Assembly: GCF_001399755.1 (NCBI RefSeq)
Contig: NZ_LJCP01000010.1
Location: forward strand, 496,001-560,000
Source of the DNA: Thiohalorhabdus denitrificans
GTDB taxonomy: Bacteria > Pseudomonadota > Gammaproteobacteria > Thiohalorhabdales > Thiohalorhabdaceae
Reading direction: 5' to 3'
Length of the DNA: 64,000 nt
Part shown: positions 1 to 64,000 of the stretch, piece by piece
How the letters are laid out: each line of letters opens with the position of its first letter
How positions within the stretch are numbered: the stretch's first letter is position 1
Notes under the pieces: generated by a model
Seen by the model: the letters and a program-made list of their open reading frames with translations, nothing else
Databases searched by the model: none
Told to the model about the DNA's origin: nothing
Position numbers and translations under genes: made by a program

Positions 1-790
1 GGTGGAGGAGCTCCGCCCGGCCCGCGGCGGTGGGGACTTCGTCCACATTGTGGCGATCGAAGGTGGAGCCGAGCAGGAACTCCTGATCCCCCCAGGGGAC
101 CAGGGTCACCTTCCGGTTTACCGGCCGGTCCGGAAGGCCCTCCTCCAGCCGACCGCCCAGAACCTCCCCCTTCACCGGGGTAAGCGGCAGCCAGTGGAAC
201 CACGGGTTCTCCCGCACCCGGTAGCCCTCGCAGAAGACCACCCGGTCGGCGCGCAGCTCCCCCCAGGCCACACCCTCCGGGCCCACCGTGACGTCCTTCG
301 GGTCCACCACTCCCCGGCGTAGGGTCCCACTCGCGGCGACGATCTCTGCCGCGGCCTCCAGAAAGGCCTCCGTATCCAGGACCCCGCCCCCGTGCACGGG
401 ATAGGCCTCCGGCTCCTCCTCGGAGCCCGCCACCGGCGCCCCGAGGTAGGGCCGGAAATCCGGGTCGGCGCGCCGGCGCCGGTAGTGCTCCGCCTCCTCG
501 GCGCCCCGGCACAGCCGGAGGGTGTCCACCTCCCGCAGCAGGGCGCGCCCGGTCCGCTCCTCCGCGCGCCGATAGGTGCGAATGGCCGCGGGCAGCAGCT
601 CCTCGAGGGGCCCGGCCCGGGTCAGCCGGCGCCCACCGATGGGCGTGAGCAGGCCGGCGGCGACCCGGGAGGCGGACGCCGCCCGGGGCTGATCCACCAG
701 GGCCACGCGCCGGCCGCGCTCCAGGAGGGCCAGGGCCAGCAGGCTGCCTGCAAGGCCCCCGCCCACGATCAGGAAGTCATGCTCGTTCAT
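1..790 (-). CDS. FAD-dependent oxidoreductase, DAO family (C-terminus cut by window edge)
   Basis: The minus-strand frame opens with MNEHDFLIVGGGLAGSLLA, a classic N-terminal dinucleotide-binding GxGxxG fold for FAD, and continues open to the window edge for 263 codons. A mid-protein stretch VVFCEGY and the later GDQEFLLGSTFD resemble the second FAD-contacting strand and the substrate domain of D-amino-acid/glycine oxidase-like (DAO) flavoproteins. The substrate cannot be told. The C-terminus lies outside the window. Two in-frame ATGs just upstream (799 and 802) are alternative starts; none has a clear ribosome site. It is divergent from the polynucleotide kinase gene. Confidence 0.75.
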   Translation of the reverse strand, partial: MNEHDFLIVGGGLAGSLLALALLERGRRVALVDQPRAASASRVAAGLLTPIGGRRLTRAGPLEELLPAAIRTYRRAEERTGRALLREVDTLRLCRGAEEAEHYRRRRADPDFRPYLGAPVAGSEEEPEAYPVHGGGVLDTEAFLEAAAEIVAASGTLRRGVVDPKDVTVGPEGVAWGELRADRVVFCEGYRVRENPWFHWLPLTPVKGEVLGGRLEEGLPDRPVNRKVTLVPWGDQEFLLGSTFDRHNVDEVPTAAGRAELLH

Positions 791-845
791 GTGGTGCATC
801 ATGCCCAATAGCCACTGCCGATCAACCCCTCGGGAGGGAGCACCC

Positions 846-1847
846 TTGTCCAGCCCACCGCCCGGGGAGCCCGCCCCCCTGGACATCCCTCGAGACTGGG
901 TACGCGCCGCCGAGGCGATGCTGGCGGCCGGCGGGGGCCGGATCGTGGTCGCCGGAGCCGCGGACCGGGGCAAGTCCAGCTTCTGCCGCTACCTGACCGG
1001 CCGCTTCCTGGAGGCCGGCAAGGAGGTGGCCCTACTGGACGCCGACATCGGCCAGAAGGACCTCGGTCCCCCGGCGGCCCTCACCCTGGGGTTCCGCGCC
1101 CCCGGGCGGGAGCCCGAGGACGGGCCGCACGCCTTCTATTTCGTGGGCGCCGTGAGCCCACGCGGTCATTTCCTGCCCGTGGCGGTGGGAGCCGGGCGGC
1201 TTCTGGCCCAGGCCGGAGCCCAGCCGGTCATCGTCAACACCGACGGCCTGGTCCACGGACCCGGCCGGATCCTGCGGCACTATCAGATGGAGGCCCTGGA
1301 CCCCGACCACGTGGTGGCCCTGGAGGCGGAAGGCGAGGCCGGCGCGGTGCCCGCGCCCTTGGGGGCCACGGTGCACCGGCTCCGCCCCGCCCCGTCTGCG
1401 CGGCCCCGGAGCCCCGCTGAGCGCAAGGCGGCCCGGCAGCGGGCCTTCCGGGCCCATTTCCGGAACGCCGGGCGTGCGGTGCTGGACCTGGAGACCTTCC
1501 ACCTGGAGCGCTGCCTGCTGTTCTCGGGCCGGACCGTGGACCCGGGAGGATTCCTACACGCCGAGGAGACCCCGGAAGGCCCTCTGGTGGTAGGCAACCG
1601 GCCTGTCCCCGACGGGACCACCAAACGCCTCCCGGCCGGTTTCGAGCGGGACCTGCTGTGCGGCGTCCTGGACGCCGACGGCCGCTGCCTGGGGCTGGCC
1701 CGCCTGGCGCGCCTCGATTTCCGGACCCGGAGGCTGACCCTGTGGACCCCCGTGCCCCCGACCCGGATCCGGGGCCTGCAGCTGGGCGACCTCTACGTGG
1801 ACGCCGAGGGCCGGGAGCTGGCGCGCAGCCGTCCCCGGCATCTCTAA
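846..1847 (+). CDS. Clp1/Grc3-like polynucleotide 5'-kinase
   Basis: Predicted P-loop kinase that transfers phosphate to a 5'-hydroxyl end of RNA or DNA. The P-loop GAADRGKSSFCRYL lies near residue 38, followed by a switch-like LLDADIGQKDLG, the signature D-x-D-x-GQ of the Clp1_P family (Clp1, Grc3/NOL9 and their prokaryotic relatives). A later VIVNTDGLVHG matches the next conserved motif of that family. The C-terminal half is a beta-rich domain as in Grc3. I chose TTG at 846 because GGGAGGGAG sits 5 to 8 bases before it; an in-frame ATG at 789 would overlap the divergent gene. Its 3' end overlaps the convergent Nudix gene by 4 bases. Such kinases are sparse in bacteria; the substrate is unknown. 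Confidence 0.72.
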   Translation: MSSPPPGEPAPLDIPRDWVRAAEAMLAAGGGRIVVAGAADRGKSSFCRYLTGRFLEAGKEVALLDADIGQKDLGPPAALTLGFRAPGREPEDGPHAFYFVGAVSPRGHFLPVAVGAGRLLAQAGAQPVIVNTDGLVHGPGRILRHYQMEALDPDHVVALEAEGEAGAVPAPLGATVHRLRPAPSARPRSPAERKAARQRAFRAHFRNAGRAVLDLETFHLERCLLFSGRTVDPGGFLHAEETPEGPLVVGNRPVPDGTTKRLPAGFERDLLCGVLDADGRCLGLARLARLDFRTRRLTLWTPVPPTRIRGLQLGDLYVDAEGRELARSRPRHL

Positions 1848-2359
1848 CCCTCCGGGCAGCCGGCGTACCTCCGGGCCCATTCCAGGGCCCCGCGCACCCG
1901 GTCCCCCAGCAGCTCCCGGCCCTCGGCGGCGGTGACCCAGCGGTATTCGTGGTGCTCGGGGCAACCCAGCTCCGCGCTCACCGGCAGCACCACCTCCGTC
2001 TGCGCGGTGCGGCCGGCGAAGTACACGGCCTTCTTGCGGCCCCGGTTGTAAGTCTCGGTCTCGTAGCGGTCCCGGTCCCAGGGGAAGCTGAGATCGGCGA
2101 TCCCGGTCTCCTCCGCCACCTCCCGCACGGCCGCGTTCAGGGGGACCTCCCCCGGCTCCACCAGCCCCTTGGGGAAGTCCCAGTAGCGGAAGGCGCGCAG
2201 CAACAGGAACCGGCAGCCCTCGGCCACCGGCCGGATCACCACCACCCCCGCGGCAAGCTCCAAACCCTTTCCCGTGATCTCTTTCTCCTCTACCCGTACG
2301 CGCCGGAACTGCCCCTCCGGCGGGCGGTACCACAGGCCGTGGGGCTTGGCGTGGCCCAT
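1844..2359 (-). CDS. Nudix hydrolase, Ap4A/ADP-ribose type
   Basis: The Nudix box is complete: GLVEPGEVPLNAAVREVAEE followed by TGI, fitting G-x5-E-x7-REVxEExG. The core starts at LELAAGVVVIRP. The RYWDFPKG stretch before the box is typical of diadenosine tetraphosphatase-like members that hydrolyse nucleoside diphosphates linked to another group. About 171 residues from the ATG at 2359, which has no visible ribosome site. A TTG just before LELAAG would give a shorter product, so the start is uncertain. Alone on the minus strand, about 100 bases downstream of the Mth938-like gene. Confidence 0.85.
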   Translation of the reverse strand: MGHAKPHGLWYRPPEGQFRRVRVEEKEITGKGLELAAGVVVIRPVAEGCRFLLLRAFRYWDFPKGLVEPGEVPLNAAVREVAEETGIADLSFPWDRDRYETETYNRGRKKAVYFAGRTAQTEVVLPVSAELGCPEHHEYRWVTAAEGRELLGDRVRGALEWARRYAGCPEG

Positions 2360-2463
2360 GCGGCCGGCAAGGGACGCCGAACCCTGGATCCAATGGCGCG
2401 GGAGGCGGCGCCCCAAGGCCCAAACCGGGGATGGGATGCGGCGGGATCGATCGGCGGAAGGGG

Positions 2464-2808
2464 CTAGCAGGTGAGGTGCAGGGCGGCCGCGATACGGGCG
2501 GAGTCCCCCATCAGTCGGTTGAGCTCCTCCACGGCCTGGGTGGTCCGGGCCACACGGGGCTCGATGCCCTTGTCCCGCAGGGCCTTGAGGGTCTTCTCCG
2601 GCACGTCCATGTTGCCGTAGTAGCCGGTGCCGATTACCAGGACCTCCGGCGGGTCCGCCAGGACGCCCTCCAGATCCCCGGGGTCGAGGGAATGCCCCTC
2701 CTTCCTCCACCACGGGGAATGGACGCCGTCGGACAGCAGGAGCACGTCCTTGGTGTACACCCGGCCCGCTATGGTGATGCGGCCGAAGGCGTAGTCGTCC
2801 ACCGCCAT
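2464..2808 (-). CDS. Mth938-like domain protein (DUF498/AAMDC-NDUFAF3 family)
   Basis: A 114-residue cytosolic protein with the hallmarks of the Mth938 fold: ITIAGRVYTKDVLLL near the start, the central VLVIGTGYYG, and a final helix region with TTQAVEELNRLMGD. The family includes a human mitochondrial complex I assembly factor (NDUFAF3); the bacterial role is not established. The start ATG at 2808 has GGGAGG five bases upstream, preferred over an upstream in-frame ATG. It follows the MBL-rhodanese gene by about 75 bases on the same strand and may be co-transcribed with it. Confidence 0.8.
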   Translation of the reverse strand: MAVDDYAFGRITIAGRVYTKDVLLLSDGVHSPWWRKEGHSLDPGDLEGVLADPPEVLVIGTGYYGNMDVPEKTLKALRDKGIEPRVARTTQAVEELNRLMGDSARIAAALHLTC

Positions 2809-2883
2809 GTGCGCCTCCCGGGGTGGCCTGGATCCACCCATCCTGCCCCAGGACGCATCCGGCGCCAAGCCGGCAGGCCGGGC

Positions 2884-4278
2884 TCAATCCTCCACCGGCA
2901 GGCCGGCGTTCTTCCAGCCACCAAACCCGCCGAGCGTGTTGAAGATGGGGCCGCGCCCGGCGCGGGCGAGGACGCTGGCGATGACCGAGGAGCGGAAGCC
3001 GCTGCCGCAATAGACGGCGACCGGCCGGCCCTCGGGCACCTCCTCCAGGCGGTCGTTGATCTCCCCCCCGGACAGGTGCCGGGCCCCGGGCACGTGTCCC
3101 GCGCTCCATTCCCCGGGCTGGCGGACGTCGAGGATCACCAGGTCGCCGTTCCGGCGCCGCTCTTCGTCGAGGCCGCGCGGCGTCCATTGCGGCAGCATCT
3201 CCGGCTCCCGGCCCGAGGTGCGCCAGGCGGCCATCCCGCCCCCCAGCCAGCCCAGCGGCACCGGATAGCCGATGCGCAGCAGGTGCCAGGTAGCGGTCCA
3301 CAGGTCGGAGGCGTCGTCCAGGACGAGCACCGTGCGCGCTTCCTTCGGGAGCACGGTACCGGCCCAGGTGGGAAAGGCGTTGCCCAGGCCGATGTTGAGC
3401 GCCCCGGGGACATGCCCGCCGCCGAAGGCCTCGGGGGTCCGGCAGTCCACCAGGTAGGCCCCCTCGTCCCGGGCGTGCTCCACCTCCGCCGGCCCCATGG
3501 GGCGCGGCTCGGTAAGGACCCCCAGCGCCTCGGGCCCGGCCTGGTTGCCCTGGCGCATCCGCGGCCAGTACGGGGGCACCGTGGGCAGCCCCTCCAGGTT
3601 CAGGCACTGCCGGGTGAACTCGTTTTCGTCCTCCACGGACTGGAGGATATGGTTCAGGCGGCGCTCGTAGCCCAGGGAGGTGAACAGCATGCTGCCGATG
3701 GAACCGCCGCACAGGGAGCCGGCCACGTGGGTGGGGAACACCATCACGTGGTCCGGCAGCGGCAGGATCTTGTCGCGCAGAGTCTGGCAGACCTCGCGGG
3801 CGTGCCTCTGGGTCCGCTCCCAGTCCCCCAGCAGGTCCGGGCGGGCCACGTCCGCCACCAGCAGCGCTCCCCCGGAGAGGAGCATGAGGGGGTCCTCGCC
3901 CCGCGAGCTGTCCCGTACCAACAGGCTGATGTGCTCCGGCGTGTGGCCGGGGGTGTGCAGGACCTCGAGCTCCACCTCCCCCATGGACAGGCGGTCGCCG
4001 TCGGCGAGGGATTCGGCCCGGTAGCCGAGCTCGGCGCGGGCGCTGGCCAGCAGCTCCAGGTCACCCCGCTGCCGCAGTTCGGTGATGCCCGACAGGAAGT
4101 CGTTGTGCTGGTGGGTATCGGCGGCGTAACGAATCCGCAGGCCATGCTCCTGGGCGTAGCGGTAATAGGTGTCCACATCCCGGCGCACGTCGAGGGCCAG
4201 GGCCTCCCCCGTTTCCTCGGACCCGATCAAGTACGAGGCATGCCCGAGGCTGGGCAGATAGAACTGTTCGAAGAGCAT
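2884..4278 (-). CDS. Metallo-beta-lactamase fold hydrolase with two rhodanese domains
   Basis: 464 residues. Residues 1 to about 240 are an MBL domain: ADTHQHNDFLSG is the metal motif in the THxHND form seen in persulfide dioxygenase/rhodanese fusions, followed by HTPGHTPEHISLLV. Two rhodanese domains follow. The first (about 265-355) has no cysteine at its loop and is probably structural. The second (about 370-460) has CGSGFRSS, with the persulfide-carrying cysteine in place. The likely role is oxidation or transfer of sulfane sulfur such as glutathione persulfide, in the cytosol. It is not ETHE1 proper; a separate ETHE1-like gene lies at 11462. Confidence 0.85.
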   Translation of the reverse strand: MLFEQFYLPSLGHASYLIGSEETGEALALDVRRDVDTYYRYAQEHGLRIRYAADTHQHNDFLSGITELRQRGDLELLASARAELGYRAESLADGDRLSMGEVELEVLHTPGHTPEHISLLVRDSSRGEDPLMLLSGGALLVADVARPDLLGDWERTQRHAREVCQTLRDKILPLPDHVMVFPTHVAGSLCGGSIGSMLFTSLGYERRLNHILQSVEDENEFTRQCLNLEGLPTVPPYWPRMRQGNQAGPEALGVLTEPRPMGPAEVEHARDEGAYLVDCRTPEAFGGGHVPGALNIGLGNAFPTWAGTVLPKEARTVLVLDDASDLWTATWHLLRIGYPVPLGWLGGGMAAWRTSGREPEMLPQWTPRGLDEERRRNGDLVILDVRQPGEWSAGHVPGARHLSGGEINDRLEEVPEGRPVAVYCGSGFRSSVIASVLARAGRGPIFNTLGGFGGWKNAGLPVED

Positions 4279-4458
4279 GGCGTTTCCCGCTATTGCCGGC
4301 TTGTTGGGCGACGGCGAGCCGCTGGGGCCCGGAACCTCCCCCTTTCAAGATTGGTTCCCGGCCGGGGGGAGGTGTTCCGTTGCGGGGGGAGAGGTGGGAA
4401 ATTGGCCTAACGGGGGTAGTCACTGTCCATAGCCCGGCACGGGCGCGGGGGTGGAACC

Positions 4459-4980
4459 ATGCAGATCACCATGATCATGGCGGCGTCGGACAACGGCGTC
4501 ATCGGTGTCGACAACCGACTGCCGTGGGCCCTGCCCGACGACCTGCGCTTCTTCGCCCGACAGACGCGGGGGAAGATGGTCCTCATGGGCCGGCGGACCT
4601 ACGATTCCCTGGGCCCCACCGCCGAACGGCCCAACCCCTTGCCCGGACGTATCCTCCTGGTGGTTACGGGGCGCCCTGGGGATTTCCCCCTGGAATGCGA
4701 GGAGGTGGTGCCGGTGGGCTCGGTGCAGGAGGGGCTGGCCATGGCGGAGGCCCTGGGCGAGGAGGAGCTCATGGTAGCCGGGGGCCATTCGGTGTTCATG
4801 GAGGCCTGGCCCTTCGCCGACCGCATCCTGCTCACCCGGGTCCACGGCCAGTTCGAGGGGGACACCTTCGTTCCCGACCCGGATCCCCGGAAGTGGCGGG
4901 AGGTCAGCAGCGAGCACCACCCGGTGGACCCCGACCACGCCTACCCCTTCACCACCTCCACCCTGGAGCGCCGCACCTGA
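4459..4980 (+). CDS. folA: Dihydrofolate reductase
   Basis: Reduces dihydrofolate to tetrahydrofolate with NADPH. The 173-residue length is normal. Visible motifs are MIMAASDNGVIG at the N-terminus, the substrate loop LPWALPDDLRFF with the catalytic acid of the PxD region, GKMVLMGRRTYDSLG for cofactor binding, and EELMVAGGHSVF, which aligns with the GGxxxY/F loop. The C-terminal HPVDPDHAYPFTTSTLERR matches the terminal strands of chromosomal enzymes. It stands alone between minus-strand genes. The ATG follows GGGGGTGGAACC, a weak ribosome site. Confidence 0.95.
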   Translation: MQITMIMAASDNGVIGVDNRLPWALPDDLRFFARQTRGKMVLMGRRTYDSLGPTAERPNPLPGRILLVVTGRPGDFPLECEEVVPVGSVQEGLAMAEALGEEELMVAGGHSVFMEAWPFADRILLTRVHGQFEGDTFVPDPDPRKWREVSSEHHPVDPDHAYPFTTSTLERRT

Positions 4981-5001
4981 CCTCCGCGGAGGGGGGACCC
5001 G

Positions 5002-6282
5002 TTATCCCACGGGCTCCAGCTCGAAGGGCAGCAGCTCCTCGCAGCGCCGGATCCGCTCCAGGAGCTGGCGGGGGTCCTCGGCCCCCACGAACAGATAGCC
5101 CAGCTCGTAGCTGTAGCTGTCCTGGTCCGGGAGCTCGGACAGCCGCATGCCCGGCCGCACGTGGATCTCCACCAGGGTCCCCGGCACCTCCTCCTGAAGG
5201 GTGTGGATGTCCTCCTCCCCCGGCACCGCCGCCACCCGGGCATCCTCGAAATGGCGCAGGAAGTGCTTGGCGGCGTAACGGAACGGCCCGCCCCCCGGGG
5301 TGCGCCGGGGATGCCCCCCCAGGGCCACGTCCACCAGGACCCGCAGGTTGGAGTAGCCGTCCACCTTATCGAACAGATCGCTGTGGGACTGGGAGATGCG
5401 TGGATTGATCTCCAGCAGCCAGGTCCGGTCCCGTTTCTCGTCGTAGTAGAACTCGATGTTGAAGGTGGTGTTGTCCAGGCCCAGGAACGTCACCAGGGCG
5501 CGGGACCTCTCGATCATGCGGGCCTGGATGTCCGCGGGGAGGTCGGAGGGGTACTGGTAGCGGGCGAAGGTAGTCTCGTTGGCGTAGCGGACGGAGTCGA
5601 CGATCCCGTAGACCTCCACCGCGCCGTCCAGGGCGAAGCCCTCCAGGGTGCACTGCCGGCCGCCGATGATCTCCTCCGCCACGCAATACCGCCCCTCCTC
5701 GGGAGGGATCCCCTCCGGCAGCTCCAGCATGCCCAGCAGCCGGTTGAAGGGCTCCGCGAACCGGCCGATGCGCTCCCGCACCACCTCCAGGGCCACCCGG
5801 AGCTCGGCGTCGTCCCGCACCCGAAAGCCCAGCTGCGACCGCCAGGCCTTCACCGGTTTGATCCAGAAGGGGTACTCCAGGTCCACCTGGGCGCGGGGAT
5901 CCGCGGCGAAGGGATCGAAGCGGCAGAAGCGCGGCACGCAATCGGCCACCACCTTGCGCTGCTCCAGGCGGCTCCAGTACTTGTCCTCGGACTTCACCAC
6001 CGCCTCCAGGGAGGGGCCGCGGAGACCGAGGCGCCGACAGAGGATGGGCACCATGTCGCTCACGGGGAAGTCCCAGAAGCCAACAAGCGCGTCCACGGAC
6101 CCGGGGAAATCCCGCAGCTGCCGCTCGGCCCGGTCGATCAGCTCCTCCAGAGGATAGGCGTCCCCGCGGACATTTTGGTAGGCGAGCAAGGGATGGAAGC
6201 GGATATCCCCGGGTACGGACAGGGCCTCCAGCCGGGCCTGGTTGAAGGCATCGGGACCGATCACGAACACGTTCCGGGGCAT
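5002..6282 (-). CDS. ATP-grasp enzyme of unknown specificity
   Basis: 426 residues with an ATP-grasp fold. An N-terminal domain (1-100) precedes KSEDKYWSRLEQRKV, then the ATP-binding lysine region PFWIKPVKAWRSQ near residue 150. The metal-binding end is FNIEFYYDEKRDRTWLLEIN with PRISQSHSDLF following, around 285-310. These features place it with carboxylate-amine ligases of the D-Ala-D-Ala ligase/carbamoyl-phosphate synthetase superfamily. The ligands joined cannot be predicted. It has no obvious operon partner; upstream is the divergent side of a 138-base gap. Confidence 0.75.
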   Translation of the reverse strand: MPRNVFVIGPDAFNQARLEALSVPGDIRFHPLLAYQNVRGDAYPLEELIDRAERQLRDFPGSVDALVGFWDFPVSDMVPILCRRLGLRGPSLEAVVKSEDKYWSRLEQRKVVADCVPRFCRFDPFAADPRAQVDLEYPFWIKPVKAWRSQLGFRVRDDAELRVALEVVRERIGRFAEPFNRLLGMLELPEGIPPEEGRYCVAEEIIGGRQCTLEGFALDGAVEVYGIVDSVRYANETTFARYQYPSDLPADIQARMIERSRALVTFLGLDNTTFNIEFYYDEKRDRTWLLEINPRISQSHSDLFDKVDGYSNLRVLVDVALGGHPRRTPGGGPFRYAAKHFLRHFEDARVAAVPGEEDIHTLQEEVPGTLVEIHVRPGMRLSELPDQDSYSYELGYLFVGAEDPRQLLERIRRCEELLPFELEPVG

Positions 6283-6420
6283 GGCCGCCTCATGGTCGCG
6301 GGGAAGTTGAGGACCGGGTGAAGGCCCCCCATTCCCCTCCTTACCCCATGGGCGTTAAACGGGGCAAGGCAGGCCGCCCCGTACCCGCCGCGGGGGGACA
6401 GCGGCCGATCCGGGCGGTGG

Positions 6421-6945
6421 TCATCCGGACAGGGCGGCGATGATGGCCCGGCAGAAGGCCCCGAGGTCGTTGGGATAGCGGGAGGTGATCAGGTTGCCGT
6501 CCTCCACCACCGGCCGGTCTTCATACGCGGCTCCGGCGTTCACCAGATCGTCCTTGATGGACCAGAAGCCCGTCATCCGGCGGCCCTTGACGATCCCCGC
6601 CGAGACCGGGACCCAGCCGGCGTGGCAGATGGCGGCGATGGGCTTCCCGGCCCCGTCGGCCCCGCGCACCATCTCCAGCAGGCGCTCCTGGCGCCGGAGG
6701 TGGTCGGGGGCGTACCCGCCGGGCAGGACCAGGGCGGCAAAGTCCTCCTGCCGCACGTCCTCCAGGCCCGCCCGGGCCTCAATAGACAGCCCATGCTTGC
6801 CCTGGTAGGTGCGCCGGGAAGGTCCGACCACCACCACCTCCGCGCCTTCCTCTCCCAGGCGGTAGAGGGGATAGTACAGTTCGATGTCCTCGAAGAGATC
6901 CGCGGCGAACAGGGCGACGCGCCGTCCCGAGAGCTTGCCCTCCAT
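6421..6945 (-). CDS. DJ-1/PfpI family protein
   Basis: 174 residues of the class I glutamine-amidotransferase-like fold. The nucleophile elbow AAICHAGW puts Cys at residue 107 with His next to it, as in PfpI/YhbO. LVLPGGYAPDHLR supplies the conserved GG loop, and the acidic residue near residue 17-19 (DLFEDIE) fits the third active-site position. Members are described as proteases, deglycases or stress chaperones, so activity stays open. GGAGGAG five bases before the ATG supports the start. Confidence 0.88.
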   Translation of the reverse strand: MEGKLSGRRVALFAADLFEDIELYYPLYRLGEEGAEVVVVGPSRRTYQGKHGLSIEARAGLEDVRQEDFAALVLPGGYAPDHLRRQERLLEMVRGADGAGKPIAAICHAGWVPVSAGIVKGRRMTGFWSIKDDLVNAGAAYEDRPVVEDGNLITSRYPNDLGAFCRAIIAALSG

Positions 6946-7121
6946 GAGCGCTCCTCCCCGGTATCCGTTTTCAATTGGCCGCGGGCCGGAGCCCTACCAT
7001 TGAGACTCGGTGGACACCGGTGGATTCACCGGAACGGGGAAGGTGCGCGGGGAACGGAAGGGCCCCGTCCCCATGCGAAGGGGCAGAGCCCGGTGCGGGA
7101 TGGCGGGGCGCTCCCGGGACG

Positions 7122-8276
7122 TCAGTGCGGCAGGTAGCGGGGGACCCGGACGGGCCGTTCCAGCCAGCGCTGGAAGCGGGCGTTGACCCGGTCGAAGTTC
7201 TCCGCCCACCACTGCGCGTCCAGGCGCAGCGCGCCGTCCAGGCGCTTCGGGAGGGTGGGCAGGTAGGCCTCCATCTCCTCGCCCACCAGCTCCCGGGAGG
7301 AGCGGCGCGCCGGGCCGTGGGGGATGTAGCGCACCTGGTTGGCCAGGCTGCGCGTGGAGGTGGCGAAGCGCAGGAAGTCCAGGGCCAGCTCCCGGTTGGG
7401 GGAATGGCGGACCACCCCCCACAGGTCCAGGCTGAGGATCTGGTGGTCCCAGAACAGCGCTAGGCCGAGCCCCCGGTTCACATTGGCGTCGTAGACCGCT
7501 CCGTTCCAGACCGTGGACATGGCCACCCGGCCGCTTTCCAGCAGGCGGACCGCCTCGGAGCCGGTGCGCCACCAGTCCACGTGGGGCTTGAGGCTGGTGA
7601 GGACCCGGAAGGCCCGGTCCAGGCCCTCCGGGGTGTCGAGCACGGTGTAGACCCGCTCGGGGGCCACGCCGTCGGCCATGAGGGCCCACTCCAGGTTGCC
7701 CTTGGGCGTCCGCCGCATTCCCCGCCGTCCGGGGAAGGCGTCCACGTCGAAGAAGTCCTCAACGGTTCGCGGGGCCCGGTCGGGGTAGTCCTCGGGATCG
7801 TAGGCGAAAGCGGTGGACCAGAAGACGCTGCCCACGCCACAACGCTCCAGCGCTCCCTCCAGGAAATCCTCCTCGGGCGCCATCCCCCCGGGGGCGGGGG
7901 CGAGCCGGTCGGGGTCAAGCTCCTCCAGGAGGCCCTGGTCGCAGCCGCGGACGGCGTCCGCCAGCTCCAGGTCCACCACGTCCCACTTCACGTTGCGGGA
8001 GCGTACCTGGCTGCGGATCTCCCGGAGCCCGCCGTTGTAGTCCACCACCTCCACATCCACGCCCGTCTCCTCCTCGTAGGCGCGGATGTAGCCCAGGATC
8101 TGGCTCCGGGTGTAGGCCCCGCCCCAGGACACCACGGTCAGCTCCCCGTCCTCGGCGGCTGCCGGTGGCGCCATTCCTGCCAGGGCCAGGGCCAGAACGG
8201 TCAGCACCGCCTGTCCCGGCCATCCGGTCGAAGGCCGGCCGGCGGCGGCTTTCCCGGGTCGCTCGCTCGTGCTCAA
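7122..8276 (-). CDS. Periplasmic substrate-binding protein, PotD/polyamine type
   Basis: Class D solute-binding protein of the PotD/PotF group. A signal peptide with the core AVLTVLALALAGMAPPAAA precedes the mature start EDGELTVVSWGGAYT, the typical first strand. NVKWDVVDLELADAV and MSTVWNGAVYDAN match ligand-cleft regions. 384 residues if it starts at TTG 8276. That TTG overlaps the TGA of the porin gene (TTGA), suggesting coupled translation. No ABC permease or ATPase follows, so its partner is either encoded elsewhere or is a signalling protein. The ligand (polyamine, amino acid derivative or other) is unknown. Confidence 0.8.
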   Translation of the reverse strand: MSTSERPGKAAAGRPSTGWPGQAVLTVLALALAGMAPPAAAEDGELTVVSWGGAYTRSQILGYIRAYEEETGVDVEVVDYNGGLREIRSQVRSRNVKWDVVDLELADAVRGCDQGLLEELDPDRLAPAPGGMAPEEDFLEGALERCGVGSVFWSTAFAYDPEDYPDRAPRTVEDFFDVDAFPGRRGMRRTPKGNLEWALMADGVAPERVYTVLDTPEGLDRAFRVLTSLKPHVDWWRTGSEAVRLLESGRVAMSTVWNGAVYDANVNRGLGLALFWDHQILSLDLWGVVRHSPNRELALDFLRFATSTRSLANQVRYIPHGPARRSSRELVGEEMEAYLPTLPKRLDGALRLDAQWWAENFDRVNARFQRWLERPVRVPRYLPH

Positions 8277-9589
8277 AAGTAGTAGCCCACGTTGAGGTTC
8301 ACCTGGGTCTCCCAGTCCGCGTCCCCATCTACCCCGAGGGAGCCGTCCCCGCCGAAAAACACCATGTTCCGCCCCTGGATCAGGTCCAGATAGACGAACA
8401 GGGGGCCGGAGCCCACCGCACAGCCGGTGGTGTTGAGGGCGGAATTGCGGGCGTTGTCGGCGTCCTTCGCCAGGATGCTGTAATCGTTGTAGCAGGTCAC
8501 CAGATCGATGTGCGGCCAATCCACCGGCAGGTTGTAGGCCACGTTGGCCACCCCCACCGTGCCCCGCCTGGCCAGCTCGTAGGAGGTGGCCAGGGCGCCT
8601 ACGGTGATGGTGTCCGTGGTGCGGTCCGCCGGGCTCTCCGGATTGAAGGCGTAGCGGAAGCCCTCCAGCTGGAGGTTCCAGCGCCCGCAGCGCAGGTCCA
8701 TGTGCCCCCCGGCCGCCCAGCGGTCGCCGTTGCGCCGCGTTTCGGCGTTGTAGAGCTGCCCGGCCTGGCCCGAGGCGCCCACCTCGATCTCGCAGGGGGT
8801 CTCGGCGCCGAAGGTATAGGCCGCGCGGAGGTTGGCTTGGTTGGTCTCCTGGTTGGGAGAGCCCTCCACCTCCACCACGTCGATGGAATAGCGCTCCAGG
8901 CTGGCGGGGCTGCCCAGCTCGGCGTTCTTGAAGAAGGCCGCCCGCAGGTCCCAGCCCCCTTGCCGGTGCAGGTACTGGACGCCGGCGTCGTAGTCGTCGG
9001 CGAAGCCCATGTAGTAGGGCACCCCGAACCAGTAGTTGTGGGCCGCGTAGGGCAGCAGCCCGAAAGGCACGCGCATGATGCCCCCCCGCGCCGTGCCGGT
9101 CTCCCCCACCTCGACCCCGGCCCAGGCGTGGTGGACGGTGTCCATGTAGGGGTACCAGCGGTACTGGGCGGAGAATTCGATGCCCCCCTCGGTGCCGGAC
9201 ACGTCCAGGCGGAACAGCTCCAGGCCCAGATCGCCCCCACGCTCCCGGGAACCGGGGGAGAACTCCTGCCAGGTGTAGTTCAGCCGCGCGGCGCCGCCGA
9301 TCTCGACAGGGGGCTCCTCGGGCTTCTCGGGCTCCTCGGCCGCCGTCTCCCGGGAGCCCGGAACCAGGGTCTCGAGCGTCTCCAGCTCCCGGCGCAGCTC
9401 TTGCAGGCGCTCCTCCTGGGTCTTCAGCTCCTCCGCCAGCTCCTGCGGCTCGGCCTCGGTGGCGTCTCTCCCTCCCCCTTCCTGGGCCGGGACCGCCGGG
9501 GCCAGCAGGGCCCCGGCCAGAACCCCGACCCCCACCGGCCAACGGCCCCGGGGAGTCGATGGATCGGACCGCCGCCCGCTTACCGGCAT
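8273..9589 (-). CDS. Outer-membrane porin with N-terminal coiled coil
   Basis: 438 residues. After a signal peptide (about 1-36, ending PAVPAQ) comes a predicted coiled coil (about 47-75: EELKTQEERLQELRRELETLE). Then follows a barrel rich in alternating aromatic strands such as QYRWYPYMDTVHHAW and LQLEGFRYAF. It ends NLNVGYYF, with the C-terminal aromatic residue used by the BAM machinery. The coiled coil resembles the periplasmic stalk of trimeric phosphate-selective-porin-like proteins. It overlaps the cyclase gene upstream by 10 bases and the binding-protein gene downstream by 4. The substrate may be what the binding protein takes up. Confidence 0.8.
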   Translation of the reverse strand: MPVSGRRSDPSTPRGRWPVGVGVLAGALLAPAVPAQEGGGRDATEAEPQELAEELKTQEERLQELRRELETLETLVPGSRETAAEEPEKPEEPPVEIGGAARLNYTWQEFSPGSRERGGDLGLELFRLDVSGTEGGIEFSAQYRWYPYMDTVHHAWAGVEVGETGTARGGIMRVPFGLLPYAAHNYWFGVPYYMGFADDYDAGVQYLHRQGGWDLRAAFFKNAELGSPASLERYSIDVVEVEGSPNQETNQANLRAAYTFGAETPCEIEVGASGQAGQLYNAETRRNGDRWAAGGHMDLRCGRWNLQLEGFRYAFNPESPADRTTDTITVGALATSYELARRGTVGVANVAYNLPVDWPHIDLVTCYNDYSILAKDADNARNSALNTTGCAVGSGPLFVYLDLIQGRNMVFFGGDGSLGVDGDADWETQVNLNVGYYF

Positions 9590-10788
9590 ACCCGATTGCG
9601 CCCCTTCCTCTTCGCCCGATAGAGGAGCTGGTCCGCGGCCTGGAGCACATCCCCGGCCCGGTCCGCGCCCCGTCCGGCGAGGCCCACGCTCACGGTCACC
9701 TTCACCTCCCTGCCTCCCCCCTGGCCGCGGTGATCCGGGCCCTGTTTGCCGCCGGAGCGCGCGGGGGTCCGCACCCGAAACCCCGACGCCGCGATCCGCT
9801 GGCGCACCCTGTCCATGATCTCCGCGGCCTCTTCCAGGGATTTGCCGGGAAACAGGACGGTGAACTCCTCGCCCCCGTACCGGAAGGCGCGGCCGCCCCC
9901 TTCCATCCGGCTCAGGTGTCCGGCCACCTTGCGCAACACCTGGTCCCCGACCTGATGTCCATATCTGTCATTGAACTTTTTGAAGTGGTCCACGTCCAGC
10001 ATGGCCACCACCACCCCCGGACCCATGCGCTGGAGCTGCTCCTCCAGGGCCCGCCGCCCGGGGAGGCCAGTGAGCTCGTCCACGAAGGCGAGACGGTAGG
10101 ATTCCTGAACCAGGGAGACGCCGAGGAGCAGGCAGGCCAGGCCCCAGAAGACCACCGTCGTGGCCCCGTCGCCCCCGGTGTGCAGCGGCGGCAGGGTGGC
10201 AGTCAGGGCGCCAAGCAGACCCCCGTCCAGGGGGCTTCCCCGGTACAGCCAGAGCCCCAGCAGGACCACGCCGCCGAGGGCGTAGGCCCCCAGGGATGCC
10301 GGCGCCAGCTCCGTCCCGGGCAGGCTCCCCGGCGCGGTCCAGGGGCCCTGGAGCAGCTCCCCGAGGGCACCCTGGGGGTGGGCCACCGCCCAGGCGAGCA
10401 GCCCGGCCTGGCCCCCGAGCAAGCCCAGCCGAATCAGGCCGCGGGCAGTCCACAGGCCGCGCTCGGGCAGCAGGCCCAGAAGGGCCAGATTGATGGGCAC
10501 CAGCAGGGCCGCTCCCGAGGACAGCACGGTTGCGGCGGGTCCGTACACGGAAAGGCTGGAGAAGGCGCCGTAGGCCGCAAGCAGCACTCCCAGGGCGAGC
10601 GCCACCCGGCCCCGGTGGAACCACAGGGCCATGGCCAGGGCGACGCCCCCAAGGACGAACGGGGCCAAGCGAAGGAAGTCGCGCTGGACACCGGAGACCC
10701 CGGGGTACAGGTCCCGCAGCCAGAGGGCGAGACCGCACAGGGCCCCGAACAGCAGGACCGCTAGGGCTCGGCGGAGGGCGGGGGCCAT
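9580..10788 (-). CDS. Membrane-bound diguanylate cyclase (GGDEF)
   Basis: 402 residues. About eight hydrophobic segments fill residues 1-235. A GGDEF domain follows, opening with [12 protein letters not shown]. The catalytic signature is RYGGEEF, so c-di-GMP synthesis is expected. The stretch before it reads RMEG where the RxxD inhibitory site would be, so feedback inhibition by product is probably lost. There is no recognisable periplasmic sensor domain. ATG at 10788 has GGGAG six bases before it. The 3' end overlaps the porin start by 10 bases, making a cyclase-porin-binding protein transcription unit. Confidence 0.88.
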   Translation of the reverse strand: MAPALRRALAVLLFGALCGLALWLRDLYPGVSGVQRDFLRLAPFVLGGVALAMALWFHRGRVALALGVLLAAYGAFSSLSVYGPAATVLSSGAALLVPINLALLGLLPERGLWTARGLIRLGLLGGQAGLLAWAVAHPQGALGELLQGPWTAPGSLPGTELAPASLGAYALGGVVLLGLWLYRGSPLDGGLLGALTATLPPLHTGGDGATTVVFWGLACLLLGVSLVQESYRLAFVDELTGLPGRRALEEQLQRMGPGVVVAMLDVDHFKKFNDRYGHQVGDQVLRKVAGHLSRMEGGGRAFRYGGEEFTVLFPGKSLEEAAEIMDRVRQRIAASGFRVRTPARSGGKQGPDHRGQGGGREVKVTVSVGLAGRGADRAGDVLQAADQLLYRAKRKGRNRVCR

Positions 10789-11166
10789 CGAGTCTCCCGG
10801 TGGGCGGTGGGGACGAAGAACCCGGAGGCCCAAAGGCTACCACAGGGTGACCGGGAACATGGTCCGGTGTTTGGAGCCCGGGCCAGAGCGGCAGCCGGCC
10901 GTCAACGAGGCCTTCGCCGAGGCCCACGGCCTCGGCCCCGGGGACCGCCTGGGCGCCGTGTCAACGGTCGGCAGCGCCTGCTCGCCGTGTTGGGCGTCAC
11001 TCTGCCTACAGAAGGGCATCTCCCTGAACCGCCCCGGGGGCCTGTCCGAGGATGCGATCCGCCTGGAGGCGGGCACGGAGATAGAGCTAACGAGCTGAGG
11101 GGGGACGGGGGGCTGCCGGGGTGGGTGCGGCCCCGGAGCGAGCCGGGCTCCTGGGGCCTAACGGGA
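10789..11166. other. Intergenic region, 378 bases, no intact gene
   Basis: Between the cyclase start and the zinc-ribbon stop. It holds the permease remnant at 10859-11019. In the same frame as the first half, an open stretch runs to the TGA at 11096-11098. Apart from these I see no structured RNA, terminator or repeat. Confidence 0.5.
10859..11019 (+). pseudogene. Remnant of an FtsX/MacB-like ABC permease
   Basis: The frame beginning at 10859 reads LEPGPERQPAVNEAFAEAHG then LGPGDRLGAV. This resembles the periplasmic core of FtsX-type lipoprotein/antimicrobial permeases, where VNEAFAEAHGLGPGDRL is followed by a VINGR stretch and a VVGVALSPE strand. Here the match continues in another frame from 10961 as NGRQRLLAVLGVTLPTEG. 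Restoring one base between 10960 and 10961 (GTG[A]TC) rejoins both parts. No upstream or downstream portion of the permease survives. I infer decay of an ancestral gene; recognition is from memory of the family. Confidence 0.4.
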
Positions 11167-11301
11167 TCAGGGCAGGTATTCGGTGTGCCCGCAGGCGGGG
11201 CAGACCGGCAGGATGTCTTCATCGTTCTCCAGAACGACCTCCTTGCCGCACTTGCGGCACCAGTATCGACGGGCTCCCGGGCTGGATCCGGACGTGGACA
11301 T
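11167..11301 (-). CDS. Small zinc-ribbon protein (44 residues)
   Basis: Short gene translating to a 44-residue protein with two CxxC knuckles, WCRKCGK and VCPACGHTEY, separated by an acidic stretch. This is a rubredoxin-like or zinc-ribbon fold binding one metal ion. The ATG at 11301 has GGAGG about six bases upstream, and the codon use is like that of its neighbours. The partner or process is unknown. It is divergent from the ETHE1-like gene, which begins 160 bases away; the AT-rich stretch around 11335-11350 probably contains promoter sequence. Confidence 0.75.
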   Translation of the reverse strand: MSTSGSSPGARRYWCRKCGKEVVLENDEDILPVCPACGHTEYLP

Positions 11302-11461
11302 TGCTTCCTCCCCCAAAAGGTGGCAGCCGTTTTCACACAAAAAATTTATGGCCTTTTCCGCCCTGGGTCAATGCCGGTCCTTCGCCTCCTGTTGCCCGGG
11401 AACGGAAAGGGCCTGGTAACGGCCCCACTATATGGACCCGCAATCATCGCAAGGACGCGCC

Positions 11462-12211
11462 ATGATCTTCCGTCAGCTCTTCGAGGATATATCCAGCACC
11501 TACACCTACCTGCTCGGCAGCCAGGAAACGGGGCGGGCCGTTCTGGTGGACCCGGTACTGCCCACCTGGCAGCGGGACCTGGAGGTTATCCGGGACCTGG
11601 GCCTCCGGCTGGCGTACACCCTGGAGACCCATGTGCACGCCGACCACATCACCTCGGCCCGCATGCTCCAGCAGGAGGCGGGCAGCCGCATCGCCGGGCC
11701 GTCCCTGGACGGCCTGCCCTGCACCGAGGTGGGCGTCGACGAGGACCATCCCCTGGTGGTGGAGGACATCCGCGTGGAGGCCCTGCACACCCCAGGGCAC
11801 ACGGATAACCATATGGCCTACGTGGTGGGGGAACGGGCGCTGACCGGGGACGCCCTGCTGATCGACGGCTGCGGGCGCACGGACTTCCAGAACGGCGACG
11901 CCTCCACCCTCTACCACAGCATCCACGACAAGCTGTTCACGTTGGCCGATGACACTTTGGTCCACCCCGGCCACGACTACCACGGCCGGTGGGTATCCAC
12001 CATCGGGCAGGAGAAGGGCCGCAACCCGCGTCTTGGCCAGGGCAAGAGCGAGGCGGAGTTCCTGGAGATCATGAACAACCTCAACCTAGCCTACCCCAAA
12101 TTCATCGATCACGCCGTCCCCGGCAACCAGGGATGCGGGGAGTGTCCGCCGGACATTCCGGCGCATCTGCGGGAGTATTGCGGGGACATGGAGCATAGCC
12201 CGCAGGGCTGA
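11462..12211 (+). CDS. ETHE1-like persulfide dioxygenase (MBL fold)
   Basis: 249 residues. Iron/metal motif THVHADHITS near residue 59, HTPGHTDNHMAY further on, the later acidic ligand in LTGDALLIDGCGRTDFQNGD, and the final His in VHPGHDYHG. GCGRTDFQ is characteristic of the sulfur dioxygenase group that oxidises glutathione persulfide to sulfite in the cytosol. The C-terminus has two further cysteines (GCGECPPD). The ATG at 11462 is preferred over an upstream in-frame ATG at 11432 because the family begins MIFRQLF. Together with the MBL-rhodanese gene it suggests sulfide or sulfane-sulfur handling. Confidence 0.88.
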   Translation: MIFRQLFEDISSTYTYLLGSQETGRAVLVDPVLPTWQRDLEVIRDLGLRLAYTLETHVHADHITSARMLQQEAGSRIAGPSLDGLPCTEVGVDEDHPLVVEDIRVEALHTPGHTDNHMAYVVGERALTGDALLIDGCGRTDFQNGDASTLYHSIHDKLFTLADDTLVHPGHDYHGRWVSTIGQEKGRNPRLGQGKSEAEFLEIMNNLNLAYPKFIDHAVPGNQGCGECPPDIPAHLREYCGDMEHSPQG

Positions 12212-12244
12212 CCCCCGGAGGACACCCCCCCGGTTCCTTCCGCC

Positions 12245-13474
12245 CTATCCCTCGGGGGCGCCCGGGGGATGGCCCGTCCGTTTCGCCCGCAGCCGCGCCA
12301 GCCGTCGGTCCCCTTCCGGGGTCCCCGCCAACGGCGCCGCCCAACCCAGCGCCTTCCCCGCATCGCGGGCGATATGCTCCCAGTACTTGGCCAGGCGCTC
12401 CCGGGAATCCCGGCAGCCCCGCACCGCCAGGGCCTCCCAGATCGCCAGCGCCGCCGGCCATTCCTCCCGGCGGCGGTAAAGCCGCGCCAGCTCGCGCAGG
12501 CCCTCGGCGTCGAGGTGCTCCCGGTTGGCCGCCAGCACCTCCCGGGCCCGCGCCTCCTGCCCACACCGGAAATGGGCCCGGGCTGCGCCCAGCACATCGC
12601 CGCCCCACGGCGCGGGCTCGGCGTGGATGCGGTCCAGCACGGGCACCAGGGCGGACAGGGCCATCAGGTCGCGCTCGTTGTGGCGCACCACCGCCGGCAG
12701 GCGCCCCGCGTCGCCGGCCTGGAGGAAGTCGAACCAGGCCTGGGGCGCCTCGGCTCCGGGCAGGTCGTCGGGCCGGCTCACGCCGAGCAGCCGCTCCTCG
12801 GCGGTGGCCAGGCGGCAGTCGGGGAAACGGCGGCCGAACAGCCGGCGGAAGGGGTAGAGCAGGTCCAGGTGGTCGCGCCCGGCCAGGGGGTCAGGGCGGC
12901 CGCTCATACGGCAGCGGGTGGTGAGCAGGGGCACATCGAAGCGCTTGCCGTTGAAGGTGACCAGGTGGTCCCCCTCGCCCACCCAATCGGCCACCGCCGC
13001 CAGCAGGGCCGCCTCGCCGCCGAAGCGGGTGAGCAGGAGCTGGCGCTGGGCCAGGGCGTCCCCCTGGATGCGGGCCAACCCCACCAGGAAGGCCACCGTG
13101 CCGGTGCCGCCGGCCAGGCCGGTGGTCTCCGTGTCCAGGAACACCGCCCGCTCCGGCGCCAGGCCGGCCGCCTCCGGCAATGCTTCCGGGGCCCGTTCGG
13201 CATTGGCAAGCTCCGCACCCTCATAGCCCTCGGCCAGGGGCAGACGCCGGTCGCGCACCAGCACCCCCTCGGCCAGGGACTCGGCGCCGATGCGCTCGGC
13301 CAGATCCTCGGGGCCCAGGTCCTCCCGGGGCGGGCGACGGGCGCCGCCGACGCGCTGCACCCGCTCGGCCAGGCTGGGGCCGGCGGGCTCCGCGCCGGCA
13401 TCCGGCGCAGGGCAATCCGGCCGCTGGCCGGTCTGCCGCCGCAGGTCGGCGAGGCGGCCCTTCAGGCGGCTCAC
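12245..13474 (-). CDS. mrfB: RNase H-like exonuclease, MrfB/YprB family
   Basis: 409 residues. The DEDD-type exonuclease core is visible: AVFLDTETTGLAGGTGTVAF (first acidic pair), VTFNGKRFDVPLL (second) and RHNERDLMALSAL (last). After residue about 320 come short helical repeats resembling TPR units (LRELARLYRRREEWPAALAI), as in B. subtilis MrfB. The start is GTG at 13474, overlapping the helicase stop as GTGA. In B. subtilis MrfA and MrfB act together in repair of mitomycin C damage outside UvrABC. The same two-gene unit here, beside lexA, supports a repair role. Confidence 0.82.
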   Translation of the reverse strand: MSRLKGRLADLRRQTGQRPDCPAPDAGAEPAGPSLAERVQRVGGARRPPREDLGPEDLAERIGAESLAEGVLVRDRRLPLAEGYEGAELANAERAPEALPEAAGLAPERAVFLDTETTGLAGGTGTVAFLVGLARIQGDALAQRQLLLTRFGGEAALLAAVADWVGEGDHLVTFNGKRFDVPLLTTRCRMSGRPDPLAGRDHLDLLYPFRRLFGRRFPDCRLATAEERLLGVSRPDDLPGAEAPQAWFDFLQAGDAGRLPAVVRHNERDLMALSALVPVLDRIHAEPAPWGGDVLGAARAHFRCGQEARAREVLAANREHLDAEGLRELARLYRRREEWPAALAIWEALAVRGCRDSRERLAKYWEHIARDAGKALGWAAPLAGTPEGDRRLARLRAKRTGHPPGAPEG

Positions 13475-15933
13475 GGCTCCGCCCCTCCGCCCAGCAACTC
13501 CAACACACGCGCCGCCGCCCCCTTGGGCGAGAAGCCCCGCTCGGCATCGGAGGCCAGGATGGGCCCCAGGCAGGCGGGACAGCCGTGGGCGCAGTCGCAG
13601 GCCGCCACCAGCTCGCGGGCCTGGGTCACCACCGCCTGGCGCTGGTCGTACAGCGGCGCGGACAGGCCCACGCCGCCGGGGTAGTTGTCGTAGAGGAACA
13701 GGGCGGGCACGAAGCGGCCCTGGGCCTCCGGATCGCCGCTTCGCGTCGCCCCGAGGTCTTTTGTTTCCGGCGAAACTGAGCCGGGGGCAGCCTCGCTGCC
13801 GTCGAAGTGCTTGATCTGGCCGCGGCCGCTCGCGCCCACGGTGGCGAACCACTCGGCGTCGCCGTCGCCCACCGCCCGGCCCAGGTCGCCCGGCTCGCAC
13901 ATGGCGCGCAGGGCCGCCACGTGGTGCAGGGCGTAGGCGGCGCCCAGGAAGCCGTCCAGGGCCTGCTGGCGGCTGGGGAAGTTGGCCTCCAGGACGCCGG
14001 CGCCGAGCTGCCACCACACGGCGGTGGTGTGCATCTCCTGATCCGGCAGGCTGATGTCGCCGAAGCCGATGTTCTCGTGGGTGTAGTAGCGGATCTTCTT
14101 GTAGCCGGCGATGCGCCGCACCAGGTGGACCTCGCCGTTGGCGGCCTCGCCGCTGCCCTGCCCCGCCCGCTCGAAGGCCTCCAGGATCTTCAGGCGGATG
14201 TAGTCGATGGCGTCAGTGTAGTAGTCCGCCTTGGTCCGGCGCACGAAGGCCTTGCGTCCCTCCCAGTCCAGGGTCTCCACCTGGTAGGGCTGGGCCTGGA
14301 TCATGTAGATGGCGCCCTCGTAGATGGTCATGGGGGCGCTGGCGTAGTCCACCTCGGCGACGATGGTCTGGCCGCCGTCCGTGACGTCCACCACCACGAA
14401 GTTGCCCTCCGCCACCGAGCGCAGGCTGACGCTGTTGGCCGGGTAGCTGTCCGCAACCCAGTGCCAGCGGTCGCCCTCGCCGTGGACGATGCCCTCCTCC
14501 GCCAGGTAGGCCAGCATCTCGCCGAGGTCCTCACCGCCGAAGGACTCGCCCTCCCGGAAAGGCAGCTCGAAGGCGGCGCAGCGCACGTGGTCGAGCAGGA
14601 TCAGGAGCTGGTCGGGGTCGATGCGGGCGTGCTCGGGCGAGGCGCCCAGGAAGAAGTCGGGATTGCGGATGACGTACTGGTCCAGGGGCAGACTGGAGGC
14701 CACCACCACCCCCAGGGCGGCCCGCTCCCGCCGCCCCGCCCGGCCCAGGCGCTGCCAGGTGGCGGCGATGGTGCCGGGGTAGCCGTTCAGCACCGCCACA
14801 TCCAGGGCGCCGATGTCCACGCCCAGCTCCAGGGCGGAGGTGGCCACCACGCAGTGGATGTCGCCCTCCCGCAGCCGCTTCTCGGTGGCCCGGCGCTCCG
14901 TGGGCAGATAGCCGCCGCGGTAGGCCGCCACCTTCTCCGGTTTGCGCGGGTCGCTGTCGAAAACCTCCTTCAGGTACTTGGTGAGCACCTCCACCATGAG
15001 CCGCGAGCGGGCGAACAGGATGCTCTTCAGACCGGCGCGCACGGCGGTGCGCACGATGCGGGTGGCCTGGGAGCGCGCCGAAGCGCGCAGGCCCAGGTCG
15101 GCGTTGACCACCGGCGGGTTCCACAGCAGCAGGTGCTTCTCCCCGGCGGGTGCACCGCTTTCGGTGATGGCCGCCACCTCGTCCTCCACGAGCTGCTCCG
15201 CCAGCTCCTGCGGGTTGGCGATGGTGGCCGAGGAGAGGATGAACACCGGGTTGGTGCCGTAGAAGCGGCAGATCCTCCGAAGTCGGCGCAGGACGTTGGC
15301 CATGTGGGCGCCGAACACGCCGCGGTAGGTGTGGGTCTCGTCGATGACCACGTAGCGCAGGTTCTCGAAGAACTGCGCCCATTTGGTGTGGTGCGGCAGC
15401 ACACCCTGGTGGAGCATGTCGGGGTTGGAGACGACGATGTCGCCGCGGGTGCGCACCGCCTTGCGGGCGTCCCCCGGCGTATCGCCGTCGAAGGTGAAGG
15501 CGCGCACGCCCAGCTCGCCGACCTGGTTCAGCTCGGTCAGCTCGGCCACCTGGTCCTGGGACAGGGCCTTGGTGGGGAACAGGTAGAGGGCCTTGGCCTC
15601 CACGGTGAGCACGTCCTGGAGCACGGGCAGGTTGTAGCACAGGGTCTTGCCCGAGGCCGTGGGCGTCACCACCACGGTATGCTGGCCGGCGCGCACCCGG
15701 TCCCAGGCCGCCCGCTGGTGGCTGTACAGCCGGGTCACGCCCCGGGCGCGCAGGGCTGCCGCCAGGCGGGGGTCCAGCTCGCCGGGGAAATCGGCGTAGT
15801 CGCCCTCGCGAGCGGGGATGACCCGCTGGCCGGTAATGCGGCCACGGTATTTGGCCATGAGGCGCTCGGCGAGCCGAGCCACAGGGTCGGCGTCGGCGAC
15901 GTCCAGGGGGCGGTTGTCCAGGCTTTGGCTCAC
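13471..15933 (-). CDS. mrfA: DEAD/DEAH-box helicase MrfA/YprA family
   Basis: 820 residues. Helicase motifs in order: TPTASGKTLCYN (Walker A), TKALSQDQ, VIDETHTYRG (motif II, DETH), LSSATIANP (motif III), then VVATSALELGVDIGALD and QRLGRAGRRE (motif VI). The C-terminal half is the DUF1998-type region ending in a four-cysteine cluster, CDCAHGCPACLGP near residue 785, as in MrfA. The start is annotated at GTG 15933, only six bases from the SOS-type box. It has no clear ribosome site, so a start at the internal ATG 15852 is possible. Upstream partner of mrfB and divergent from lexA. Confidence 0.88.
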   Translation of the reverse strand: MSQSLDNRPLDVADADPVARLAERLMAKYRGRITGQRVIPAREGDYADFPGELDPRLAAALRARGVTRLYSHQRAAWDRVRAGQHTVVVTPTASGKTLCYNLPVLQDVLTVEAKALYLFPTKALSQDQVAELTELNQVGELGVRAFTFDGDTPGDARKAVRTRGDIVVSNPDMLHQGVLPHHTKWAQFFENLRYVVIDETHTYRGVFGAHMANVLRRLRRICRFYGTNPVFILSSATIANPQELAEQLVEDEVAAITESGAPAGEKHLLLWNPPVVNADLGLRASARSQATRIVRTAVRAGLKSILFARSRLMVEVLTKYLKEVFDSDPRKPEKVAAYRGGYLPTERRATEKRLREGDIHCVVATSALELGVDIGALDVAVLNGYPGTIAATWQRLGRAGRRERAALGVVVASSLPLDQYVIRNPDFFLGASPEHARIDPDQLLILLDHVRCAAFELPFREGESFGGEDLGEMLAYLAEEGIVHGEGDRWHWVADSYPANSVSLRSVAEGNFVVVDVTDGGQTIVAEVDYASAPMTIYEGAIYMIQAQPYQVETLDWEGRKAFVRRTKADYYTDAIDYIRLKILEAFERAGQGSGEAANGEVHLVRRIAGYKKIRYYTHENIGFGDISLPDQEMHTTAVWWQLGAGVLEANFPSRQQALDGFLGAAYALHHVAALRAMCEPGDLGRAVGDGDAEWFATVGASGRGQIKHFDGSEAAPGSVSPETKDLGATRSGDPEAQGRFVPALFLYDNYPGGVGLSAPLYDQRQAVVTQARELVAACDCAHGCPACLGPILASDAERGFSPKGAAARVLELLGGGAEP

Positions 15934-15938
15934 GAGGT

Positions 15939-15953
15939 GTTCTCTATATGTTC
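15939..15953. promoter_or_regulatory. Putative LexA (SOS) box, GTTC-N7-GTTC
   Basis: The gap between mrfA and lexA contains the direct repeat GTTC TCTATAT GTTC. A direct repeat of GTTC with a 7-base spacer is the LexA operator form described for Alphaproteobacteria; the E. coli form is an inverted CTGT-N8-ACAG, which is absent here. Its position would let LexA control both itself and mrfAB. The assignment rests on spacing and context only. Confidence 0.6.
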
Positions 15954-15998
15954 TCCGTATGCGATACTAGCCGACAAACCCATCCAGGGACAAGCGCC

Positions 15999-16601
15999 AT
16001 GGACATCCCGCTGACCCGTCGGCAACGCGAGATCTACGAGTACCTTCAGGCCCACGCCGACGAGCCGCCGCCCAGCCTGGACGAGCTGGCTCGGGCCCTC
16101 GGCATGCGCTCGCGGGGCTCCCTGCACCGTCACATCCAAGCCCTGGTGGATGCGGGGCTGGTGGAGCCCATGGACGGCAAGAAGCGGGGCGTGCGCCTGA
16201 TCCCCGTCGAGAGCGACAACGACGACGAGCTGCCGCTCCTGGGCCGGATCGCCGCCGGCCAGCCCATCGCCGCCCTGCCCCAACCGGAGACCTTCGAGGT
16301 CCCCACCCAGCTACGGCGCGACCGGCCGTGCTACGTGCTGGAGGTGGACGGCGACTCCATGATCGACGAGGGCATCTTCGACGGCGACTGGGTGGTGGTG
16401 GAGCAGCGCGACCGTGCCGACAACGGCGAGCTGGTGGTGGCCCTGATCAATGGCGAGGAGGCCACTCTAAAACGCATCGAGCAGCGGCCGGACCGGGTGA
16501 TCCTCCACCCCGCCAACGCCGACCACGCCCCGCAGGAATACGCCCCCGAGCAGGTGGAGATCCAGGGGGTGGTGGTCAGCCAGATGCGGCGCTACTTCTG
16601 A
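15999..16601 (+). CDS. lexA: SOS repressor LexA
   Basis: 200 residues. The N-terminal winged helix-turn-helix (LTRRQREIYEYLQAHA, then SLDELARALGMRSRGSLHRH) is followed by the self-cleavage region with Ala-Gly in GRIAAGQPIAA. The catalytic Ser lies in VDGDSMIDEGI and the Lys in EEATLKRIEQ. It represses DNA-damage genes until RecA filaments stimulate cleavage. The recognition helix (RSRGSLHRHIQAL) differs from E. coli LexA, consistent with a different operator. Start ATG 15999, with AGGGA upstream. The gene end overlaps the convergent small membrane gene by 10 bases. Confidence 0.95.
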   Translation: MDIPLTRRQREIYEYLQAHADEPPPSLDELARALGMRSRGSLHRHIQALVDAGLVEPMDGKKRGVRLIPVESDNDDELPLLGRIAAGQPIAALPQPETFEVPTQLRRDRPCYVLEVDGDSMIDEGIFDGDWVVVEQRDRADNGELVVALINGEEATLKRIEQRPDRVILHPANADHAPQEYAPEQVEIQGVVVSQMRRYF

Positions 16602-16876
16602 GCAGGCGGAGCCAGGGGGGAGCGCCAGGAGGCGGCCCGATCGTAGGCGGCCATGGCAATGACCGCGGTGTTCAGGCCCTGGATAAAGGCGGTGACGGAT
16701 TCGCCGCCGTGCATGGCCGCGGCGAGCAGTCCGTAGACCCCGCGCGCCATCTCGAAGAACGCCATGCCCCCCATGGCCACCGCGGCGAACAGGAAGAAGG
16801 CGGAGAATCCCGCCACCGCGAAGGCACGCAGGGACTCCGAGCGGGCGAGAGGGCCGGGCAAAAGGAAACTCCACAT
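16592..16876 (-). CDS. Small two-helix membrane protein, unknown
   Basis: 94 residues, start ATG 16876 with GGAGG seven bases upstream. A hydrophobic span at about 19-42 (FAVAGFSAFFLFAAVAMGGMAFF) and a second weaker one at about 47-75 suggest an inner-membrane protein with both ends likely inside. No catalytic motif is seen. The last 10 bases overlap the 3' end of lexA on the other strand. Function unknown; linkage to lexA may be only positional. Confidence 0.6.
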   Translation of the reverse strand: MWSFLLPGPLARSESLRAFAVAGFSAFFLFAAVAMGGMAFFEMARGVYGLLAAAMHGGESVTAFIQGLNTAVIAMAAYDRAASWRSPLAPPAQK

Positions 16877-17157
16877 CGTAAGTCCTCCAATGGCATGGGT
16901 AGGACGTCTTGGCGGCCCTTGATTGCAAGGAGCGCGCCAGTTCCGATTCCCGTTTTGGGGCCGGGGGTTACCTTTTCCGCCCCGCAAGTTTCGTCTCCTT
17001 TTCCCGACGCTCGCCCTGCCCGGTTCTGTCCGGCCGCCTCCCCCGGGCCCGTTTCCCCATTCCCGGCCGCCACATACAGGGTTTTCCCTGATGTCTTCCT
17101 GCAGCGACATCCTGAGGCCTCGGGAGCGCCCCTCTTTTCAGGGGGCACGGGCATTCC

Positions 17158-17173
17158 CTACCCGACGGGGTAG
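17158..17173. promoter_or_regulatory. Inverted repeat upstream of moaA
   Basis: CTACCC GACG GGGTAG is a perfect 6-base inverted repeat with a 4-base spacer. It ends one base before a -35-like TTGACG (17175-17180), 120 bases before the moaA start. TACCC half-sites recall LuxR/NarL-type regulators, but the spacing differs from the NarL 7-2-7 arrangement. The regulator is unknown. Confidence 0.35.
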
Positions 17174-17292
17174 TTTGACGCCGATGCCCGCCTGCACTAG
17201 GGTTAAAATCGTCTGAAATGGCTGAGAATGTCCCTCGGGTATTCGGCCGCCGCCCCTTTCGGACTTCGCCCCTGCAACGGAACCCGACCGCC

Positions 17293-18300
17293 ATGACCAC
17301 CCGCGACGCCCTCCATCGCCCGCTTCGGGACCTGCGCATCTCCGTCACCGACCGCTGCAATTTCCGGTGCGTCTACTGCATGCCCAAGGAGATGTTCGGC
17401 TCCGATCACACCTTCCTGCCCCGGGCCGAGATCCTCTCCTTCGAGGAGATCGCGCGGCTGGCCCGGGTGTTCGCCGGCCTGGGCGTAAACAAGCTTCGCA
17501 TCACCGGTGGCGAGCCGCTGGTCCGCCACGACATGGAGGAGCTGGTGGGCATGCTCGCCGCGGTGGAGGGCATTGAGGACATCACCCTGACCACCAACGC
17601 CACCCTGCTGCCCGGCAAGGCGGAGGCCCTGCGGGACGCGGGCCTGAACCGCATCACGGTGAGCCTGGACGCCATCGACGATGCGGTGTTCCGCCGCATC
17701 AACGACGTGGGCTACCCCGTGGAGCGGGTGCTGGAGGGCATCCAGGCCGCCGCCGAGGCCGGTCTGGGGCCCGTCAAGGTGAACATGGTGGTCAAGCGCG
17801 GCATGAACGAGGACCAGATCCTCCCCATGGCCCGCCATTTCCGGGACACGGGCCACATCCTGCGCTTCATCGAATTCATGGACGTGGGCAACAGCAACGG
17901 CTGGCGCATGGACGACGTGGTCACCGCCGCCCAGATCCGCGACACCCTGGACGCGGAATGGCCCCTTGAGCCGCTGGACCCCAACTACCCCGGCGAGGTG
18001 GCCAGCCGCTACCGCTTCGCCGACGGCGCCGGCGAGGTGGGCATCATCTCCTCGGTGACCGAGCCCTTCTGCAGCACCTGCAGCCGCGTCCGGCTCTCCG
18101 CCCAGGGCGAGCTGTATACCTGCCTGTTCGGCGGGCAGGGCCACGACCTCCGCGCCCTCCTGCGCGGCGGGGCCCCGGATGGGGAGATCGGGGAGTTCCT
18201 GAAGGCCCTGTGGTCCGGCCGCGCGGACCGCTATTCCGAGCTGCGCACCGAGGAGACCGCTGCCCGGCCCAAGGTGGAAATGTCCCACATCGGCGGATAG
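17293..18300 (+). CDS. moaA: GTP 3',8-cyclase MoaA (molybdenum cofactor)
   Basis: Radical SAM enzyme for the first step of molybdopterin synthesis, acting with MoaC. The N-terminal cluster motif is CNFRCVYC (Cys 22, 26, 29); [10 protein letters not shown] follows. The C-terminal second cluster is [14 protein letters not shown] with the third Cys in LYTCLFG. The protein ends SHIGG, keeping the double-glycine tail needed for catalysis. 335 residues from ATG 17293; an in-frame ATG 25 codons upstream is less likely because the family begins close to [14 protein letters not shown]. No other moa gene is in the window. Confidence 0.95.
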
Positions 18301-18315
18301 GCGGTCTCCGGAGCC

Positions 18316-18933
18316 ATGTCCTACCTCCTCGACGGGCCCGAGTCCGCCCCGCTCACCCTGGCCCTCGCCCACGGCGCCGGCGCGCCCATGGACACTGCGT
18401 TCATGGACGCGGTGGCCCGCTCCCTGGGGGAGCGCGGCTGGCGGGTGGCGCGATTCGAGTTCCCCTACATGGTCCGGCGGCGGGAGGACGGCAAGAAGCG
18501 CCCTCCCGACCGCCAGCCCGTCCTCCTGGACACCTGGCGGGCGGTGATCGAGGAGCTCGGCCCCGAGAGGCTGGTAATCGGGGGCAAGTCCATGGGCGGG
18601 CGCATGGCCAGCCTGGTGGCGGACGAGGCGGGAGTGGCTGGGTTGGTATGCCTTGGCTACCCCTTCCACCCCCCCGGCAAGCCCGAGCGCACCCGCATCG
18701 ACCACCTCGGCGCCCTGGCCACCCCAGCACTCATCGTGCAGGGCACCCGGGATCCCTTCGGCAAGCCCGAGGAGGTGGCGGGCTACCCCCTGTCGCCGGC
18801 CATCCAGGTCCACTGGACCGAGGACGGCAACCACGACCTGGCGCCCCGCAAGCGCTCCGGCCGGACCGCCGAGCAGAACCTGGCCGAGGCCGTGGCGGCC
18901 GTGGATGCCTTCCTGCGAGCCCGCCTCTGTTAG
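18316..18933 (+). CDS. Alpha/beta hydrolase, KANL3/Tex30-like
   Basis: 205 residues, 15 bases after moaA and probably co-transcribed. An early LALAHGAGAPMDT gives the oxyanion loop. The nucleophile elbow is IGGKSMGGRMAS (Ser about residue 96), the acid lies in VQGTRDPFGKP and the His in EDGNHDLAPRK. This layout is that of small dienelactone-hydrolase-like proteins related to Tex30/KANL3. The substrate is unknown. Confidence 0.82.
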   Translation: MSYLLDGPESAPLTLALAHGAGAPMDTAFMDAVARSLGERGWRVARFEFPYMVRRREDGKKRPPDRQPVLLDTWRAVIEELGPERLVIGGKSMGGRMASLVADEAGVAGLVCLGYPFHPPGKPERTRIDHLGALATPALIVQGTRDPFGKPEEVAGYPLSPAIQVHWTEDGNHDLAPRKRSGRTAEQNLAEAVAAVDAFLRARLC

Positions 18934-18968
18934 GGCGCCGTATGGCCTTTCCAACCCGAAAGGAGTCC

Positions 18969-19006
18969 TGTAGGAGCGGCTACCAGCCGCGACCTGTGGT
19001 CGCTCC
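18969..19006. repeat. REP-like palindromic element
   Basis: Begins TGTAGGAGC, then the hairpin GCGGCT-ACC-AGCCGC at 18976-18990, then GACCT. An outer GGAGCG (18973-18978) pairs with CGCTCC (19001-19006). A GTAG or GTGG tetranucleotide before a short hairpin is the hallmark of gammaproteobacterial REP sequences mobilised by RAYT-type transposases. Similar copies are at 29875 and 55513. Confidence 0.6.
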
Positions 19007-19149
19007 CGCAAAGAGCTCTGCCCCAAGGCGGGGATCGGGGAGGGAATCCCCTGGGCTCCACGATGCCGAAGAACCGGGCCCCCGCCGGAGGACGCGACTG
19101 CTGCCCGCGTGGTAAGTTGTATTTTTTAACTGCCTTATAAGGAGGGGGT

Positions 19150-19539
19150 ATGTCCGCCCCGCCGGCCTCGGAGCCAACCGAGCGGAGCTACCTGGCCTAC
19201 AACGTAACCACGCTGTTCAAGCGCTGGGGGCTGGAGGATCCGCAACAGACCGCCCTGCTCGGCCTGCCGCGGCGGGAGAAGAAGCAGCTGGAGCGGTTCC
19301 GGAAGGGAGCGCCCCTACCCGAGGAGCCCGAGATCCTGGGCCGGGCCAGCGCCCTGCTGGCCATCAATCAGCGCCTGGCGGACCGCTTCCCCGCCGACGA
19401 CCCGCGGGTCTATACCTGGGTGGTGACCCCGGAGGAGGGCCTGGAGGGCCGGCGGCCCCTGGATGTGATGGTGGAGGACGGCATTCCCGGCATCCGCCGA
19501 GTCCTGGAGCACCTCGACGAGGCCCCCTCCCTCAGCTGA
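19150..19539 (+). CDS. Orphan Xre/MbcA/ParS-type antitoxin-like protein
   Basis: 129 residues. The N-terminal part (TTLFKRWGLEDPQQTALLGL) resembles the helical DNA-binding region of DUF2384/MbcA antitoxins. The C-terminal half (LLAINQRLADRFPADDPRVY, then GRRPLDVMVEDGIPGIRRVL) matches the toxin-binding domain with its typical xPLDxM motif. No RES-domain or other toxin gene is adjacent; the next gene is a convergent sugar kinase overlapping by 8 bases. An AT-rich leader (19113-19140) and GGAGGGGG before the ATG mark expression signals. It may act as a solitary regulator. Confidence 0.7.
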   Translation: MSAPPASEPTERSYLAYNVTTLFKRWGLEDPQQTALLGLPRREKKQLERFRKGAPLPEEPEILGRASALLAINQRLADRFPADDPRVYTWVVTPEEGLEGRRPLDVMVEDGIPGIRRVLEHLDEAPSLS

Positions 19540-20821
19540 CCCAGCCGGCGGCGAGACGGGCCGTCCCGCAGGCCGCCTCGCCGTGCTCCGCCTCCTCCAT
19601 GGCCACACCCAGCAGCCCGGCCCGGATCCGGGTCCAGGCGGGATTGGCGGCCCCGCCGCCCACCGTCCGCACGGAGCGCGGATGGGGCGCGCCCAGCTCG
19701 GCGAGCCGGCGGTAGCCCCGCGCCTCGATGGCGGCGATCCCCTCCAGAAGGCCCTGCAGGAATTCCGCAGGGTCCTCGGGGCGGGGCTCCAAGCGGGGCG
19801 CCAGCTCCGGGTCGTTGTCCGGAAAGCGCTCCCCGGTCTCCGGCAGGGGCAGGTAGTCTAGGCCGGTGGGCCGATCGGGACGGAGGCGGGGGGTCAGCGC
19901 CTCCAGCTCGGCGTCCGTAAAGAATTGCCGCAGCACCGCTCCGCCGCTGTTGGAGGCCCCGCCGGCCAGCCAGCGGTCGCCGAGCCGGTGGCTGTACACC
20001 CCGTGCTCCGGGGCGAAGACGGGACGCTCCGCCACCACCTTGAGGGCAAGGGTGGATCCCAGCGAGGTTACCGCCTCCCCCACCGCGCCGGCCCCAGTGG
20101 CCAGGAACCCGGCGATGCTGTCCGTGGTGCCCGCCAGGACCGGGATCCCCCTAGCGAGGCCCATGCGGGCCGCCGGATCGGCGGCCAGGCTCCCCACCCG
20201 GGTCCCCGGGGCCACCACCTCCGGGAGCAATTCCCCGGGCACGAGCTCCTGCACCCAATCGGGCCAGCCCCGGCGCACGGGGTCATAGCCCAGCTTCAGG
20301 GCGTTGTTCTCGTCGCTCACCCCGTAGTCGCCGGTGAGGCGCCCCGTCAACCAGTCGGCCGCGTGCAGGGCGTGGACGGCCGTCCCCCCCTCGCCCCGAC
20401 CGAGGCGGTGGAGGAGCTTGGCCAGGCTGCTGCTCGCCCCGTGGGCGCCGCTTTCCGCCGGCGCGGCGCGGGCGATGGCCTCCGCCTCCGCCGTGGCCCG
20501 GCGGTCGTCGTACATGATCGCCGGTCCCAGGGGTCGGCCGCCGCGGTCGGCCAGCAGCAGGGTCCCGGAGGTGGAATCCAGCGCCAGCCCCCGGACCGGC
20601 GCATCCGGCAGGCCCGCGGCCAGCCTCGCGGTGGCCTCCATCAGCGCCTCCCACCACGACTCCGGTTCCTGCTCGTGGCGGCCATCCCCGCCCACTCCCG
20701 TCGGCAGCTCCGCCACCTCCTGGCCGCGAAGCCTCCCCTGCCCGTCGAGGGCGCACACCCGGACGCCGGAGGTACCCACATCGGCGCCCAGGTACAGGGC
20801 GCGCGGTTTCCGGTTCGTCAT
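19532..20821 (-). CDS. FGGY-family carbohydrate kinase, D-ribulokinase-like
   Basis: 429 residues. The phosphate-binding YLGADVGTSGVRVCAL opens the protein; LALDSTSGTLLLAD and AIMYDDRRA resemble the cyanobacterial and plant D-ribulose kinase group more than xylulokinase. A second ATP-region GTTDSIAGFLATGAG and VGGGAANPAW close the fold. It phosphorylates a pentulose with ATP in the cytosol. The ATG at 20821 overlaps the stop of the PerM-type gene as ATGA, so the two are translated together. Substrate preference is inferred from resemblance only. Confidence 0.78.
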   Translation of the reverse strand: MTNRKPRALYLGADVGTSGVRVCALDGQGRLRGQEVAELPTGVGGDGRHEQEPESWWEALMEATARLAAGLPDAPVRGLALDSTSGTLLLADRGGRPLGPAIMYDDRRATAEAEAIARAAPAESGAHGASSSLAKLLHRLGRGEGGTAVHALHAADWLTGRLTGDYGVSDENNALKLGYDPVRRGWPDWVQELVPGELLPEVVAPGTRVGSLAADPAARMGLARGIPVLAGTTDSIAGFLATGAGAVGEAVTSLGSTLALKVVAERPVFAPEHGVYSHRLGDRWLAGGASNSGGAVLRQFFTDAELEALTPRLRPDRPTGLDYLPLPETGERFPDNDPELAPRLEPRPEDPAEFLQGLLEGIAAIEARGYRRLAELGAPHPRSVRTVGGGAANPAWTRIRAGLLGVAMEEAEHGEAACGTARLAAGWVS

Positions 20822-21885
20822 TCCTCGCCCGCCCCCTGCTGGTAAAGCCGGCTGTCCAGGTAGCGCTCGTGGGCGTGGCGCACGAACACGGCGAGGACCG
20901 CCGCCACCGGCAGCGACAGCAGCACCCCCACGAAGCCGAACAGCTGCCCCCCGGCCAGGACCGCGAAGATCACGGCCACGGGGTGCAGACCAATGCGGTC
21001 CCCCACCAGGAGGGGCTGCAGCACCACGCTCTCCAGGACCTGCCCCACCAGGAACACCGCCAGCACCCAGACCAGGTCGAGGGGGGCGCCCGTCTGCACC
21101 ATCATGGCCGCCCCCGCCAGGATCACCCCCAGGATGAAGCCCAGATAGGGGACGAAGCTCACCAGACCGGCAATCAGGCCCACCAGGAAGGCCAGGTGCA
21201 GGCCCGCGATCCAGAGGCCCACCGAGTAGACCAGGCCCAGGGCCAGCATGACCAGGAACTGCCCGCGCAGAAACCCGGCGAGCACATCGTCCGATTCCCA
21301 CACCAGTCGCGAGACCGTCTCCACCCGGGAGCGGGGCAGCAGGTCGTGGAGCCCCGCCACCAGCCGGTCCCAGTCGCGCAGCAGGTAGAAGGTCACCACC
21401 GGAATGAGGACCAGGTTGGCCGCCCAGCCCACCATGGCCATGCCCGAGCGGGACACGGTACCCGCCAGGGCGGCCGCCAGGCCTCCCGCCTCCTGCCAGT
21501 GCCTCTTGAGGGACTCCTTGAGGGCCTCCAGGGAGGCGCCGTCGGCCTCCAGGCCCAGATTCGCGGCGAGAAAGGGGAAAAGGGTGCCCTGGAGCCAGCC
21601 GAGGTAGTGGGGCAGCTGCCGGATCAGGGCCCGGATCTGATTGTCCAGCAGGGGAATCAGGAGCAGGAACAGCGCCAAAAGCGCGGCCAGCAACACCAGG
21701 AAGACCGCCCCCACCGCCGCGGTGCGGGGGATGCCCCGCGCCTCGAAGCGATCCACCAGGGGGTCGCCGAGGTAGGCCAGCAGGGCGGCCACCAGAAAGG
21801 GAGTAAGGACAGGCGCCAGCAGGTAGAGCAACCAGCCGGCTCCGGCCGCTCCCGCCAGGAGCAGCCACTTCTGGGTGTCGGTCAT
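20818..21885 (-). CDS. AI-2E family (PerM-like) membrane transporter
   Basis: 355 residues with about seven to eight hydrophobic spans, beginning KWLLLAGAAGAGWLLYLLAP and ending with LLSLPVAAVLAVF. The family signature near the end is visible as VLQPLLVGDRIGLHPVAV. Members move small molecules or sodium/protons; few have known substrates. ATG 21885 has GGAG seven bases upstream. Coupled by a 4-base overlap to the sugar kinase downstream. Confidence 0.85.
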   Translation of the reverse strand: MTDTQKWLLLAGAAGAGWLLYLLAPVLTPFLVAALLAYLGDPLVDRFEARGIPRTAAVGAVFLVLLAALLALFLLLIPLLDNQIRALIRQLPHYLGWLQGTLFPFLAANLGLEADGASLEALKESLKRHWQEAGGLAAALAGTVSRSGMAMVGWAANLVLIPVVTFYLLRDWDRLVAGLHDLLPRSRVETVSRLVWESDDVLAGFLRGQFLVMLALGLVYSVGLWIAGLHLAFLVGLIAGLVSFVPYLGFILGVILAGAAMMVQTGAPLDLVWVLAVFLVGQVLESVVLQPLLVGDRIGLHPVAVIFAVLAGGQLFGFVGVLLSLPVAAVLAVFVRHAHERYLDSRLYQQGAGEE

Positions 21886-22023
21886 CCGTGGCTCCGGGTG
21901 GTTGAACGCCGAAATGGGGGCGGCATCGTACCGCGACCTCCCCGGCGGGGGGGACCCCCGTGCGGCGCTAACCGTGCAACGGTGTTCCCGGATACCGGCT
22001 GGGCCGGACAAACCGGAGCGGGC

Positions 22024-22413
22024 TCAGAAGCAGCTTAGCACCTCGGCGCTCTCGCCCTCCCACCGGGCCTCCTCGGGGCCGGGGCGCACCTCCCAGCGCG
22101 CCGTGGTCGGTCCCGACCTGCCATCGATATAGTGGAGGGTAAGGAGGTACGCCCCGTCACCGCGCTCCGCCACCTCCCAGCGCTCGAACTCCAGCCCCAT
22201 ATAGCTTCTTTCGAAGAGCTGGGACAGGTTCTCCTCCAGGGGGCTGGTGCTCAAATCGCACTGCTTGCTGAAGTCCGTATCCAGTAGGAAATCAAAAGCC
22301 CGGGCCGCATCGGGGTTCTCGGGCTTCTCCCTGAATTCGGCGGCGGCCGCAACTTCTGAGGCCGGGAGGACGGACAGTATGAAATATGCAAGGAGGGTGG
22401 GTTCCCTGGACAT
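22024..22413 (-). CDS. Hypothetical exported protein
   Basis: 129 residues. A hydrophobic N-terminus (LLAYFILSVLPASEVAAAA) reads as a signal peptide with cleavage near residue 25. The mature part is acidic with no known motif; single cysteines occur mid-chain (KQCDLS) and at the end (VLSCF), possibly a disulfide. Base use is slightly less GC-rich than neighbours. Divergent from the Nudix gene at 22517. Confidence 0.6.
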   Translation of the reverse strand: MSREPTLLAYFILSVLPASEVAAAAEFREKPENPDAARAFDFLLDTDFSKQCDLSTSPLEENLSQLFERSYMGLEFERWEVAERGDGAYLLTLHYIDGRSGPTTARWEVRPGPEEARWEGESAEVLSCF

Positions 22414-22516
22414 GGCTCATCTCCACAACCCCCCCTTCGTATGTTTACGGGCCGCCCCTATTCCGGTTCGGGGAATTCCGGGGCACACCCGCCCTTTCCC
22501 GCACTATAGGCAGGAA

Positions 22517-23017
22517 ATGAACCGAAAAACAACGTCGGCGCGAAAAGAAGATCCCGTGCCCCGACCGGGGGTGCTGGCGGTGGTCTGGAAGGAGGATCGG
22601 GTCCTGCTCGTGCAGCGCCGGGATCCTCCCCAGCCCGGATACTGGGGATTTCCCGGCGGCCGCCTGGAATGGGGCGAGACGATCCTGGAGGCGGCGCGCC
22701 GGGAGCTCCGGGAGGAGACGGGGGTGGATGCCCTGCCCCGGGAGGCCTTCGGGGCCGTGGATGTCCACGACCGCGACGAGGCGGGGAACCTGCGCTACCA
22801 TTACGCATTGATCGCGGTCCGTCTGGACTACCGGGAGGGGATCCCCCGGGCCGGGGACGACGCCCTGGCGGCGGACTGGTTCGCTCCCCGTGCGCTTCCG
22901 GAGCCCCTTTCGCCGGGAGTGGGGGAGCTGTTGCGGCGCAGCCGGGAACTCCGCCGACCCGCGGCGGACCAGGCGGCCATGGACCCTGCGCACCACCCCG
23001 ACCGCGACGGAGAATGA
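22517..23017 (+). CDS. Nudix hydrolase, ADP-ribose pyrophosphatase/MutT type
   Basis: 166 residues. The Nudix box GGRLEWGETILEAARRELRE plus ETGV is complete, preceded by RPGVLAVVWKEDRVLLVQR and PGYWGFPG. Acts on nucleoside diphosphate derivatives; the exact substrate is unknown. The ATG at 22517 has only AGGAA very close to it; a GTG 13 codons later is an alternative. Its stop overlaps the next small gene as ATGA. Confidence 0.87.
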   Translation: MNRKTTSARKEDPVPRPGVLAVVWKEDRVLLVQRRDPPQPGYWGFPGGRLEWGETILEAARRELREETGVDALPREAFGAVDVHDRDEAGNLRYHYALIAVRLDYREGIPRAGDDALAADWFAPRALPEPLSPGVGELLRRSRELRRPAADQAAMDPAHHPDRDGE

Positions 23018-23226
23018 GGATGGCGACCCTGAACGAGCTGGACGAGGTGCTGCGGGAGACGGTGGAGCGGCTTGCCGCCCTCGGGGAGGGTGACTCCGAG
23101 ATCACGGACCGTTACCGGAACAAGGCGCTGGCCCAGGTGAGCACCCTGCGCACCAACCTCGCCCTGGAGGCCGGCAGCCGCACCCGCCCGCCCGGAAGCG
23201 GCCGCTCCGGGGACCCGTCCTCCTGA
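23014..23226 (+). CDS. Small hypothetical protein (70 residues)
   Basis: Begins at the ATG overlapping the Nudix stop (ATGA) and encodes a helical, charged protein (TLNELDEVLRETVERLAALG) with a proline/arginine-rich tail. No family recognised. The overlap and codon bias support a real gene. It lies between Nudix and the glycosidase in the same direction. Confidence 0.55.
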   Translation: MRMATLNELDEVLRETVERLAALGEGDSEITDRYRNKALAQVSTLRTNLALEAGSRTRPPGSGRSGDPSS

Positions 23227-23244
23227 CGGGGGAGGCCCAACCCC

Positions 23245-24441
23245 ATGCCCTCGCTTCCCGCCAGCCCCCGGCCGGCCCCTCGCCCCCGGAAGCCCTCCGG
23301 TAGCGGCTTGGCGGCCCTGGTCCTAGGGCTGGGGGCCGCCCTTTCTTCCGCCGCGGCGCCGGCGGGAGCGCAACCGGCCGGCCCAAGCCTGGATGTCCGC
23401 ATCGGCCAGATGCTCATGGTGGGATTCCGCGGCACGCTACCGGGGCCGGAGCACCCCATCCTGGAGGATATCCGCCAACGGCACATCGGCGGGGTGATCC
23501 TGTTCGACCGGGACGTGGCCTCGGGCTCGGAACGGCGCAATGTGCGCAGTCCCGGCCAGGTGCGGCGGCTCACCGCCCGGCTCCAAGAGGCCGCCGACCG
23601 CCCCCTGCTGATCGCCGTGGACCAGGAAGGCGGCCGGGTGAGCCGCCTGCCCCCGGAGCGCGGCTTCACGGCGGCCCCCTCCCCCGCCGAGCTAGCCGCC
23701 GCCGGGACGGAGGCGACCCGGCGGGCCGCCCGGGAGACGGCGGGGCAGCTGCACCGTCTGGGGCTGAACCTCAACCTAGTGCCGGTGCTGGACCTGGCGC
23801 GCAACCCGGACAGCCCCGTCATCGCCGGCCTGGGGCGCAGCTTCGGGGCGGAGCCCGGCCCGGTATCCCGCCACGCCGCCACGGTGGTCCGCGCTCACCG
23901 GGGCGCCGGCGTACTGACCTCGGTCAAGCATTTCCCCGGCCACGGCAGCGCCCGAGGCGATACCCACCGGGGGTTGGTGGACATCACGCAGACCTGGGCC
24001 CAGGCGGAGCTGACCCCCTACCGCCGGCTGCTCGCCCGGGGGCTGGTGGACACGGTCATGGTGGGCCACCTCATGCACCGCGGGCTCGACCCGGATTGGC
24101 CGGCCTCCCTGTCGCGCCGGATCATCCACGGCCTGCTCCGGGAAGAGCTGGGCTTCGAGGGGGTGGTCATCCTCGACGACCTGCAGATGGGGGCGATCCG
24201 GGAGCATCACGACCTGCGCACCGTGGTCCGCCGGGCCCTGGAAGCGGACGCTGACATCCTGCTGTTCGGCAACAACCTGATCTACGAGCCGGATATCGCT
24301 GGGCGGGTCCACGGCATCATCCGGGACCTGGTCCGCACGGGGCGGGTCAGTGAGGAGCGCATCGACCGCTCCTATCGGCGCATCCGGGCTCTCAAGGAGC
24401 GCCTGGGCACCATCCACCCGAGCCGGGAAAAGGAGGGCTGA
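23245..24441 (+). CDS. Glycoside hydrolase family 3, NagZ-like, with signal peptide
   Basis: 398 residues. The family motif KHFPGHGSARGDTH (acid/base His loop) and the nucleophile region VVILDDLQMGAI are both present, as in beta-N-acetylhexosaminidase NagZ. Early ILFDRDV and LLIAVDQEGGRVSRL also match. Unlike cytosolic NagZ (about 340 residues) it has an N-terminal Arg-rich then hydrophobic leader (GLAALVLGLGAALSSAAAPA), implying export to the periplasm. It would cleave N-acetylglucosaminides, likely from murein fragments. The next gene starts directly after its stop. Confidence 0.88.
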   Translation: MPSLPASPRPAPRPRKPSGSGLAALVLGLGAALSSAAAPAGAQPAGPSLDVRIGQMLMVGFRGTLPGPEHPILEDIRQRHIGGVILFDRDVASGSERRNVRSPGQVRRLTARLQEAADRPLLIAVDQEGGRVSRLPPERGFTAAPSPAELAAAGTEATRRAARETAGQLHRLGLNLNLVPVLDLARNPDSPVIAGLGRSFGAEPGPVSRHAATVVRAHRGAGVLTSVKHFPGHGSARGDTHRGLVDITQTWAQAELTPYRRLLARGLVDTVMVGHLMHRGLDPDWPASLSRRIIHGLLREELGFEGVVILDDLQMGAIREHHDLRTVVRRALEADADILLFGNNLIYEPDIAGRVHGIIRDLVRTGRVSEERIDRSYRRIRALKERLGTIHPSREKEG

Positions 24442-24930
24442 ATGCGAGGCATCCTGGGAGCGGTCTGCCTGACGGTCTGCCTGCTGGCCCACGCGGCCGC
24501 CGCCGGCGGTGAAGGGGCCGGCGATAGGGTGGAGGTCACCGTGGCCGGAGAGCGTTTGGAGGCGGAGATCGCCGCCACCCCCGGGGACCGGCGCCGGGGC
24601 CTCATGGGGCGCAGCCGCCTGGCGGCGGACCGGGGCATGCTCTTCGTGTGGCCGGAGGCGGACCACCGCGCCTTCTGGATGAAGAACACCCCCCTCCCCC
24701 TGTCCATTGCCTTCCTCGGCGACGGGGGCCGCGTCCTCAACATCGAGCGGATGGCCCCCCTGCGCGAGGACATCCACTACCGCTCCCGCGGGCCCGCCCG
24801 GCTGGCCCTGGAGGCCAATCAGGGCTGGTTCGAGGAGCGGGGTATCGAGCGGGGAGACCGCATCCGGCTGCGCATCCCGGCGGACCTCCTACCCTGGCGC
24901 GAAGACGCCCTGGTGATGGGGCGCCCCTGA
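24442..24930 (+). CDS. DUF192 family exported protein
   Basis: 162 residues, ATG immediately after the preceding TGA. A signal peptide (LGAVCLTVCLLAHAAAAGG) leads to the DUF192 core: RRRGLMGRSRLAADRGMLFV and FWMKNTPLPLSIAFL are the diagnostic blocks. The role of the family is not settled. Likely co-transcribed with the glycosidase gene. Confidence 0.87.
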   Translation: MRGILGAVCLTVCLLAHAAAAGGEGAGDRVEVTVAGERLEAEIAATPGDRRRGLMGRSRLAADRGMLFVWPEADHRAFWMKNTPLPLSIAFLGDGGRVLNIERMAPLREDIHYRSRGPARLALEANQGWFEERGIERGDRIRLRIPADLLPWREDALVMGRP

Positions 24931-24937
24931 GGCCTCC

Positions 24938-25216
24938 CTAGCCTTCCTCTTGCTGGTCGCCGGGCGGCTCCTCCTCGGTCAGGGCCAGCAGCGCCGCCTC
25001 CACCCGCTCGAGGCAGTCCGTTTCCCCGCCGAGCATGCCCTCGCCCTCGGCGGTCTCCAGCCCGCGGCCGTCGTATTCCCAGCGGCGCAGGAGCTCCACC
25101 TTCTCGGCGCGGTCCAGGGCGGGATGGTCCCGGATTTCCTCCGGCGTGGCGAATACCGCCAGGGGATCCCTCCGGGCCTTCTCCAGATCCGGCCTCGCAT
25201 CGCCTGCCACGGCCAT
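24938..25216 (-). CDS. Hypothetical cytosolic protein
   Basis: 92 residues, acidic and helical with DPLAVFATPEEIRDHPALDR and EKVELLRRWEYDGRGLETAE. I have seen this pattern in uncharacterised proteobacterial proteins but cannot name a function. No signal peptide or membrane span. Convergent with the DUF192 gene, 7 bases between stops. Confidence 0.65.
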   Translation of the reverse strand: MAVAGDARPDLEKARRDPLAVFATPEEIRDHPALDRAEKVELLRRWEYDGRGLETAEGEGMLGGETDCLERVEAALLALTEEEPPGDQQEEG

Positions 25217-25489
25217 GGCCGTTCCCTCCGTCAGGATTGGACCGGGGATCCGGTCCGGATGGGTGTTCCTACCGCCCGGGGCGAGCCTGCGGCCTGGCTA
25301 GCCGGGAACTCGCCGATGATAGTACTGGGGCTCCTTGAAAGGGGATCTCCGCAATGGTATCCCCTCCTACCGGATGTCCTCACCGCCAAATGGCAGGGCG
25401 AAGAGGCCGGATATCCCTTGATTGTTCGGCACCCTCACGGCCTGTTCAAGCCCCATGGCAGCCAACCCAACCAACCTAGGAGAAGTCCC

Positions 25490-26011
25490 ATGGAGACAAG
25501 GAACCGCTGGAAGGCCGCACTCACCGGCATGGCCGCCGCCCTGCTCCTGTTCCCCGGCCATGCTCCGGCCCAGGAGCAGGATGTGGTAAGCGTGAAGCGG
25601 ATGTCCATGGAACTGGCGCGGGATATCGCCCAGGGCGCGGTGGAGGCCTGCCGGGACAAGGGCTACCAGGTCTCGGCGGTGGTGGTAGACCGGGGTGGCG
25701 ACATGCAGGCCCTCCTTCGGGACGTCTACGCCCCCCGCATGACCATGGACATCGCCCGGCAGAAGGCCGGGGCGGTTATCCTCTCCGGGACCTCCAGCGC
25801 CCAGGTGCGCGAGAACCGTTCGGACATCGCCGCGGACCTGAACCACCTCGGCGAGGTGCTGACCATGGAAGGCGCCCTGCCCATCGAGAGCCAGGGCTCC
25901 CTGATCGGGGCCGTGTCCGTCAGCGGCGCGCCGGGCGGGGACATCGACGAGGAATGCGCCCAGTCGGCCCTGGACGGCGTGGCCGACCGCCTGCAGTTCG
26001 GCGGCATGTAG
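25490..26011 (+). CDS. GlcG/HbpS-like haem-binding protein, exported
   Basis: 173 residues. A signal peptide (ALTGMAAALLLFPGHAPAQ) precedes a DUF336 domain with SVKRMSMELARDIAQGAVEA, the block VSAVVVDRGGDMQALLRDV and a final GSLIGAVSVSGAPGGDIDEE. HbpS and GlcG belong here; some members bind haem. ATG at 25490 with AGGAGA six bases before. A strong terminator follows, so it is likely a single-gene unit. Confidence 0.82.
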   Translation: METRNRWKAALTGMAAALLLFPGHAPAQEQDVVSVKRMSMELARDIAQGAVEACRDKGYQVSAVVVDRGGDMQALLRDVYAPRMTMDIARQKAGAVILSGTSSAQVRENRSDIAADLNHLGEVLTMEGALPIESQGSLIGAVSVSGAPGGDIDEECAQSALDGVADRLQFGGM

Positions 26012-26033
26012 GGCCACCGGAACCGGTGCCGAA

Positions 26034-26065
26034 CAGGGCCCCCGGTACGGGGCCCTGGTTTTTTT
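26034..26065 (+). terminator. Rho-independent terminator after the GlcG-like gene
   Basis: CAGGGCCCC (26034-26042), a 6-base loop, then GGGGCCCTG (26049-26057), followed by a run of seven T. It reaches the 3' end of the opposing acetyltransferase gene. Confidence 0.85.
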
Positions 26066-28742
26066 ACAGCTCCTTACGCAGAACCAGGATGCCCGGATCC
26101 TGGTCGCTGGGCCGCACGGTGAAATGCAGGCGTTCGGCGAGGGCGCGCATCTCCGTGTTGTTGGACAGCATCTCCCCTTCCATGACCTTGAGGCCCCGCT
26201 CCTTGGCGGTCTCCATCAGGATCTGCGCCAGCCGGCTACCGAGCCCCTGCCGCCGCCATTCGTCGGCCACCACGATGGCAAACTCGCAGCTCTCCCCGTC
26301 CGGATTGACGGTGTAGCGGGCCACCCCCAGCTCCACCTCCCGCCCGCCCCGCTTGGTCACGGCGACGAAGGCCATCTCCCGGTCGTAGTCGATCTGGGTG
26401 AAGCGCACCAGCATCTCCTGGGTAAGCTCGTGCAGGGTGCGCATGAAGCGGTAGTACTTGGACTCCTCCGAGAGGTTGCGGACGAACTCCTGCTCGATCT
26501 CGGCGTCCTCGGGGCGGATGGGACGGATGACGATCTCCGTGCCATCCGCCAGCTGGAAGTGCCCTCCCAGCTCCGAGGGATAGGGGTGGATGGCCATGTG
26601 GCCGTAGGGCTCGAGGGTGGGCGTGGGGGCCTTGACGCGGACGCGGGCGTCCACCGCCCAGACCCCTTCCGGATCCGCCATGAGCGGATTGATGTCGAGC
26701 TCCTGGATGTGGGGCAGCTCGCAGACCAGCTCGGAGACCCCCAGCAGGGTGCTCTCCAGGGCGGTGCGGTCGGCCGCATGCAGGTTGCGGTAGGCGTCCA
26801 GCAGGCGGGAGATCCGGGTCTCCTCCACCAGGCGGCGGGCCAGGAAGCTGTTCAGGGGCGGCAGGGCCACGGCCCGGTCGCGCATGATTTCCACCGCCGT
26901 GCCCCCGGCCCCGAAACTCACCACCGGACCGAAGACGGGGTCCCGCAGCACCCCCACCAGGAGCTCGCGACGGTGGGGGTGGGTGTACATGCGCTCCAGC
27001 ACCACCCCGTGCAGGCGGGCCTCGGGGAGCTGCCTCGCCACCTCCTCCAGCAGCTCGTTGTAGGCGTGGCGCACCGCCTGGGCGTTGCCGATGTTGAGCC
27101 GGACCCCGCCCACGTCCGACTTGTGACTGATATCGGGGGAGTTGATCTTCATGGCCACCGGGAAACCGATGGACTCGGCCATCACCAGGGCCTGGTTGGC
27201 GGAGGTGACCTCCACCGACGGCAGCACCGGCACCCCGAAGGCAGTCAGCACCGCCTTGGACTCCATCTCCGAGAGCACCTCCCGGTGTTCCGCCAGGGCC
27301 CCCTCGATAATCAGCCGCGCCCCCTCCGGATCCGGCTCGGAGCGGAAGGAGCGTGGCCCCGGCACCTGCAAGAGCTGCTCCTGGTTGCGCCGATGGGTGG
27401 CCAGGTAGGAGAAGGCCTCCACCGCCGCCTCCGGACTGCCGAAGTAGGGCACCTGGGCCTCCCGGAAACGCTGCCAGCCGGGGGCCACCTGTTCCTCGCC
27501 CATCCAGCACGCCAGCACCGGCTTGTCGCTCGCCCGGTGGGCCTCCACCACCGCATCGGCGGCCTCGCGGGGACGGGTCATGGCCTGGGGAGTGAGCATG
27601 GCCAGCACGCCGTCCAGGTTGCGGTCGGCGAGGCAGGCGGACAGGGCCTCGCCGTAGCGCTCCGGGCTGGCGTCACCGAGGATATCCAGGGGATTGCCCC
27701 CGGACCAGTGCTCCGGGAGGCGCTGGTTGAGCCGCTCCACGGTGCCTTCGGCGAGCTCCGGAACGTCCACGCCCACATCGATGGCCCGGTCCGTGGCCAG
27801 CACCCCGGGCCCGCCGGCGTTGGTGACGATGCCCAGCCGGCTGCCGCCCACCTTGGGGCGCTCGGCCAGCATCTGGGCGGCCGCGAAGAGCTGATCGATG
27901 GTCCGGGCGCGCACCGCCCCCGCCCGGCCGAGGGCCGAATCGAACACGTCGTCGCCGCCCACCAGGGCGCCGGTGTGGGACATGGCGGCCCGCGATCCCG
28001 CGGCGTGGCGCCCCGCCTTGACCACGATCACCGGCTTCAGCCGCGCCGCGCTCCGCAGCCCGCTCACGAAGCCGCGGGCGTTGTGGATCCCCTCCACGTA
28101 GAGGAGGATGCTGGAGGTCTGGGCGTCCAGGGCGAGGTAGTCGAGGACGTCGCCGAAGTCCACGTCGGCGGCGTCGCCCAGGGAGACCATGGCGGAGAAT
28201 CCCACCTGATGGGGGCGGGCCCAATCGAGGATGGCGGTGCACAGGGCCCCGGACTGGGAGACCAGGGCCAGATTGCCCGGCTCGGCGCTGTTGTTGCTGA
28301 AGGTGGCGTTCACCCCCCGGCCGGGGCGGATCACCCCGAGGCAGTTGGGCCCCAGCACGCGGATGCCGTAGTAGCGGGCGTATTCCTCCAGGTCCCGCTC
28401 CAGGCGCCGGCCTTTGGCTCCCGCCTCGCCGAAGCCGGCGGACATGACCACCGCCACTTCGACGCCATGCTCCCCGCACTCCCGGACGATGCCGGGCACC
28501 GTCTCCGCGGGCGTGGCCACCACGGCCATGTCCACTCGCTGGCCGATATCGCCGAGCCGCTCGAAGCACGGCTGGTCCATCACCGCATCGTATTTGGGGT
28601 TCACTGCGTAGAGCGAGCCGGGGAACCCCGCCGCCAGAAGGTTGCGCAGCACCTGCCCGCCCACCGAGCCGGTCTTCTCGCTGGCCCCGAACACGGCCAC
28701 GGACTCGGGGGCGAAGAGCTTATCCAGGTAATGGGGGCGCAT
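26064..28742 (-). CDS. Protein lysine acetyltransferase, Pat-like (acyl-CoA synthetase domain plus GNAT)
   Basis: 892 residues. The first part (1-690) is the NDP-forming acyl-CoA synthetase architecture: CoA-binding domain APESVAVFGASEKTGSVGGQ, the mid domain with SHTGALVG (His 256), and an ATP-grasp region with MKINSPDISHKSDVGGVRL. The C-terminal part (about 725-892) is a GNAT domain with RRQGLGSRL, the acetyl-CoA loop. In Salmonella Pat the fused GNAT acetylates metabolic enzymes. The family-level call is firm; the target proteins are unknown. Confidence 0.88.
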   Translation of the reverse strand: MRPHYLDKLFAPESVAVFGASEKTGSVGGQVLRNLLAAGFPGSLYAVNPKYDAVMDQPCFERLGDIGQRVDMAVVATPAETVPGIVRECGEHGVEVAVVMSAGFGEAGAKGRRLERDLEEYARYYGIRVLGPNCLGVIRPGRGVNATFSNNSAEPGNLALVSQSGALCTAILDWARPHQVGFSAMVSLGDAADVDFGDVLDYLALDAQTSSILLYVEGIHNARGFVSGLRSAARLKPVIVVKAGRHAAGSRAAMSHTGALVGGDDVFDSALGRAGAVRARTIDQLFAAAQMLAERPKVGGSRLGIVTNAGGPGVLATDRAIDVGVDVPELAEGTVERLNQRLPEHWSGGNPLDILGDASPERYGEALSACLADRNLDGVLAMLTPQAMTRPREAADAVVEAHRASDKPVLACWMGEEQVAPGWQRFREAQVPYFGSPEAAVEAFSYLATHRRNQEQLLQVPGPRSFRSEPDPEGARLIIEGALAEHREVLSEMESKAVLTAFGVPVLPSVEVTSANQALVMAESIGFPVAMKINSPDISHKSDVGGVRLNIGNAQAVRHAYNELLEEVARQLPEARLHGVVLERMYTHPHRRELLVGVLRDPVFGPVVSFGAGGTAVEIMRDRAVALPPLNSFLARRLVEETRISRLLDAYRNLHAADRTALESTLLGVSELVCELPHIQELDINPLMADPEGVWAVDARVRVKAPTPTLEPYGHMAIHPYPSELGGHFQLADGTEIVIRPIRPEDAEIEQEFVRNLSEESKYYRFMRTLHELTQEMLVRFTQIDYDREMAFVAVTKRGGREVELGVARYTVNPDGESCEFAIVVADEWRRQGLGSRLAQILMETAKERGLKVMEGEMLSNNTEMRALAERLHFTVRPSDQDPGILVLRKEL

Positions 28743-28938
28743 GGGCGGGACCTCGTGCGGGATGCCGGAGGGGGCTCTGCCCTTTCAACTTGCCTCCCAG
28801 AAGGGGGCCTTGAAAAGATGACGCACATGGGGGGATGACCGGGGCACCTTATTCGGGCGTCCCCGGGACCCACCGCCACGGTCCGGGTTCACCCGGCGGC
28901 CCTGGCGGTGTAAGGTGCCAGCCCCACGCGGAGCCCCC

Positions 28939-29862
28939 ATGACCGTAGCCCTGGTGACGCACCCCGCCTGCGCGGAATACGTCCTGCCCCCGCTCTACCC
29001 CGACCAGCCCGCCCGGCTGGACGCCATCAGCGACCAGCTGATCGCCTCCGGCCTGGAACCGCTTCTGCGGGGGGTGGAGGCCCCCGCGGCCTCCGACGAC
29101 CAGATCACCGCCGTACACGCCGCCGACTACCTGGCCCGCCTGGAGCACAGCCTGCCGGTGGAGGGCTGGCAGCCCCTGGACGTGGACACCCTGCTGGCCC
29201 CCGGCTCCCTGGCGGCGGCGCGGGGCGCGGCGGGGGCCGCCCTGCGCGCCATGGAGCTCACCCTGCAGGGCGAGGCGGAGGCCGCCTTCGCCCTCACCCG
29301 ACCCCCGGGCCACCACGCCGGGGGCTCCTCCGCCCGGGGGTTCTGCCTGCTGAACCATGCGGTCCTGGCGGCACAACACGCCCGAATTCACCAAGGCGCC
29401 GAACGGGTCGCCATCGTGGACTTCGACGCCCACCACGGGGACGGCACCGAGTCCCTGGTGGCGGAAGTGCCAGGACTCCTCTTCCTGTCCCTGTACCAGG
29501 ACGGGGGCTTCGGCGCACCCACCGGAACGGGGCCGGGAAACGCCCTCCGCCTACCCCTGGCCCCGCGCGCCACGGGCACGGACCTGCGCGCCGTTGCCCA
29601 GGACCGGCTCCTCCCGGCCCTGGAGGGCTTTCGACCCGACCTGTTGCTTTTCTCGGCGGGATTCGACGGACACGCGGAGGAGGACCTCTCCGACCTGCGT
29701 CTTTTGGAGCGGGACTATGCCTGGCTGGTCCGGGCGTGCCGCGCGGCCTCCGCCGCGGACGGCCCGCCACCCACCGCGCTGGTGCTGGAGGGCGGATACG
29801 TGCCCCGGGTGCTGGGCCGGTGCGTGACCGAGGTGATCCGGGGCCTGCTCGGACCCGCCTGA
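28939..29862 (+). CDS. Histone deacetylase family amidohydrolase
   Basis: 307 residues. Zinc and catalytic motifs: RPPGHHAGG (His pair), the Asp-His pair in VDFDAHHGDGTE, and the Asp in FSAGFDGHAEEDL. C-terminal LVLEGGY. Bacterial members deacetylate polyamines or acetylated proteins and small molecules; the target is unknown. The ATG at 28939 has GGAG upstream and begins MTVALVTHP. Divergent from the Pat-like gene; a link to reversal of its acetylation is tempting but unproven. Confidence 0.9.
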   Translation: MTVALVTHPACAEYVLPPLYPDQPARLDAISDQLIASGLEPLLRGVEAPAASDDQITAVHAADYLARLEHSLPVEGWQPLDVDTLLAPGSLAAARGAAGAALRAMELTLQGEAEAAFALTRPPGHHAGGSSARGFCLLNHAVLAAQHARIHQGAERVAIVDFDAHHGDGTESLVAEVPGLLFLSLYQDGGFGAPTGTGPGNALRLPLAPRATGTDLRAVAQDRLLPALEGFRPDLLLFSAGFDGHAEEDLSDLRLLERDYAWLVRACRAASAADGPPPTALVLEGGYVPRVLGRCVTEVIRGLLGPA

Positions 29863-29874
29863 GCCGGGGGTACC

Positions 29875-29895
29875 TGTGGGAGCGATCAGCGACCG
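29875..29895. repeat. Degenerate REP-like element
   Basis: TGTGGGAGCGATCAGCGACC carries the GTGG tetranucleotide, GGGAGC and a final GACC as in the REP at 18969, but its hairpin is very short. It lies just after the deacetylase gene. Confidence 0.35.
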
Positions 29896-29990
29896 GAACG
29901 GAACAGCCCGTCCCGGCGTGTGGCGGCTGGCAGCCCCTCCCCCACGGCCCACGGCCACCAAGCGGGAAAGAGATTTTCAGGCACCTTCGC

Positions 29991-30269
29991 CTAGCCGCCG
30001 CCCTCCTTGCGGCAGTCCTCCAGCTCCCTCCCCCACTCCTCCAGGAGGGCGTCCCGGATCTCTCCCTGCTCCCACGATTCCAGGAGCCGCTCGCGCCCCG
30101 CCCGCAGCACGGTCCGCTGCCAGCCTTGGCGAACCGCGCACTCCACGCCCACCTCCCAGTGGCCGTCCCGGGGCTCCACCTGGAACAGGTAGGCCTCCAC
30201 CCCCAGCTCCTCCAGCAGATTCTCGGTGGCTGCCCGGGCTCGTTCCAGCTCGTCGCCGGTGATGCGCAT
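29991..30269 (-). CDS. Hypothetical protein (92 residues)
   Basis: Starts at ATG 30269 with AAGGAGG six bases upstream. The protein is hydrophilic and helical with a central beta hairpin (EAYLFQVEPRDGHWEVGVEC) and one Cys near the end (LEDCRKEG). No family recognised. Codon use is normal for the window. It stands alone downstream of the tRNA terminator. Confidence 0.62.
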   Translation of the reverse strand: MRITGDELERARAATENLLEELGVEAYLFQVEPRDGHWEVGVECAVRQGWQRTVLRAGRERLLESWEQGEIRDALLEEWGRELEDCRKEGGG

Positions 30270-30453
30270 GAACGCCTCCTTGCATGGGAGGGCAGGTGGG
30301 GACCCCCGTGAGACGCACGCCCAGGGGGGATCGGTCATGGACTTCCGTCGAGGATAACAGGGGGACGGAGGAACCCGCGCGGGGAATGGGTGCCGAAGCG
30401 GCCGGGACAGGAACGGGCCCTGGGGCCCTCGATGGAAGGAACGTCCGCAAAAA

Positions 30454-30491
30454 CGCGAAAAGCCCGGCGGTTCCCCGCCGGGCTTTTCGCG
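30454..30491 (-). terminator. Terminator of tRNA-Glu
   Basis: A 17-base perfect stem (30454-30470 with 30475-30491) around a 4-base loop, CGCGAAAAGCCCGGCGG against its complement. On the minus strand it is followed by five T. It lies 38 bases past the tRNA 3' end. Confidence 0.9.
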
Positions 30492-30528
30492 AGCAGCCAA
30501 CCGACGCCCCGCGGGGCGTCGTCGCATA

Positions 30529-30604
30529 TGGCGTCCCCAGGGGGACTCGAACCCCCGTCTTCGGCGTGAAAGGCCGATGTCCTGGACCGCTAGACGATGG
30601 GGAC
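30529..30604 (-). tRNA. tRNA-Glu (anticodon TTC)
   Basis: 76 bases. The minus strand begins GTCCCCATCGTCTAGCGGTC, closely resembling E. coli tRNA-Glu. The anticodon loop reads CTTTCAC with TTC as anticodon. The T arm GGGGGTTCGAGTCCCCC is intact, the acceptor stem GTCCCC/GGGGAC pairs, and the 3' GCCA end is encoded. Typical promoter and terminator flank it. Confidence 0.97.
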
Positions 30605-30622
30605 GCGGCGAAATGAAGGCTG

Positions 30623-30652
30623 TATTTAAGCAAATCGGACCGGGAGGGTCAA
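30623..30652 (-). promoter_or_regulatory. Sigma-70 promoter of tRNA-Glu
   Basis: On the minus strand TTGACC (30647-30652) is followed 18 bases later by TAAATA (30623-30628), close to TTGACA-TATAAT. It sits about 19 bases before the mature tRNA 5' end, as expected for a stable RNA promoter. Confidence 0.75.
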
Positions 30653-30729
30653 TGCCCCGGCCGGGTATCCTGGCACCCGCATTCCGGCTATCCTTTGGGG
30701 CCCATGAACGCTTGGAGACCTCGCTCGGC

Positions 30730-31626
30730 ATGCCCGTTTTCAAGAACGCCCTGGCCCGGCTCGGCGCCTGGGCCCAGTACCCCCTTCCCCACCATGCCCT
30801 CTCCCGCCTGCTGGGCGTCCTCACCCGCCGGCGGCACCCCTGGGTGCGACGGCCGCTCATCCGCTGGTTCCTGCGCCGTTACGGGGTGGATCTGGAGGAA
30901 GCCGCGGAACCGGATCCGGAGGGCTACCCCGACTTCCAGGCCTTCTTCACCCGACCCCTGAAGCCGGGGGCGCGCCCCCTCTGCCCGGAACCGGACAGCA
31001 TCGCCAGCCCGGCCGATGGGACCGTAAGCGAGCTCGGGCACCTCGCGGAGGAGCGGTCGGTGCGTGCCAAGGACGCAGCATTCGGCGTGCCGGAACTGCT
31101 GGGAGGATCGGAGGATCTGGCCGCCCCCTTCACGGGGGGAAGCTTCCTGACCGTCTATCTGGCCCCGCGGGACTACCACCGGGTCCACATGCCCAGGGAC
31201 GGCACCCTGCGGGAGATGGTCCACATCCCGGGGCGGGCCTTCAGCGTGAACCCCGCCACCACCGCCCACGTCCCGAACCTGTTCGCCCGCAACGAGCGAG
31301 TGGTGGCCCGGTTCGACACGGACGCGGGCCCTATGGCCGTGGTCCTGGTAGGCGCCATGCTGGTGGCCACCATCGGCACCGTCTGGGCAGGCACCGTCAC
31401 CCCGCCTACCCGGAGGGAGATCCGGCGCTGGCACTATCCGGAAGATGGGGAGGAGGCCATCCGGTTGGCGAAGGGGGAGGAATTGGGCTGGTTCAACCTG
31501 GGGTCCACGGTCATCGTCCTCTTCGGACCCACCCGGGCCCGCTGGAGGGAGGACCTGACCCCGGGACAGCGGGTGCTAACCGGGAGCTGCCTGGGCTGGC
31601 ATCCCCCCGGAGAGACACAAGGCTAG
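30730..31626 (+). CDS. psd: Phosphatidylserine decarboxylase proenzyme
   Basis: Makes phosphatidylethanolamine at the inner membrane. The LGST self-cleavage motif is present as FNLGSTVIVLF near residue 260, giving the pyruvoyl Ser. YLAPRDYHRVHMPRDG supplies the catalytic Asp/His block, and ASPADGTVSEL is near residue 95. From ATG 30730 the protein is 298 residues, the usual size, and begins PVFKNALARLGAWAQYPLPH. Upstream in-frame ATGs overlap the tRNA promoter. Its stop overlaps the convergent cytochrome gene by 4 bases. Confidence 0.95.
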   Translation: MPVFKNALARLGAWAQYPLPHHALSRLLGVLTRRRHPWVRRPLIRWFLRRYGVDLEEAAEPDPEGYPDFQAFFTRPLKPGARPLCPEPDSIASPADGTVSELGHLAEERSVRAKDAAFGVPELLGGSEDLAAPFTGGSFLTVYLAPRDYHRVHMPRDGTLREMVHIPGRAFSVNPATTAHVPNLFARNERVVARFDTDAGPMAVVLVGAMLVATIGTVWAGTVTPPTRREIRRWHYPEDGEEAIRLAKGEELGWFNLGSTVIVLFGPTRARWREDLTPGQRVLTGSCLGWHPPGETQG

Positions 31627-32036
31627 TTCTCGGGCGCGTCCGGAACCTCCTTCAGGAAGGTGACAATCGCCTCCCGGTTGGATTCCTTCTGCATGACCTC
31701 CAGCTTGGGCATGTCCAGGGGATAGTCATCGGCTATGGACTGGGCGTAGGCGTCACCGGAATCCACCATGGCCTCCGGATCCTCCAGCCACTTCAAGAGC
31801 CATTCCTCGGAGGGGACCCGGTTCAGGACCCCGCCCAGGCCCGGCCCGGAGGCCTGGCTCTTCTCCTTCAGGGTGTGACACTGCACGCACACCTTGAAAA
31901 AAATCTTCTGGCCCTTGGCGGCCTCCGCCGTGGATTGGGCCCGGATCTCCGGCGAGAAACCTCCGGCAAGCATAAGGGCGGCCGGTAAAAAGAACGTGCC
32001 CAGCAGCGTTCGGGCACGACGGGACCGCTCATCCAT
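31623..32036 (-). CDS. c-type cytochrome, class I, exported
   Basis: 137 residues. A signal peptide (TLLGTFFLPAALMLAGG) precedes the haem motif CVQCH near residue 50. PGLGGVLNR follows and the distal Met is probably in YPLDMPKLE. A periplasmic single-haem electron carrier. No oxidase or dehydrogenase gene is adjacent, so the partner is unknown. Divergent from the DUF2452 gene. Confidence 0.87.
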   Translation of the reverse strand: MDERSRRARTLLGTFFLPAALMLAGGFSPEIRAQSTAEAAKGQKIFFKVCVQCHTLKEKSQASGPGLGGVLNRVPSEEWLLKWLEDPEAMVDSGDAYAQSIADDYPLDMPKLEVMQKESNREAIVTFLKEVPDAPEN

Positions 32037-32163
32037 AGATTCGGCTCCTGGTTGCGGGCTAGCCAGCGGCGAAACGCCGAGTGGATGCGCCGGCCCAAGG
32101 TTGAAGGGCCTTCGCGCGAAAGGCTACCCTATTAACTTTAAGATGCCTTTTATCGAGGATCAA

Positions 32164-32688
32164 ATGGCCGACGACCCGAAGAACTCCCGAGAAGACAACG
32201 CCCAAAAGACTCCCCAGGACAAGGGGGAAATTCATCAGGGCCCCGACCATAGCTCTCCCTACCCCGTGGAGCGCGGCGCGCCGGCCTTCAATCTCGTGGA
32301 CACGGCCCAGGAGATCGAGAAGGCCGACCAGATGGTGAATACCCGCGTGAGCGGCAAGCTAAAAGTTATTGCCGACCAGATCAAGGCGCTCCAGGCCGAG
32401 GCCGAGGAGATCATGAACAGCGCCCAGGAGGACATGGAGCTGCACAAGGCCCAGTGCAACTTCCAGCGCCAGCCGGGGAAAATATACCATCTCTATGAAA
32501 AAGAGGATGGTACGCTGTACTTCTCCATGCTCTCGGAGGAGGACTGGAACGGCAATCCGCCGGACACCTTCCGCGGCTCCTACCGCCTGGAGCCGGACTA
32601 CTCCTGGACCCCCGCGGACAAGATCGACGAGCCCGACGACACCCAGGCGCTGGTCAACAAGCTCCTGGAGAGCCGCGGCCTGGACTGA
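32164..32688 (+). CDS. DUF2452 domain protein
   Basis: 174 residues, cytosolic. A polar N-terminus leads to a helical stretch (NLVDTAQEIEKADQMVNTRV) and then to the conserved block YHLYEKEDGTLYFSMLSEED, typical of DUF2452. Function unknown. I chose ATG 32164 because GAGG lies about seven bases before it; ATG 32143 lacks a ribosome site. A possible promoter TTGAAG (32101) with TACCCT (32125) precedes it. Confidence 0.75.
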   Translation: MADDPKNSREDNAQKTPQDKGEIHQGPDHSSPYPVERGAPAFNLVDTAQEIEKADQMVNTRVSGKLKVIADQIKALQAEAEEIMNSAQEDMELHKAQCNFQRQPGKIYHLYEKEDGTLYFSMLSEEDWNGNPPDTFRGSYRLEPDYSWTPADKIDEPDDTQALVNKLLESRGLD

Positions 32689-32766
32689 CCCGCCCGCCGC
32701 GGGCTCCCTTCCCCACCCCTCCCTTCCAGGCCCGACGCGGCCGCCCAGCCCTACGCCACCCCGGTC

Positions 32767-33960
32767 CTAGACCGAGGACCGCGTCGGTGCCGCCACCCGG
32801 GTCAGGCCCATGACCGCCACTCCCAGGGCCGCCAGGCCGCCGGCCACCCAGAAGGTGGCCCCTCCCCCGATCCAGTCCCACAAAGTGCCCGAAAGCAGGG
32901 AGCCCACCCCGCCGCCGAAGCCGAAGGCCAGGCTGGAATAGAGGGCAAAGCCCGACGACCGCTGGCTGCCGGGGAACAGCTCGTGGGTGTGGTGGGCGGC
33001 CGCGGCATGGAAGGTGGCGAAGGTGGCGGCATGGAGCACCTGCGCGGCCAGGAGCCACCCCAGGGCGGTGGTGCTGCCGATCACCATCCAGCGCAGGGCC
33101 GCCAGAACCAGGCTGGCCGCCAGGATGAAGCGCACCCCGAAGCGGCGGACGAGCTGGTCCGTGTACAGGAACACCACCACCTCCGCCAGCACCCCCAGCC
33201 CCCACAGCAGGCCGATGGCCAGGCCGGAATAGCCGTGGGCGCTCATGAAGATGGAGAAGAACCCATAGTAGGCGCCGTGGCTGGCCTGCATGAGGAAGGT
33301 GGTGGCGAAGAAGCCCCAGACCCGCCTCCGGCGTAAGGTCTCCAGCAGGGAACCCCCGCCGGCCCCGTTCCCCGCCGCCACCCCCGGCTCGGGGACCAGG
33401 AAGGTGAAGGCCAGGATACCCAGCAGCAGGGCGTTCATGAAGTCCAGCAGCCGCACGTAGCCCAGGGAATCCAAAAGCGGCCCCAGAGCCACCGCCGTGA
33501 GGATGAAGCCCAGCGAGCCCCACAAGCGCAGGCGCCCGTAATGGATCCCCCGGCTGCGGACCACGTCCCACACGGCCCCTTCCACCAGGGGCAGGGGGCC
33601 GGCATGGAAGAAGGCGAACAGGGCCACCACGGGCAGCATGGCCCAGAAGGTGTCCAGGCCGTAGAGCGGCAGGAAGGCCAGAAGGGTACCGAGGGCGGTG
33701 AAGCGGGCCACCGTCAGCCGGCGGCCCGTGCGATCGGCGAGGGGCCCCCACACGTTGGGGGCGAAGATTTTGGTGATCTGAATGGCCCCCACCAGCACCC
33801 CGATCTGGAAGGCGACCATGCCCAGGGATTCCAGGTAGAGGCTCCAGTACGGAAGGATGGCGCCGAGGGTGGCGAAATAGACGAAGTAGAAGCCGCCGAA
33901 GCGGAAGGCCAGGTCGCGACTTAACCCGTTACCTTCTGCGGTTCCGGAATCGGCCTCCAA
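32767..33960 (-). CDS. MFS transporter, 3-phenylpropionate/LacY-like type
   Basis: 397 residues with about 12 hydrophobic spans. The first loop carries GPLADRTGRRLTVARF, the MFS signature between helices 2 and 3. The N-terminal FYFVYFATLGAILPYWSLYL resembles HcaT and nucleoside-sugar porter-like members. The substrate is unknown. The ATG at 33960 is 51 bases from the stop of aroC on the same strand. Confidence 0.82.
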   Translation of the reverse strand: MEADSGTAEGNGLSRDLAFRFGGFYFVYFATLGAILPYWSLYLESLGMVAFQIGVLVGAIQITKIFAPNVWGPLADRTGRRLTVARFTALGTLLAFLPLYGLDTFWAMLPVVALFAFFHAGPLPLVEGAVWDVVRSRGIHYGRLRLWGSLGFILTAVALGPLLDSLGYVRLLDFMNALLLGILAFTFLVPEPGVAAGNGAGGGSLLETLRRRRVWGFFATTFLMQASHGAYYGFFSIFMSAHGYSGLAIGLLWGLGVLAEVVVFLYTDQLVRRFGVRFILAASLVLAALRWMVIGSTTALGWLLAAQVLHAATFATFHAAAAHHTHELFPGSQRSSGFALYSSLAFGFGGGVGSLLSGTLWDWIGGGATFWVAGGLAALGVAVMGLTRVAAPTRSSV

Positions 33961-34011
33961 GGGTGGCTCCTTCGAATGGGGACAGGATACTCCGTGGAGA
34001 ATGTCCCGCGG

Positions 34012-35085
34012 TTACCCGTCGCCGCGCTCGCCGTTCTGGGCCCGGTCGCGCAGGAAATGGTCCATGAGGGTCAGGGTGGTCATGGCCTCGACGATGGGCA
34101 CGGCGCGGATGCCCACGCAGGGGTCGTGACGGCCCTTGGTCACCACCTCCACCTCGTTGCCGTGGACATCCAGGCTCCGGCGAGGCACCTGGATGCTGGA
34201 GGTCGGCTTGATGGCCACCCGGGCGGTCAGGGGCTGGCCGGTGGAGATTCCGCCCAACACCCCGCCGGCGTGGTTGGACAGGAACCCGGTGGCGTCCATC
34301 TCGTCGCCGTGCACCGAGCCCCGCTGGCTCACCACGTCGAACCCGTCGCCCACGGCCACCCCCTTCACCGCGTTGATGCCCATGAGCGCCCTGGCCCAGT
34401 CCGCTTCCAGCCGGTCGAAGACGGGCTCGCCGAGTCCCGCCGGCAGGCCGAGGGCCTCCACGTAAATCTGGGCGCCGATGGAGTCCCCCTCCTTGCGGAC
34501 GGCGTTGAGCGCCGCCTCCAGCTCCGGCACCCGCTCCGGATCCGGGCTGAAGAAGGCGTTGTCGTGGACCGCCGACCAGTCGCGCCGCTCCAGGCGCACC
34601 TCGCCCATGGCCTCCAGACAGGCGCGGACGGTAACCCCCAGGCGGTCGGACAAGAACTTGCGGGCGATGGCCCCGGCAGCCACCCGCATGGCGGTCTCCC
34701 GGGCCGAGGCACGCCCTCCGCCCCGGTAGTCCCGTCGCCCGTACTTCTTCCAATAGGTATAATCCGCGTGGCCGGGACGGAATTTGTCCTTGATCTCGGA
34801 GTAGTCCTTGCTGCGCTGATCCGTGTTGCGGATCAGCAGGCCGATGGGGGTGCCCGTGGTCTCCCCCTCGAAGACCCCGGACAGGATCTCCACCTCGTCG
34901 GCCTCCCGCCGCTGGGTGGTGTAGCGGGACTGCCCGGGACGGCGCCGATCCAGGTCGCGCTGGATGTCCGCGGCGTCCAGGGACAGGCCGGGCGGACAGC
35001 CCTCCACCACCGCACCGAGGGCCGGGCCGTGGCTTTCCCCGAAGGTGGCGACGCGGAACAGCTCGCCGAAGGCGTTTCCTGGCAT
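34012..35085 (-). CDS. aroC: Chorismate synthase
   Basis: Last common step of aromatic synthesis: 5-enolpyruvylshikimate-3-phosphate to chorismate using reduced FMN. 357 residues. Visible signatures are [19 protein letters not shown] near residue 10, [17 protein letters not shown] then [19 protein letters not shown], and the C-terminal [18 protein letters not shown]. The ATG at 35085 opens with [15 protein letters not shown]. It is divergent from the peroxiredoxin gene and upstream of the MFS gene. Confidence 0.96.
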
Positions 35086-35154
35086 TACGGATTCCCCGAG
35101 TGGCGCCCGGCCGTTTGGCCGGGGAAAAGGGGCATGCTACCATACACCGCCTGG

Positions 35155-35171
35155 TTTAGAATGAGTCTAAA
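35155..35171. promoter_or_regulatory. Fur-family (Irr/PerR-like) operator upstream of peroxiredoxin
   Basis: TTTAGAATGAGTCTAAA is a 17-base near-perfect palindrome. It differs by one base from the Irr control element TTTAGAA-N3-TTCTAAA and likewise from PerR-type TTAGAAT-N-ATTCTAA. It overlaps TAGAAT (35157-35162), a good -10 hexamer, about 60 bases before the peroxiredoxin start, which suggests repression. The binding protein is not in the window. Confidence 0.55.
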
Positions 35172-35221
35172 TACCATCTGCAACCCGCATCCGACACCCC
35201 AAACCTAGGAGAAAGCCCACC

Positions 35222-35824
35222 ATGAGCGTGCTGGTCAACAAGCAGGCCCCCGACTTCGCCGCCCCGGTCGTGCACCCGAACAACCAGATCCAGGAGGAGT
35301 GGCACTTCCTCAAGGAGACCGAGGGCAAGTACCGGGTGCTGTTCTTCTACCCCCTCGACTTCACCTTCGTCTGCCCCTCGGAGATCATCGCCTTCGATAA
35401 CCGGGTGAAGGAGTTCGAGAAGCGCAACTGCGCGGTGGTGGCCTGCTCCATCGACTCCCATTTCACCCACCTGGCCTGGAAGAACACCCCCGTGGACAAC
35501 GGCGGCATCGGCCAGGTGAGCTTCCCCATGGTGGCCGACCTGACCAAGAGCATCGCCCGCGACTACGACGTCCTTGTGGACGAGTCGGTGGCCCTGCGCG
35601 GCACCTTCCTCATCGACCGCAGCGGTGTGGTGCAGCACCAGGTGGTGAACAACCTGCCCCTGGGCCGCAACATCGACGAGACCCTGCGCATGCTCGACGC
35701 CCTGCAGTTCCACGAGGAGCACGGCGAGGTCTGCCCCGCTGGCTGGCAGGAAGGCGAGAGCGGCATGAAGGACACGCCCGAAGGGGTGGCCTCCTACCTC
35801 GCGGAGAAGTCCTCCGAGCTGTAG
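35222..35824 (+). CDS. 2-Cys peroxiredoxin (AhpC/Prx1 type)
   Basis: Reduces peroxides in the cytosol. 200 residues. The peroxidatic Cys 51 lies in FTFVCPSEI and the resolving Cys near residue 172 in GEVCPAGW, the Prx1/AhpC order. AILVD-type central strands and FPMVADLTKSIARDYDVL are typical. AGGAGAAAG precedes the ATG. A perfect terminator follows, so it is a single-gene unit, probably controlled by the upstream Fur-family-like box. Confidence 0.95.
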   Translation: MSVLVNKQAPDFAAPVVHPNNQIQEEWHFLKETEGKYRVLFFYPLDFTFVCPSEIIAFDNRVKEFEKRNCAVVACSIDSHFTHLAWKNTPVDNGGIGQVSFPMVADLTKSIARDYDVLVDESVALRGTFLIDRSGVVQHQVVNNLPLGRNIDETLRMLDALQFHEEHGEVCPAGWQEGESGMKDTPEGVASYLAEKSSEL

Positions 35825-35845
35825 GCTCCGCCGGATCCGTCGCGA

Positions 35846-35872
35846 GACCGGGCTGCGGCCCGGTCTTTTTTT
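35846..35872 (+). terminator. Terminator after peroxiredoxin
   Basis: GACCGGGC (35846-35853), loop TGCG, GCCCGGTC (35858-35865), then seven T. Confidence 0.9.
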
Positions 35873-35992
35873 GTCCCTTCCCCCGGACCGGCTTCCCCCT
35901 CCCCTTGAGGCAGCCGGCAAAAGCTGCCTGTATGGGACCAGCGTCTCCTCGTTCGTCCTCGCCGTGCCCCATTTCCGGAGCCGGAATCAGCC

Positions 35993-37075
35993 ATGGGCGG
36001 AGAAAAGGTCCTATTCGCGGTGCACGACTGGGGGCTCGGCCACGCCACTCGCTCCCTGCCGCTTATCCGCGGTCTCCTGGACACCGGGAGCCGCGTCACG
36101 GTGCTGTCCACTGGCCGGGCCCTGCGGCTCCTGCGCGGCGAGCTCGGGGACCGGTGCGCCTTCATCGAGCTTCGTGACCTCCCCAAGGCCTCCAACCGCA
36201 GCGTGGCCGGCTTCTACCTGCAGATGAGCCTCTCCCTGCCGCTGTTTCTCGCCACCTTCCGGAGGGAGCGCCGCTTCACACGGAACCTGTGCCGACGCGA
36301 GGGCTTCACGCGCATCGTCTCGGACAGCCGCATCGGGGTCTGCCTGCCCGAGGTGCCCAGCTATCTCCTCTTCCACTCCCTGCGCCACATCATTCCCGGC
36401 CGTCCGGAACGCCTGGAGGGCCTGGTGGAGGGCACCCAGGCGCGGCTGTTCGCCGACGCCCGGCGCATCCTCGTTCCGGACGAGGCGGAAGACGGAGGCC
36501 TCTCCGGCGACCTCAGCCACCACCTCGCCCGCGACTGGGGCGACCGCCTGGCCTACATCGGGCCCCTGTCCACCATTACCCCGCAGGACGGGGAAGAGGA
36601 CCTGGACTACTTCATCACCCTCTCCGGCCAGGAGCCCCAGCGCACCCTGCTGGAAGAGCGGGTGCTCGCCGAGGTGGAAGGCCTGCCGGGCCGGATCGTG
36701 GTGGCCCTGGGCAAGCCAGAGTCCCGCTCCCGCAGCCTGGGCCGGGGCCGGATCACCGTCCACGACTACCTGGACCGTCCCGCCCAGCAGGCCATGATGA
36801 ACCGGGCCCGCCTGGTGATCGGCCGCTCCGGCTACACCACCCTCATGGAGCTGGCCCAGCTCGGCAAAAAGGCCCTGTTCGTTCCCACCCCCGGACAGAG
36901 CGAGCAGGAATACCTGGCCCGCTACCACCGGGAGCGGGGCCACACCCACGGCGTTACGCAGAGCCGCCTGGACCTGGCCGCGGACGTGGCCAAGGCCGAG
37001 ACCTTCCCCGGCCTGCCGCGCACCGCCTCCGCCGGGGAGTCGGTGCGGCGCTTCCTGGACGTGGTGCTAGCCTGA
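35993..37075 (+). CDS. MurG-like glycosyltransferase, unknown acceptor
   Basis: 360 residues of GT-B type. It opens VLFAVHDWGLGHATRSLPLI with the Gly-rich GLGHATR loop of MurG/UDP-sugar transferases. The C-terminal nucleotide-sugar region is ARLVIGRSGYTTLMELAQLG followed by FVPTPGQSEQEYLARY, equivalent to the GGxxT and Q/E motifs of MurG. The acceptor lipid or protein is unknown. It overlaps the convergent flippase-like gene by 9 bases. Confidence 0.75.
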   Translation: MGGEKVLFAVHDWGLGHATRSLPLIRGLLDTGSRVTVLSTGRALRLLRGELGDRCAFIELRDLPKASNRSVAGFYLQMSLSLPLFLATFRRERRFTRNLCRREGFTRIVSDSRIGVCLPEVPSYLLFHSLRHIIPGRPERLEGLVEGTQARLFADARRILVPDEAEDGGLSGDLSHHLARDWGDRLAYIGPLSTITPQDGEEDLDYFITLSGQEPQRTLLEERVLAEVEGLPGRIVVALGKPESRSRSLGRGRITVHDYLDRPAQQAMMNRARLVIGRSGYTTLMELAQLGKKALFVPTPGQSEQEYLARYHRERGHTHGVTQSRLDLAADVAKAETFPGLPRTASAGESVRRFLDVVLA

Positions 37076-38035
37076 GGAGGCCAGCTCCCGGTGCAGCCGG
37101 AGCACCAGGCCCCCGCAGATCAGCCAGACCGCCCCCAGCCACACCACCCGGTACCCCAGGATGGCGGCCAGGGCTTCGTCGAGGCCGTAGCCGTAGGCCT
37201 GGGCGGCCCCCAGGGCCACCGCCTCGATCACTCCCAGCTGGGTAAGGACGCTGGCTACCAGCAACGTCACCCACAGGGCCACGAAGAAGACGGCCACCGC
37301 CTGCTCCGGAGCGAGGCCCTCCAGGCCCGTGGCGCGTCCCACCACCAGCAGCCCCATTCCCTGCACGAGCAGATAGGCCGTCGTAAGCACCAGGGCGACC
37401 CAGAGCCTCCCGGATCGGCCCAGCTGCCTGACCCCGCTGATCATGCCCAGCACCCCCCCGGCCAGGGGCCTCAGGGTCCCCCGGAAGGACCCCAGCCAGC
37501 GGCGCACCGCTCGGGACTCCACCACCACCGCCACCCCCACCAGATGGAGGAGGATCAGGGCCACCATCAGGGGCCCGAGCCAGTCCCACCCGGGAATGCC
37601 GAGCACTGCCAGGGCGGCCATCACCACCAGGGTCTCCACCAGGATCATGAGGGTGGTGGCGGCGGAGGAATGGCCTGGTGGGGCTACCCCCAGGCGGCTC
37701 AGCACGTAGTTCTGGGCGTAGACCCCCGAGGGTACGGTCACGGCCAGCTCGCCGATGGAGAAGGCGAGCAGGAAGGGCCGCCACCCCATGCGGTAGCCGA
37801 GTCCTACCAGGAGGTTGCGCAGCACCGCCCCCTTGAGGACGAGGTACGCCACGGTGAGCCCGAAGCCGGCAGCAACCGCCGCCGTGGAGATCCGCTTGAG
37901 GCGAGCGACCACCGTGGGTAGGTCGGAGATGCTGAGCAGGAAGAAGACCAGGGCGGCGGCCAGCAGCACGGGAAGGAAAACATGGGGCCGCAGGAAGGCC
38001 CGGACCGTTCCTATTCCTGCATCCGGGGCGCCCAT
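37067..38035 (-). CDS. Lysylphosphatidylglycerol synthase TM/AglD-like membrane protein (UPF0104)
   Basis: 322 residues with about eight hydrophobic segments and no soluble domain. RPFLLAFSIGELAVTVPSGV resembles the conserved G-E-x3-x3-P-G block of the UPF0104/LPG_synthase_TM family, members of which are implicated in lipid flipping. ATG 38035 lies inside the 3' end of the acyltransferase gene, giving a 25-base overlap and suggesting coupling. Acts in the inner membrane; the lipid is unknown. Confidence 0.78.
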   Translation of the reverse strand: MGAPDAGIGTVRAFLRPHVFLPVLLAAALVFFLLSISDLPTVVARLKRISTAAVAAGFGLTVAYLVLKGAVLRNLLVGLGYRMGWRPFLLAFSIGELAVTVPSGVYAQNYVLSRLGVAPPGHSSAATTLMILVETLVVMAALAVLGIPGWDWLGPLMVALILLHLVGVAVVVESRAVRRWLGSFRGTLRPLAGGVLGMISGVRQLGRSGRLWVALVLTTAYLLVQGMGLLVVGRATGLEGLAPEQAVAVFFVALWVTLLVASVLTQLGVIEAVALGAAQAYGYGLDEALAAILGYRVVWLGAVWLICGGLVLRLHRELASSG

Positions 38036-39336
38036 GCTTCCTCGGAGGGTGCGGCCTCCGCCGGCGCCCAATGGCGGGCGAAGGCGGCATGCTCGTTGGC
38101 GCCGTAGGGAATGCGCCCCGCGGGCCGCCAGGGATGGGGGGGACCGAGCACCGCCTCCCCCACCGTGAAGCCGCCCGATCGCTCCGGGTGCAGGAGGCCG
38201 TGGCGACGGCCGAAGGCGATGAAGGCGGCCACCCGCTCGGCACGGGAGGCCGGGTCGAGCAGCACCGGGTCCACCCGGGCCCCGGCCCGGTGGTATCCCC
38301 CCGCCTCCGCCGCCGCCCGCTCCTCGAGCTCCGCGGCGGTGACCCGCCGGCCCCGCCTCCCCGCTTCCACCAGGTGGGCGCCGCCCACCTGGGTCAAAGT
38401 CAGGGCAGTCTGCGCCAGGATGGCGTTCTGAACCCCCTGGGCGCGGGCCCGCCGGCTCCGGGCATCCCCCTCCACCCACCCCGCTCCCAGGCTCAGGAAC
38501 ACCCGGGGACGAGCGGTAGTGGCGTCATCGTGGGTGATCCCCAGGGGGAGGACCACCGGAGGCGGGGTGCCGCGTTCCAGGAGCAGATGCAGCCCCGAAC
38601 GCACCCGATCGGCCCCGCCGTGCGGGGAGACCCGGCCCTCGGGCACCAGGTGGACGGCTTCCCCCTGTGCCAAGGCATCCCGGATGGCCTGCAGGTACCC
38701 CGCCACCATCTCCCGCTCCCGCGGCAGGTGGTGCCGCAGGCAACGATGGTTCAGCTTGCGCAGGCCATGGGGCAGGCGTAGCAGGGGCCGGTAGCGAGGC
38801 GCCAGGGCCGCGCGGATCCCGCGCGGCTCCCCGGAACGAGGGGCCAGGTCCTCGAAGCGTCCGACCCAGGACGGCCGCAGCACCCTTGCCAGGGGGAGAT
38901 CCCCTTCCAGATTCGCGATCTCCTCCAGCACCTCCCCCAGGGTGCGCTCCGGGACCCTGCGCATGGGATGGACATTCAGAAGGCTCAGCACCGGGCCCGA
39001 ATCCAGGGAGCCCAGCACCCCCCGGGCCCAGGCCGGCCACCCGGTGAGGTATTCCCGCAGGAACCCCTTCCGGAACAGATCCTCCCGGGCAACAAAATGC
39101 GGCACCCTCTCGCCGAACCGGCCGGCCCGGACGCCCAGCAGGAGATCCCCCACCAGGGGGCCGTCCGAATCCCGCCGGTGGTTGGAGACCACCAGGACGG
39201 GCCCTGCCGGCGGGCAATGCTCCCGGCCGTCGGCGTGCACGGAAAATCGCGTCCGCAGGTGCATGCGGGCCACCCGCGCCAGGCCGCCCCGCAGGATTCG
39301 CGCCGTTCCCCAACCGGACCCGCTGGACTGCCCCAT
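38011..39336 (-). CDS. PlsC-like acyltransferase
   Basis: 441 residues. The acyltransferase box is NHRRDSDGPLVGDLL (H-x4-D), with a later VPEGRVSPHGG in the position of the FPEGT motif. It has no evident membrane span. It is larger than PlsC (about 250) and has an extra C-terminal portion with VLPLGITHDD and AHLVEAGRRGRRVTAAELEE. ATG 39336 has GGAGGG five bases upstream. It would acylate a glycerophospholipid or a sugar. Coupled to the flippase-like gene and divergent from the hopanoid cluster. Confidence 0.72.
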   Translation of the reverse strand: MGQSSGSGWGTARILRGGLARVARMHLRTRFSVHADGREHCPPAGPVLVVSNHRRDSDGPLVGDLLLGVRAGRFGERVPHFVAREDLFRKGFLREYLTGWPAWARGVLGSLDSGPVLSLLNVHPMRRVPERTLGEVLEEIANLEGDLPLARVLRPSWVGRFEDLAPRSGEPRGIRAALAPRYRPLLRLPHGLRKLNHRCLRHHLPREREMVAGYLQAIRDALAQGEAVHLVPEGRVSPHGGADRVRSGLHLLLERGTPPPVVLPLGITHDDATTARPRVFLSLGAGWVEGDARSRRARAQGVQNAILAQTALTLTQVGGAHLVEAGRRGRRVTAAELEERAAAEAGGYHRAGARVDPVLLDPASRAERVAAFIAFGRRHGLLHPERSGGFTVGEAVLGPPHPWRPAGRIPYGANEHAAFARHWAPAEAAPSEEAWAPRMQE

Positions 39337-39690
39337 GGAACCCTCCGTCGCGCTGTCGCGGGGCCCGGCCCCGGAAACCACCAATGCGATGCCCGGCAAG
39401 GAAGGGGGACCTTCCCTCCCGGGCTCCAGGTTCCATCTTTGGCGGAAGCCGTCCCCGGCCGCAACCCGAAAGGGTCAAGCCCCCGGGTCGTCCCTCCTAC
39501 CCTCGCGAGCATTGGGGTCCTCCCCCAGGGCATTGACAAGCTCAACGCGCAGCCTCGAACAATGGAATCGATAACCGCCTGGATCCACGGACTTTCCGTT
39601 CCGAGCCCCGAGAACCGACCGAGGGCCACCCCGCCCCGTCCCCGCCGTCCTCCGCGTAAGGCTGAAAGCACCATTCGGAAAGGGCGTACC
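39337..39690. other. Divergent intergenic region, 354 bases
   Basis: Between the acyltransferase and squalene-hopene cyclase starts. It holds a consensus -35 TTGACA (39533) reading toward the cyclase. An in-frame ATG at 39562 overlaps the probable -10, and the stretch 39562-39690 translates to a low-complexity Pro/Arg sequence, so I treat it as leader. No structured element beyond this was noticed. Confidence 0.5.
39533..39563 (+). promoter_or_regulatory. Putative promoter of the hopanoid-isoprenoid operon
   Basis: TTGACA (39533-39538) is a perfect -35. AACAAT (39558-39563) is the best -10 candidate, 19 bases on. If used, transcription starts after the ATG at 39562, which supports the TTG start of the cyclase. 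Confidence 0.4.
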
Positions 39691-41649
39691 TTGGCAAGAC
39701 CCACTTCCTACAAAGACGACGCGCTCGGGACGACGGACCAGGGCGGCGGCCTGCGGACCACCGGATACCCCCTGGACCAGGCCATCGCCGCGGCGGAAGC
39801 GGCCCTTGTGGACCACCAGTTCCCCGACGGCCACTGGTGCTTCGAGCTGGAAGGCGACTGCACCATCACCGCCGAATACATCCTGATGATGCACTTCATG
39901 GGGGAGATCGACCCCGGACTGCAGGAGAGGATGGTCCGCTACCTGCGGGCCCGCCGGGACCCGGCCCACGGCGGATGGCCCCTGTACCCCGGGGGGCCCT
40001 TCGACGTGAGCGGCTCCGTCAAGGCCTACTACGCCCTGAAGCTGGCGGGCGTGGACCCGGAAGAGACGCCCATGGCGGAGGCCCGCGAGGCCATCCTGGC
40101 CCACGGCGGGGCGGCGCGCTCCAACGTCTTCACCCGCTTCCTGCTGGCCCAGTTCGGGCAGATCCCCTGGCGCGGCGTGCCCATGGTGCCCGCGGAGATC
40201 GTGCTGCTGCCCACCTGGTTTCCCTTCCACCTGAGCAAGGTCTCCTACTGGGCGCGCACGGTGATGGTGCCCCTGTCCATCCTCTACACACGCCGCGTTC
40301 GGGCCCGCAACCCCCAGCGGCTGGGGGTGCGGGAGCTGTTCACCGTCCCCCCGGAACGGGAACGCCGCTACTTCCCGGTCTGGTCCTGGCCGAACCGGCT
40401 CATCCTCTCCATCGAGCGAACCGCCGCCCGGGCGGAGCCCCTCTTCCCCCAGCGGATCCGCGAGCGGGCCGTGCATGAGGCGGCCCACTGGTTCATCGAG
40501 CGGCTGAACGGGGAGCACGGCCTCGGCGGGATCTTCCCGGCCATGGTGTACGCCTACGAGGCCCTGGACCATCTGGGCTACGGCCCCGACCACCCCTACC
40601 GCATCCGGGCCGGCCGGGCGCTGCGCAACCTGGTGGTGGAGCGGGGGGACGAGGCCTATTGCCAGCCCTGCCTCTCCCCGGTGTGGGATACCGCCCTGGC
40701 CTGCCACGCCCTTACGGAGGCCAACGGCGGCACCCCTCCGGAGGAGGGGTCCCGGGGCATGGACTGGCTTCGTCCCCGCCAGGTCGAGGAGGGAGGGGAC
40801 TGGACCGCGGACAACCCCGACCTCGCAGGCGGGGGGTGGTGCTTCCAGTACGAGAACCCCCACTACCCGGACCTGGACGACACGGCCACGGTGGCCAATC
40901 TCCTGCACAACGGCGGCGACTCGGAACAAGAGGCGGACCGGATCCGGCGCGCGGTGGACTGGGTGGTGGGCATGCAGTCCCGGGATGGCGGCTTCGGCGC
41001 CTTCAACGCCGACAACACCTACCACTACCTGAACGAGATCCCCTTCGCCGACCATGGCGCCCTCCTCGATCCGCCCACCAGCGATGTCACCGCCCGGTGC
41101 GTAGGGCTCCTGGGCCGGGTGGACCATCCGGAGGCCGGGGCCGCCCTCCGCGGGGCCGTGGACTTCCTGCAGCGGGCCCAGGAACCGGAAGGCCCCTGGT
41201 TCGGCCGCTGGGGAACCAACTACGTCTACGGCACCTGGTCGGTGCTGGAGGGCCTGAGCCAGGCGGGCCTCGACATGAACGAGGCATGGATCCGGCAGGC
41301 CGTGCGCTGGCTCAAGAGCGTGCAGCGGCCCGACGGCGGCTGGGGGGAGGAGAACGACACCTATTTCCAGCCCGAGCGGGCCCGCCGGGCACCGCGCAGC
41401 ACCCCTTTCCAGACGGCCTGGGCACTGCTCGGCCTGATGGCCGCCGGCGAGGCCCGGAGCCCGGCGGTGCGGGCCGGCGTGGACTACCTGCTGGCGACCC
41501 AGGGGGCGGACGGCGGCTGGGAGGCCCCCTGGTTCACCGCCCCCGGCTTCCCCCGCGTGTTCCACCTGAAGTACCACGGCTACAACAAGTACTTCCCCCT
41601 CCAGGCCCTGGCCCGCTACCGCAACCAGACCGGGGGGACCCCGCGGTGA
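39691..41649 (+). CDS. shc: Squalene-hopene cyclase
   Basis: Cyclises squalene to hopene at the inner membrane face. 652 residues from TTG 39691. The acid motif DLDDTATV is present (Asp 394-Leu-Asp-Asp 397), and QW-type repeats such as DGGWGEENDTYF and DGGFGAFNADNTY recur. The N-terminal QFPDGHWCFELEGDCTITAE and the C-terminal FHLKYHGYNKYFPLQAL are typical. The TTG has AAGGG six bases before it and gives the normal family length; ATG 39562 would add 43 Pro/Arg-rich residues. Its stop overlaps the hpnG start as GTGA. First gene of the hopanoid cluster. Confidence 0.95.
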   Translation: MARPTSYKDDALGTTDQGGGLRTTGYPLDQAIAAAEAALVDHQFPDGHWCFELEGDCTITAEYILMMHFMGEIDPGLQERMVRYLRARRDPAHGGWPLYPGGPFDVSGSVKAYYALKLAGVDPEETPMAEAREAILAHGGAARSNVFTRFLLAQFGQIPWRGVPMVPAEIVLLPTWFPFHLSKVSYWARTVMVPLSILYTRRVRARNPQRLGVRELFTVPPERERRYFPVWSWPNRLILSIERTAARAEPLFPQRIRERAVHEAAHWFIERLNGEHGLGGIFPAMVYAYEALDHLGYGPDHPYRIRAGRALRNLVVERGDEAYCQPCLSPVWDTALACHALTEANGGTPPEEGSRGMDWLRPRQVEEGGDWTADNPDLAGGGWCFQYENPHYPDLDDTATVANLLHNGGDSEQEADRIRRAVDWVVGMQSRDGGFGAFNADNTYHYLNEIPFADHGALLDPPTSDVTARCVGLLGRVDHPEAGAALRGAVDFLQRAQEPEGPWFGRWGTNYVYGTWSVLEGLSQAGLDMNEAWIRQAVRWLKSVQRPDGGWGEENDTYFQPERARRAPRSTPFQTAWALLGLMAAGEARSPAVRAGVDYLLATQGADGGWEAPWFTAPGFPRVFHLKYHGYNKYFPLQALARYRNQTGGTPR

Positions 41650-42395
41650 CCGTGGGCGTCGTCGCCGCCCTGCCCCTGGAGGCGGCATGCCTCCCCGCGC
41701 ACCCCGCCGAAGCGAAGCGCCCGGCAGCCCGCGTGGAGGTATCGGGCCCGGGCCCGCAACGGGGGGAGGCGGCCGCCCGCCGGCTGGCGACGGAGGAGGT
41801 GGAGGCCCTGATGAGCTGGGGGGTAGCGGGCGGGCTCGACCCCGCCCTGCCCGCGGGGACCCTGATCCTGCCGGAACGGCTCCACGCGCCCGCCGAGCCC
41901 CCAGTGGACGCCGCCTGGCGGTCCCGGCTCCAGGGGGCCCTCGCCCCCCGCCTGCCGGTGAGCCCGGGGCCCTTGCTCCATGCCGGGGAGGTGGCGGCCC
42001 CTCCGGCGCTCAAGGCGGACCTGTACCGGGCCACTGGCGCCACGGCCGTGGACCAGGAAAGCGGCCCCGTGGCCCGGGTCGCCCGGGAGGCCGGACTCCC
42101 TTTCGTGGCCGTCCGTGTGGTGGCGGACCCCGCCGGGCGCGGGCTGCCCCGGGTCGCGCAGGCTGCCCTCCGCCCGGACGGCACCCTCCATGGGGCCGGG
42201 CTGTTGCGGGCCCTCCTCCGGGAACCCGCTGCCCTCCCCGGCCTGGCCGCCCTGGGCCTGGACCTCCGGAGGGCCCGGGCCACCCTCCGGGAGGCGGGAC
42301 GGATCGCGGGGCCCCGGCTGGGCGCGGGCGACGGGACCGAAGTGCCGGCCGGGGAGGCGAACGTCCCTCCCGCCCGGGTGCCGGCGGACGCCTAG
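41646..42395 (+). CDS. hpnG: Hopanoid-associated phosphorylase HpnG
   Basis: 249 residues. A nucleoside-phosphorylase-like fold: VGVVAALPLEAACLP at the start, VEVSGPGPQRGEAAARRL, MSWGVAGGLDPALPAGTLIL and VDQESGPVARVAREAGLPF with the catalytic acid region. Removes adenine from adenosylhopane to give phosphoribohopane. GTG 41646 overlaps the shc stop. It stands between shc and hpnH, the order known from hopanoid producers. Confidence 0.85.
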   Translation: MTVGVVAALPLEAACLPAHPAEAKRPAARVEVSGPGPQRGEAAARRLATEEVEALMSWGVAGGLDPALPAGTLILPERLHAPAEPPVDAAWRSRLQGALAPRLPVSPGPLLHAGEVAAPPALKADLYRATGATAVDQESGPVARVAREAGLPFVAVRVVADPAGRGLPRVAQAALRPDGTLHGAGLLRALLREPAALPGLAALGLDLRRARATLREAGRIAGPRLGAGDGTEVPAGEANVPPARVPADA

Positions 42396-42467
42396 CCGGC
42401 GCTCCTCCCGGGCGCCGCCGCCCCGGAACAGAGACCGTTCCCCGCGGCAAACCGAACGAGGCCAATC

Positions 42468-43589
42468 ATGGGTATCCCCCTGCTGCAGCAATACCGAGTC
42501 GGCAAGTACATCCTCGGCCGGAAGCTGGCCGGAAGCCGCCGCTACCCCCTGGTACTCATGCTGGAGCCCCTGTTCCAGTGCAACCTGGCCTGCGAGGGAT
42601 GCGGCAAGATCGCCTATCCCGACGACATCCTCGCCCAGCGCATGAGCGCCGCGGAGTGCCTGGAGGCGGTGGATGAGTGCGGGGCGCCGGTGGTCTCGGT
42701 AGCCGGCGGCGAGCCCCTGCTCCACAAGGAGATGCCCGAGATCGTGGCCGGCATCATCGAGCGCAGGAAGTTCGTCTACCTGTGCACCAACGCCCTGCTG
42801 GCCATCAAGCGCATGAAGGACTACACCCCCTCGCCCTACCTCACTTTCTCCATCCACCTGGACGGCGACCGCGAGCGCCACGACGCCTCGGTCTGTCAGG
42901 AGGGGGTCTACGACCGCGCCACCGAGGCCATCCGGCGTCTCCGCGAGGCGGGCTTCCGGGTCAACATCAACTGCACCCTGTTCCAGGGCGAGGACCCGGC
43001 ACGCGCGCGGGACTTCTTCGACGAGGCCACGCGCCTGGGCGTGGAGGGGATCACGGTCTCCCCGGCCTTCGACTACGAGGGGGCCAAGCGCCACGACATC
43101 TTCATGGGCATCCGCAGCATCAAGGAGCTGTTCCGCGGCATCTTCCGCGAGGGCAAGGGGCGCAGGTGGCCCCTCAGCCATTCCGCCCTGTACCTGGATT
43201 TCCTGGCCGGCAACCAAGCGTACCAGTGCACCCCCTGGGGCAACCCCACCCGCAACATCTTCGGCTGGCAGCGCCCCTGCTACCTGCACGCCGACGGCGG
43301 CTACGCCCCCACCTTCCGGGCCCTGATGGAGGAGACCGACTGGGAGGCCTACGGCGTGGGGCGCCACCCCAAATGCGAGAACTGCATGGCCCATTGCGGC
43401 TTCGAGGCCACGGCCGTGGAGGACACCGTGCGCCATCCCTGGAAGGCCCTGAAGACCGCCCTGCGCGGGCCGCGCACCGAGGGGCCCATGGTCCCGGACC
43501 CGCCCTCCGCGCAGCCGCGGGAGGAATCGGGCACCGTGGCCACCGTGCCGGTGCACGCCATCGGCCGTCCCACCGGGCGGGACGCCTGA
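42468..43589 (+). CDS. hpnH: Adenosylhopane synthase HpnH (radical SAM)
   Basis: 373 residues. The radical SAM cluster is in FQCNLACEGCGKI (Cys 38, 42, 45), and GGEPLLHKEMPEIVAGI follows. The C-terminal part carries KCENCMAHCGFEATAVEDTV, an extra cysteine block typical of HpnH. It joins 5'-deoxyadenosine to hopene, the first step to bacteriohopanepolyols. ATG 42468 begins MGIPLLQQYRVGKYI, strongly conserved in the family. Confidence 0.94.
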   Translation: MGIPLLQQYRVGKYILGRKLAGSRRYPLVLMLEPLFQCNLACEGCGKIAYPDDILAQRMSAAECLEAVDECGAPVVSVAGGEPLLHKEMPEIVAGIIERRKFVYLCTNALLAIKRMKDYTPSPYLTFSIHLDGDRERHDASVCQEGVYDRATEAIRRLREAGFRVNINCTLFQGEDPARARDFFDEATRLGVEGITVSPAFDYEGAKRHDIFMGIRSIKELFRGIFREGKGRRWPLSHSALYLDFLAGNQAYQCTPWGNPTRNIFGWQRPCYLHADGGYAPTFRALMEETDWEAYGVGRHPKCENCMAHCGFEATAVEDTVRHPWKALKTALRGPRTEGPMVPDPPSAQPREESGTVATVPVHAIGRPTGRDA

Positions 43590-43653
43590 TGGAGCTTTTC
43601 GGCGCGCGGGGTAGAATGGATACGGGGTTCGGACCCCCACAGGGAACCGCCCC

Positions 43654-44715
43654 ATGACCACGCTGGTCACCGGAGGGACCGGATTCCTCGGCTCGGCCCT
43701 GGTGCGGCACCTGCTGGCAGCGGGCCACCGGGTACGCGTGCTGGCCCGCCCGGGCGGACCGCGCGCCAACCTCGCCGACCTGCCGGTGGAGGTGGTGGAG
43801 GGGGATCTCACCGACCCATCCACCCTGGAACCGGCCCTGGAGGGCTGCCAGGCCCTGTTCCACCTGGCGGCGGACTACCGCCTCTGGGTCCCCGATCCGG
43901 AGCGGATGTACCGCGCCAACGTGGAGGGCACACGCACCCTCCTGCGGGCCGCCAACCGGACCGGTGTGGGGCGCATCGTTTACACCAGCAGCGTGGCTAC
44001 CCTGGCGGCGCGCGCAGACGGCGAGCCGGCGGACGAGTCGCGCTCCGCCCCGGAGGCGGACCAGATCGGCCCGTACAAGCGCTCCAAGGTCCTCGCCGAG
44101 GCGGAGGTGCGGCGCCAGGTCCGGGAGGAGGGGCTGCCGGCGGTCATCGTCAATCCCTCCACGCCTGTGGGTCCGCGGGACGCCCGCCCCACCCCCACCG
44201 GGCGCATGATCCTGGACGCCGCGGCCGGACGCATGCCCGCCTACGTGGACACCGGGCTGAACCTGGTCCACGTGGACGACGTGGCCGCCGGGCACCTGGC
44301 GGCCCTGGAGCATGGCCGCCTCGGGGAGCGCTACATCCTGGGCGGGGAGAACCTCGCCCTGCGCGAGGTGCTGGCCCGGGTGGCCGCCCTCATGGGCCGG
44401 CGTCCGCCCCGGGTGCGCCTGCCGCGGGGGCTGGTGCTGCCCGTTGCCTACGGCGCCGAGGCCTGGGCGGGCCTCACCGGCCGCGAGCCGCTGGCCACCG
44501 TGACCGGCGTGAAGCTGGCCCGGAAGCGCATGTACTTCACCAGCGCCAAGGCCGAGGCCGAGCTCGGCCACCGGGCCCGTCCCGCCGACGAGGCCCTGGC
44601 CGAGGCCCTGGAGTGGTTCCGGGCCCAGGGCCGCCTGGACCGGGATCCGCGCGCCGCCGCCGAAGGATCCCGGCGCACCGCCGGACCCGCGAGAGCACCC
44701 AACCGGGAGGCATGA
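43654..44715 (+). CDS. hpnA: Hopanoid-associated sugar epimerase HpnA
   Basis: 353 residues, extended short-chain dehydrogenase. TLVTGGTGFLGSALVRHLLA binds NAD(P), and a Ser-Tyr-x3-Lys-like set is seen: TSSVATLA followed by GPYKRSKVLAE. VDDVAAGHLAALEHG matches HpnA specifically. It is linked to sugar or polyol side chains of hopanoids; its exact reaction is not settled. About 65 bases after hpnH. Confidence 0.88.
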   Translation: MTTLVTGGTGFLGSALVRHLLAAGHRVRVLARPGGPRANLADLPVEVVEGDLTDPSTLEPALEGCQALFHLAADYRLWVPDPERMYRANVEGTRTLLRAANRTGVGRIVYTSSVATLAARADGEPADESRSAPEADQIGPYKRSKVLAEAEVRRQVREEGLPAVIVNPSTPVGPRDARPTPTGRMILDAAAGRMPAYVDTGLNLVHVDDVAAGHLAALEHGRLGERYILGGENLALREVLARVAALMGRRPPRVRLPRGLVLPVAYGAEAWAGLTGREPLATVTGVKLARKRMYFTSAKAEAELGHRARPADEALAEALEWFRAQGRLDRDPRAAAEGSRRTAGPARAPNREA

Positions 44716-44722
44716 GAGACCC

Positions 44723-45544
44723 GTGAGCGAGGAGGCTTCCCCCGCGGAGGCGCGGCGCCTGCGCCTCGACACCCTACTGGTGCGGCGCGGCCACGCGGCC
44801 AGCCGGGCCCGCGCGCGCCGTCTGATCGAGGCGGAATCGGTGCAGGTGGCCGGCCGGGTGGTCACCAAGCCCGGGCGGATCGTGGCCGAGGAGGCAGAGG
44901 TGACCGTCACCGGAAGCGACATCCCCTATGTCTCCCGGGCCGGCCTGAAGCTGGAGGCCGCCCTCGACCGCTTCGCCCTCGATCCCACCGACACCCGCGC
45001 CCTCGACGTCGGGGCCTCCACCGGCGGGTTCACCGACCTGCTCCTGCAGCGCGGCGCCCGCGAGGTGGTGACCGTGGACGTGGGCACCGACCAGCTCCAC
45101 GCCCGCCTGCGGGACGATTCGCGGGTGCGCTGCTTGGAGAGCACGGACATCCGGAGCGCCGATCCCGCGCTGCTCGGCGCGCCCTTCCCCTGGCTAGTGG
45201 CGGACCTGAGCTTCCTGTCCCTGGGCGGCGTCCTACCCGTTCTGCGACGGCTGGTTACGGACGACGCGGTGGTGGCGGTGCTGGTGAAGCCCCAGTTCGA
45301 GGTGGGCCGGGGCAAGGTGGGTCGCGGCGGCGTGGTCCGGGACCGGAAACTGCGCGAGGGGGCCCTGGAAGGGGTGCGGGCGCAGACGGAGGGCTCCGGG
45401 CTCCGTCCCGGCGACGCCTTCGAGGTGCCCCTGGCGGGCGAGTCCGGCAACCGGGAATACTTCCTGCGCCTGCATCCGGTACCTGCCGGGCCGACGGCCC
45501 GCGCCCCGGGGCCGGAAATTGACCCTCCCGGGGAGCTGGGGTAA
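44723..45544 (+). CDS. tlyA: TlyA-type rRNA 2'-O-methyltransferase
   Basis: 273 residues. An S4 RNA-binding domain (LDTLLVRRGHAASRARARRL) is followed by an FtsJ-like methyltransferase: DVGASTGGFTDLLLQRGARE (SAM loop), VADLSFLSLGGVLPVLRRL and VKPQFEVGRGKVGRGGVVRD, giving the catalytic K-D-K set. TlyA methylates 16S/23S rRNA at cytidines and affects capreomycin sensitivity. GTG 44723 is 7 bases after hpnA, so it is within the operon. Confidence 0.92.
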   Translation: MSEEASPAEARRLRLDTLLVRRGHAASRARARRLIEAESVQVAGRVVTKPGRIVAEEAEVTVTGSDIPYVSRAGLKLEAALDRFALDPTDTRALDVGASTGGFTDLLLQRGAREVVTVDVGTDQLHARLRDDSRVRCLESTDIRSADPALLGAPFPWLVADLSFLSLGGVLPVLRRLVTDDAVVAVLVKPQFEVGRGKVGRGGVVRDRKLREGALEGVRAQTEGSGLRPGDAFEVPLAGESGNREYFLRLHPVPAGPTARAPGPEIDPPGELG

Positions 45545-45607
45545 CTTAGCGGCCATCGCCCGGCCGGGCGTTTCACCCCTTCCCAACGCAAAGTCCGCAA
45601 TCCGACC

Positions 45608-45904
45608 TTGACCGAACCATCCGAACCGAGCCCGGACACCAACGGCGAACAGGACCAGGATCTGTCTTTCGAGCAGGCCCTCGCCGAGCTGGAGACCCTG
45701 GTGGAGCGCCTCGAATCCGGCGAGCAGGGCCTGGAGCAGGATCTCGCCGACTTCGAGCGGGGGATCCACCTCTCCCGCCAGTGCGAGCAACGGCTCCAGG
45801 AGGCCGAGCAAACGGTCTACAAGCTCGTGGGCGACACCGAGGAAGGCGAGCATCTCGCCCCCTTCGAGGACGGCGCCGAGCCCTCCGAAAGCGACGGCGA
45901 GTAG
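45608..45904 (+). CDS. xseB: Exodeoxyribonuclease VII small subunit
   Basis: 98 residues. Core [20 protein letters not shown] and [20 protein letters not shown] is the family block; acidic tails flank it. Partner of XseA in single-strand DNA degradation. TTG start at 45608. The xseB-ispA-dxs order matches E. coli and many gammaproteobacteria. Confidence 0.94.
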
Positions 45905-45909
45905 GCCCC

Positions 45910-46800
45910 GTGGAGCCCCTTCTGCGCAGCTTTATCGAGGACCGGCGGGAGCGCGTCGAGCGCACCCTCGAGGACCTCCTGCCGGGCGCCGAGGACCTCG
46001 CTCCCTCCCCGCTCGGCGGCGCCCTGCGCTACGCCGTGCTCGGCTCCGGCAAGCGCCTGCGGCCGATCCTGGTGCTGGCCGGGTGCGAGGCGGTGGGCGG
46101 CGACGCGGGTCCGGCCCTCGCCCCGGCGGCGGCGGTGGAGTGCATCCACGCCTACAGCCTGGTCCACGACGACCTGCCCGCCCTGGACAACGACGACCTG
46201 CGCCGGGGACAGCCCACCACCCACAAGGCCTTCAATGAGGCCACCGCCGTGCTGGTGGGCGACGCCCTGCAGACCCTGGCCTTCCAGGCCATCGCCGACG
46301 CCGGGCAGCTGGACGTCCCCACCCGCCTGGAGATGACGCGGCGGCTGGCCCACGCCGCGGGCCACGCCGGCATGGTGGGCGGCCAGGCCCTGGACCTGGC
46401 CCAGGAGGACCGGGCCATCGGCATGGAGGCCCTGCAGCGCATCCACCGGCTGAAGACCGGGGCCCTGCTGCGCACCTCCGTGGAGCTGGGAGCCCTGGCG
46501 GGCACCGCGGACGGGGAAACCGTGGATGCCCTGGGCGCCTATGGACGGCATATCGGCTTGGCTTTCCAGATCACGGATGATGTCCTGGACGTTGAGGGCG
46601 ATACGGCGGCCCTGGGCAAGACCGCCGGTGCCGACGCGGAGCACCGCAAGGCCACCTATCCCGCCCTGCTGGGACTCGAGGAGTCCAAGCGCCTGGCCCG
46701 TACCGAGATCGAGCGGGCCCTGGAATGGCTCACCCCCTTCGGGGAAGCCGCCGAACCCCTGCGGGCCCTGGCCCGCTACATCATCGACCGGGACCACTGA
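45910..46800 (+). CDS. ispA: Farnesyl diphosphate synthase (geranyltranstransferase)
   Basis: 296 residues. First Asp-rich motif DDLPALDNDDLRRG and second DDVLDVEGDT bind magnesium and allylic diphosphate; GSGKRLRPIL and KTGALLRTSVELGA are also seen. Makes the C15 precursor for quinones, undecaprenyl phosphate and, via squalene, hopanoids. GTG 45910 is the start; 5 bases separate it from xseB. Confidence 0.95.
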   Translation: MEPLLRSFIEDRRERVERTLEDLLPGAEDLAPSPLGGALRYAVLGSGKRLRPILVLAGCEAVGGDAGPALAPAAAVECIHAYSLVHDDLPALDNDDLRRGQPTTHKAFNEATAVLVGDALQTLAFQAIADAGQLDVPTRLEMTRRLAHAAGHAGMVGGQALDLAQEDRAIGMEALQRIHRLKTGALLRTSVELGALAGTADGETVDALGAYGRHIGLAFQITDDVLDVEGDTAALGKTAGADAEHRKATYPALLGLEESKRLARTEIERALEWLTPFGEAAEPLRALARYIIDRDH

Positions 46801-46803
46801 GCC

Positions 46804-48684
46804 ATGGCCGAACTGCTTGATACCATCAGCTACCCGGAGGACCTGCGCGGCCTCGACGCCGCCCGACTGCCGGACCTGGCCGAAGAGCTGCGGGGCTACC
46901 TCCTGGAATCGCTGAGCGAGACCGGGGGCCACCTCGGCGCCAACCTGGGCACCGTGGAGCTGACCCTGGCGCTGCACTACACCTTCCAGACCCCGCACGA
47001 CCGCCTGGTCTGGGACGTGGGCCACCAGGCCTACGTGCACAAGCTGCTAACCGGCCGCCGCGAGTCCTTCGGTACTATCCGCCAGGCGGGCGGCCTCTCC
47101 GGCTTCCCCAAACGCGCCGAGAGCCCCTACGACACCTTCGGCGTGGGCCACGCCTCCACCTCCATCTCCGCCGCCCTGGGCATGGCCCAGGCCTCCGCCG
47201 CGCAGGGGGAGGAGCGGGCGGTGGCGGCCATCATCGGCGACGGCGCCATGACCGCCGGCATGGCCTTCGAGGCCCTCAACCACGCCGGGGACCTGAACGC
47301 CAATCTGCTGGTGATCCTCAACGACAACGAGATGTCCATCTCCCCCAACGTGGGGGCCCTGTCGCAGCGCTTCTCCCGCCTCATCGCCGGACGCTGGTAC
47401 AACCGCATGCGCGACAACGCCGACCGCGCCCTGTCCCGCATCCCCGGCGCCCGTGACATCGCCCGCCGCGCCGAGGAGCATTTCAAGGGGCTGATCACCC
47501 CGGGCACCCTGTTCGAGGAACTGGGCTTCAACTACGTGGGGCCGGTGGACGGCCACAACCTGGACGAGCTGCTGCCCATCCTCGGCAACCTGCGGGGCAT
47601 GGAGGGGCCGCGCCTCCTGCACGTGGTCACCCGCAAGGGCAAGGGCTTCGAGCCGGCGGAGAACGAGCCCACCAAATACCACGGCGTCACCCCCTTCGAC
47701 CCCGCCACCGGCGCCCCCCGCAAATCCGGCGGCGGTGCCCCCGCCTACACCAAGGTCTTCGGCGACGCCCTGATCGAGACGGCCGCGGCCGACGAGCGGG
47801 TGACGGGCATCACGCCGGCCATGCGCGAGGGCTCCGGGCTGGTGGAGTTCGAGCAGCGCTTCCCCGAGCGCTTCTTCGACGTGGGCATCGCCGAGCAGCA
47901 TGCCCTGACCTTCGCGGCGGGCCAGGCCTGCGAGGGGCTGCGGCCGGTGGTGGCCATCTATTCCACCTTCCTGCAGCGGGCCTACGACCAGCTCATCCAC
48001 GACATCGCCATCCAGAACCTGCCGGTGGTCTTCGCCATCGACCGCGCCGGCATCGTCGGGCCGGACGGGCCCACCCACGGCGGCAACTTCGACTTGAGCT
48101 TCCTGCGCCCGGTGCCCAACCTCACCCTCATGACGCCGGCCAACGAGGTGGACCTGCGCAACATGCTGGCCACCGGCCTGGCCCTGGAGGGCCCCTCCGC
48201 CCTGCGCTACCCGAAGGACAAGGCGGTGGGGCTGGCCACCAGCGGGCCGCCCAGCCCGCTGGAGGTGGGCCGCGCCGAGGTGGTCCGCGAGGGGAGCGGC
48301 GGCCAGGCCCTGCTGGTTTTCGGCCCCTTCATCGGCCCCGCCCTGGAGGCGGCGGAAGAGCGGGACGCCACGGTGGTCAACATGCGCTTCGTGAAGCCGC
48401 TGGATACCGCCCTGCTCACCGAGCTGGCGGCCACGCACCGCCACCTCGTCACGGTGGAGGAGAACACCCTGGCGGGCGGGGCGGGCGAGGCGGTGCGCGC
48501 CTTCCTGGCCTCCCTGGACCCGGAGGTCCGCGTCACCTGCCTGGGCCTGCCCGACGCCTTCATCCCGCAGGGGGAGCGCACCGCCCTGCTGGGCGACTAC
48601 GGCCTGGATGCGGCGGGCATGACCGCCGCCCTGCGCGCGCACACGGCCCCCCGCCCCGTTGCACGGGAATGCCCCCAAAAGTAA
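46804..48684 (+). CDS. dxs: 1-deoxy-D-xylulose-5-phosphate synthase
   Basis: 626 residues. Thiamine-dependent entry step of the MEP pathway: pyruvate plus glyceraldehyde 3-phosphate. ThDP motif [20 protein letters not shown] with later [10 protein letters not shown]. The transketolase-like middle domain has [15 protein letters not shown] and [15 protein letters not shown]. The start is 3 bases after ispA, so translation is coupled. Supplies isoprene units to the hopanoid genes upstream. Confidence 0.97.
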
Positions 48685-48722
48685 GCTAGGGGCCGTTCCC
48701 CAGCATCCCACTCACCTATTGC

Positions 48723-48743
48723 GCGGCGGGGGCCTCCCGCCGC
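48723..48743 (+). promoter_or_regulatory. Inverted repeat before folE2
   Basis: GCGGCGGG and CCCGCCGC pair around a 5-base loop (48731-48735), directly before the first possible start of folE2 and 39 bases after dxs. No T run follows, so it is either a rho-linked hairpin or a translation-control structure. Confidence 0.35.
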
Positions 48744-48760
48744 CAATGAAGGTTCCGTAC

Positions 48761-49612
48761 ATGGCCGTGCACGACCGTACCGTCTCCGAGCAGGAGCTCC
48801 CGGACTGCGCCAGCGAGATCCAGGACACCCAGGGCCTGCCGGACCAGCGCCGCATCCCCATAAACAAGGTGGGCATCAAGGACATCCGCCACCCGGTGCG
48901 GGTCAAGGACCGTACCCAGGGCGAGCAACACACCCTGGCCCACTTCAACGCCTACGTGGACCTGCCCCAGCACTTCAAGGGCACCCACATGTCCCGCTTC
49001 GTGGAGATCCTCAACGACCACGAGCGGGAGATCTCCGTGGAGTCCTTCCGCTCCATCCTCGAGGAGATGCGCGCCCGCCTGGAGGCGGAGCAGGCCCACC
49101 TGGAGATGGCCTTCCCCTACTTCATCATGAAGCAGGCCCCGGTCTCCGGCGTGGAGAGCCAGATGGACTACGAGGTCACCCTGCGGGGCCACCTCACCCC
49201 CGAGGACTACCAGATCACCATCCAGGTGCAGGTGCCCGTCACCAGCCTGTGCCCCTGCAGCAAATCCATCTCCGAGTACGGCGCCCACAACCAGCGCTCC
49301 CACGTGGACCTGCAGGTGCGCGCCCGCGACTTCGTCTGGATCGAGGACCTGGTGGAGCTGGCGGAGGCCGAGGCCTCCTGCGACCTCTACGGGGTCCTCA
49401 AGCGGCCCGACGAGAAGTACGTCACCGAGCACGCCTACGAGAACCCCAAGTTCGTGGAGGACCTGGTCCGCGACATCGCCCGGCGGCTGGAGGACGACGA
49501 ACGGATCGTCTGGTACACGGTGGGCGCCGAGAACTTCGAGTCCATCCACAACCACTCGGCCTACGCCTGGATCGAGCGCGACAAGCGCACCCCCCTCCCC
49601 GACGGCGCCTGA
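48761..49612 (+). CDS. folE2: GTP cyclohydrolase FolE2 (type IB)
   Basis: 283 residues. First step of tetrahydrofolate and queuosine synthesis, in the enzyme form that works with several metals and is often used when zinc is low. [18 protein letters not shown] and [20 protein letters not shown] with the key Cys match COG1469; [14 protein letters not shown] is the N-terminal block. ATG 48761 is preferred since AAGG precedes it; ATG 48746 would add five residues. No zinc-linked gene is adjacent. Confidence 0.93.
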
Positions 49613-49765
49613 TCCGCTCCTCCGTGGTGGGAACGGCCGCCGGCGTGGTACCGTAGCAGGCAGCCGGACGGGCCCCGCCCGCTCCCCGGTCTCGACCCGT
49701 TTCCGTGTCCATGCCGCCCCCGCGGCGTGGCCCCCGTTCCCGTGACAACCAGCGGAGCGCGCCGC

Positions 49766-51484
49766 ATGCGCCTATCCCAGTACCTCCTGCCCACCCTGCG
49801 CGAGACCCCCGCCGACGCCGAGATCGTCAGCCACCAGCTCATGCTCCGCGCCGGGATGATCCGGCGGCTGGCCGCCGGGCTGTACTCCTGGCTGCCCCTC
49901 GGGTACCGGGTGGTGCAGCGTGTGGAGCAGGTGGTCCGCGAGGAGATGAACGCCGCCGGCGCCCAGGAGGTGCTCATGCCCGTGGTCCAGCCCGCCGAGC
50001 TGTGGGAGGAATCCGGGCGCTGGGACAACTTCGGCCCCGAGCTGCTGCGCATCAAGGACCGCCACGACCGCGACTTCGCCCTGGGGCCCACCCACGAGGA
50101 GGTGATCACCGACCTGATCCGCGGCGAGGTGCGCTCCTACCGTCAGCTGCCCCTGAACCTCTACCAGATCCAGACCAAGTTCCGCGACGAGATCCGGCCC
50201 CGCTTCGGCGTCATGCGGGCCCGGGAGTTCGTCATGAAGGACGGCTACTCCTTCGAGGCCGACGAGGCGAGCCTGGACCGCACCTACGAGGCCATGTTCG
50301 AGGCCTACGGCCGCATCTTCTCCCGCCTGGGCCTCGACTTCCGCCCCGTGCGCGCCCGCACCGGGGCCATCGGCGGCAGCGTCTCTCACGAGTTCCACGT
50401 CCTCGCCGAGTCCGGCGAGGACGAGATCGCCTCCTGCCCGTCCTGCGGCTACGCCGCCAACGTGGAGCTGGCCGAGGCGGCGGCCCCGGAGACGGAGCGC
50501 CCCGCCCCGGGGGAGGAACTGCGCACCGTGGACACGCCCGGCGCCTACACCATCGCCGCCGTGTCCGCCATGCTGGACGTGCCCGCCGATCGCACGGTGA
50601 AGACCCTGTTTGCCGAGGGCCGCCACGGCCCGGTGGCCCTGGTGCTGCGCGGCGACCACGAGCTCAACGAGGACAAGGCCGCCGCCCACCCGGCCCTGGG
50701 CGGCGAATGCCACTTCCTGGACGGCCACCGCGTCAAGCAGCTGGCCGGGGCCGAGCCGGGCTCCGTGGGCCCGGTGGGGCTGGACGTGGAGAAGGTGACG
50801 GTGGTGGCGGATCGCGAGGCGGCGGTGCTCGCCGACTTCGTCTGCGGCGCCAACCGGGACGATCAGCACCTCATGGGCGTCAACTGGAACGAGAACCTGC
50901 CCGAGCCCCAGGCTGCCGACCTGCGCATGGTGGTGAAAGGCGACCCCTGCCCCGAGTGCCGCACCCCCATGGACACCACCCGCGGCATCGAGGTGGGCCA
51001 CATCTTCAAGCTGGGCGCCAAGTACTCGGAAAGTCTCGGGGCCACCTACCTGGACGCCGACGGCCGCGAGCACCCCATGCTAATGGGCTGCTACGGCATC
51101 GGGGTCTCGCGCATCGTGGCCGCCGCCATCGAGCAGAACCACGACGACGCGGGCATCCGCTGGCCGGAGGCCATCGCCCCCTTCGACGTGGCCCTGATCG
51201 CCATCAACAAGAAGAAATCCCAGCGGGTGGCGGACGCCGCCGAGGCGGTCTACGCGGAGCTCCGGGAGGCCGGCTACGAGGTGCTGTACGACGACCGCGA
51301 CGAGCGGCCGGGGATCCAGTTCAACGACGCCGACCTGATCGGCATCCCCCACCGGCTGGTGGTGGGCGACAAGGGCCTGGACCGCGGGGTGTACGAATAC
51401 AAGGCCCGCACCGCGGCGGAGAGCGAGGACGCCCCGGCGGACGGGCTGCTGGAATTCCTGCGGACACGGGCCGGGGACGTCTGA
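49766..51484 (+). CDS. proS: Prolyl-tRNA synthetase
   Basis: 572 residues, bacterial type with the YbaK-like editing insert (about 225-400). MRLSQYLLPTLRETPADAEI opens it. Class II motifs: PRFGVMRAREFVMKDGYSF (motif 2) and GCYGIGVSRIVAAAIEQNHD (motif 3). The anticodon domain begins near PFDVALIAINKKK. ATG 49766 is chosen over an upstream in-frame ATG (49727) on family length. Confidence 0.97.
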   Translation: MRLSQYLLPTLRETPADAEIVSHQLMLRAGMIRRLAAGLYSWLPLGYRVVQRVEQVVREEMNAAGAQEVLMPVVQPAELWEESGRWDNFGPELLRIKDRHDRDFALGPTHEEVITDLIRGEVRSYRQLPLNLYQIQTKFRDEIRPRFGVMRAREFVMKDGYSFEADEASLDRTYEAMFEAYGRIFSRLGLDFRPVRARTGAIGGSVSHEFHVLAESGEDEIASCPSCGYAANVELAEAAAPETERPAPGEELRTVDTPGAYTIAAVSAMLDVPADRTVKTLFAEGRHGPVALVLRGDHELNEDKAAAHPALGGECHFLDGHRVKQLAGAEPGSVGPVGLDVEKVTVVADREAAVLADFVCGANRDDQHLMGVNWNENLPEPQAADLRMVVKGDPCPECRTPMDTTRGIEVGHIFKLGAKYSESLGATYLDADGREHPMLMGCYGIGVSRIVAAAIEQNHDDAGIRWPEAIAPFDVALIAINKKKSQRVADAAEAVYAELREAGYEVLYDDRDERPGIQFNDADLIGIPHRLVVGDKGLDRGVYEYKARTAAESEDAPADGLLEFLRTRAGDV

Positions 51485-51552
51485 CCCACCCTTTATCCCC
51501 ATTCCGAATGGCGGTAGGCTTGCCGGGGGGATACCAGCCAAAGGGGACCGTC

Positions 51553-52038
51553 ATGCACCTCCGCCGCATCCTGGCTCCGGTGGACCAGTCGGAGCCCTCC
51601 CACCACGCGGCGCGCTCCGCCGCGGAGATGGCCATCCGCTTCCAGGCCGAGCTGCACCTGCTGCACGTGGTCACCCCGCAGCTCATCTACGCCGAATGGC
51701 CCGAGCTGGTGATGCCGCCCGAGGACCTCACCGAGGAGATGCTGGAGCAGTGCCGGCGCTACCTGGAGGGCCTGGAGAAGGAGCTCACGGAGATGGGCGC
51801 CACCGTCACCGTGCACTGCGAGGAGTCGGCCATGCGCCCCTTCGCCGCCATCAGCCGCTTCGCCGGAGACCTGCCGGCGGACCTGATCGTGATCGGCTCG
51901 CACGGGCGGTCGGGCCTGCGCCATGCCCTGTTGGGCTCCACCGCCGAGCGGGTGGTCCGCAAGGCGCCCACGCCCGTGCTGGTGGTGAAATCCGCCGAGT
52001 CCGCCCCCGAGCTTCCCGAGTCCGCACCGGAGGGATAG
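51553..52038 (+). CDS. Universal stress protein
   Basis: 161 residues. The ATP-binding pattern G-2x-G-9x-G-S/T is in VIGSHGRSGLRHALLGSTAE, with VRKAPTPVLVVKS after it; RRILAPVDQSEPSHHAARSA opens the fold. A cytosolic nucleotide-binding stress protein of unknown target. GGGGACC precedes the ATG. Four bases before the transglycosylase gene. Confidence 0.92.
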   Translation: MHLRRILAPVDQSEPSHHAARSAAEMAIRFQAELHLLHVVTPQLIYAEWPELVMPPEDLTEEMLEQCRRYLEGLEKELTEMGATVTVHCEESAMRPFAAISRFAGDLPADLIVIGSHGRSGLRHALLGSTAERVVRKAPTPVLVVKSAESAPELPESAPEG

Positions 52039-52041
52039 CCG

Positions 52042-52611
52042 GTGCGCATCGCCCTTCCCCTGCTGGCCCTCGCCGGCCTGCTGGTCGCGGCGCGTCCGGT
52101 GCCCGCCGAGCCGGTGGATCCGCGGCTGCGCCAGGATCTCGGCGCCGCCCTTGACCGGCCCCACTCCCCCGCCGACCGGTTCGACCAGCAGGTCTGGTTC
52201 AAGGACTACATGCGCCGTCTGCGCCCCTTTGTCCCCGACGCCGAGGAGCGCCGCCGCCTGGCCGCCCTGGTCTTCGAGGAGGCCGGCAAGGCGGAGATCC
52301 CGCCGGGCCTGGTCTTCGCCGTGATTCAGGTGGAGTCCCACTTCCAGCGCTTCGCCCTGTCCCACGCCGGCGCCCGGGGCCTCATGCAGATCATGCCCTT
52401 CTGGCGCGAGGAGATCGGCCGCCCCGGGGACAACCTGTTCGAGCCCCGCACCAACCTGCGCTACGGCTGCACCATCCTCCGCCACTACCTGGAGCGGGAG
52501 GAGGGGGACATCCTGCGGGCCCTGGCCGCCTACAACGGCAGCATGGGGCGCACCATCTACCCCGAGAAGATCCATCGGGCCTACCGGCAGCGCTGGGCGG
52601 AGGGCCGCTAG
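52042..52611 (+). CDS. Lytic transglycosylase (SLT domain)
   Basis: 189 residues. Signal peptide LPLLALAGLLVAARPVPA. The catalytic Glu lies in FAVIQVESHFQRFALS, followed by GARGLMQIMPFWREEIGR and LAAYNGSMGR, the SLT set. Cleaves peptidoglycan glycan strands in the periplasm, forming 1,6-anhydro ends. GTG 52042; likely co-transcribed with the stress protein. The exported NagZ-like enzyme at 23245 could act on its products. Confidence 0.92.
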   Translation: MRIALPLLALAGLLVAARPVPAEPVDPRLRQDLGAALDRPHSPADRFDQQVWFKDYMRRLRPFVPDAEERRRLAALVFEEAGKAEIPPGLVFAVIQVESHFQRFALSHAGARGLMQIMPFWREEIGRPGDNLFEPRTNLRYGCTILRHYLEREEGDILRALAAYNGSMGRTIYPEKIHRAYRQRWAEGR

Positions 52612-52663
52612 GCGGGCTTTCCGCGGACAGCAAGGCGCGGGTCCGGGCCGGACCTCACCCGCC

Positions 52664-52930
52664 CTACCGGACCCGGAACTCGCCGAACGCCTTCTCCTCC
52701 TGGTCCATCGCATCCACCCGTTCCACATGGGCCGCCGGCGGCCCGCCCTGGCGGAACCAGTCCTCCAGGGCCCGGACAGCCTCCGGGTCCCCCGCCGCCA
52801 CCGCCTCCACGGAGCCGTCGGGAAGATTGCGGACCCAGCCGCCCAGCCCGAGCTCCCGGGCCTTCCGCCGGGTCGAGTCCCGGAAGAAGACGCCTTGCAC
52901 CCGGCCGTGGATGGTATAGTGTCGCTGCAT
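52664..52930 (-). CDS. acyP: Acylphosphatase
   Basis: 88 residues. The phosphate loop GRVQGVFFRDSTRRKARELG and the substrate Asn in GWVRNLPDGSVEAVAAG are both intact. Hydrolyses acyl phosphates in the cytosol. Convergent with the transglycosylase gene and divergent from the lipid operon. Confidence 0.93.
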   Translation of the reverse strand: MQRHYTIHGRVQGVFFRDSTRRKARELGLGGWVRNLPDGSVEAVAAGDPEAVRALEDWFRQGGPPAAHVERVDAMDQEEKAFGEFRVR

Positions 52931-53022
52931 CGACAGCCTCCCGAGCTGGATCGAACGCTCCGGGCCATCCGGTGTCCCGGAGCCAGGTTGACGGACTTCT
53001 TGCAGGGTAACGAGAGGAGCCC

Positions 53023-53385
53023 ATGTTTTATACCGCCGCGGAAGTGCTTCCCCAGGAGGACAAGGTGTCCCGGCGCCTTGGAATCATCGCCGACATCCTG
53101 TTCCGCCGCAGCCGCAAGGATTTCAATATCCGCGTCGGGGAGCGGGAGCTGCGCTACACGGACAGCCCCCGGTTCGTTATCATCTTCGACAGCCCGCGCA
53201 CCGTGCGCCGCCTCATCCTCCGCGCCAACGAATACCGGGCGGCGGAGGCCTTCGTGGACAAGCACCTGGACATCGAGGGCGACCTGATCGCCGGGCTGAA
53301 GACCAAGAACGCCCTCATCGAGCGGGCCCCCACCCTGCGCTTGGGCGAGAAGCTCAAGATCCTGTTCACCCTGCTGCGAATCTGA
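53023..53385 (+). CDS. Stand-alone N-terminal domain of cyclopropane-fatty-acid synthase
   Basis: 120 residues. RRSRKDFNIRVGERELRYTD and LILRANEYRAAEAFVDKHLD then IEGDLIAGL match the non-catalytic N-terminal domain of CFA synthases, where it binds the membrane lipid. In E. coli Cfa it is fused to the methyltransferase. Here a TGA ends it 5 bases before the methyltransferase gene in a different frame, so the enzyme is split. GAGGAG precedes the ATG. Confidence 0.75.
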   Translation: MFYTAAEVLPQEDKVSRRLGIIADILFRRSRKDFNIRVGERELRYTDSPRFVIIFDSPRTVRRLILRANEYRAAEAFVDKHLDIEGDLIAGLKTKNALIERAPTLRLGEKLKILFTLLRI

Positions 53386-53390
53386 GCGCC

Positions 53391-54281
53391 ATGTTCCGCC
53401 ACACCCGCGCCAAGGACCGCCGGTCCATCGCCCACCATTATGACCTGTCGAACGACTTCTATGGGCTCTTCCTCGACCCGCAGATGGCCTACACCTGCGC
53501 CTACTTCCCCCACGAGGAAGCCAGCCTGGAGGACGCCCAGCGGGCCAAGTTCGACCACATCGCCCGCAAGCTGCGCCTGAAGCCCTACCAGACCCTCCTG
53601 GACATCGGCTGCGGCTGGGGATCCTTCGTGGTGCATGCCTGCAAGCACTACGGGGTCACCGCCCACGGCGTCACCCTGAGCCGCCAGCAGGCGGAGTACG
53701 CCCAGGAGTGGATCCGGCGCGAGGGCCTGGAAGACCAGGCGCTCGTCGAATACAAGGACTACCGGGACCTGGTGGGTGTGGAGCAGTACGACCGCATCAG
53801 CGCCATCGGCATCATCGAGCACGTCGGCCACCGCAACCTGGCCCGGTACTTCGAGGGCATCCACCGCCTCCTCAAGGACAACGGGCTGTTCCTCAACCAC
53901 GGCATCTCCCGCGGCCGGGAATGGCGCCCCAACCCGGGCAGCCGGTGGATCAGCGACCGTGTCTTCCCCGAGGGGGAGCCGCCCTCACTGTCCACGGTCA
54001 TCACCCAGCTTGAGGACAGCCGCTTCGAGGTCCAGGATGTGGAGAACCTCCGCGAGCACTACGCCAAAACCTGCGCCGAATGGGTGGAGCGGTTGCGCAG
54101 CAACCGCGACCAATGCCTCCAGCACGTGGACGAGCAAACCTACCGCACCTGGATCCTCTACCTGGCCATGAGCAGCATCTATTTCGAGGAGGGGGAGATC
54201 TTCCTCTACCAGGTGCTGTCGTCCAAGCGCATGCCCCGCTTCGCCCCCGTACCGCTTACCCGGGAGGACCTCTATGAGTGA
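53391..54281 (+). CDS. Cyclopropane-fatty-acid-synthase-type methyltransferase (catalytic half)
   Basis: 296 residues. RSIAHHYDLSNDFYGLFLDP opens the catalytic domain. DIGCGWGSFVVHACKHYG binds SAM. GIIEHVGHRNLARYFEGIHR contains the conserved EHVG. AMSSIYFEEGEIFLYQVLSS is the C-terminal block of the family. With the preceding gene it makes a complete enzyme of about 416 residues. It methylates unsaturated phospholipid acyl chains to cyclopropane or methyl-branched forms. It overlaps the flavoprotein gene by 8 bases. Confidence 0.85.
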   Translation: MFRHTRAKDRRSIAHHYDLSNDFYGLFLDPQMAYTCAYFPHEEASLEDAQRAKFDHIARKLRLKPYQTLLDIGCGWGSFVVHACKHYGVTAHGVTLSRQQAEYAQEWIRREGLEDQALVEYKDYRDLVGVEQYDRISAIGIIEHVGHRNLARYFEGIHRLLKDNGLFLNHGISRGREWRPNPGSRWISDRVFPEGEPPSLSTVITQLEDSRFEVQDVENLREHYAKTCAEWVERLRSNRDQCLQHVDEQTYRTWILYLAMSSIYFEEGEIFLYQVLSSKRMPRFAPVPLTREDLYE

Positions 54282-55428
54282 GAAGGGATTCGACGCCGAG
54301 GTGCTGGTCATCGGCGGCGGGCCCGGCGGCTCCACCGCCGCCTGGGACCTCGCTCGGCAGGGCGTGGACGTGCTGGTGCTGGACGGGGCCGAGTTCCCCC
54401 GGGTCAAGCTCTGTGCGGGCTGGATCACCCCGCAGATCCTGGACGCCCTGGAGCTGGATCCGGAGGCCTACCCCCACACCATCAGCCCCTTCTCCTCGGC
54501 GGTGCTCTGGGTGGGCGACACCCCCTACCGCACCGACTACCGGCGCCCGGTGAGCTACGGCATCATCCGGGCCGAGTTCGACCACTACCTGCTTGAGCGG
54601 GCCCGGGAGGCGGGGGCGCGGTTCGCCAACGAGACCATCCGCACCGTGGAGGCCGGGCCCGAGGCCTTCGAGGTGACCACCCGGGACGGCAGCACCTACC
54701 GGGCCCCGCTGGCCATCGGCGCGGGGGGATCCAAGGACCCCATCCGCCGCCAGCTCACCACCCACGCTCCGGAGGAGCGCATGGTGGTGACCCTGGAGAG
54801 CGAGACACGGGTGGGCGCCGAGCGCATCCAGGCCCATACCCCCTATTTCGAGGTGCCGGAGCTGTTCCTGGAGCCGGACTTCAACGGCTACGCCTGGTAC
54901 TTCACCAAGGGCGACTTCCTCAACATCGGCATCGGCCGCCTGGGCGACCCCCGCATCCGGGACGCCCATCCGCGCTTCCTGGAGAAACTGCGGGACCTGG
55001 GGCGACTCACTCCCGAACTGGAGGCGGACCTCACCAAGTTCCGCGGCCACCCCTACAAGATCTACGACTCGGTGCCCAACCAGGCCCACGGGGACCGGTT
55101 CCTATTGGTGGGGGATGCGGCGGGGCTGGCCCGCCACTATTCCGGCGAGGGGATCCGTCCGGCGGTGGAGAGCGCCCGCGACGCCGCGGCGGTGGCGCGG
55201 TCGGCCCTGGAGCGGGGCCGGTTCGCGGCGAAGGACCTGGAGGACTACCCCCAGCGGCTCACGGAACGGTACGGGCCGCAGAAGGCGCCCCGTTTCGACC
55301 CCACCCGCTGGATCCCGCACTCCTGGCAGGGGCGGATCGTGGAGGGCATCTGCCGCAGCGACCGGCTGCGCCGGGACTGGGTTTTCGGCAGGGTCTTCCT
55401 GTTCGACCCCGAGGCCGCGGTCTCCTGA
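54274..55428 (+). CDS. Geranylgeranyl-reductase-like FAD oxidoreductase
   Basis: 384 residues. FAD motif VLVIGGGPGGSTAAWDLARQ, then PRVKLCAGWITPQILD, where the Cys (CxGG-like) is typical of the geranylgeranyl reductase family. FLLVGDAAGLARHYSGEGIR is the second FAD block. Such enzymes reduce isolated carbon-carbon double bonds in isoprenoid or lipid chains. The 8-base overlap with the methyltransferase gene suggests both act on the same lipid. The substrate (fatty acyl, quinone or isoprenoid) is not known. Confidence 0.8.
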   Translation: MSEKGFDAEVLVIGGGPGGSTAAWDLARQGVDVLVLDGAEFPRVKLCAGWITPQILDALELDPEAYPHTISPFSSAVLWVGDTPYRTDYRRPVSYGIIRAEFDHYLLERAREAGARFANETIRTVEAGPEAFEVTTRDGSTYRAPLAIGAGGSKDPIRRQLTTHAPEERMVVTLESETRVGAERIQAHTPYFEVPELFLEPDFNGYAWYFTKGDFLNIGIGRLGDPRIRDAHPRFLEKLRDLGRLTPELEADLTKFRGHPYKIYDSVPNQAHGDRFLLVGDAAGLARHYSGEGIRPAVESARDAAAVARSALERGRFAAKDLEDYPQRLTERYGPQKAPRFDPTRWIPHSWQGRIVEGICRSDRLRRDWVFGRVFLFDPEAAVS

Positions 55429-55512
55429 GGACGCCCCGCCCACGCGGTCAGGCCCGTGCGAGCACGCCTCAGTGGGCGATAGCATCTACCGGCTTCGAAG
55501 CTCGGTCCGATC

Positions 55513-55541
55513 CAGGTTCGCCCGCTAAAGCGGGCTCCTAG
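55513..55541. repeat. REP-like palindromic element
   Basis: Read on the minus strand it is TAGGAGC followed by the perfect palindrome GCCCGCT-TT-AGCGGGC (55520-55535), then GAACCT. This matches the flanks TAGGAGC and GACCT of the copy at 18969. It lies between convergent genes. Confidence 0.55.
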
Positions 55542-55580
55542 GAAGGTCGTTTCGGGGCGGACGGAAGCGACGGAGCGTTA

Positions 55581-56372
55581 CTACGGGGCGGCGACCCGGG
55601 CCCGCATGCCCATGCGCAGGTCGCCCTCCGGATTGGGCACCCGCACCCGGACCGGGTAGCGCGGCTCCTCCTGCTGGGCATCCACGGGGGCCTGACCGAT
55701 CCGGACCACCTCGCCCCGGAGGGGGTTCCGATCGAAGGCCGGGAAGGTCACCTCCAGCTCGTCCCCCTCCCCGAGCCCGGCCACTTGCTCCTCGCCCACG
55801 TTCACCACCACATCCAGGGACTCCGCCGACGTGGCCAGCCGGAACAACAGCGGCGGCCGCAGGTTGGCGATTACGGTCTCGCCCGGATGGACGTTGCGCT
55901 TGACCACCACGCCGTCTATGGGGGCACGGATCTCCGTATAGCCGAGATCCACGCGCGCCTGGCGGACCGCGGCCCGGGCTTCTTCCACCGCCGCCCGATC
56001 CCGGTCGGCGTCCCGCTGAGCGATCTCCAGGTCGTGCTGGGCGGAAAGCCCGCGATCATAGATCTTCTGCTGGCGCTCCAGTTCCCGGCTGCTTTCCTTG
56101 GCCACCGCCTCGGCCCGCTCCAGCCGGGCCTCGGCCTTCGCCAGCGCCGCCTGGTAGCTGGAGGGATCGATCCGGGCCAGGAGCTCGCCCTCTTTCACCC
56201 GGTCCCCCTCTTCCACCACCACTTCGGCCACGGGACCGCTCACCTGGGCCCCCATGGAGAGGGCTCGGCGCGCTTCCAGGCGTCCCTCCCAGGGACCCTG
56301 CGCCGCCTGCCCGACGGCCTCCACCGGGCCCAACGCCAACAGTACCAGGCTTGCCAGTACAGCCCGCTTCAT
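55581..56372 (-). CDS. HlyD/RND-type periplasmic adaptor (short)
   Basis: 263 residues. Signal peptide AVLASLVLLALGPVEAVGQ; then VSGPVAEVVVEEGDRVKEGE (first lipoyl half), a coiled coil (about 78-150), ARVDLGYTEIRAPIDGVVVK (second lipoyl half) and a beta barrel ending at residue 263 with MGMRARVAAP. It is shorter than most RND adaptors (350 or more), lacking the membrane-proximal domain. ATG overlaps the TolC stop as ATGA. No pump gene follows. Confidence 0.85.
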   Translation of the reverse strand: MKRAVLASLVLLALGPVEAVGQAAQGPWEGRLEARRALSMGAQVSGPVAEVVVEEGDRVKEGELLARIDPSSYQAALAKAEARLERAEAVAKESSRELERQQKIYDRGLSAQHDLEIAQRDADRDRAAVEEARAAVRQARVDLGYTEIRAPIDGVVVKRNVHPGETVIANLRPPLLFRLATSAESLDVVVNVGEEQVAGLGEGDELEVTFPAFDRNPLRGEVVRIGQAPVDAQQEEPRYPVRVRVPNPEGDLRMGMRARVAAP

Positions 56373-57688
56373 TGTCGTTTCTCCGTTTTCGATGCGAGAG
56401 GCTCGCCGACCAGCGCGTCCAGGCGGTCATAGGCCATGGCCAGCCCGAATTTCGCCTCGGCCAGCTTCATTTCGGCCCGGGTCTGCTCGGTCAGGGAGTC
56501 GCCCAGGTCGGTCTCCAGCTCCAGCACGTATTCGGTCCGGGCCAGATCGGTCTTGAGCTCCCGGTGGCGCACCAGGGCCTCGGCGTAGGCGCGCCGCTCC
56601 TGCCAGGACTGGACGTCCAGGTGGGCATCGTAGATGTTCTCCTCCACCTGCTGGCGGAGCTCCAGCCAGCTGGCCCGCTCCTGCTGGGCGGCGGCCCGGG
56701 CCGCCTCCACCCGCGCCCCCAGGCGCCCGCCCTCGTACAGGGGGGCCTCCACGCGGATGGCGGCTTCCACATCGTTGCGAAAATCGAACTGCCGGGAATA
56801 CCGCTGCGCCCCCACCTCCCCGACCACTCGGGGCAGACGCTGGGCCTTGCGACGCTCGGTGCGCGCCCGGGCGGCGTCCAGGCGCTGCCGGGCCGCGATC
56901 AGGCGCGGATTCGTGCGCCAAGCCCGGTTCCGCAGCTCCTGGACGGACGGAAGTTCGCGGTCGAGGTCCAGGTCCGGCCGGACCAGATCCCGGGGCATGG
57001 CGTCCTCCAGGCCCATGGCATGGGCCAGCCGCACCCGAGCGAGGCGGGCGTCGTACTGGGCGCCGCGGTATTTGCTCCGGAAATCGCGGAAGCGGCTCTC
57101 CAGCCTGGCCAGCTCCACGGGGGAAATCTCCCCCAGCTCCTCCCGCCCCTGCCCGTAATCCCAGCGAATGAACGCCACCGCCATGGCCTCGTTCCAGACC
57201 TGGACCTGGCGATCGGCGAGGAGGGTGTCGTAGAACTGCCGCCGGATGGCGAGTACCCGCCGCTGCTGGGCGTCGAACAGCTCCAGCTCGGCGGCCTCTC
57301 GCTCGAAGCGGGCGGCCCGGCCGGCCGCCTCCCGGGCCCCGAAATCGTACAGGTCCTGCTCCAGGACGATCCGAGCCTCGCTGTCATCGGTGAACCGCCC
57401 CTCGTCCTCCCCGCCGATCTGGCGGCCCTGACGAAGGATCCCCTCGGCGTAGAGGCGCGGACGGTAACCCGCAGTGGCGGAGCGCACTTGCGCCTCCCGC
57501 TCCTTGGTGCGGGCCTGGGCGGCCATCAGGGAAGGATGGTTCTCCAGGCCGATGCGGACCGCCTGATCCAGATCCAGGGGCCCCTGCGGGAGCGCGGCGG
57601 GGCGCTCCGCCCACCCCCAGTTCGGTAGAACGGCCAGGGAGGCCAATACCAGGGCGGCGGAGCCCCGAAGCCGAGCGCCACGTTTCAT
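56369..57688 (-). CDS. TolC-family outer-membrane efflux channel
   Basis: 439 residues. Signal peptide near residues 10-27 (ALVLASLAVLPNWGWA). Two repeated OEP units follow, with AVRIGLENHPSLMAAQART opening the first and RAWRTNPRLIAARQRLDAAR the second; long helices are predicted throughout. Start ATG 57688. Forms the outer-membrane duct for the adaptor encoded next, with which it overlaps by 4 bases. Confidence 0.85.
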   Translation of the reverse strand: MKRGARLRGSAALVLASLAVLPNWGWAERPAALPQGPLDLDQAVRIGLENHPSLMAAQARTKEREAQVRSATAGYRPRLYAEGILRQGRQIGGEDEGRFTDDSEARIVLEQDLYDFGAREAAGRAARFEREAAELELFDAQQRRVLAIRRQFYDTLLADRQVQVWNEAMAVAFIRWDYGQGREELGEISPVELARLESRFRDFRSKYRGAQYDARLARVRLAHAMGLEDAMPRDLVRPDLDLDRELPSVQELRNRAWRTNPRLIAARQRLDAARARTERRKAQRLPRVVGEVGAQRYSRQFDFRNDVEAAIRVEAPLYEGGRLGARVEAARAAAQQERASWLELRQQVEENIYDAHLDVQSWQERRAYAEALVRHRELKTDLARTEYVLELETDLGDSLTEQTRAEMKLAEAKFGLAMAYDRLDALVGEPLASKTEKRQ

Positions 57689-57746
57689 GCACGCACACCC
57701 ACGAGCTGTGTTGATGGGAAGGGGGATCGGTAAACCGGATAGCCCA

Positions 57747-58259
57747 TCAGGAACCACCGCCTACATGCCGGTCCCGGTAGGCCTCCATCTCCTCGCGGGA
57801 CATGATGCCGGAATGGTGTCCGATGATCCCACCATCCGGGGACACCAGGTAGGTGGCGGGGAGCCCGCGGAAGGAGCCGAATTTTTCGGCCGTCTGGGGG
57901 CTGGCGTAGGCCACCGGGTAGGTGATGTTCATCATGTCCGCCATCTTGGCGACATTCTCCCGGGACCGGTAGTTGATGGCCAGTCCCACTACCACGGTGT
58001 CCTCGTGGGCCTCGTGGAAGGCCTGCAGATCGGGCATCTCCTGCCGGCAGGGCGGGCACCACGGGGCCCAGAAGTTCACCAGCACCAGCTTCCCCCGGTA
58101 ATCCGACAGGCGGAAACTGTCCCCGTCGAGACCCTCCAGGACCACCTCGGGGGCCTGCTCCCTGGACACGGCGTAGGCGCCGAGCCCGGCAAGGCCCACG
58201 ATCAGGCCCAGGGTGATGAGGACCGTGGCGATCCTGGCTTTACGGTGGCCTCCCGTCAC
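57747..58259 (-). CDS. TlpA/ResA-like thioredoxin, membrane-anchored
   Basis: 170 residues. One N-terminal hydrophobic span (VLITLGLIVGLAGLGAYAV) anchors it, periplasmic domain outward. The active site is NFWAPWCPPCRQEM, and the later cis-Pro is in FRGLPATYLVSPDGG. Reduces disulfides in the periplasm, for example on apocytochromes. It follows a small cytochrome gene by 3 bases, so a link to haem attachment is plausible. Confidence 0.9.
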   Translation of the reverse strand: MTGGHRKARIATVLITLGLIVGLAGLGAYAVSREQAPEVVLEGLDGDSFRLSDYRGKLVLVNFWAPWCPPCRQEMPDLQAFHEAHEDTVVVGLAINYRSRENVAKMADMMNITYPVAYASPQTAEKFGSFRGLPATYLVSPDGGIIGHHSGIMSREEMEAYRDRHVGGGS

Positions 58260-58262
58260 GAT

Positions 58263-58553
58263 TTATTCGTCATAGTGGTAGTACTTGTCGTTCAGGTAGG
58301 TGGCGAGATCCTCGATATCCTGGATGGAGAGGTCCTGCGCCATGGCCTGGGTGCACTGGCGCTGGATCCAGGAGACCACCTCCGCCTGATTGGTGGCGCG
58401 CACGTCGTCACGCTTGTGAACGCTGTCCGTGTGGCATGCCCCGGCGCAATGCTCCTGGTAGAGCGCCTCGCCCTGCTTCGGGTCGCCGTTCAGGTCGGCG
58501 TAGGCCGGGGCATTGAGCATGGAGACGGCGAGCACCGCGATCGCTTTCCGCAT
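58263..58553 (-). CDS. Small cytochrome c with CX3CH haem motif
   Basis: 96 residues. Signal peptide KAIAVLAVSMLNAPAYA. The only haem site reads HCAGACH, with three residues between the cysteines rather than two. The body (VVSWIQRQCTQAMAQDLSIQ, LATYLNDKYYHYDE) resembles small class I cytochromes whose usual motif is CxGCH. A third Cys lies in QRQC. Three bases separate it from the thioredoxin gene downstream. Electron partner unknown. Confidence 0.78.
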   Translation of the reverse strand: MRKAIAVLAVSMLNAPAYADLNGDPKQGEALYQEHCAGACHTDSVHKRDDVRATNQAEVVSWIQRQCTQAMAQDLSIQDIEDLATYLNDKYYHYDE

Positions 58554-58762
58554 GGTATCCCTCCGGTGGGGCGATCCGGGCCCGGGACCCGGCTGTAAAG
58601 GAATCCGACATCCATTAGAACGGCCATTCTAGGGTAGCCCCCCGCCGCGGACAACCTTTGCCCCCGTCGCGCCTTTGCGGCGACCCCCGTCGCGCCTACA
58701 ATACCCGAACCCCGATTTCCATCCCCACCCAATCCGACCTTCGGCGCAAAGGGAGCAGCGGC

Positions 58763-60160
58763 TTGAGCGCAACCACCCGGACCGAGTACGACAGCCTGGG
58801 GTCCTTCGAGGTCCCCGTCGACGCCCTCTACGGGGCCCAGACCGCCCGGGCCTTGGCCAACTTCCCCATCTCCGGGCGCGGCCCGGACGGGGACTTCGTG
58901 GAGGCGACGGTCCGCGTCAAGCGCGCCGCCGCGGTGGCCAATCGGGACTGCGGCGCCCTCGAGGACCGGCTCGCCGGGGCCATCCTGGCGGCCTGCGACC
59001 GCGTGCTCGGCGGGGAATTCCGGGACCATTTCGTGGTGGACCGGTTCCAGGCGGGCGCCGGGACCAGCCACAACATGAACGCCAACGAGGTGCTGGCCAA
59101 CCTGGCCAACCGGGAGCTGGGGGGCGAGCCGGGGCGCTACGACCCGGTCCACCCCAACGACCACGTCAACCAGTCCCAGAGCACCAACGACACCATTCCC
59201 ACGGCGATCCGGCTGGCGGCCCTGGCCAAGCTACCCCGGCTCAGGGCGGCCGTGGACGACATGGCCGGGGCCCTGGAGGAGCTGGCGGAGCGGGAGCGGG
59301 ACACGCTCAAGAGTGGGCGCACCCACCTCCAGGACGCCGTGCCCACCACCCTGGGGCACGAGCTCGGGGCCTACGCCTGGACCCTGCGCGAGGAAGGGCG
59401 GCGCCTGGAGGAGGCCGGCTCCGCCCTGGAGCGCATCGGTCTGGGCGGCACCGCCGCCGGAACGGGCCTGAACGCCCCCCGCGGCTACCGGGAGAAGGCC
59501 GCCGAGGAACTGGCGCGGCTCACCGGGCGGCCGATCACCCCCCATCCGGACATGGCCGCGGCCATGCAGTCCATGGCCGACCTGGCCCATTTCTCCGCCC
59601 GCATCGCCGCCCTCGCCGGGGAGCTGACCCGCATCAGCAACGACATCCGCCTGCTATCCAGCGGCCCCCGCACCGGTCTCGCCGAGCTCCGCCTGCCGCC
59701 GGTGCAGCCGGGCTCCTCCATCATGCCGGGCAAGGTGAACCCGGTCATGTTCGAGATGCTCAACCAGACCCTCTACCAGGTGGTGGGACAGGACGCGGCC
59801 ATCCAGGCCATGAGCCGGGCCGGGCAGATGGAGCTGAACGTCATGATGCCCGCCCTGGGCTCCGCCCTATTCGACGCCCTGGAATGGCTCACGGCCGCGG
59901 TGACGGCGACCACGGAACGGGGCGTACGCGGCATGGAGGCCGACCGGGAGCGCGCCCGGGAGTACGCCCTGGTCAGCGTGGGCCTGGCCACCCTGCTGAA
60001 CCGCGCCATCGGCTACGAGAAGGCCGCCGAGATCGCCAAGGAGTCGGAGCGCACCGGCATGCCGGTGGCGGACCTGGTGGCCGAGCACGGACTGCTGTCG
60101 CGGGAGGAGTTCGTGGCCATGGTGGAGCGGGCCGCCCGAACCGGGGAGGTGGACCTGTAG
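58763..60160 (+). CDS. Aspartase/fumarase superfamily lyase, probable aspartate ammonia-lyase
   Basis: 465 residues from TTG 58763 (GGGAG eight bases before). Signature GSSIMPGKVNPVMFEMLNQT is complete. HPNDHVNQSQSTNDTIPTAI and FQAGAGTSHNMNANEVLANL resemble aspartase more than fumarase (fumarase usually has GSGTQTNMN). Converts aspartate to fumarate and ammonia, or fumarate to malate if misassigned. Key catalytic Ser and Lys of the SS-loop are present. Stands alone. Confidence 0.85.
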   Translation: MSATTRTEYDSLGSFEVPVDALYGAQTARALANFPISGRGPDGDFVEATVRVKRAAAVANRDCGALEDRLAGAILAACDRVLGGEFRDHFVVDRFQAGAGTSHNMNANEVLANLANRELGGEPGRYDPVHPNDHVNQSQSTNDTIPTAIRLAALAKLPRLRAAVDDMAGALEELAERERDTLKSGRTHLQDAVPTTLGHELGAYAWTLREEGRRLEEAGSALERIGLGGTAAGTGLNAPRGYREKAAEELARLTGRPITPHPDMAAAMQSMADLAHFSARIAALAGELTRISNDIRLLSSGPRTGLAELRLPPVQPGSSIMPGKVNPVMFEMLNQTLYQVVGQDAAIQAMSRAGQMELNVMMPALGSALFDALEWLTAAVTATTERGVRGMEADRERAREYALVSVGLATLLNRAIGYEKAAEIAKESERTGMPVADLVAEHGLLSREEFVAMVERAARTGEVDL

Positions 60161-60406
60161 GCGTCCCCCCTTCCTGCCATCCTCGAGACGGAAAAAAACC
60201 GTTTCCCCCCCGCTCCGATTCCCGTTTGGCGGGGGGACCGTAGACTATTTTTACGTTTTTCCCGCCGAAACCACTTGACTATAAACGGACACCCCCCTTT
60301 TTCCAGTTTTTCCGCCGGCCTACTGTGGAGGTTCAGCTACGAAACTTTTGGATGAACGCGCGGCCGCTCCTTTGGGGCGGGCCGCGATCCACATAGGCGG
60401 ACCGGC
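60161..60406. other. Intergenic region before opgD, AT-richer than average
   Basis: A stem CCCCCCGC/GCGGGGGG (60206-60213 with 60229-60236) around a 15-base loop may end the lyase transcript. Downstream are AT-rich stretches (TATTTTTACGTTTTT) and TTGACT at 60275, which could be a -35 for opgD. No clear -10. Confidence 0.35.
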
Positions 60407-61987
60407 ATGGACCGACGTCAATTCTTTGCCTGCGGCTTTCTTCTCTCTTCCCTGGGTCTTGTGGGGGCCTCCAGCCGCAGGGTCAGCGGTCAGGAAAACC
60501 CCTCACCCGAACCCGAGGCTCCGGGACCCGGCACCCCGTTCGACTTCGACCAGGTGAAGAAACGGGCCCGCGACCTGTCCAACCGACCATTTCAGCCGCG
60601 CCAGTCCGATCTGCCCGAGCCCATCTCCAATCTGGGCTACGAAGGCTACACCTCCATCCGCTATCGACCCGAACAGGCCCTCTGGTACGACTCGGATCGG
60701 GCCTTCCGTACCCAGTTCTTCCACCTGGGGCATTACTACAGCCACCCCGTGAAGATCTACGAGGTTGCGGAGGGCGAGGTCCGACCCATCCGCTTCTCCC
60801 CGGAAATGTTCAACTACGAGGACGCCTCCTTCGGCTCCGATACGGACCTGGGAGATATCGGGCTTGCGGGCTTCCGGCTCCACTACTTCCTGAACTTCGC
60901 CCCGGACATGGTCTCCTTCCTGGGGGCGAGCTACTTCCGCGCCGTCGGCGAGAACCTCCAGTACGGCCTGTCCGCACGCGGCCTGGCCATCGACACGGGG
61001 CTGTCGAAGGGCGAGGAATTCCCCTTCTTCCGGGCCTTCTGGCTGGAGCGGCCGGAGCCCGGGCAGGACCACATAAACGTCTACGCCCTCCTCGACAGCG
61101 AGAGCATCACCGGAGCCTACCGCTTCGAGATCCGGCCCGGGTCCACCACCATCATGAATGTGGAGTCCACGCTCTATCCGCGGCAGTCCATCGAGCTACT
61201 GGGCGTGGCCCCGGCCACCAGCATGTACCTCTACGGCGAGAACGACGCCCCCGATACCCCCGATTTCCGCCCCGAGGTCCACGATTCCGACGGCCTGGCC
61301 ATGTGGCGGGGGAACTGGGAGTGGGTCTGGCGTCCCCTCGTGAACCCCAAGGAACTGGCCCTCAATAGCTTCACGGACACCAGTCCCCGCGGCTTCGGCC
61401 TCCTCCAGCGGGACCGGGAGTTCCGCCACTATCAGGATGCCGGGGTCTACTACAACCGCCGGCCGAACCTGTGGGTGGAGCCCTTGAACGACTGGGGCGA
61501 GGGCCACGTACACCTGGTGGAGATCCCCATCAAGGAGGAGATCCACGACAACATCGTCTCCTTCTGGAACCCCAAGGAACCCGTCAAGCCCGGAAAGGAG
61601 CTGGAGTTCTCCTACCGGCTCCTCTGGGGACCGGAGGCCCCCGTTCCCCGCATGGGCGTGGCCCATGTGGGGGCCACCCGCCTCGGCCAGGGCGGCACCC
61701 CCGGCGACCGCCCCGACGGCAAGGTGCACAAGTTCGTCATCGACTTCCGGGGCGGCGATCTTCCCATCCTGGCAAAGGACGCGCCGGTGGAGCCGGTGGT
61801 CTCCGCCACGCGGGGCAAGGTTCTGCATCCGGCCGTCTGGCCAATGGAGGAGACGGATGCCTGGCGGGTGAAGTTCGATCTGGAGTGGGAGGGCGAGGAG
61901 CCCATCGACCTGCGCTGCTTCCTGCGCCTGGGGGAAGAGGCCCTCTCCGAGACCTGGCTCTACCAGTGGAACCCGGGTCAGAGCTAG
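60407..61987 (+). CDS. opgD: Glucan biosynthesis protein OpgD/OpgG family
   Basis: 526 residues. The N-terminus MDRRQFFACGF carries an RR motif with a hydrophobic stretch, pointing to Tat export as in OpgD. FDFDQVKKRARDLSNRPFQP opens the MdoG domain. Later signatures include YEGYTSIRYRPEQALWYD, EFPFFRAFWLERPEPG and SPRGFGLLQRDREFRHYQD. Shapes osmoregulated periplasmic glucans made by OpgH. In E. coli opgG precedes opgH in one operon; here opgH is convergent. Confidence 0.9.
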   Translation: MDRRQFFACGFLLSSLGLVGASSRRVSGQENPSPEPEAPGPGTPFDFDQVKKRARDLSNRPFQPRQSDLPEPISNLGYEGYTSIRYRPEQALWYDSDRAFRTQFFHLGHYYSHPVKIYEVAEGEVRPIRFSPEMFNYEDASFGSDTDLGDIGLAGFRLHYFLNFAPDMVSFLGASYFRAVGENLQYGLSARGLAIDTGLSKGEEFPFFRAFWLERPEPGQDHINVYALLDSESITGAYRFEIRPGSTTIMNVESTLYPRQSIELLGVAPATSMYLYGENDAPDTPDFRPEVHDSDGLAMWRGNWEWVWRPLVNPKELALNSFTDTSPRGFGLLQRDREFRHYQDAGVYYNRRPNLWVEPLNDWGEGHVHLVEIPIKEEIHDNIVSFWNPKEPVKPGKELEFSYRLLWGPEAPVPRMGVAHVGATRLGQGGTPGDRPDGKVHKFVIDFRGGDLPILAKDAPVEPVVSATRGKVLHPAVWPMEETDAWRVKFDLEWEGEEPIDLRCFLRLGEEALSETWLYQWNPGQS

Positions 61988-62077
61988 GCTCCGGCGGACG
62001 TTACGCCCCGAGCCCCGTGCGCCCCTACCGGGCTGCCAACCGTTCCGGCAGCTATGGCTCCACGGCCCGGGTCCGCG

Positions 62078-64000
62078 TCACCCGGGGGCCGCCAGGCGAA
62101 CCTTTCCGGCCTCCGGTTCCTCCCAGGCCAGGGCATGCAGGCGCTGCACGCTGTCCGCGTCGTTGAGCAGGACCCGCAGCTCCGCCTCCCCCAGATCCTC
62201 CAGGCCCCGCTCCTGCACCCTCGTGAGCATGGAATCCAGGTAATACTGCTCGCTGAGGGGCTTGTGCGCGGATCCGGTCAAGGAGACGTGCAGGGCGTTG
62301 ACGAAGGGATCCGTGATGGCCTGGCGGACGTAGCCCCGCTCCGCGGGGGGCGCCCCGGGGACCGGCGTGAGGCTGCTGGTGAGCTCCTTGAGCCTGCGTA
62401 GCACAGCCGGTGAATCGCTCTCGGCCGGTATGAGGAACAGGCTCCGGCGCCGGGCCGCCCGCCCCCAGGAAACCATCCCCGAAAACAGCGTGATGGGGAC
62501 CACTAGCAACGGCCCCGCCAGGACCGGCAACAGCCAGAGGAAGAAGGTGGGCAGGTTGAGGTAGGCCCAGAGCCCCACCGCCACCGCGATGGGGGTCTGC
62601 CAGCCCACCGACGCCAGCAGCGGCCACAGCTCCGCCCCGGCCGCCTCCCGCCTCTGCGGGGTCCAGCCCACGGCCCGCCCCAGCAGATTGGCCACCACGA
62701 ACCGGGTCTGGAACAGCATCAGGATGGGTGCCAGCAGGGCCGAGAACAGGCTCTCCAGCAGCATGCTCATCCCCGCCGGCCCGCTGCCCCCGAAGCGGGC
62801 CCGGAGGCGGGGATCCCGGAGCAACAGCAGGTAGCCGGCCAGCTTGGGCAGGTACAGGAACCCCAGGGTGATCACCAGCAGGGTGGCCGCCTCCAGGAAG
62901 AAGGAGGGCGGCCAGACCGGAAAGGGGCTCCCCTCCTGGAAATAGACCGGATCGGTATGCTTGCGGCGCAGGGCCTCGCCGCCGGCGAGGATCAGGAAGA
63001 CCAGCCACAGGGGCGAGCTGAGGTAGGTGAGGATCCCCATGCCGAGATGGACCCGGCTGGGTAGCCGGAACCCCTGGGCCAACAGCAGCCGGCTGTGCTG
63101 CAGGTTGCCCTGGCACCAGCGCCGGTCCCGCTTGAGGTGCTCCACTAGGTTCGGCGGGGCCTCCTCGTAGCTCCCCCCCAACCACGGCGCCATCCACACC
63201 TGCCAGCCGGCGCGCCGGAGGAGAGCGGCCTCCACGAAGTCGTGGCTCAGGATCTCGCCGCCCAGGGGCGGCTTGCCCGGGAGCTCGGGCAGCCCGCAAT
63301 GCCGGACGAAGGGGGCCACCCGGATGATGGCGTTGTGCCCCCAGTAGTTGCCCTCCCCCAGCTGCCAGAAGCTCAGCCCGTTGGCGAACAGGGGGCCATA
63401 GGCCGCCCCCGCGAACTGCTGGATGCGGGCGAAAAGGGTCTCCTGATTGACGGGGGCCGGCGGAACCTGGACCAAAGCGGTTCTGGGATTGGCGTCCAGC
63501 AGGGCGGCCATCTCCACCAGGGTTGCTCCGTCCATGACGCTGTCCGCGTCGAGCACCACCATGTAGTCGTAGTTCAGGCCCCAGGTCTGACAGAACTCGG
63601 CGATGTTGCCGCTCTTGCGGCCCCAATTATGACGCCGGCGGTGGTAGAAGATGCTCCCGAAGCCGTCCACGGCCTCGCACAGGGCGTTCCAGGCGAGCTC
63701 CTCGGCGATCCAGGTCTCCGGATCCCGGGAATCGCTGAGGATGTACAGGTCGAAACGGTGGGCCTGACCGGTCTGCTGCAGGGATTCGTAGGTGGCCCGC
63801 AAGCCGGCGAGGACCCGCTGGGGATCCTCTTCATAAATGGGCATGGCCAGGGCGATGCGGGTCTCCCGGCCGGCCTCTCCAGGGGGCGTGCCGGCCGTGG
63901 AGAGCCAGCAGGGATCCCGGCCCCGCACCTGCACCCACAACCCCGCCATGGCCGTCCAGAAGGCCGTGGCGATCCAGGCAAAGAGAACTGGGAAGAGGGC
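62078..64000 (-). CDS. opgH: Glucans biosynthesis glucosyltransferase OpgH (N-terminus beyond window)
   Basis: At least 640 residues; the frame is open through the right edge and reads a membrane-like LFPVLFAWIATAFWTAMAGL there, as in MdoH. The glycosyltransferase 2 domain follows, with ALAMPIYEEDP, VVLDADSVMDGATLVEMAAL, SHDFVEAALLRRAGW and the RDRRWCQGNLQH motif (QxxRW-like). Several membrane spans lie after it. Uses UDP-glucose to make periplasmic glucan backbones at the inner membrane. The true start lies outside the window. Confidence 0.93.
   Translation of the reverse strand, partial: ALFPVLFAWIATAFWTAMAGLWVQVRGRDPCWLSTAGTPPGEAGRETRIALAMPIYEEDPQRVLAGLRATYESLQQTGQAHRFDLYILSDSRDPETWIAEELAWNALCEAVDGFGSIFYHRRRHNWGRKSGNIAEFCQTWGLNYDYMVVLDADSVMDGATLVEMAALLDANPRTALVQVPPAPVNQETLFARIQQFAGAAYGPLFANGLSFWQLGEGNYWGHNAIIRVAPFVRHCGLPELPGKPPLGGEILSHDFVEAALLRRAGWQVWMAPWLGGSYEEAPPNLVEHLKRDRRWCQGNLQHSRLLLAQGFRLPSRVHLGMGILTYLSSPLWLVFLILAGGEALRRKHTDPVYFQEGSPFPVWPPSFFLEAATLLVITLGFLYLPKLAGYLLLLRDPRLRARFGGSGPAGMSMLLESLFSALLAPILMLFQTRFVVANLLGRAVGWTPQRREAAGAELWPLLASVGWQTPIAVAVGLWAYLNLPTFFLWLLPVLAGPLLVVPITLFSGMVSWGRAARRRSLFLIPAESDSPAVLRRLKELTSSLTPVPGAPPAERGYVRQAITDPFVNALHVSLTGSAHKPLSEQYYLDSMLTRVQERGLEDLGEAELRVLLNDADSVQRLHALAWEEPEAGKVRLAAPG

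Follow-up and report, generated by a model that had tools for sequence, protein, structure and literature searches.

A split cyclopropane fatty acid synthase and a geranylgeranyl reductase-like flavoprotein form a putative tmp-like methyl-branching system in Thiohalorhabdus denitrificans

Introduction

10-Methyl fatty acids serve as biomarkers. In actinobacteria such fatty acids (10-methylstearate) are made by the bfaAB (tmsAB) system (PMC7791843, PMC5660069), while the tmpBA operons (ten-methyl-palmitate; Blitzblau et al. 2021, PMC7791843) consist of a gene for a methyltransferase of the cyclopropane fatty acid synthase (CFAS) family followed by a gene for a flavoprotein resembling geranylgeranyl reductases (GGR). 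The TmpB proteins of the tmpBA systems of Marinobacter, Thiohalospira and Desulfobacter formed 10-methylene fatty acids in E. coli, and TmpA, the GGR-like putative reductase, showed no activity in yeast or in E. coli grown aerobically (PMC7791843). For the two protein families concerned, it is known that separating the domains of the E. coli CFAS into two proteins significantly lowers its activity (reviewed in PMC11387697), and that, among the motifs described for the GGR superfamily, Cys47 is essential in the Sulfolobus enzyme (PMC10821996).

Here we describe a locus of Thiohalorhabdus denitrificans, situated in a stretch of 64,000 nucleotides (the window), that resembles tmpBA in having a CFAS-family methyltransferase gene directly upstream of a gene for a TmpA homologue. 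It differs from tmpBA in that TmpB is one bi-domain protein, whereas each of the three genomes of the genus encodes the corresponding domains as two proteins in two frames, and in that its methyltransferase lies, in the best trees, on another branch of the CFAS family than TmpB. With bfaAB the locus shares the logic of a methyltransferase combined with a flavoprotein reductase; however, BfaA is an unrelated protein of the FAD oxidase type (family as in PMC7791843), to which the GGR-type flavoprotein of the window does not belong, the bfaAB gene order is the opposite one, and BfaB is a single chain. The first-pass annotation of the window had stated that known methyl-branching pairs use a different flavoprotein family, which is contradicted by the GGR-like TmpA of the tmpBA pairs (PMC7791843), and the idea of an undescribed type of pathway was therefore abandoned, tmpBA having already been published. 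What is new is a separate split lineage of the gene trio, that is, a split version of the known tmp system and not a new type of pathway. Outside the actinobacteria the reductase step is still putative, and the occurrence of the trio in uncultured Rokubacteria, Nitrospinota and Methylomirabilota names genes on which it can be tested.

Results and Discussion

Organization of the locus

The trio (Table 1) is flanked by an acylphosphatase gene upstream and an RND adaptor gene downstream, both on the opposite strand, and is therefore a stand-alone unit. The genes for the two CFAS halves lie in different frames, and those for the methyltransferase and the flavoprotein overlap by 8 nt (54274-54281). 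The open reading frame coordinates agree exactly with the 5-base gap, different frames and 8-base overlap reported earlier; the accompanying expression "fused by overlap" is loose, as the genes overlap but the proteins are separate. No signal above chance for a sigma-70 promoter or a terminator was found around the operon.

Table 1. Features of the split CFAS/flavoprotein locus (window coordinates).
Feature	Coordinates	Strand	Basis
Stand-alone CFA-synthase N-domain (N-half), putative lipid-binding subunit, SCP2-like, 120 aa	53023-53385	+	upstream AGGAG ribosome-binding site
Gap of 5 nt between the genes for the CFAS halves, at the position of the interdomain linker	53386-53390	+	ORF coordinates
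Catalytic domain of a CFAS-type SAM methyltransferase, lacking the N-domain, 296 aa	53391-54281	+	PF02353 match
FAD oxidoreductase of the GGR superfamily, homologous to TmpA, 384 aa	54274-55428	+	motifs and fold

Properties of the three proteins

The methyltransferase belongs to the CMAS/CFAS family (PF02353, E 4.7e-91), has CfaB as its best NCBIfam match, and finds its best solved relatives among bi-domain CFA synthases (5z9o, 7qos, 6bqc), with which it aligns over the catalytic domains only; the N-terminal lipid-binding domain, which in CFA synthases is part of the same chain, is encoded here by a separate gene. The bicarbonate ligands (Cys139, Glu239, His266, Ile268 and Tyr317 in E. coli numbering) are all present as C36, E143, H170, I172 and Y224, while T35 and I142 replace Ser138 and Phe238 of CFAS.

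The only Pfam match of the N-half, DUF7884, scores 16.6 bits against a cut-off of 27, but a profile built from stand-alone N-halves picks up numerous full-length CFASs at their N-terminal ends. The best structural match of its AlphaFold model (pLDDT 83) is the N-domain of the Aquifex CFAS (7qos residues 5-86, Z 7.5), followed by SCP2 proteins including UbiJ (Z 5.4). Since these Z values are middling, the kinship of the N-half with the CFAS N-domain rests on sequence profile and structure together. UbiJ-SCP2 is a stand-alone SCP2-like lipid-binding protein found alongside the Ubi flavoprotein hydroxylases and methyltransferases, and the trio likewise combines a stand-alone SCP2-like protein with an FAD enzyme and a SAM methyltransferase. 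This likeness is an analogy only, as UbiJ belongs to a different pathway, that of ubiquinone, and is matched at the Z value given above. Both CFAS halves are homologous to the domains of the E. coli and P. aeruginosa CFA synthases, including the bicarbonate ligands, but those enzymes are single chains whereas the present one is naturally split.

The flavoprotein is a member of the GGR superfamily, with TIGR02032 as its best NCBIfam match (157.3 bits, a near miss below the cut-off of 158.8). Its AlphaFold model (pLDDT 92) has the GGR fold, the top Foldseek matches in the PDB being the archaeal GGRs 4opt, 3atq and 3oz2 (TM 0.69-0.72). The superfamily motifs GxGxxG (GGGPGG), Cys47, RxxFD (R99xxFD103) and LxGD (LVGD278-281) are present, and Cys47, Arg99, Phe102, Asp103, Leu278, Gly280 and Asp281 are invariant in 32 homologues. 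Of the GGR motif PxxYxWxFP, the core YxWxF (starting at Y206) is kept, while both prolines are replaced in the window protein (DFNGYAWYFTK) and in most TmpA homologues. The flavoprotein resembles the archaeal geranylgeranyl/digeranylgeranylglycerophospholipid reductases (3oz2, 3atq) in fold (TM 0.71-0.72), Cys47, RxxFD and LxGD, but differs from them in the motif prolines, in being paired with a CFAS-type methyltransferase, and in that its closest gene neighbours do not include one for a ferredoxin. These features bear out the earlier assignment of a GGR-type oxidoreductase next to the split CFAS. It shares 33-40% of its residues with the flavoproteins encoded in fused-CFAS operons.

Conservation of the split within the genus

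The split and the three-gene order were found in all three genomes of the genus examined (the window genome G000, G001 and G002), the N-half being kept in each of them. The CFAS halves are 81-89% (G001) and 50-57% (G002) identical to those of the window, and the gap between them measures 5 nt in the window and G001, and 10 nt with another frame relation in G002. The split is not a sequencing error, since both other genomes have it too, one of them with another spacing and frame. The fused state of CFAS is the common one, and the frame upstream of the methyltransferase start remains open over a long distance (429 codons in all), which could point to an artefact or the remnant of a pseudogene. 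Such an origin is nevertheless very improbable and was rejected: besides the recurrence in three genomes, the dN/dS values between the window and G001 (0.12-0.18 for the three genes, 0.12 for the methyltransferase) indicate purifying selection on both halves, the first gene has a good ribosome-binding site, and split loci occur in 22 cases elsewhere. The lipid-binding and methyltransferase halves annotated as two genes are hence real.

Pairing of methyltransferase and flavoprotein across bacteria

The distribution of the pair was surveyed in 80 named loci with flanks of approximately 4 kb per side. In about 77 of the 80 loci the flavoprotein has a CFAS-type methyltransferase as its neighbour: in 54 of them, from many phyla and a few truncated by the end of a contig, a full-length CFAS gene directly precedes the flavoprotein gene, and in 22 (L061-L081, L097) the trio is present as three separate genes. 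This co-conservation, proposed in the first-pass annotation as a check on its hypothesis, thus holds for the pair as well as for the trio. The loci include a tmpBA-type pair of Marinobacter xestospongiae (L135), and in 10 of 11 gammaproteobacterial loci outside the genus a full-length CFAS gene is followed directly by that of a flavoprotein homologue. No fourth conserved partner gene, such as one for a ferredoxin, was found across the phyla within these flanks.

The 22 split loci come from Rokuibacteriota, Methylomirabilota, Nitrospinota, Binatota, Tectimicrobiota, Myxococcota and Pseudomonadota, and the trio is hence present in at least seven phyla. In all 22, matches to the N-half profile are located directly upstream of the flavoprotein, and the gene order is N-half, flavoprotein, methyltransferase (N-GGR-MT), in contrast to N-MT-GGR in the window and to tmpBA. 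As N-MT-GGR matches the order of the fused operons, we infer that it is the simpler ancestral arrangement. No gene-level publication on methyl-branched fatty acids of Methylomirabilis or Rokubacteria was found in the literature searched. Three loci show irregularities: a Magnetococcales MAG encodes a TmpA-like flavoprotein (L112:3980-5101) whose 4 kb flanks contain no CFAS gene, and the flavoprotein of an Acidobacteriota MAG (L130:775-1944, two ORFs) and the truncated methyltransferase of a Rokubacteria MAG (L078:5135-5854) may each reflect a frameshift, decay or an assembly error.

Phylogeny and active-site signature

The methyltransferases of the window and the split loci form one clade (97/95) beside the CfaB-type synthases (100/99) and apart from TmpB, and one clade (99/98) likewise unites the flavoproteins of the split loci with those of the window genus and of two spirochaetes. 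These trees favour, but do not prove, that the split lineage arose separately, since the AU test did not reject a grouping of the window methyltransferase with TmpB (p 0.11) or of the window flavoprotein with TmpA (p 0.21). Because the methyltransferase groups with CfaB-type enzymes and not with TmpB, its product is not deduced from close kin. The two spirochaetal MAGs (Leptospirales, Spirochaetia; L059:2728-5149, L060:2800-5152) combine a flavoprotein of the split clade with a full-length CFAS close to TmpB, a mixed pairing that suggests a swap of partners.

Positions 138 and 238 (E. coli numbering) adjoin the bicarbonate-site residues Cys139 and Glu239, which, with the other ligands, are also intact in the split-locus methyltransferases (C139 is unreadable in the truncated L078). 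In a set that omits the degenerate G002 enzyme described below and gapped or aberrant rows, all 82 GGR-paired methyltransferases of the tree carry Thr138 together with Leu, Ile, Val or Met at 238, whereas 31 of 35 unpaired enzymes carry Ser138 and Phe238; three of the four exceptions are the TmpB-clade orphans of the genus (see below). On the tree the changes arose twice, once for each of the two pairings, which is too few for a statistical test; an independent-pairs test had three pairs, a number that cannot reach significance. The locus thereby yields a two-residue hypothesis, according to which Ser138Thr and the change of Phe238 to Leu, Ile or Val would turn a cyclopropane synthase into a methylene former.

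Proposed pathway and role of the detached N-domain

With a probability of roughly 0.6, we consider the trio to be a split, tmp-like methyl-branching system contained in one transcription unit. The anatomy of the genes, the identities of the domains, the intact ligands, the conserved trio and the homology to tmpBA are observed here, and the formation of 10-methylene fatty acids is known for TmpB relatives only. The product of the methyltransferase, the activity of the reductase and the joint action of the three proteins are extrapolated from TmpB and the GGR family, and methyl transfer followed by reduction, as suggested in the first-pass annotation, is the best explanation on that basis. The replaced prolines of the GGR motif, the inactivity of TmpA in the aerobic hosts and the position of the methyltransferase beside CfaB-type enzymes speak against this reading, as does the decay of the methyltransferase in G002 (see below). 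The SCP2-like N-half would bind the acyl chains of membrane phospholipids and present them to the methyltransferase, which would place the methyl group of SAM on a cis double bond that probably lies mid-chain (Delta9/Delta11). No cyclopropane ring would be closed, and the acyl chain would be released in a methylene-branched (or olefinic) form. The GGR-type flavoprotein, with FADH2, would then reduce the isolated C=C bond, resulting in a saturated branched chain of the 10-methyl type. Of the substrates named earlier, isoprenoid or fatty acyl chains, the latter appear much likelier, based on the demonstrated activity of TmpB and the CFAS type of the methyltransferase.

The natural split is a counter-example to the lowered activity of the domain-separated E. 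coli CFAS. That the split is conserved, although separation of the domains is costly in E. coli, suggests that the free lipid-binding part has some purpose, for example that of being shared with the reductase. Tentatively, and with less confidence than for the system as a whole, the detached N-half may be a shared SCP2-like lipid-presenting subunit for both methyltransferase and reductase, in a small UbiJ-like assembly acting on membrane lipids. Such sharing would account for the N-domain being cut loose and for the position of the reductase gene between the two halves in most phyla. If this is true, bacteria would have, besides tmpBA, a second route to methyl-branched membrane lipids that evolved on its own.

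Alternative functions and a second TmpB-type enzyme

The affinity of the methyltransferase to CfaB, both as its best NCBIfam match and among its nearest full-length relatives, its complete bicarbonate site, which is needed for cyclopropanation, and the reduction of isoprenoids by the closest solved relatives of the flavoprotein would fit two halves forming an ordinary cyclopropane synthase, with the flavoprotein acting on a different lipid, be it an isoprenoid, a quinone or an unsaturated acyl chain. We regard this as improbable, given the strict pairing of CFAS-type methyltransferase and flavoprotein across phyla, the methylene product published for TmpB, and the replacement of Ser138 and Phe238 in the paired enzymes. 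Slightly less improbable, though still doubtful, is that the real partner of the flavoprotein is encoded elsewhere and that the split methyltransferase is partly redundant and decaying in one species. The window genome possesses an intact, unlinked CFAS of 428 aa (L002:1429-2715, minus strand; G000:C5:20979-21767), which nests, together with its orthologues in G001 and G002 (L154, L147), in the TmpB clade. These orphans, conserved across the genus with one in each of the three genomes, have no flavoprotein gene next to them and carry Thr138 and Leu238.

Catalytic residues are missing from the split methyltransferase of G002, with Glu-His-Val changed to Glu-Arg-Ala (EHVG), His266 to Glu and Ile268 to Arg. 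This enzyme evolves fast, with a dN/dS of 0.54-0.60, as compared to 0.20 for the flavoprotein and 0.23-0.27 for the orphan, which are 79% and 77% identical, respectively, to their counterparts. As the methyltransferase decays in this genome while the flavoprotein is conserved, the two need not act together, and the orphan may be an additional, or even the sole, partner of the flavoprotein. On the other hand, G002 is a MAG of 82% completeness, the split methyltransferase is intact and strongly constrained in the window and G001, and the split trio stays together in the 22 foreign loci; we therefore retain the split, tmp-like system as the preferred reading. The frame of the G002 split methyltransferase (L046:4838-5731, minus strand; equivalent to L058:2434-3327) is still open, and its HYD motif has been lost as well. 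Both G001 and G002 also contain members of a further CFAS-like group (L151, L155, L165, L143 and L156), which have Gln instead of His266 and Glu-Ala instead of Glu-His at positions 239-240.
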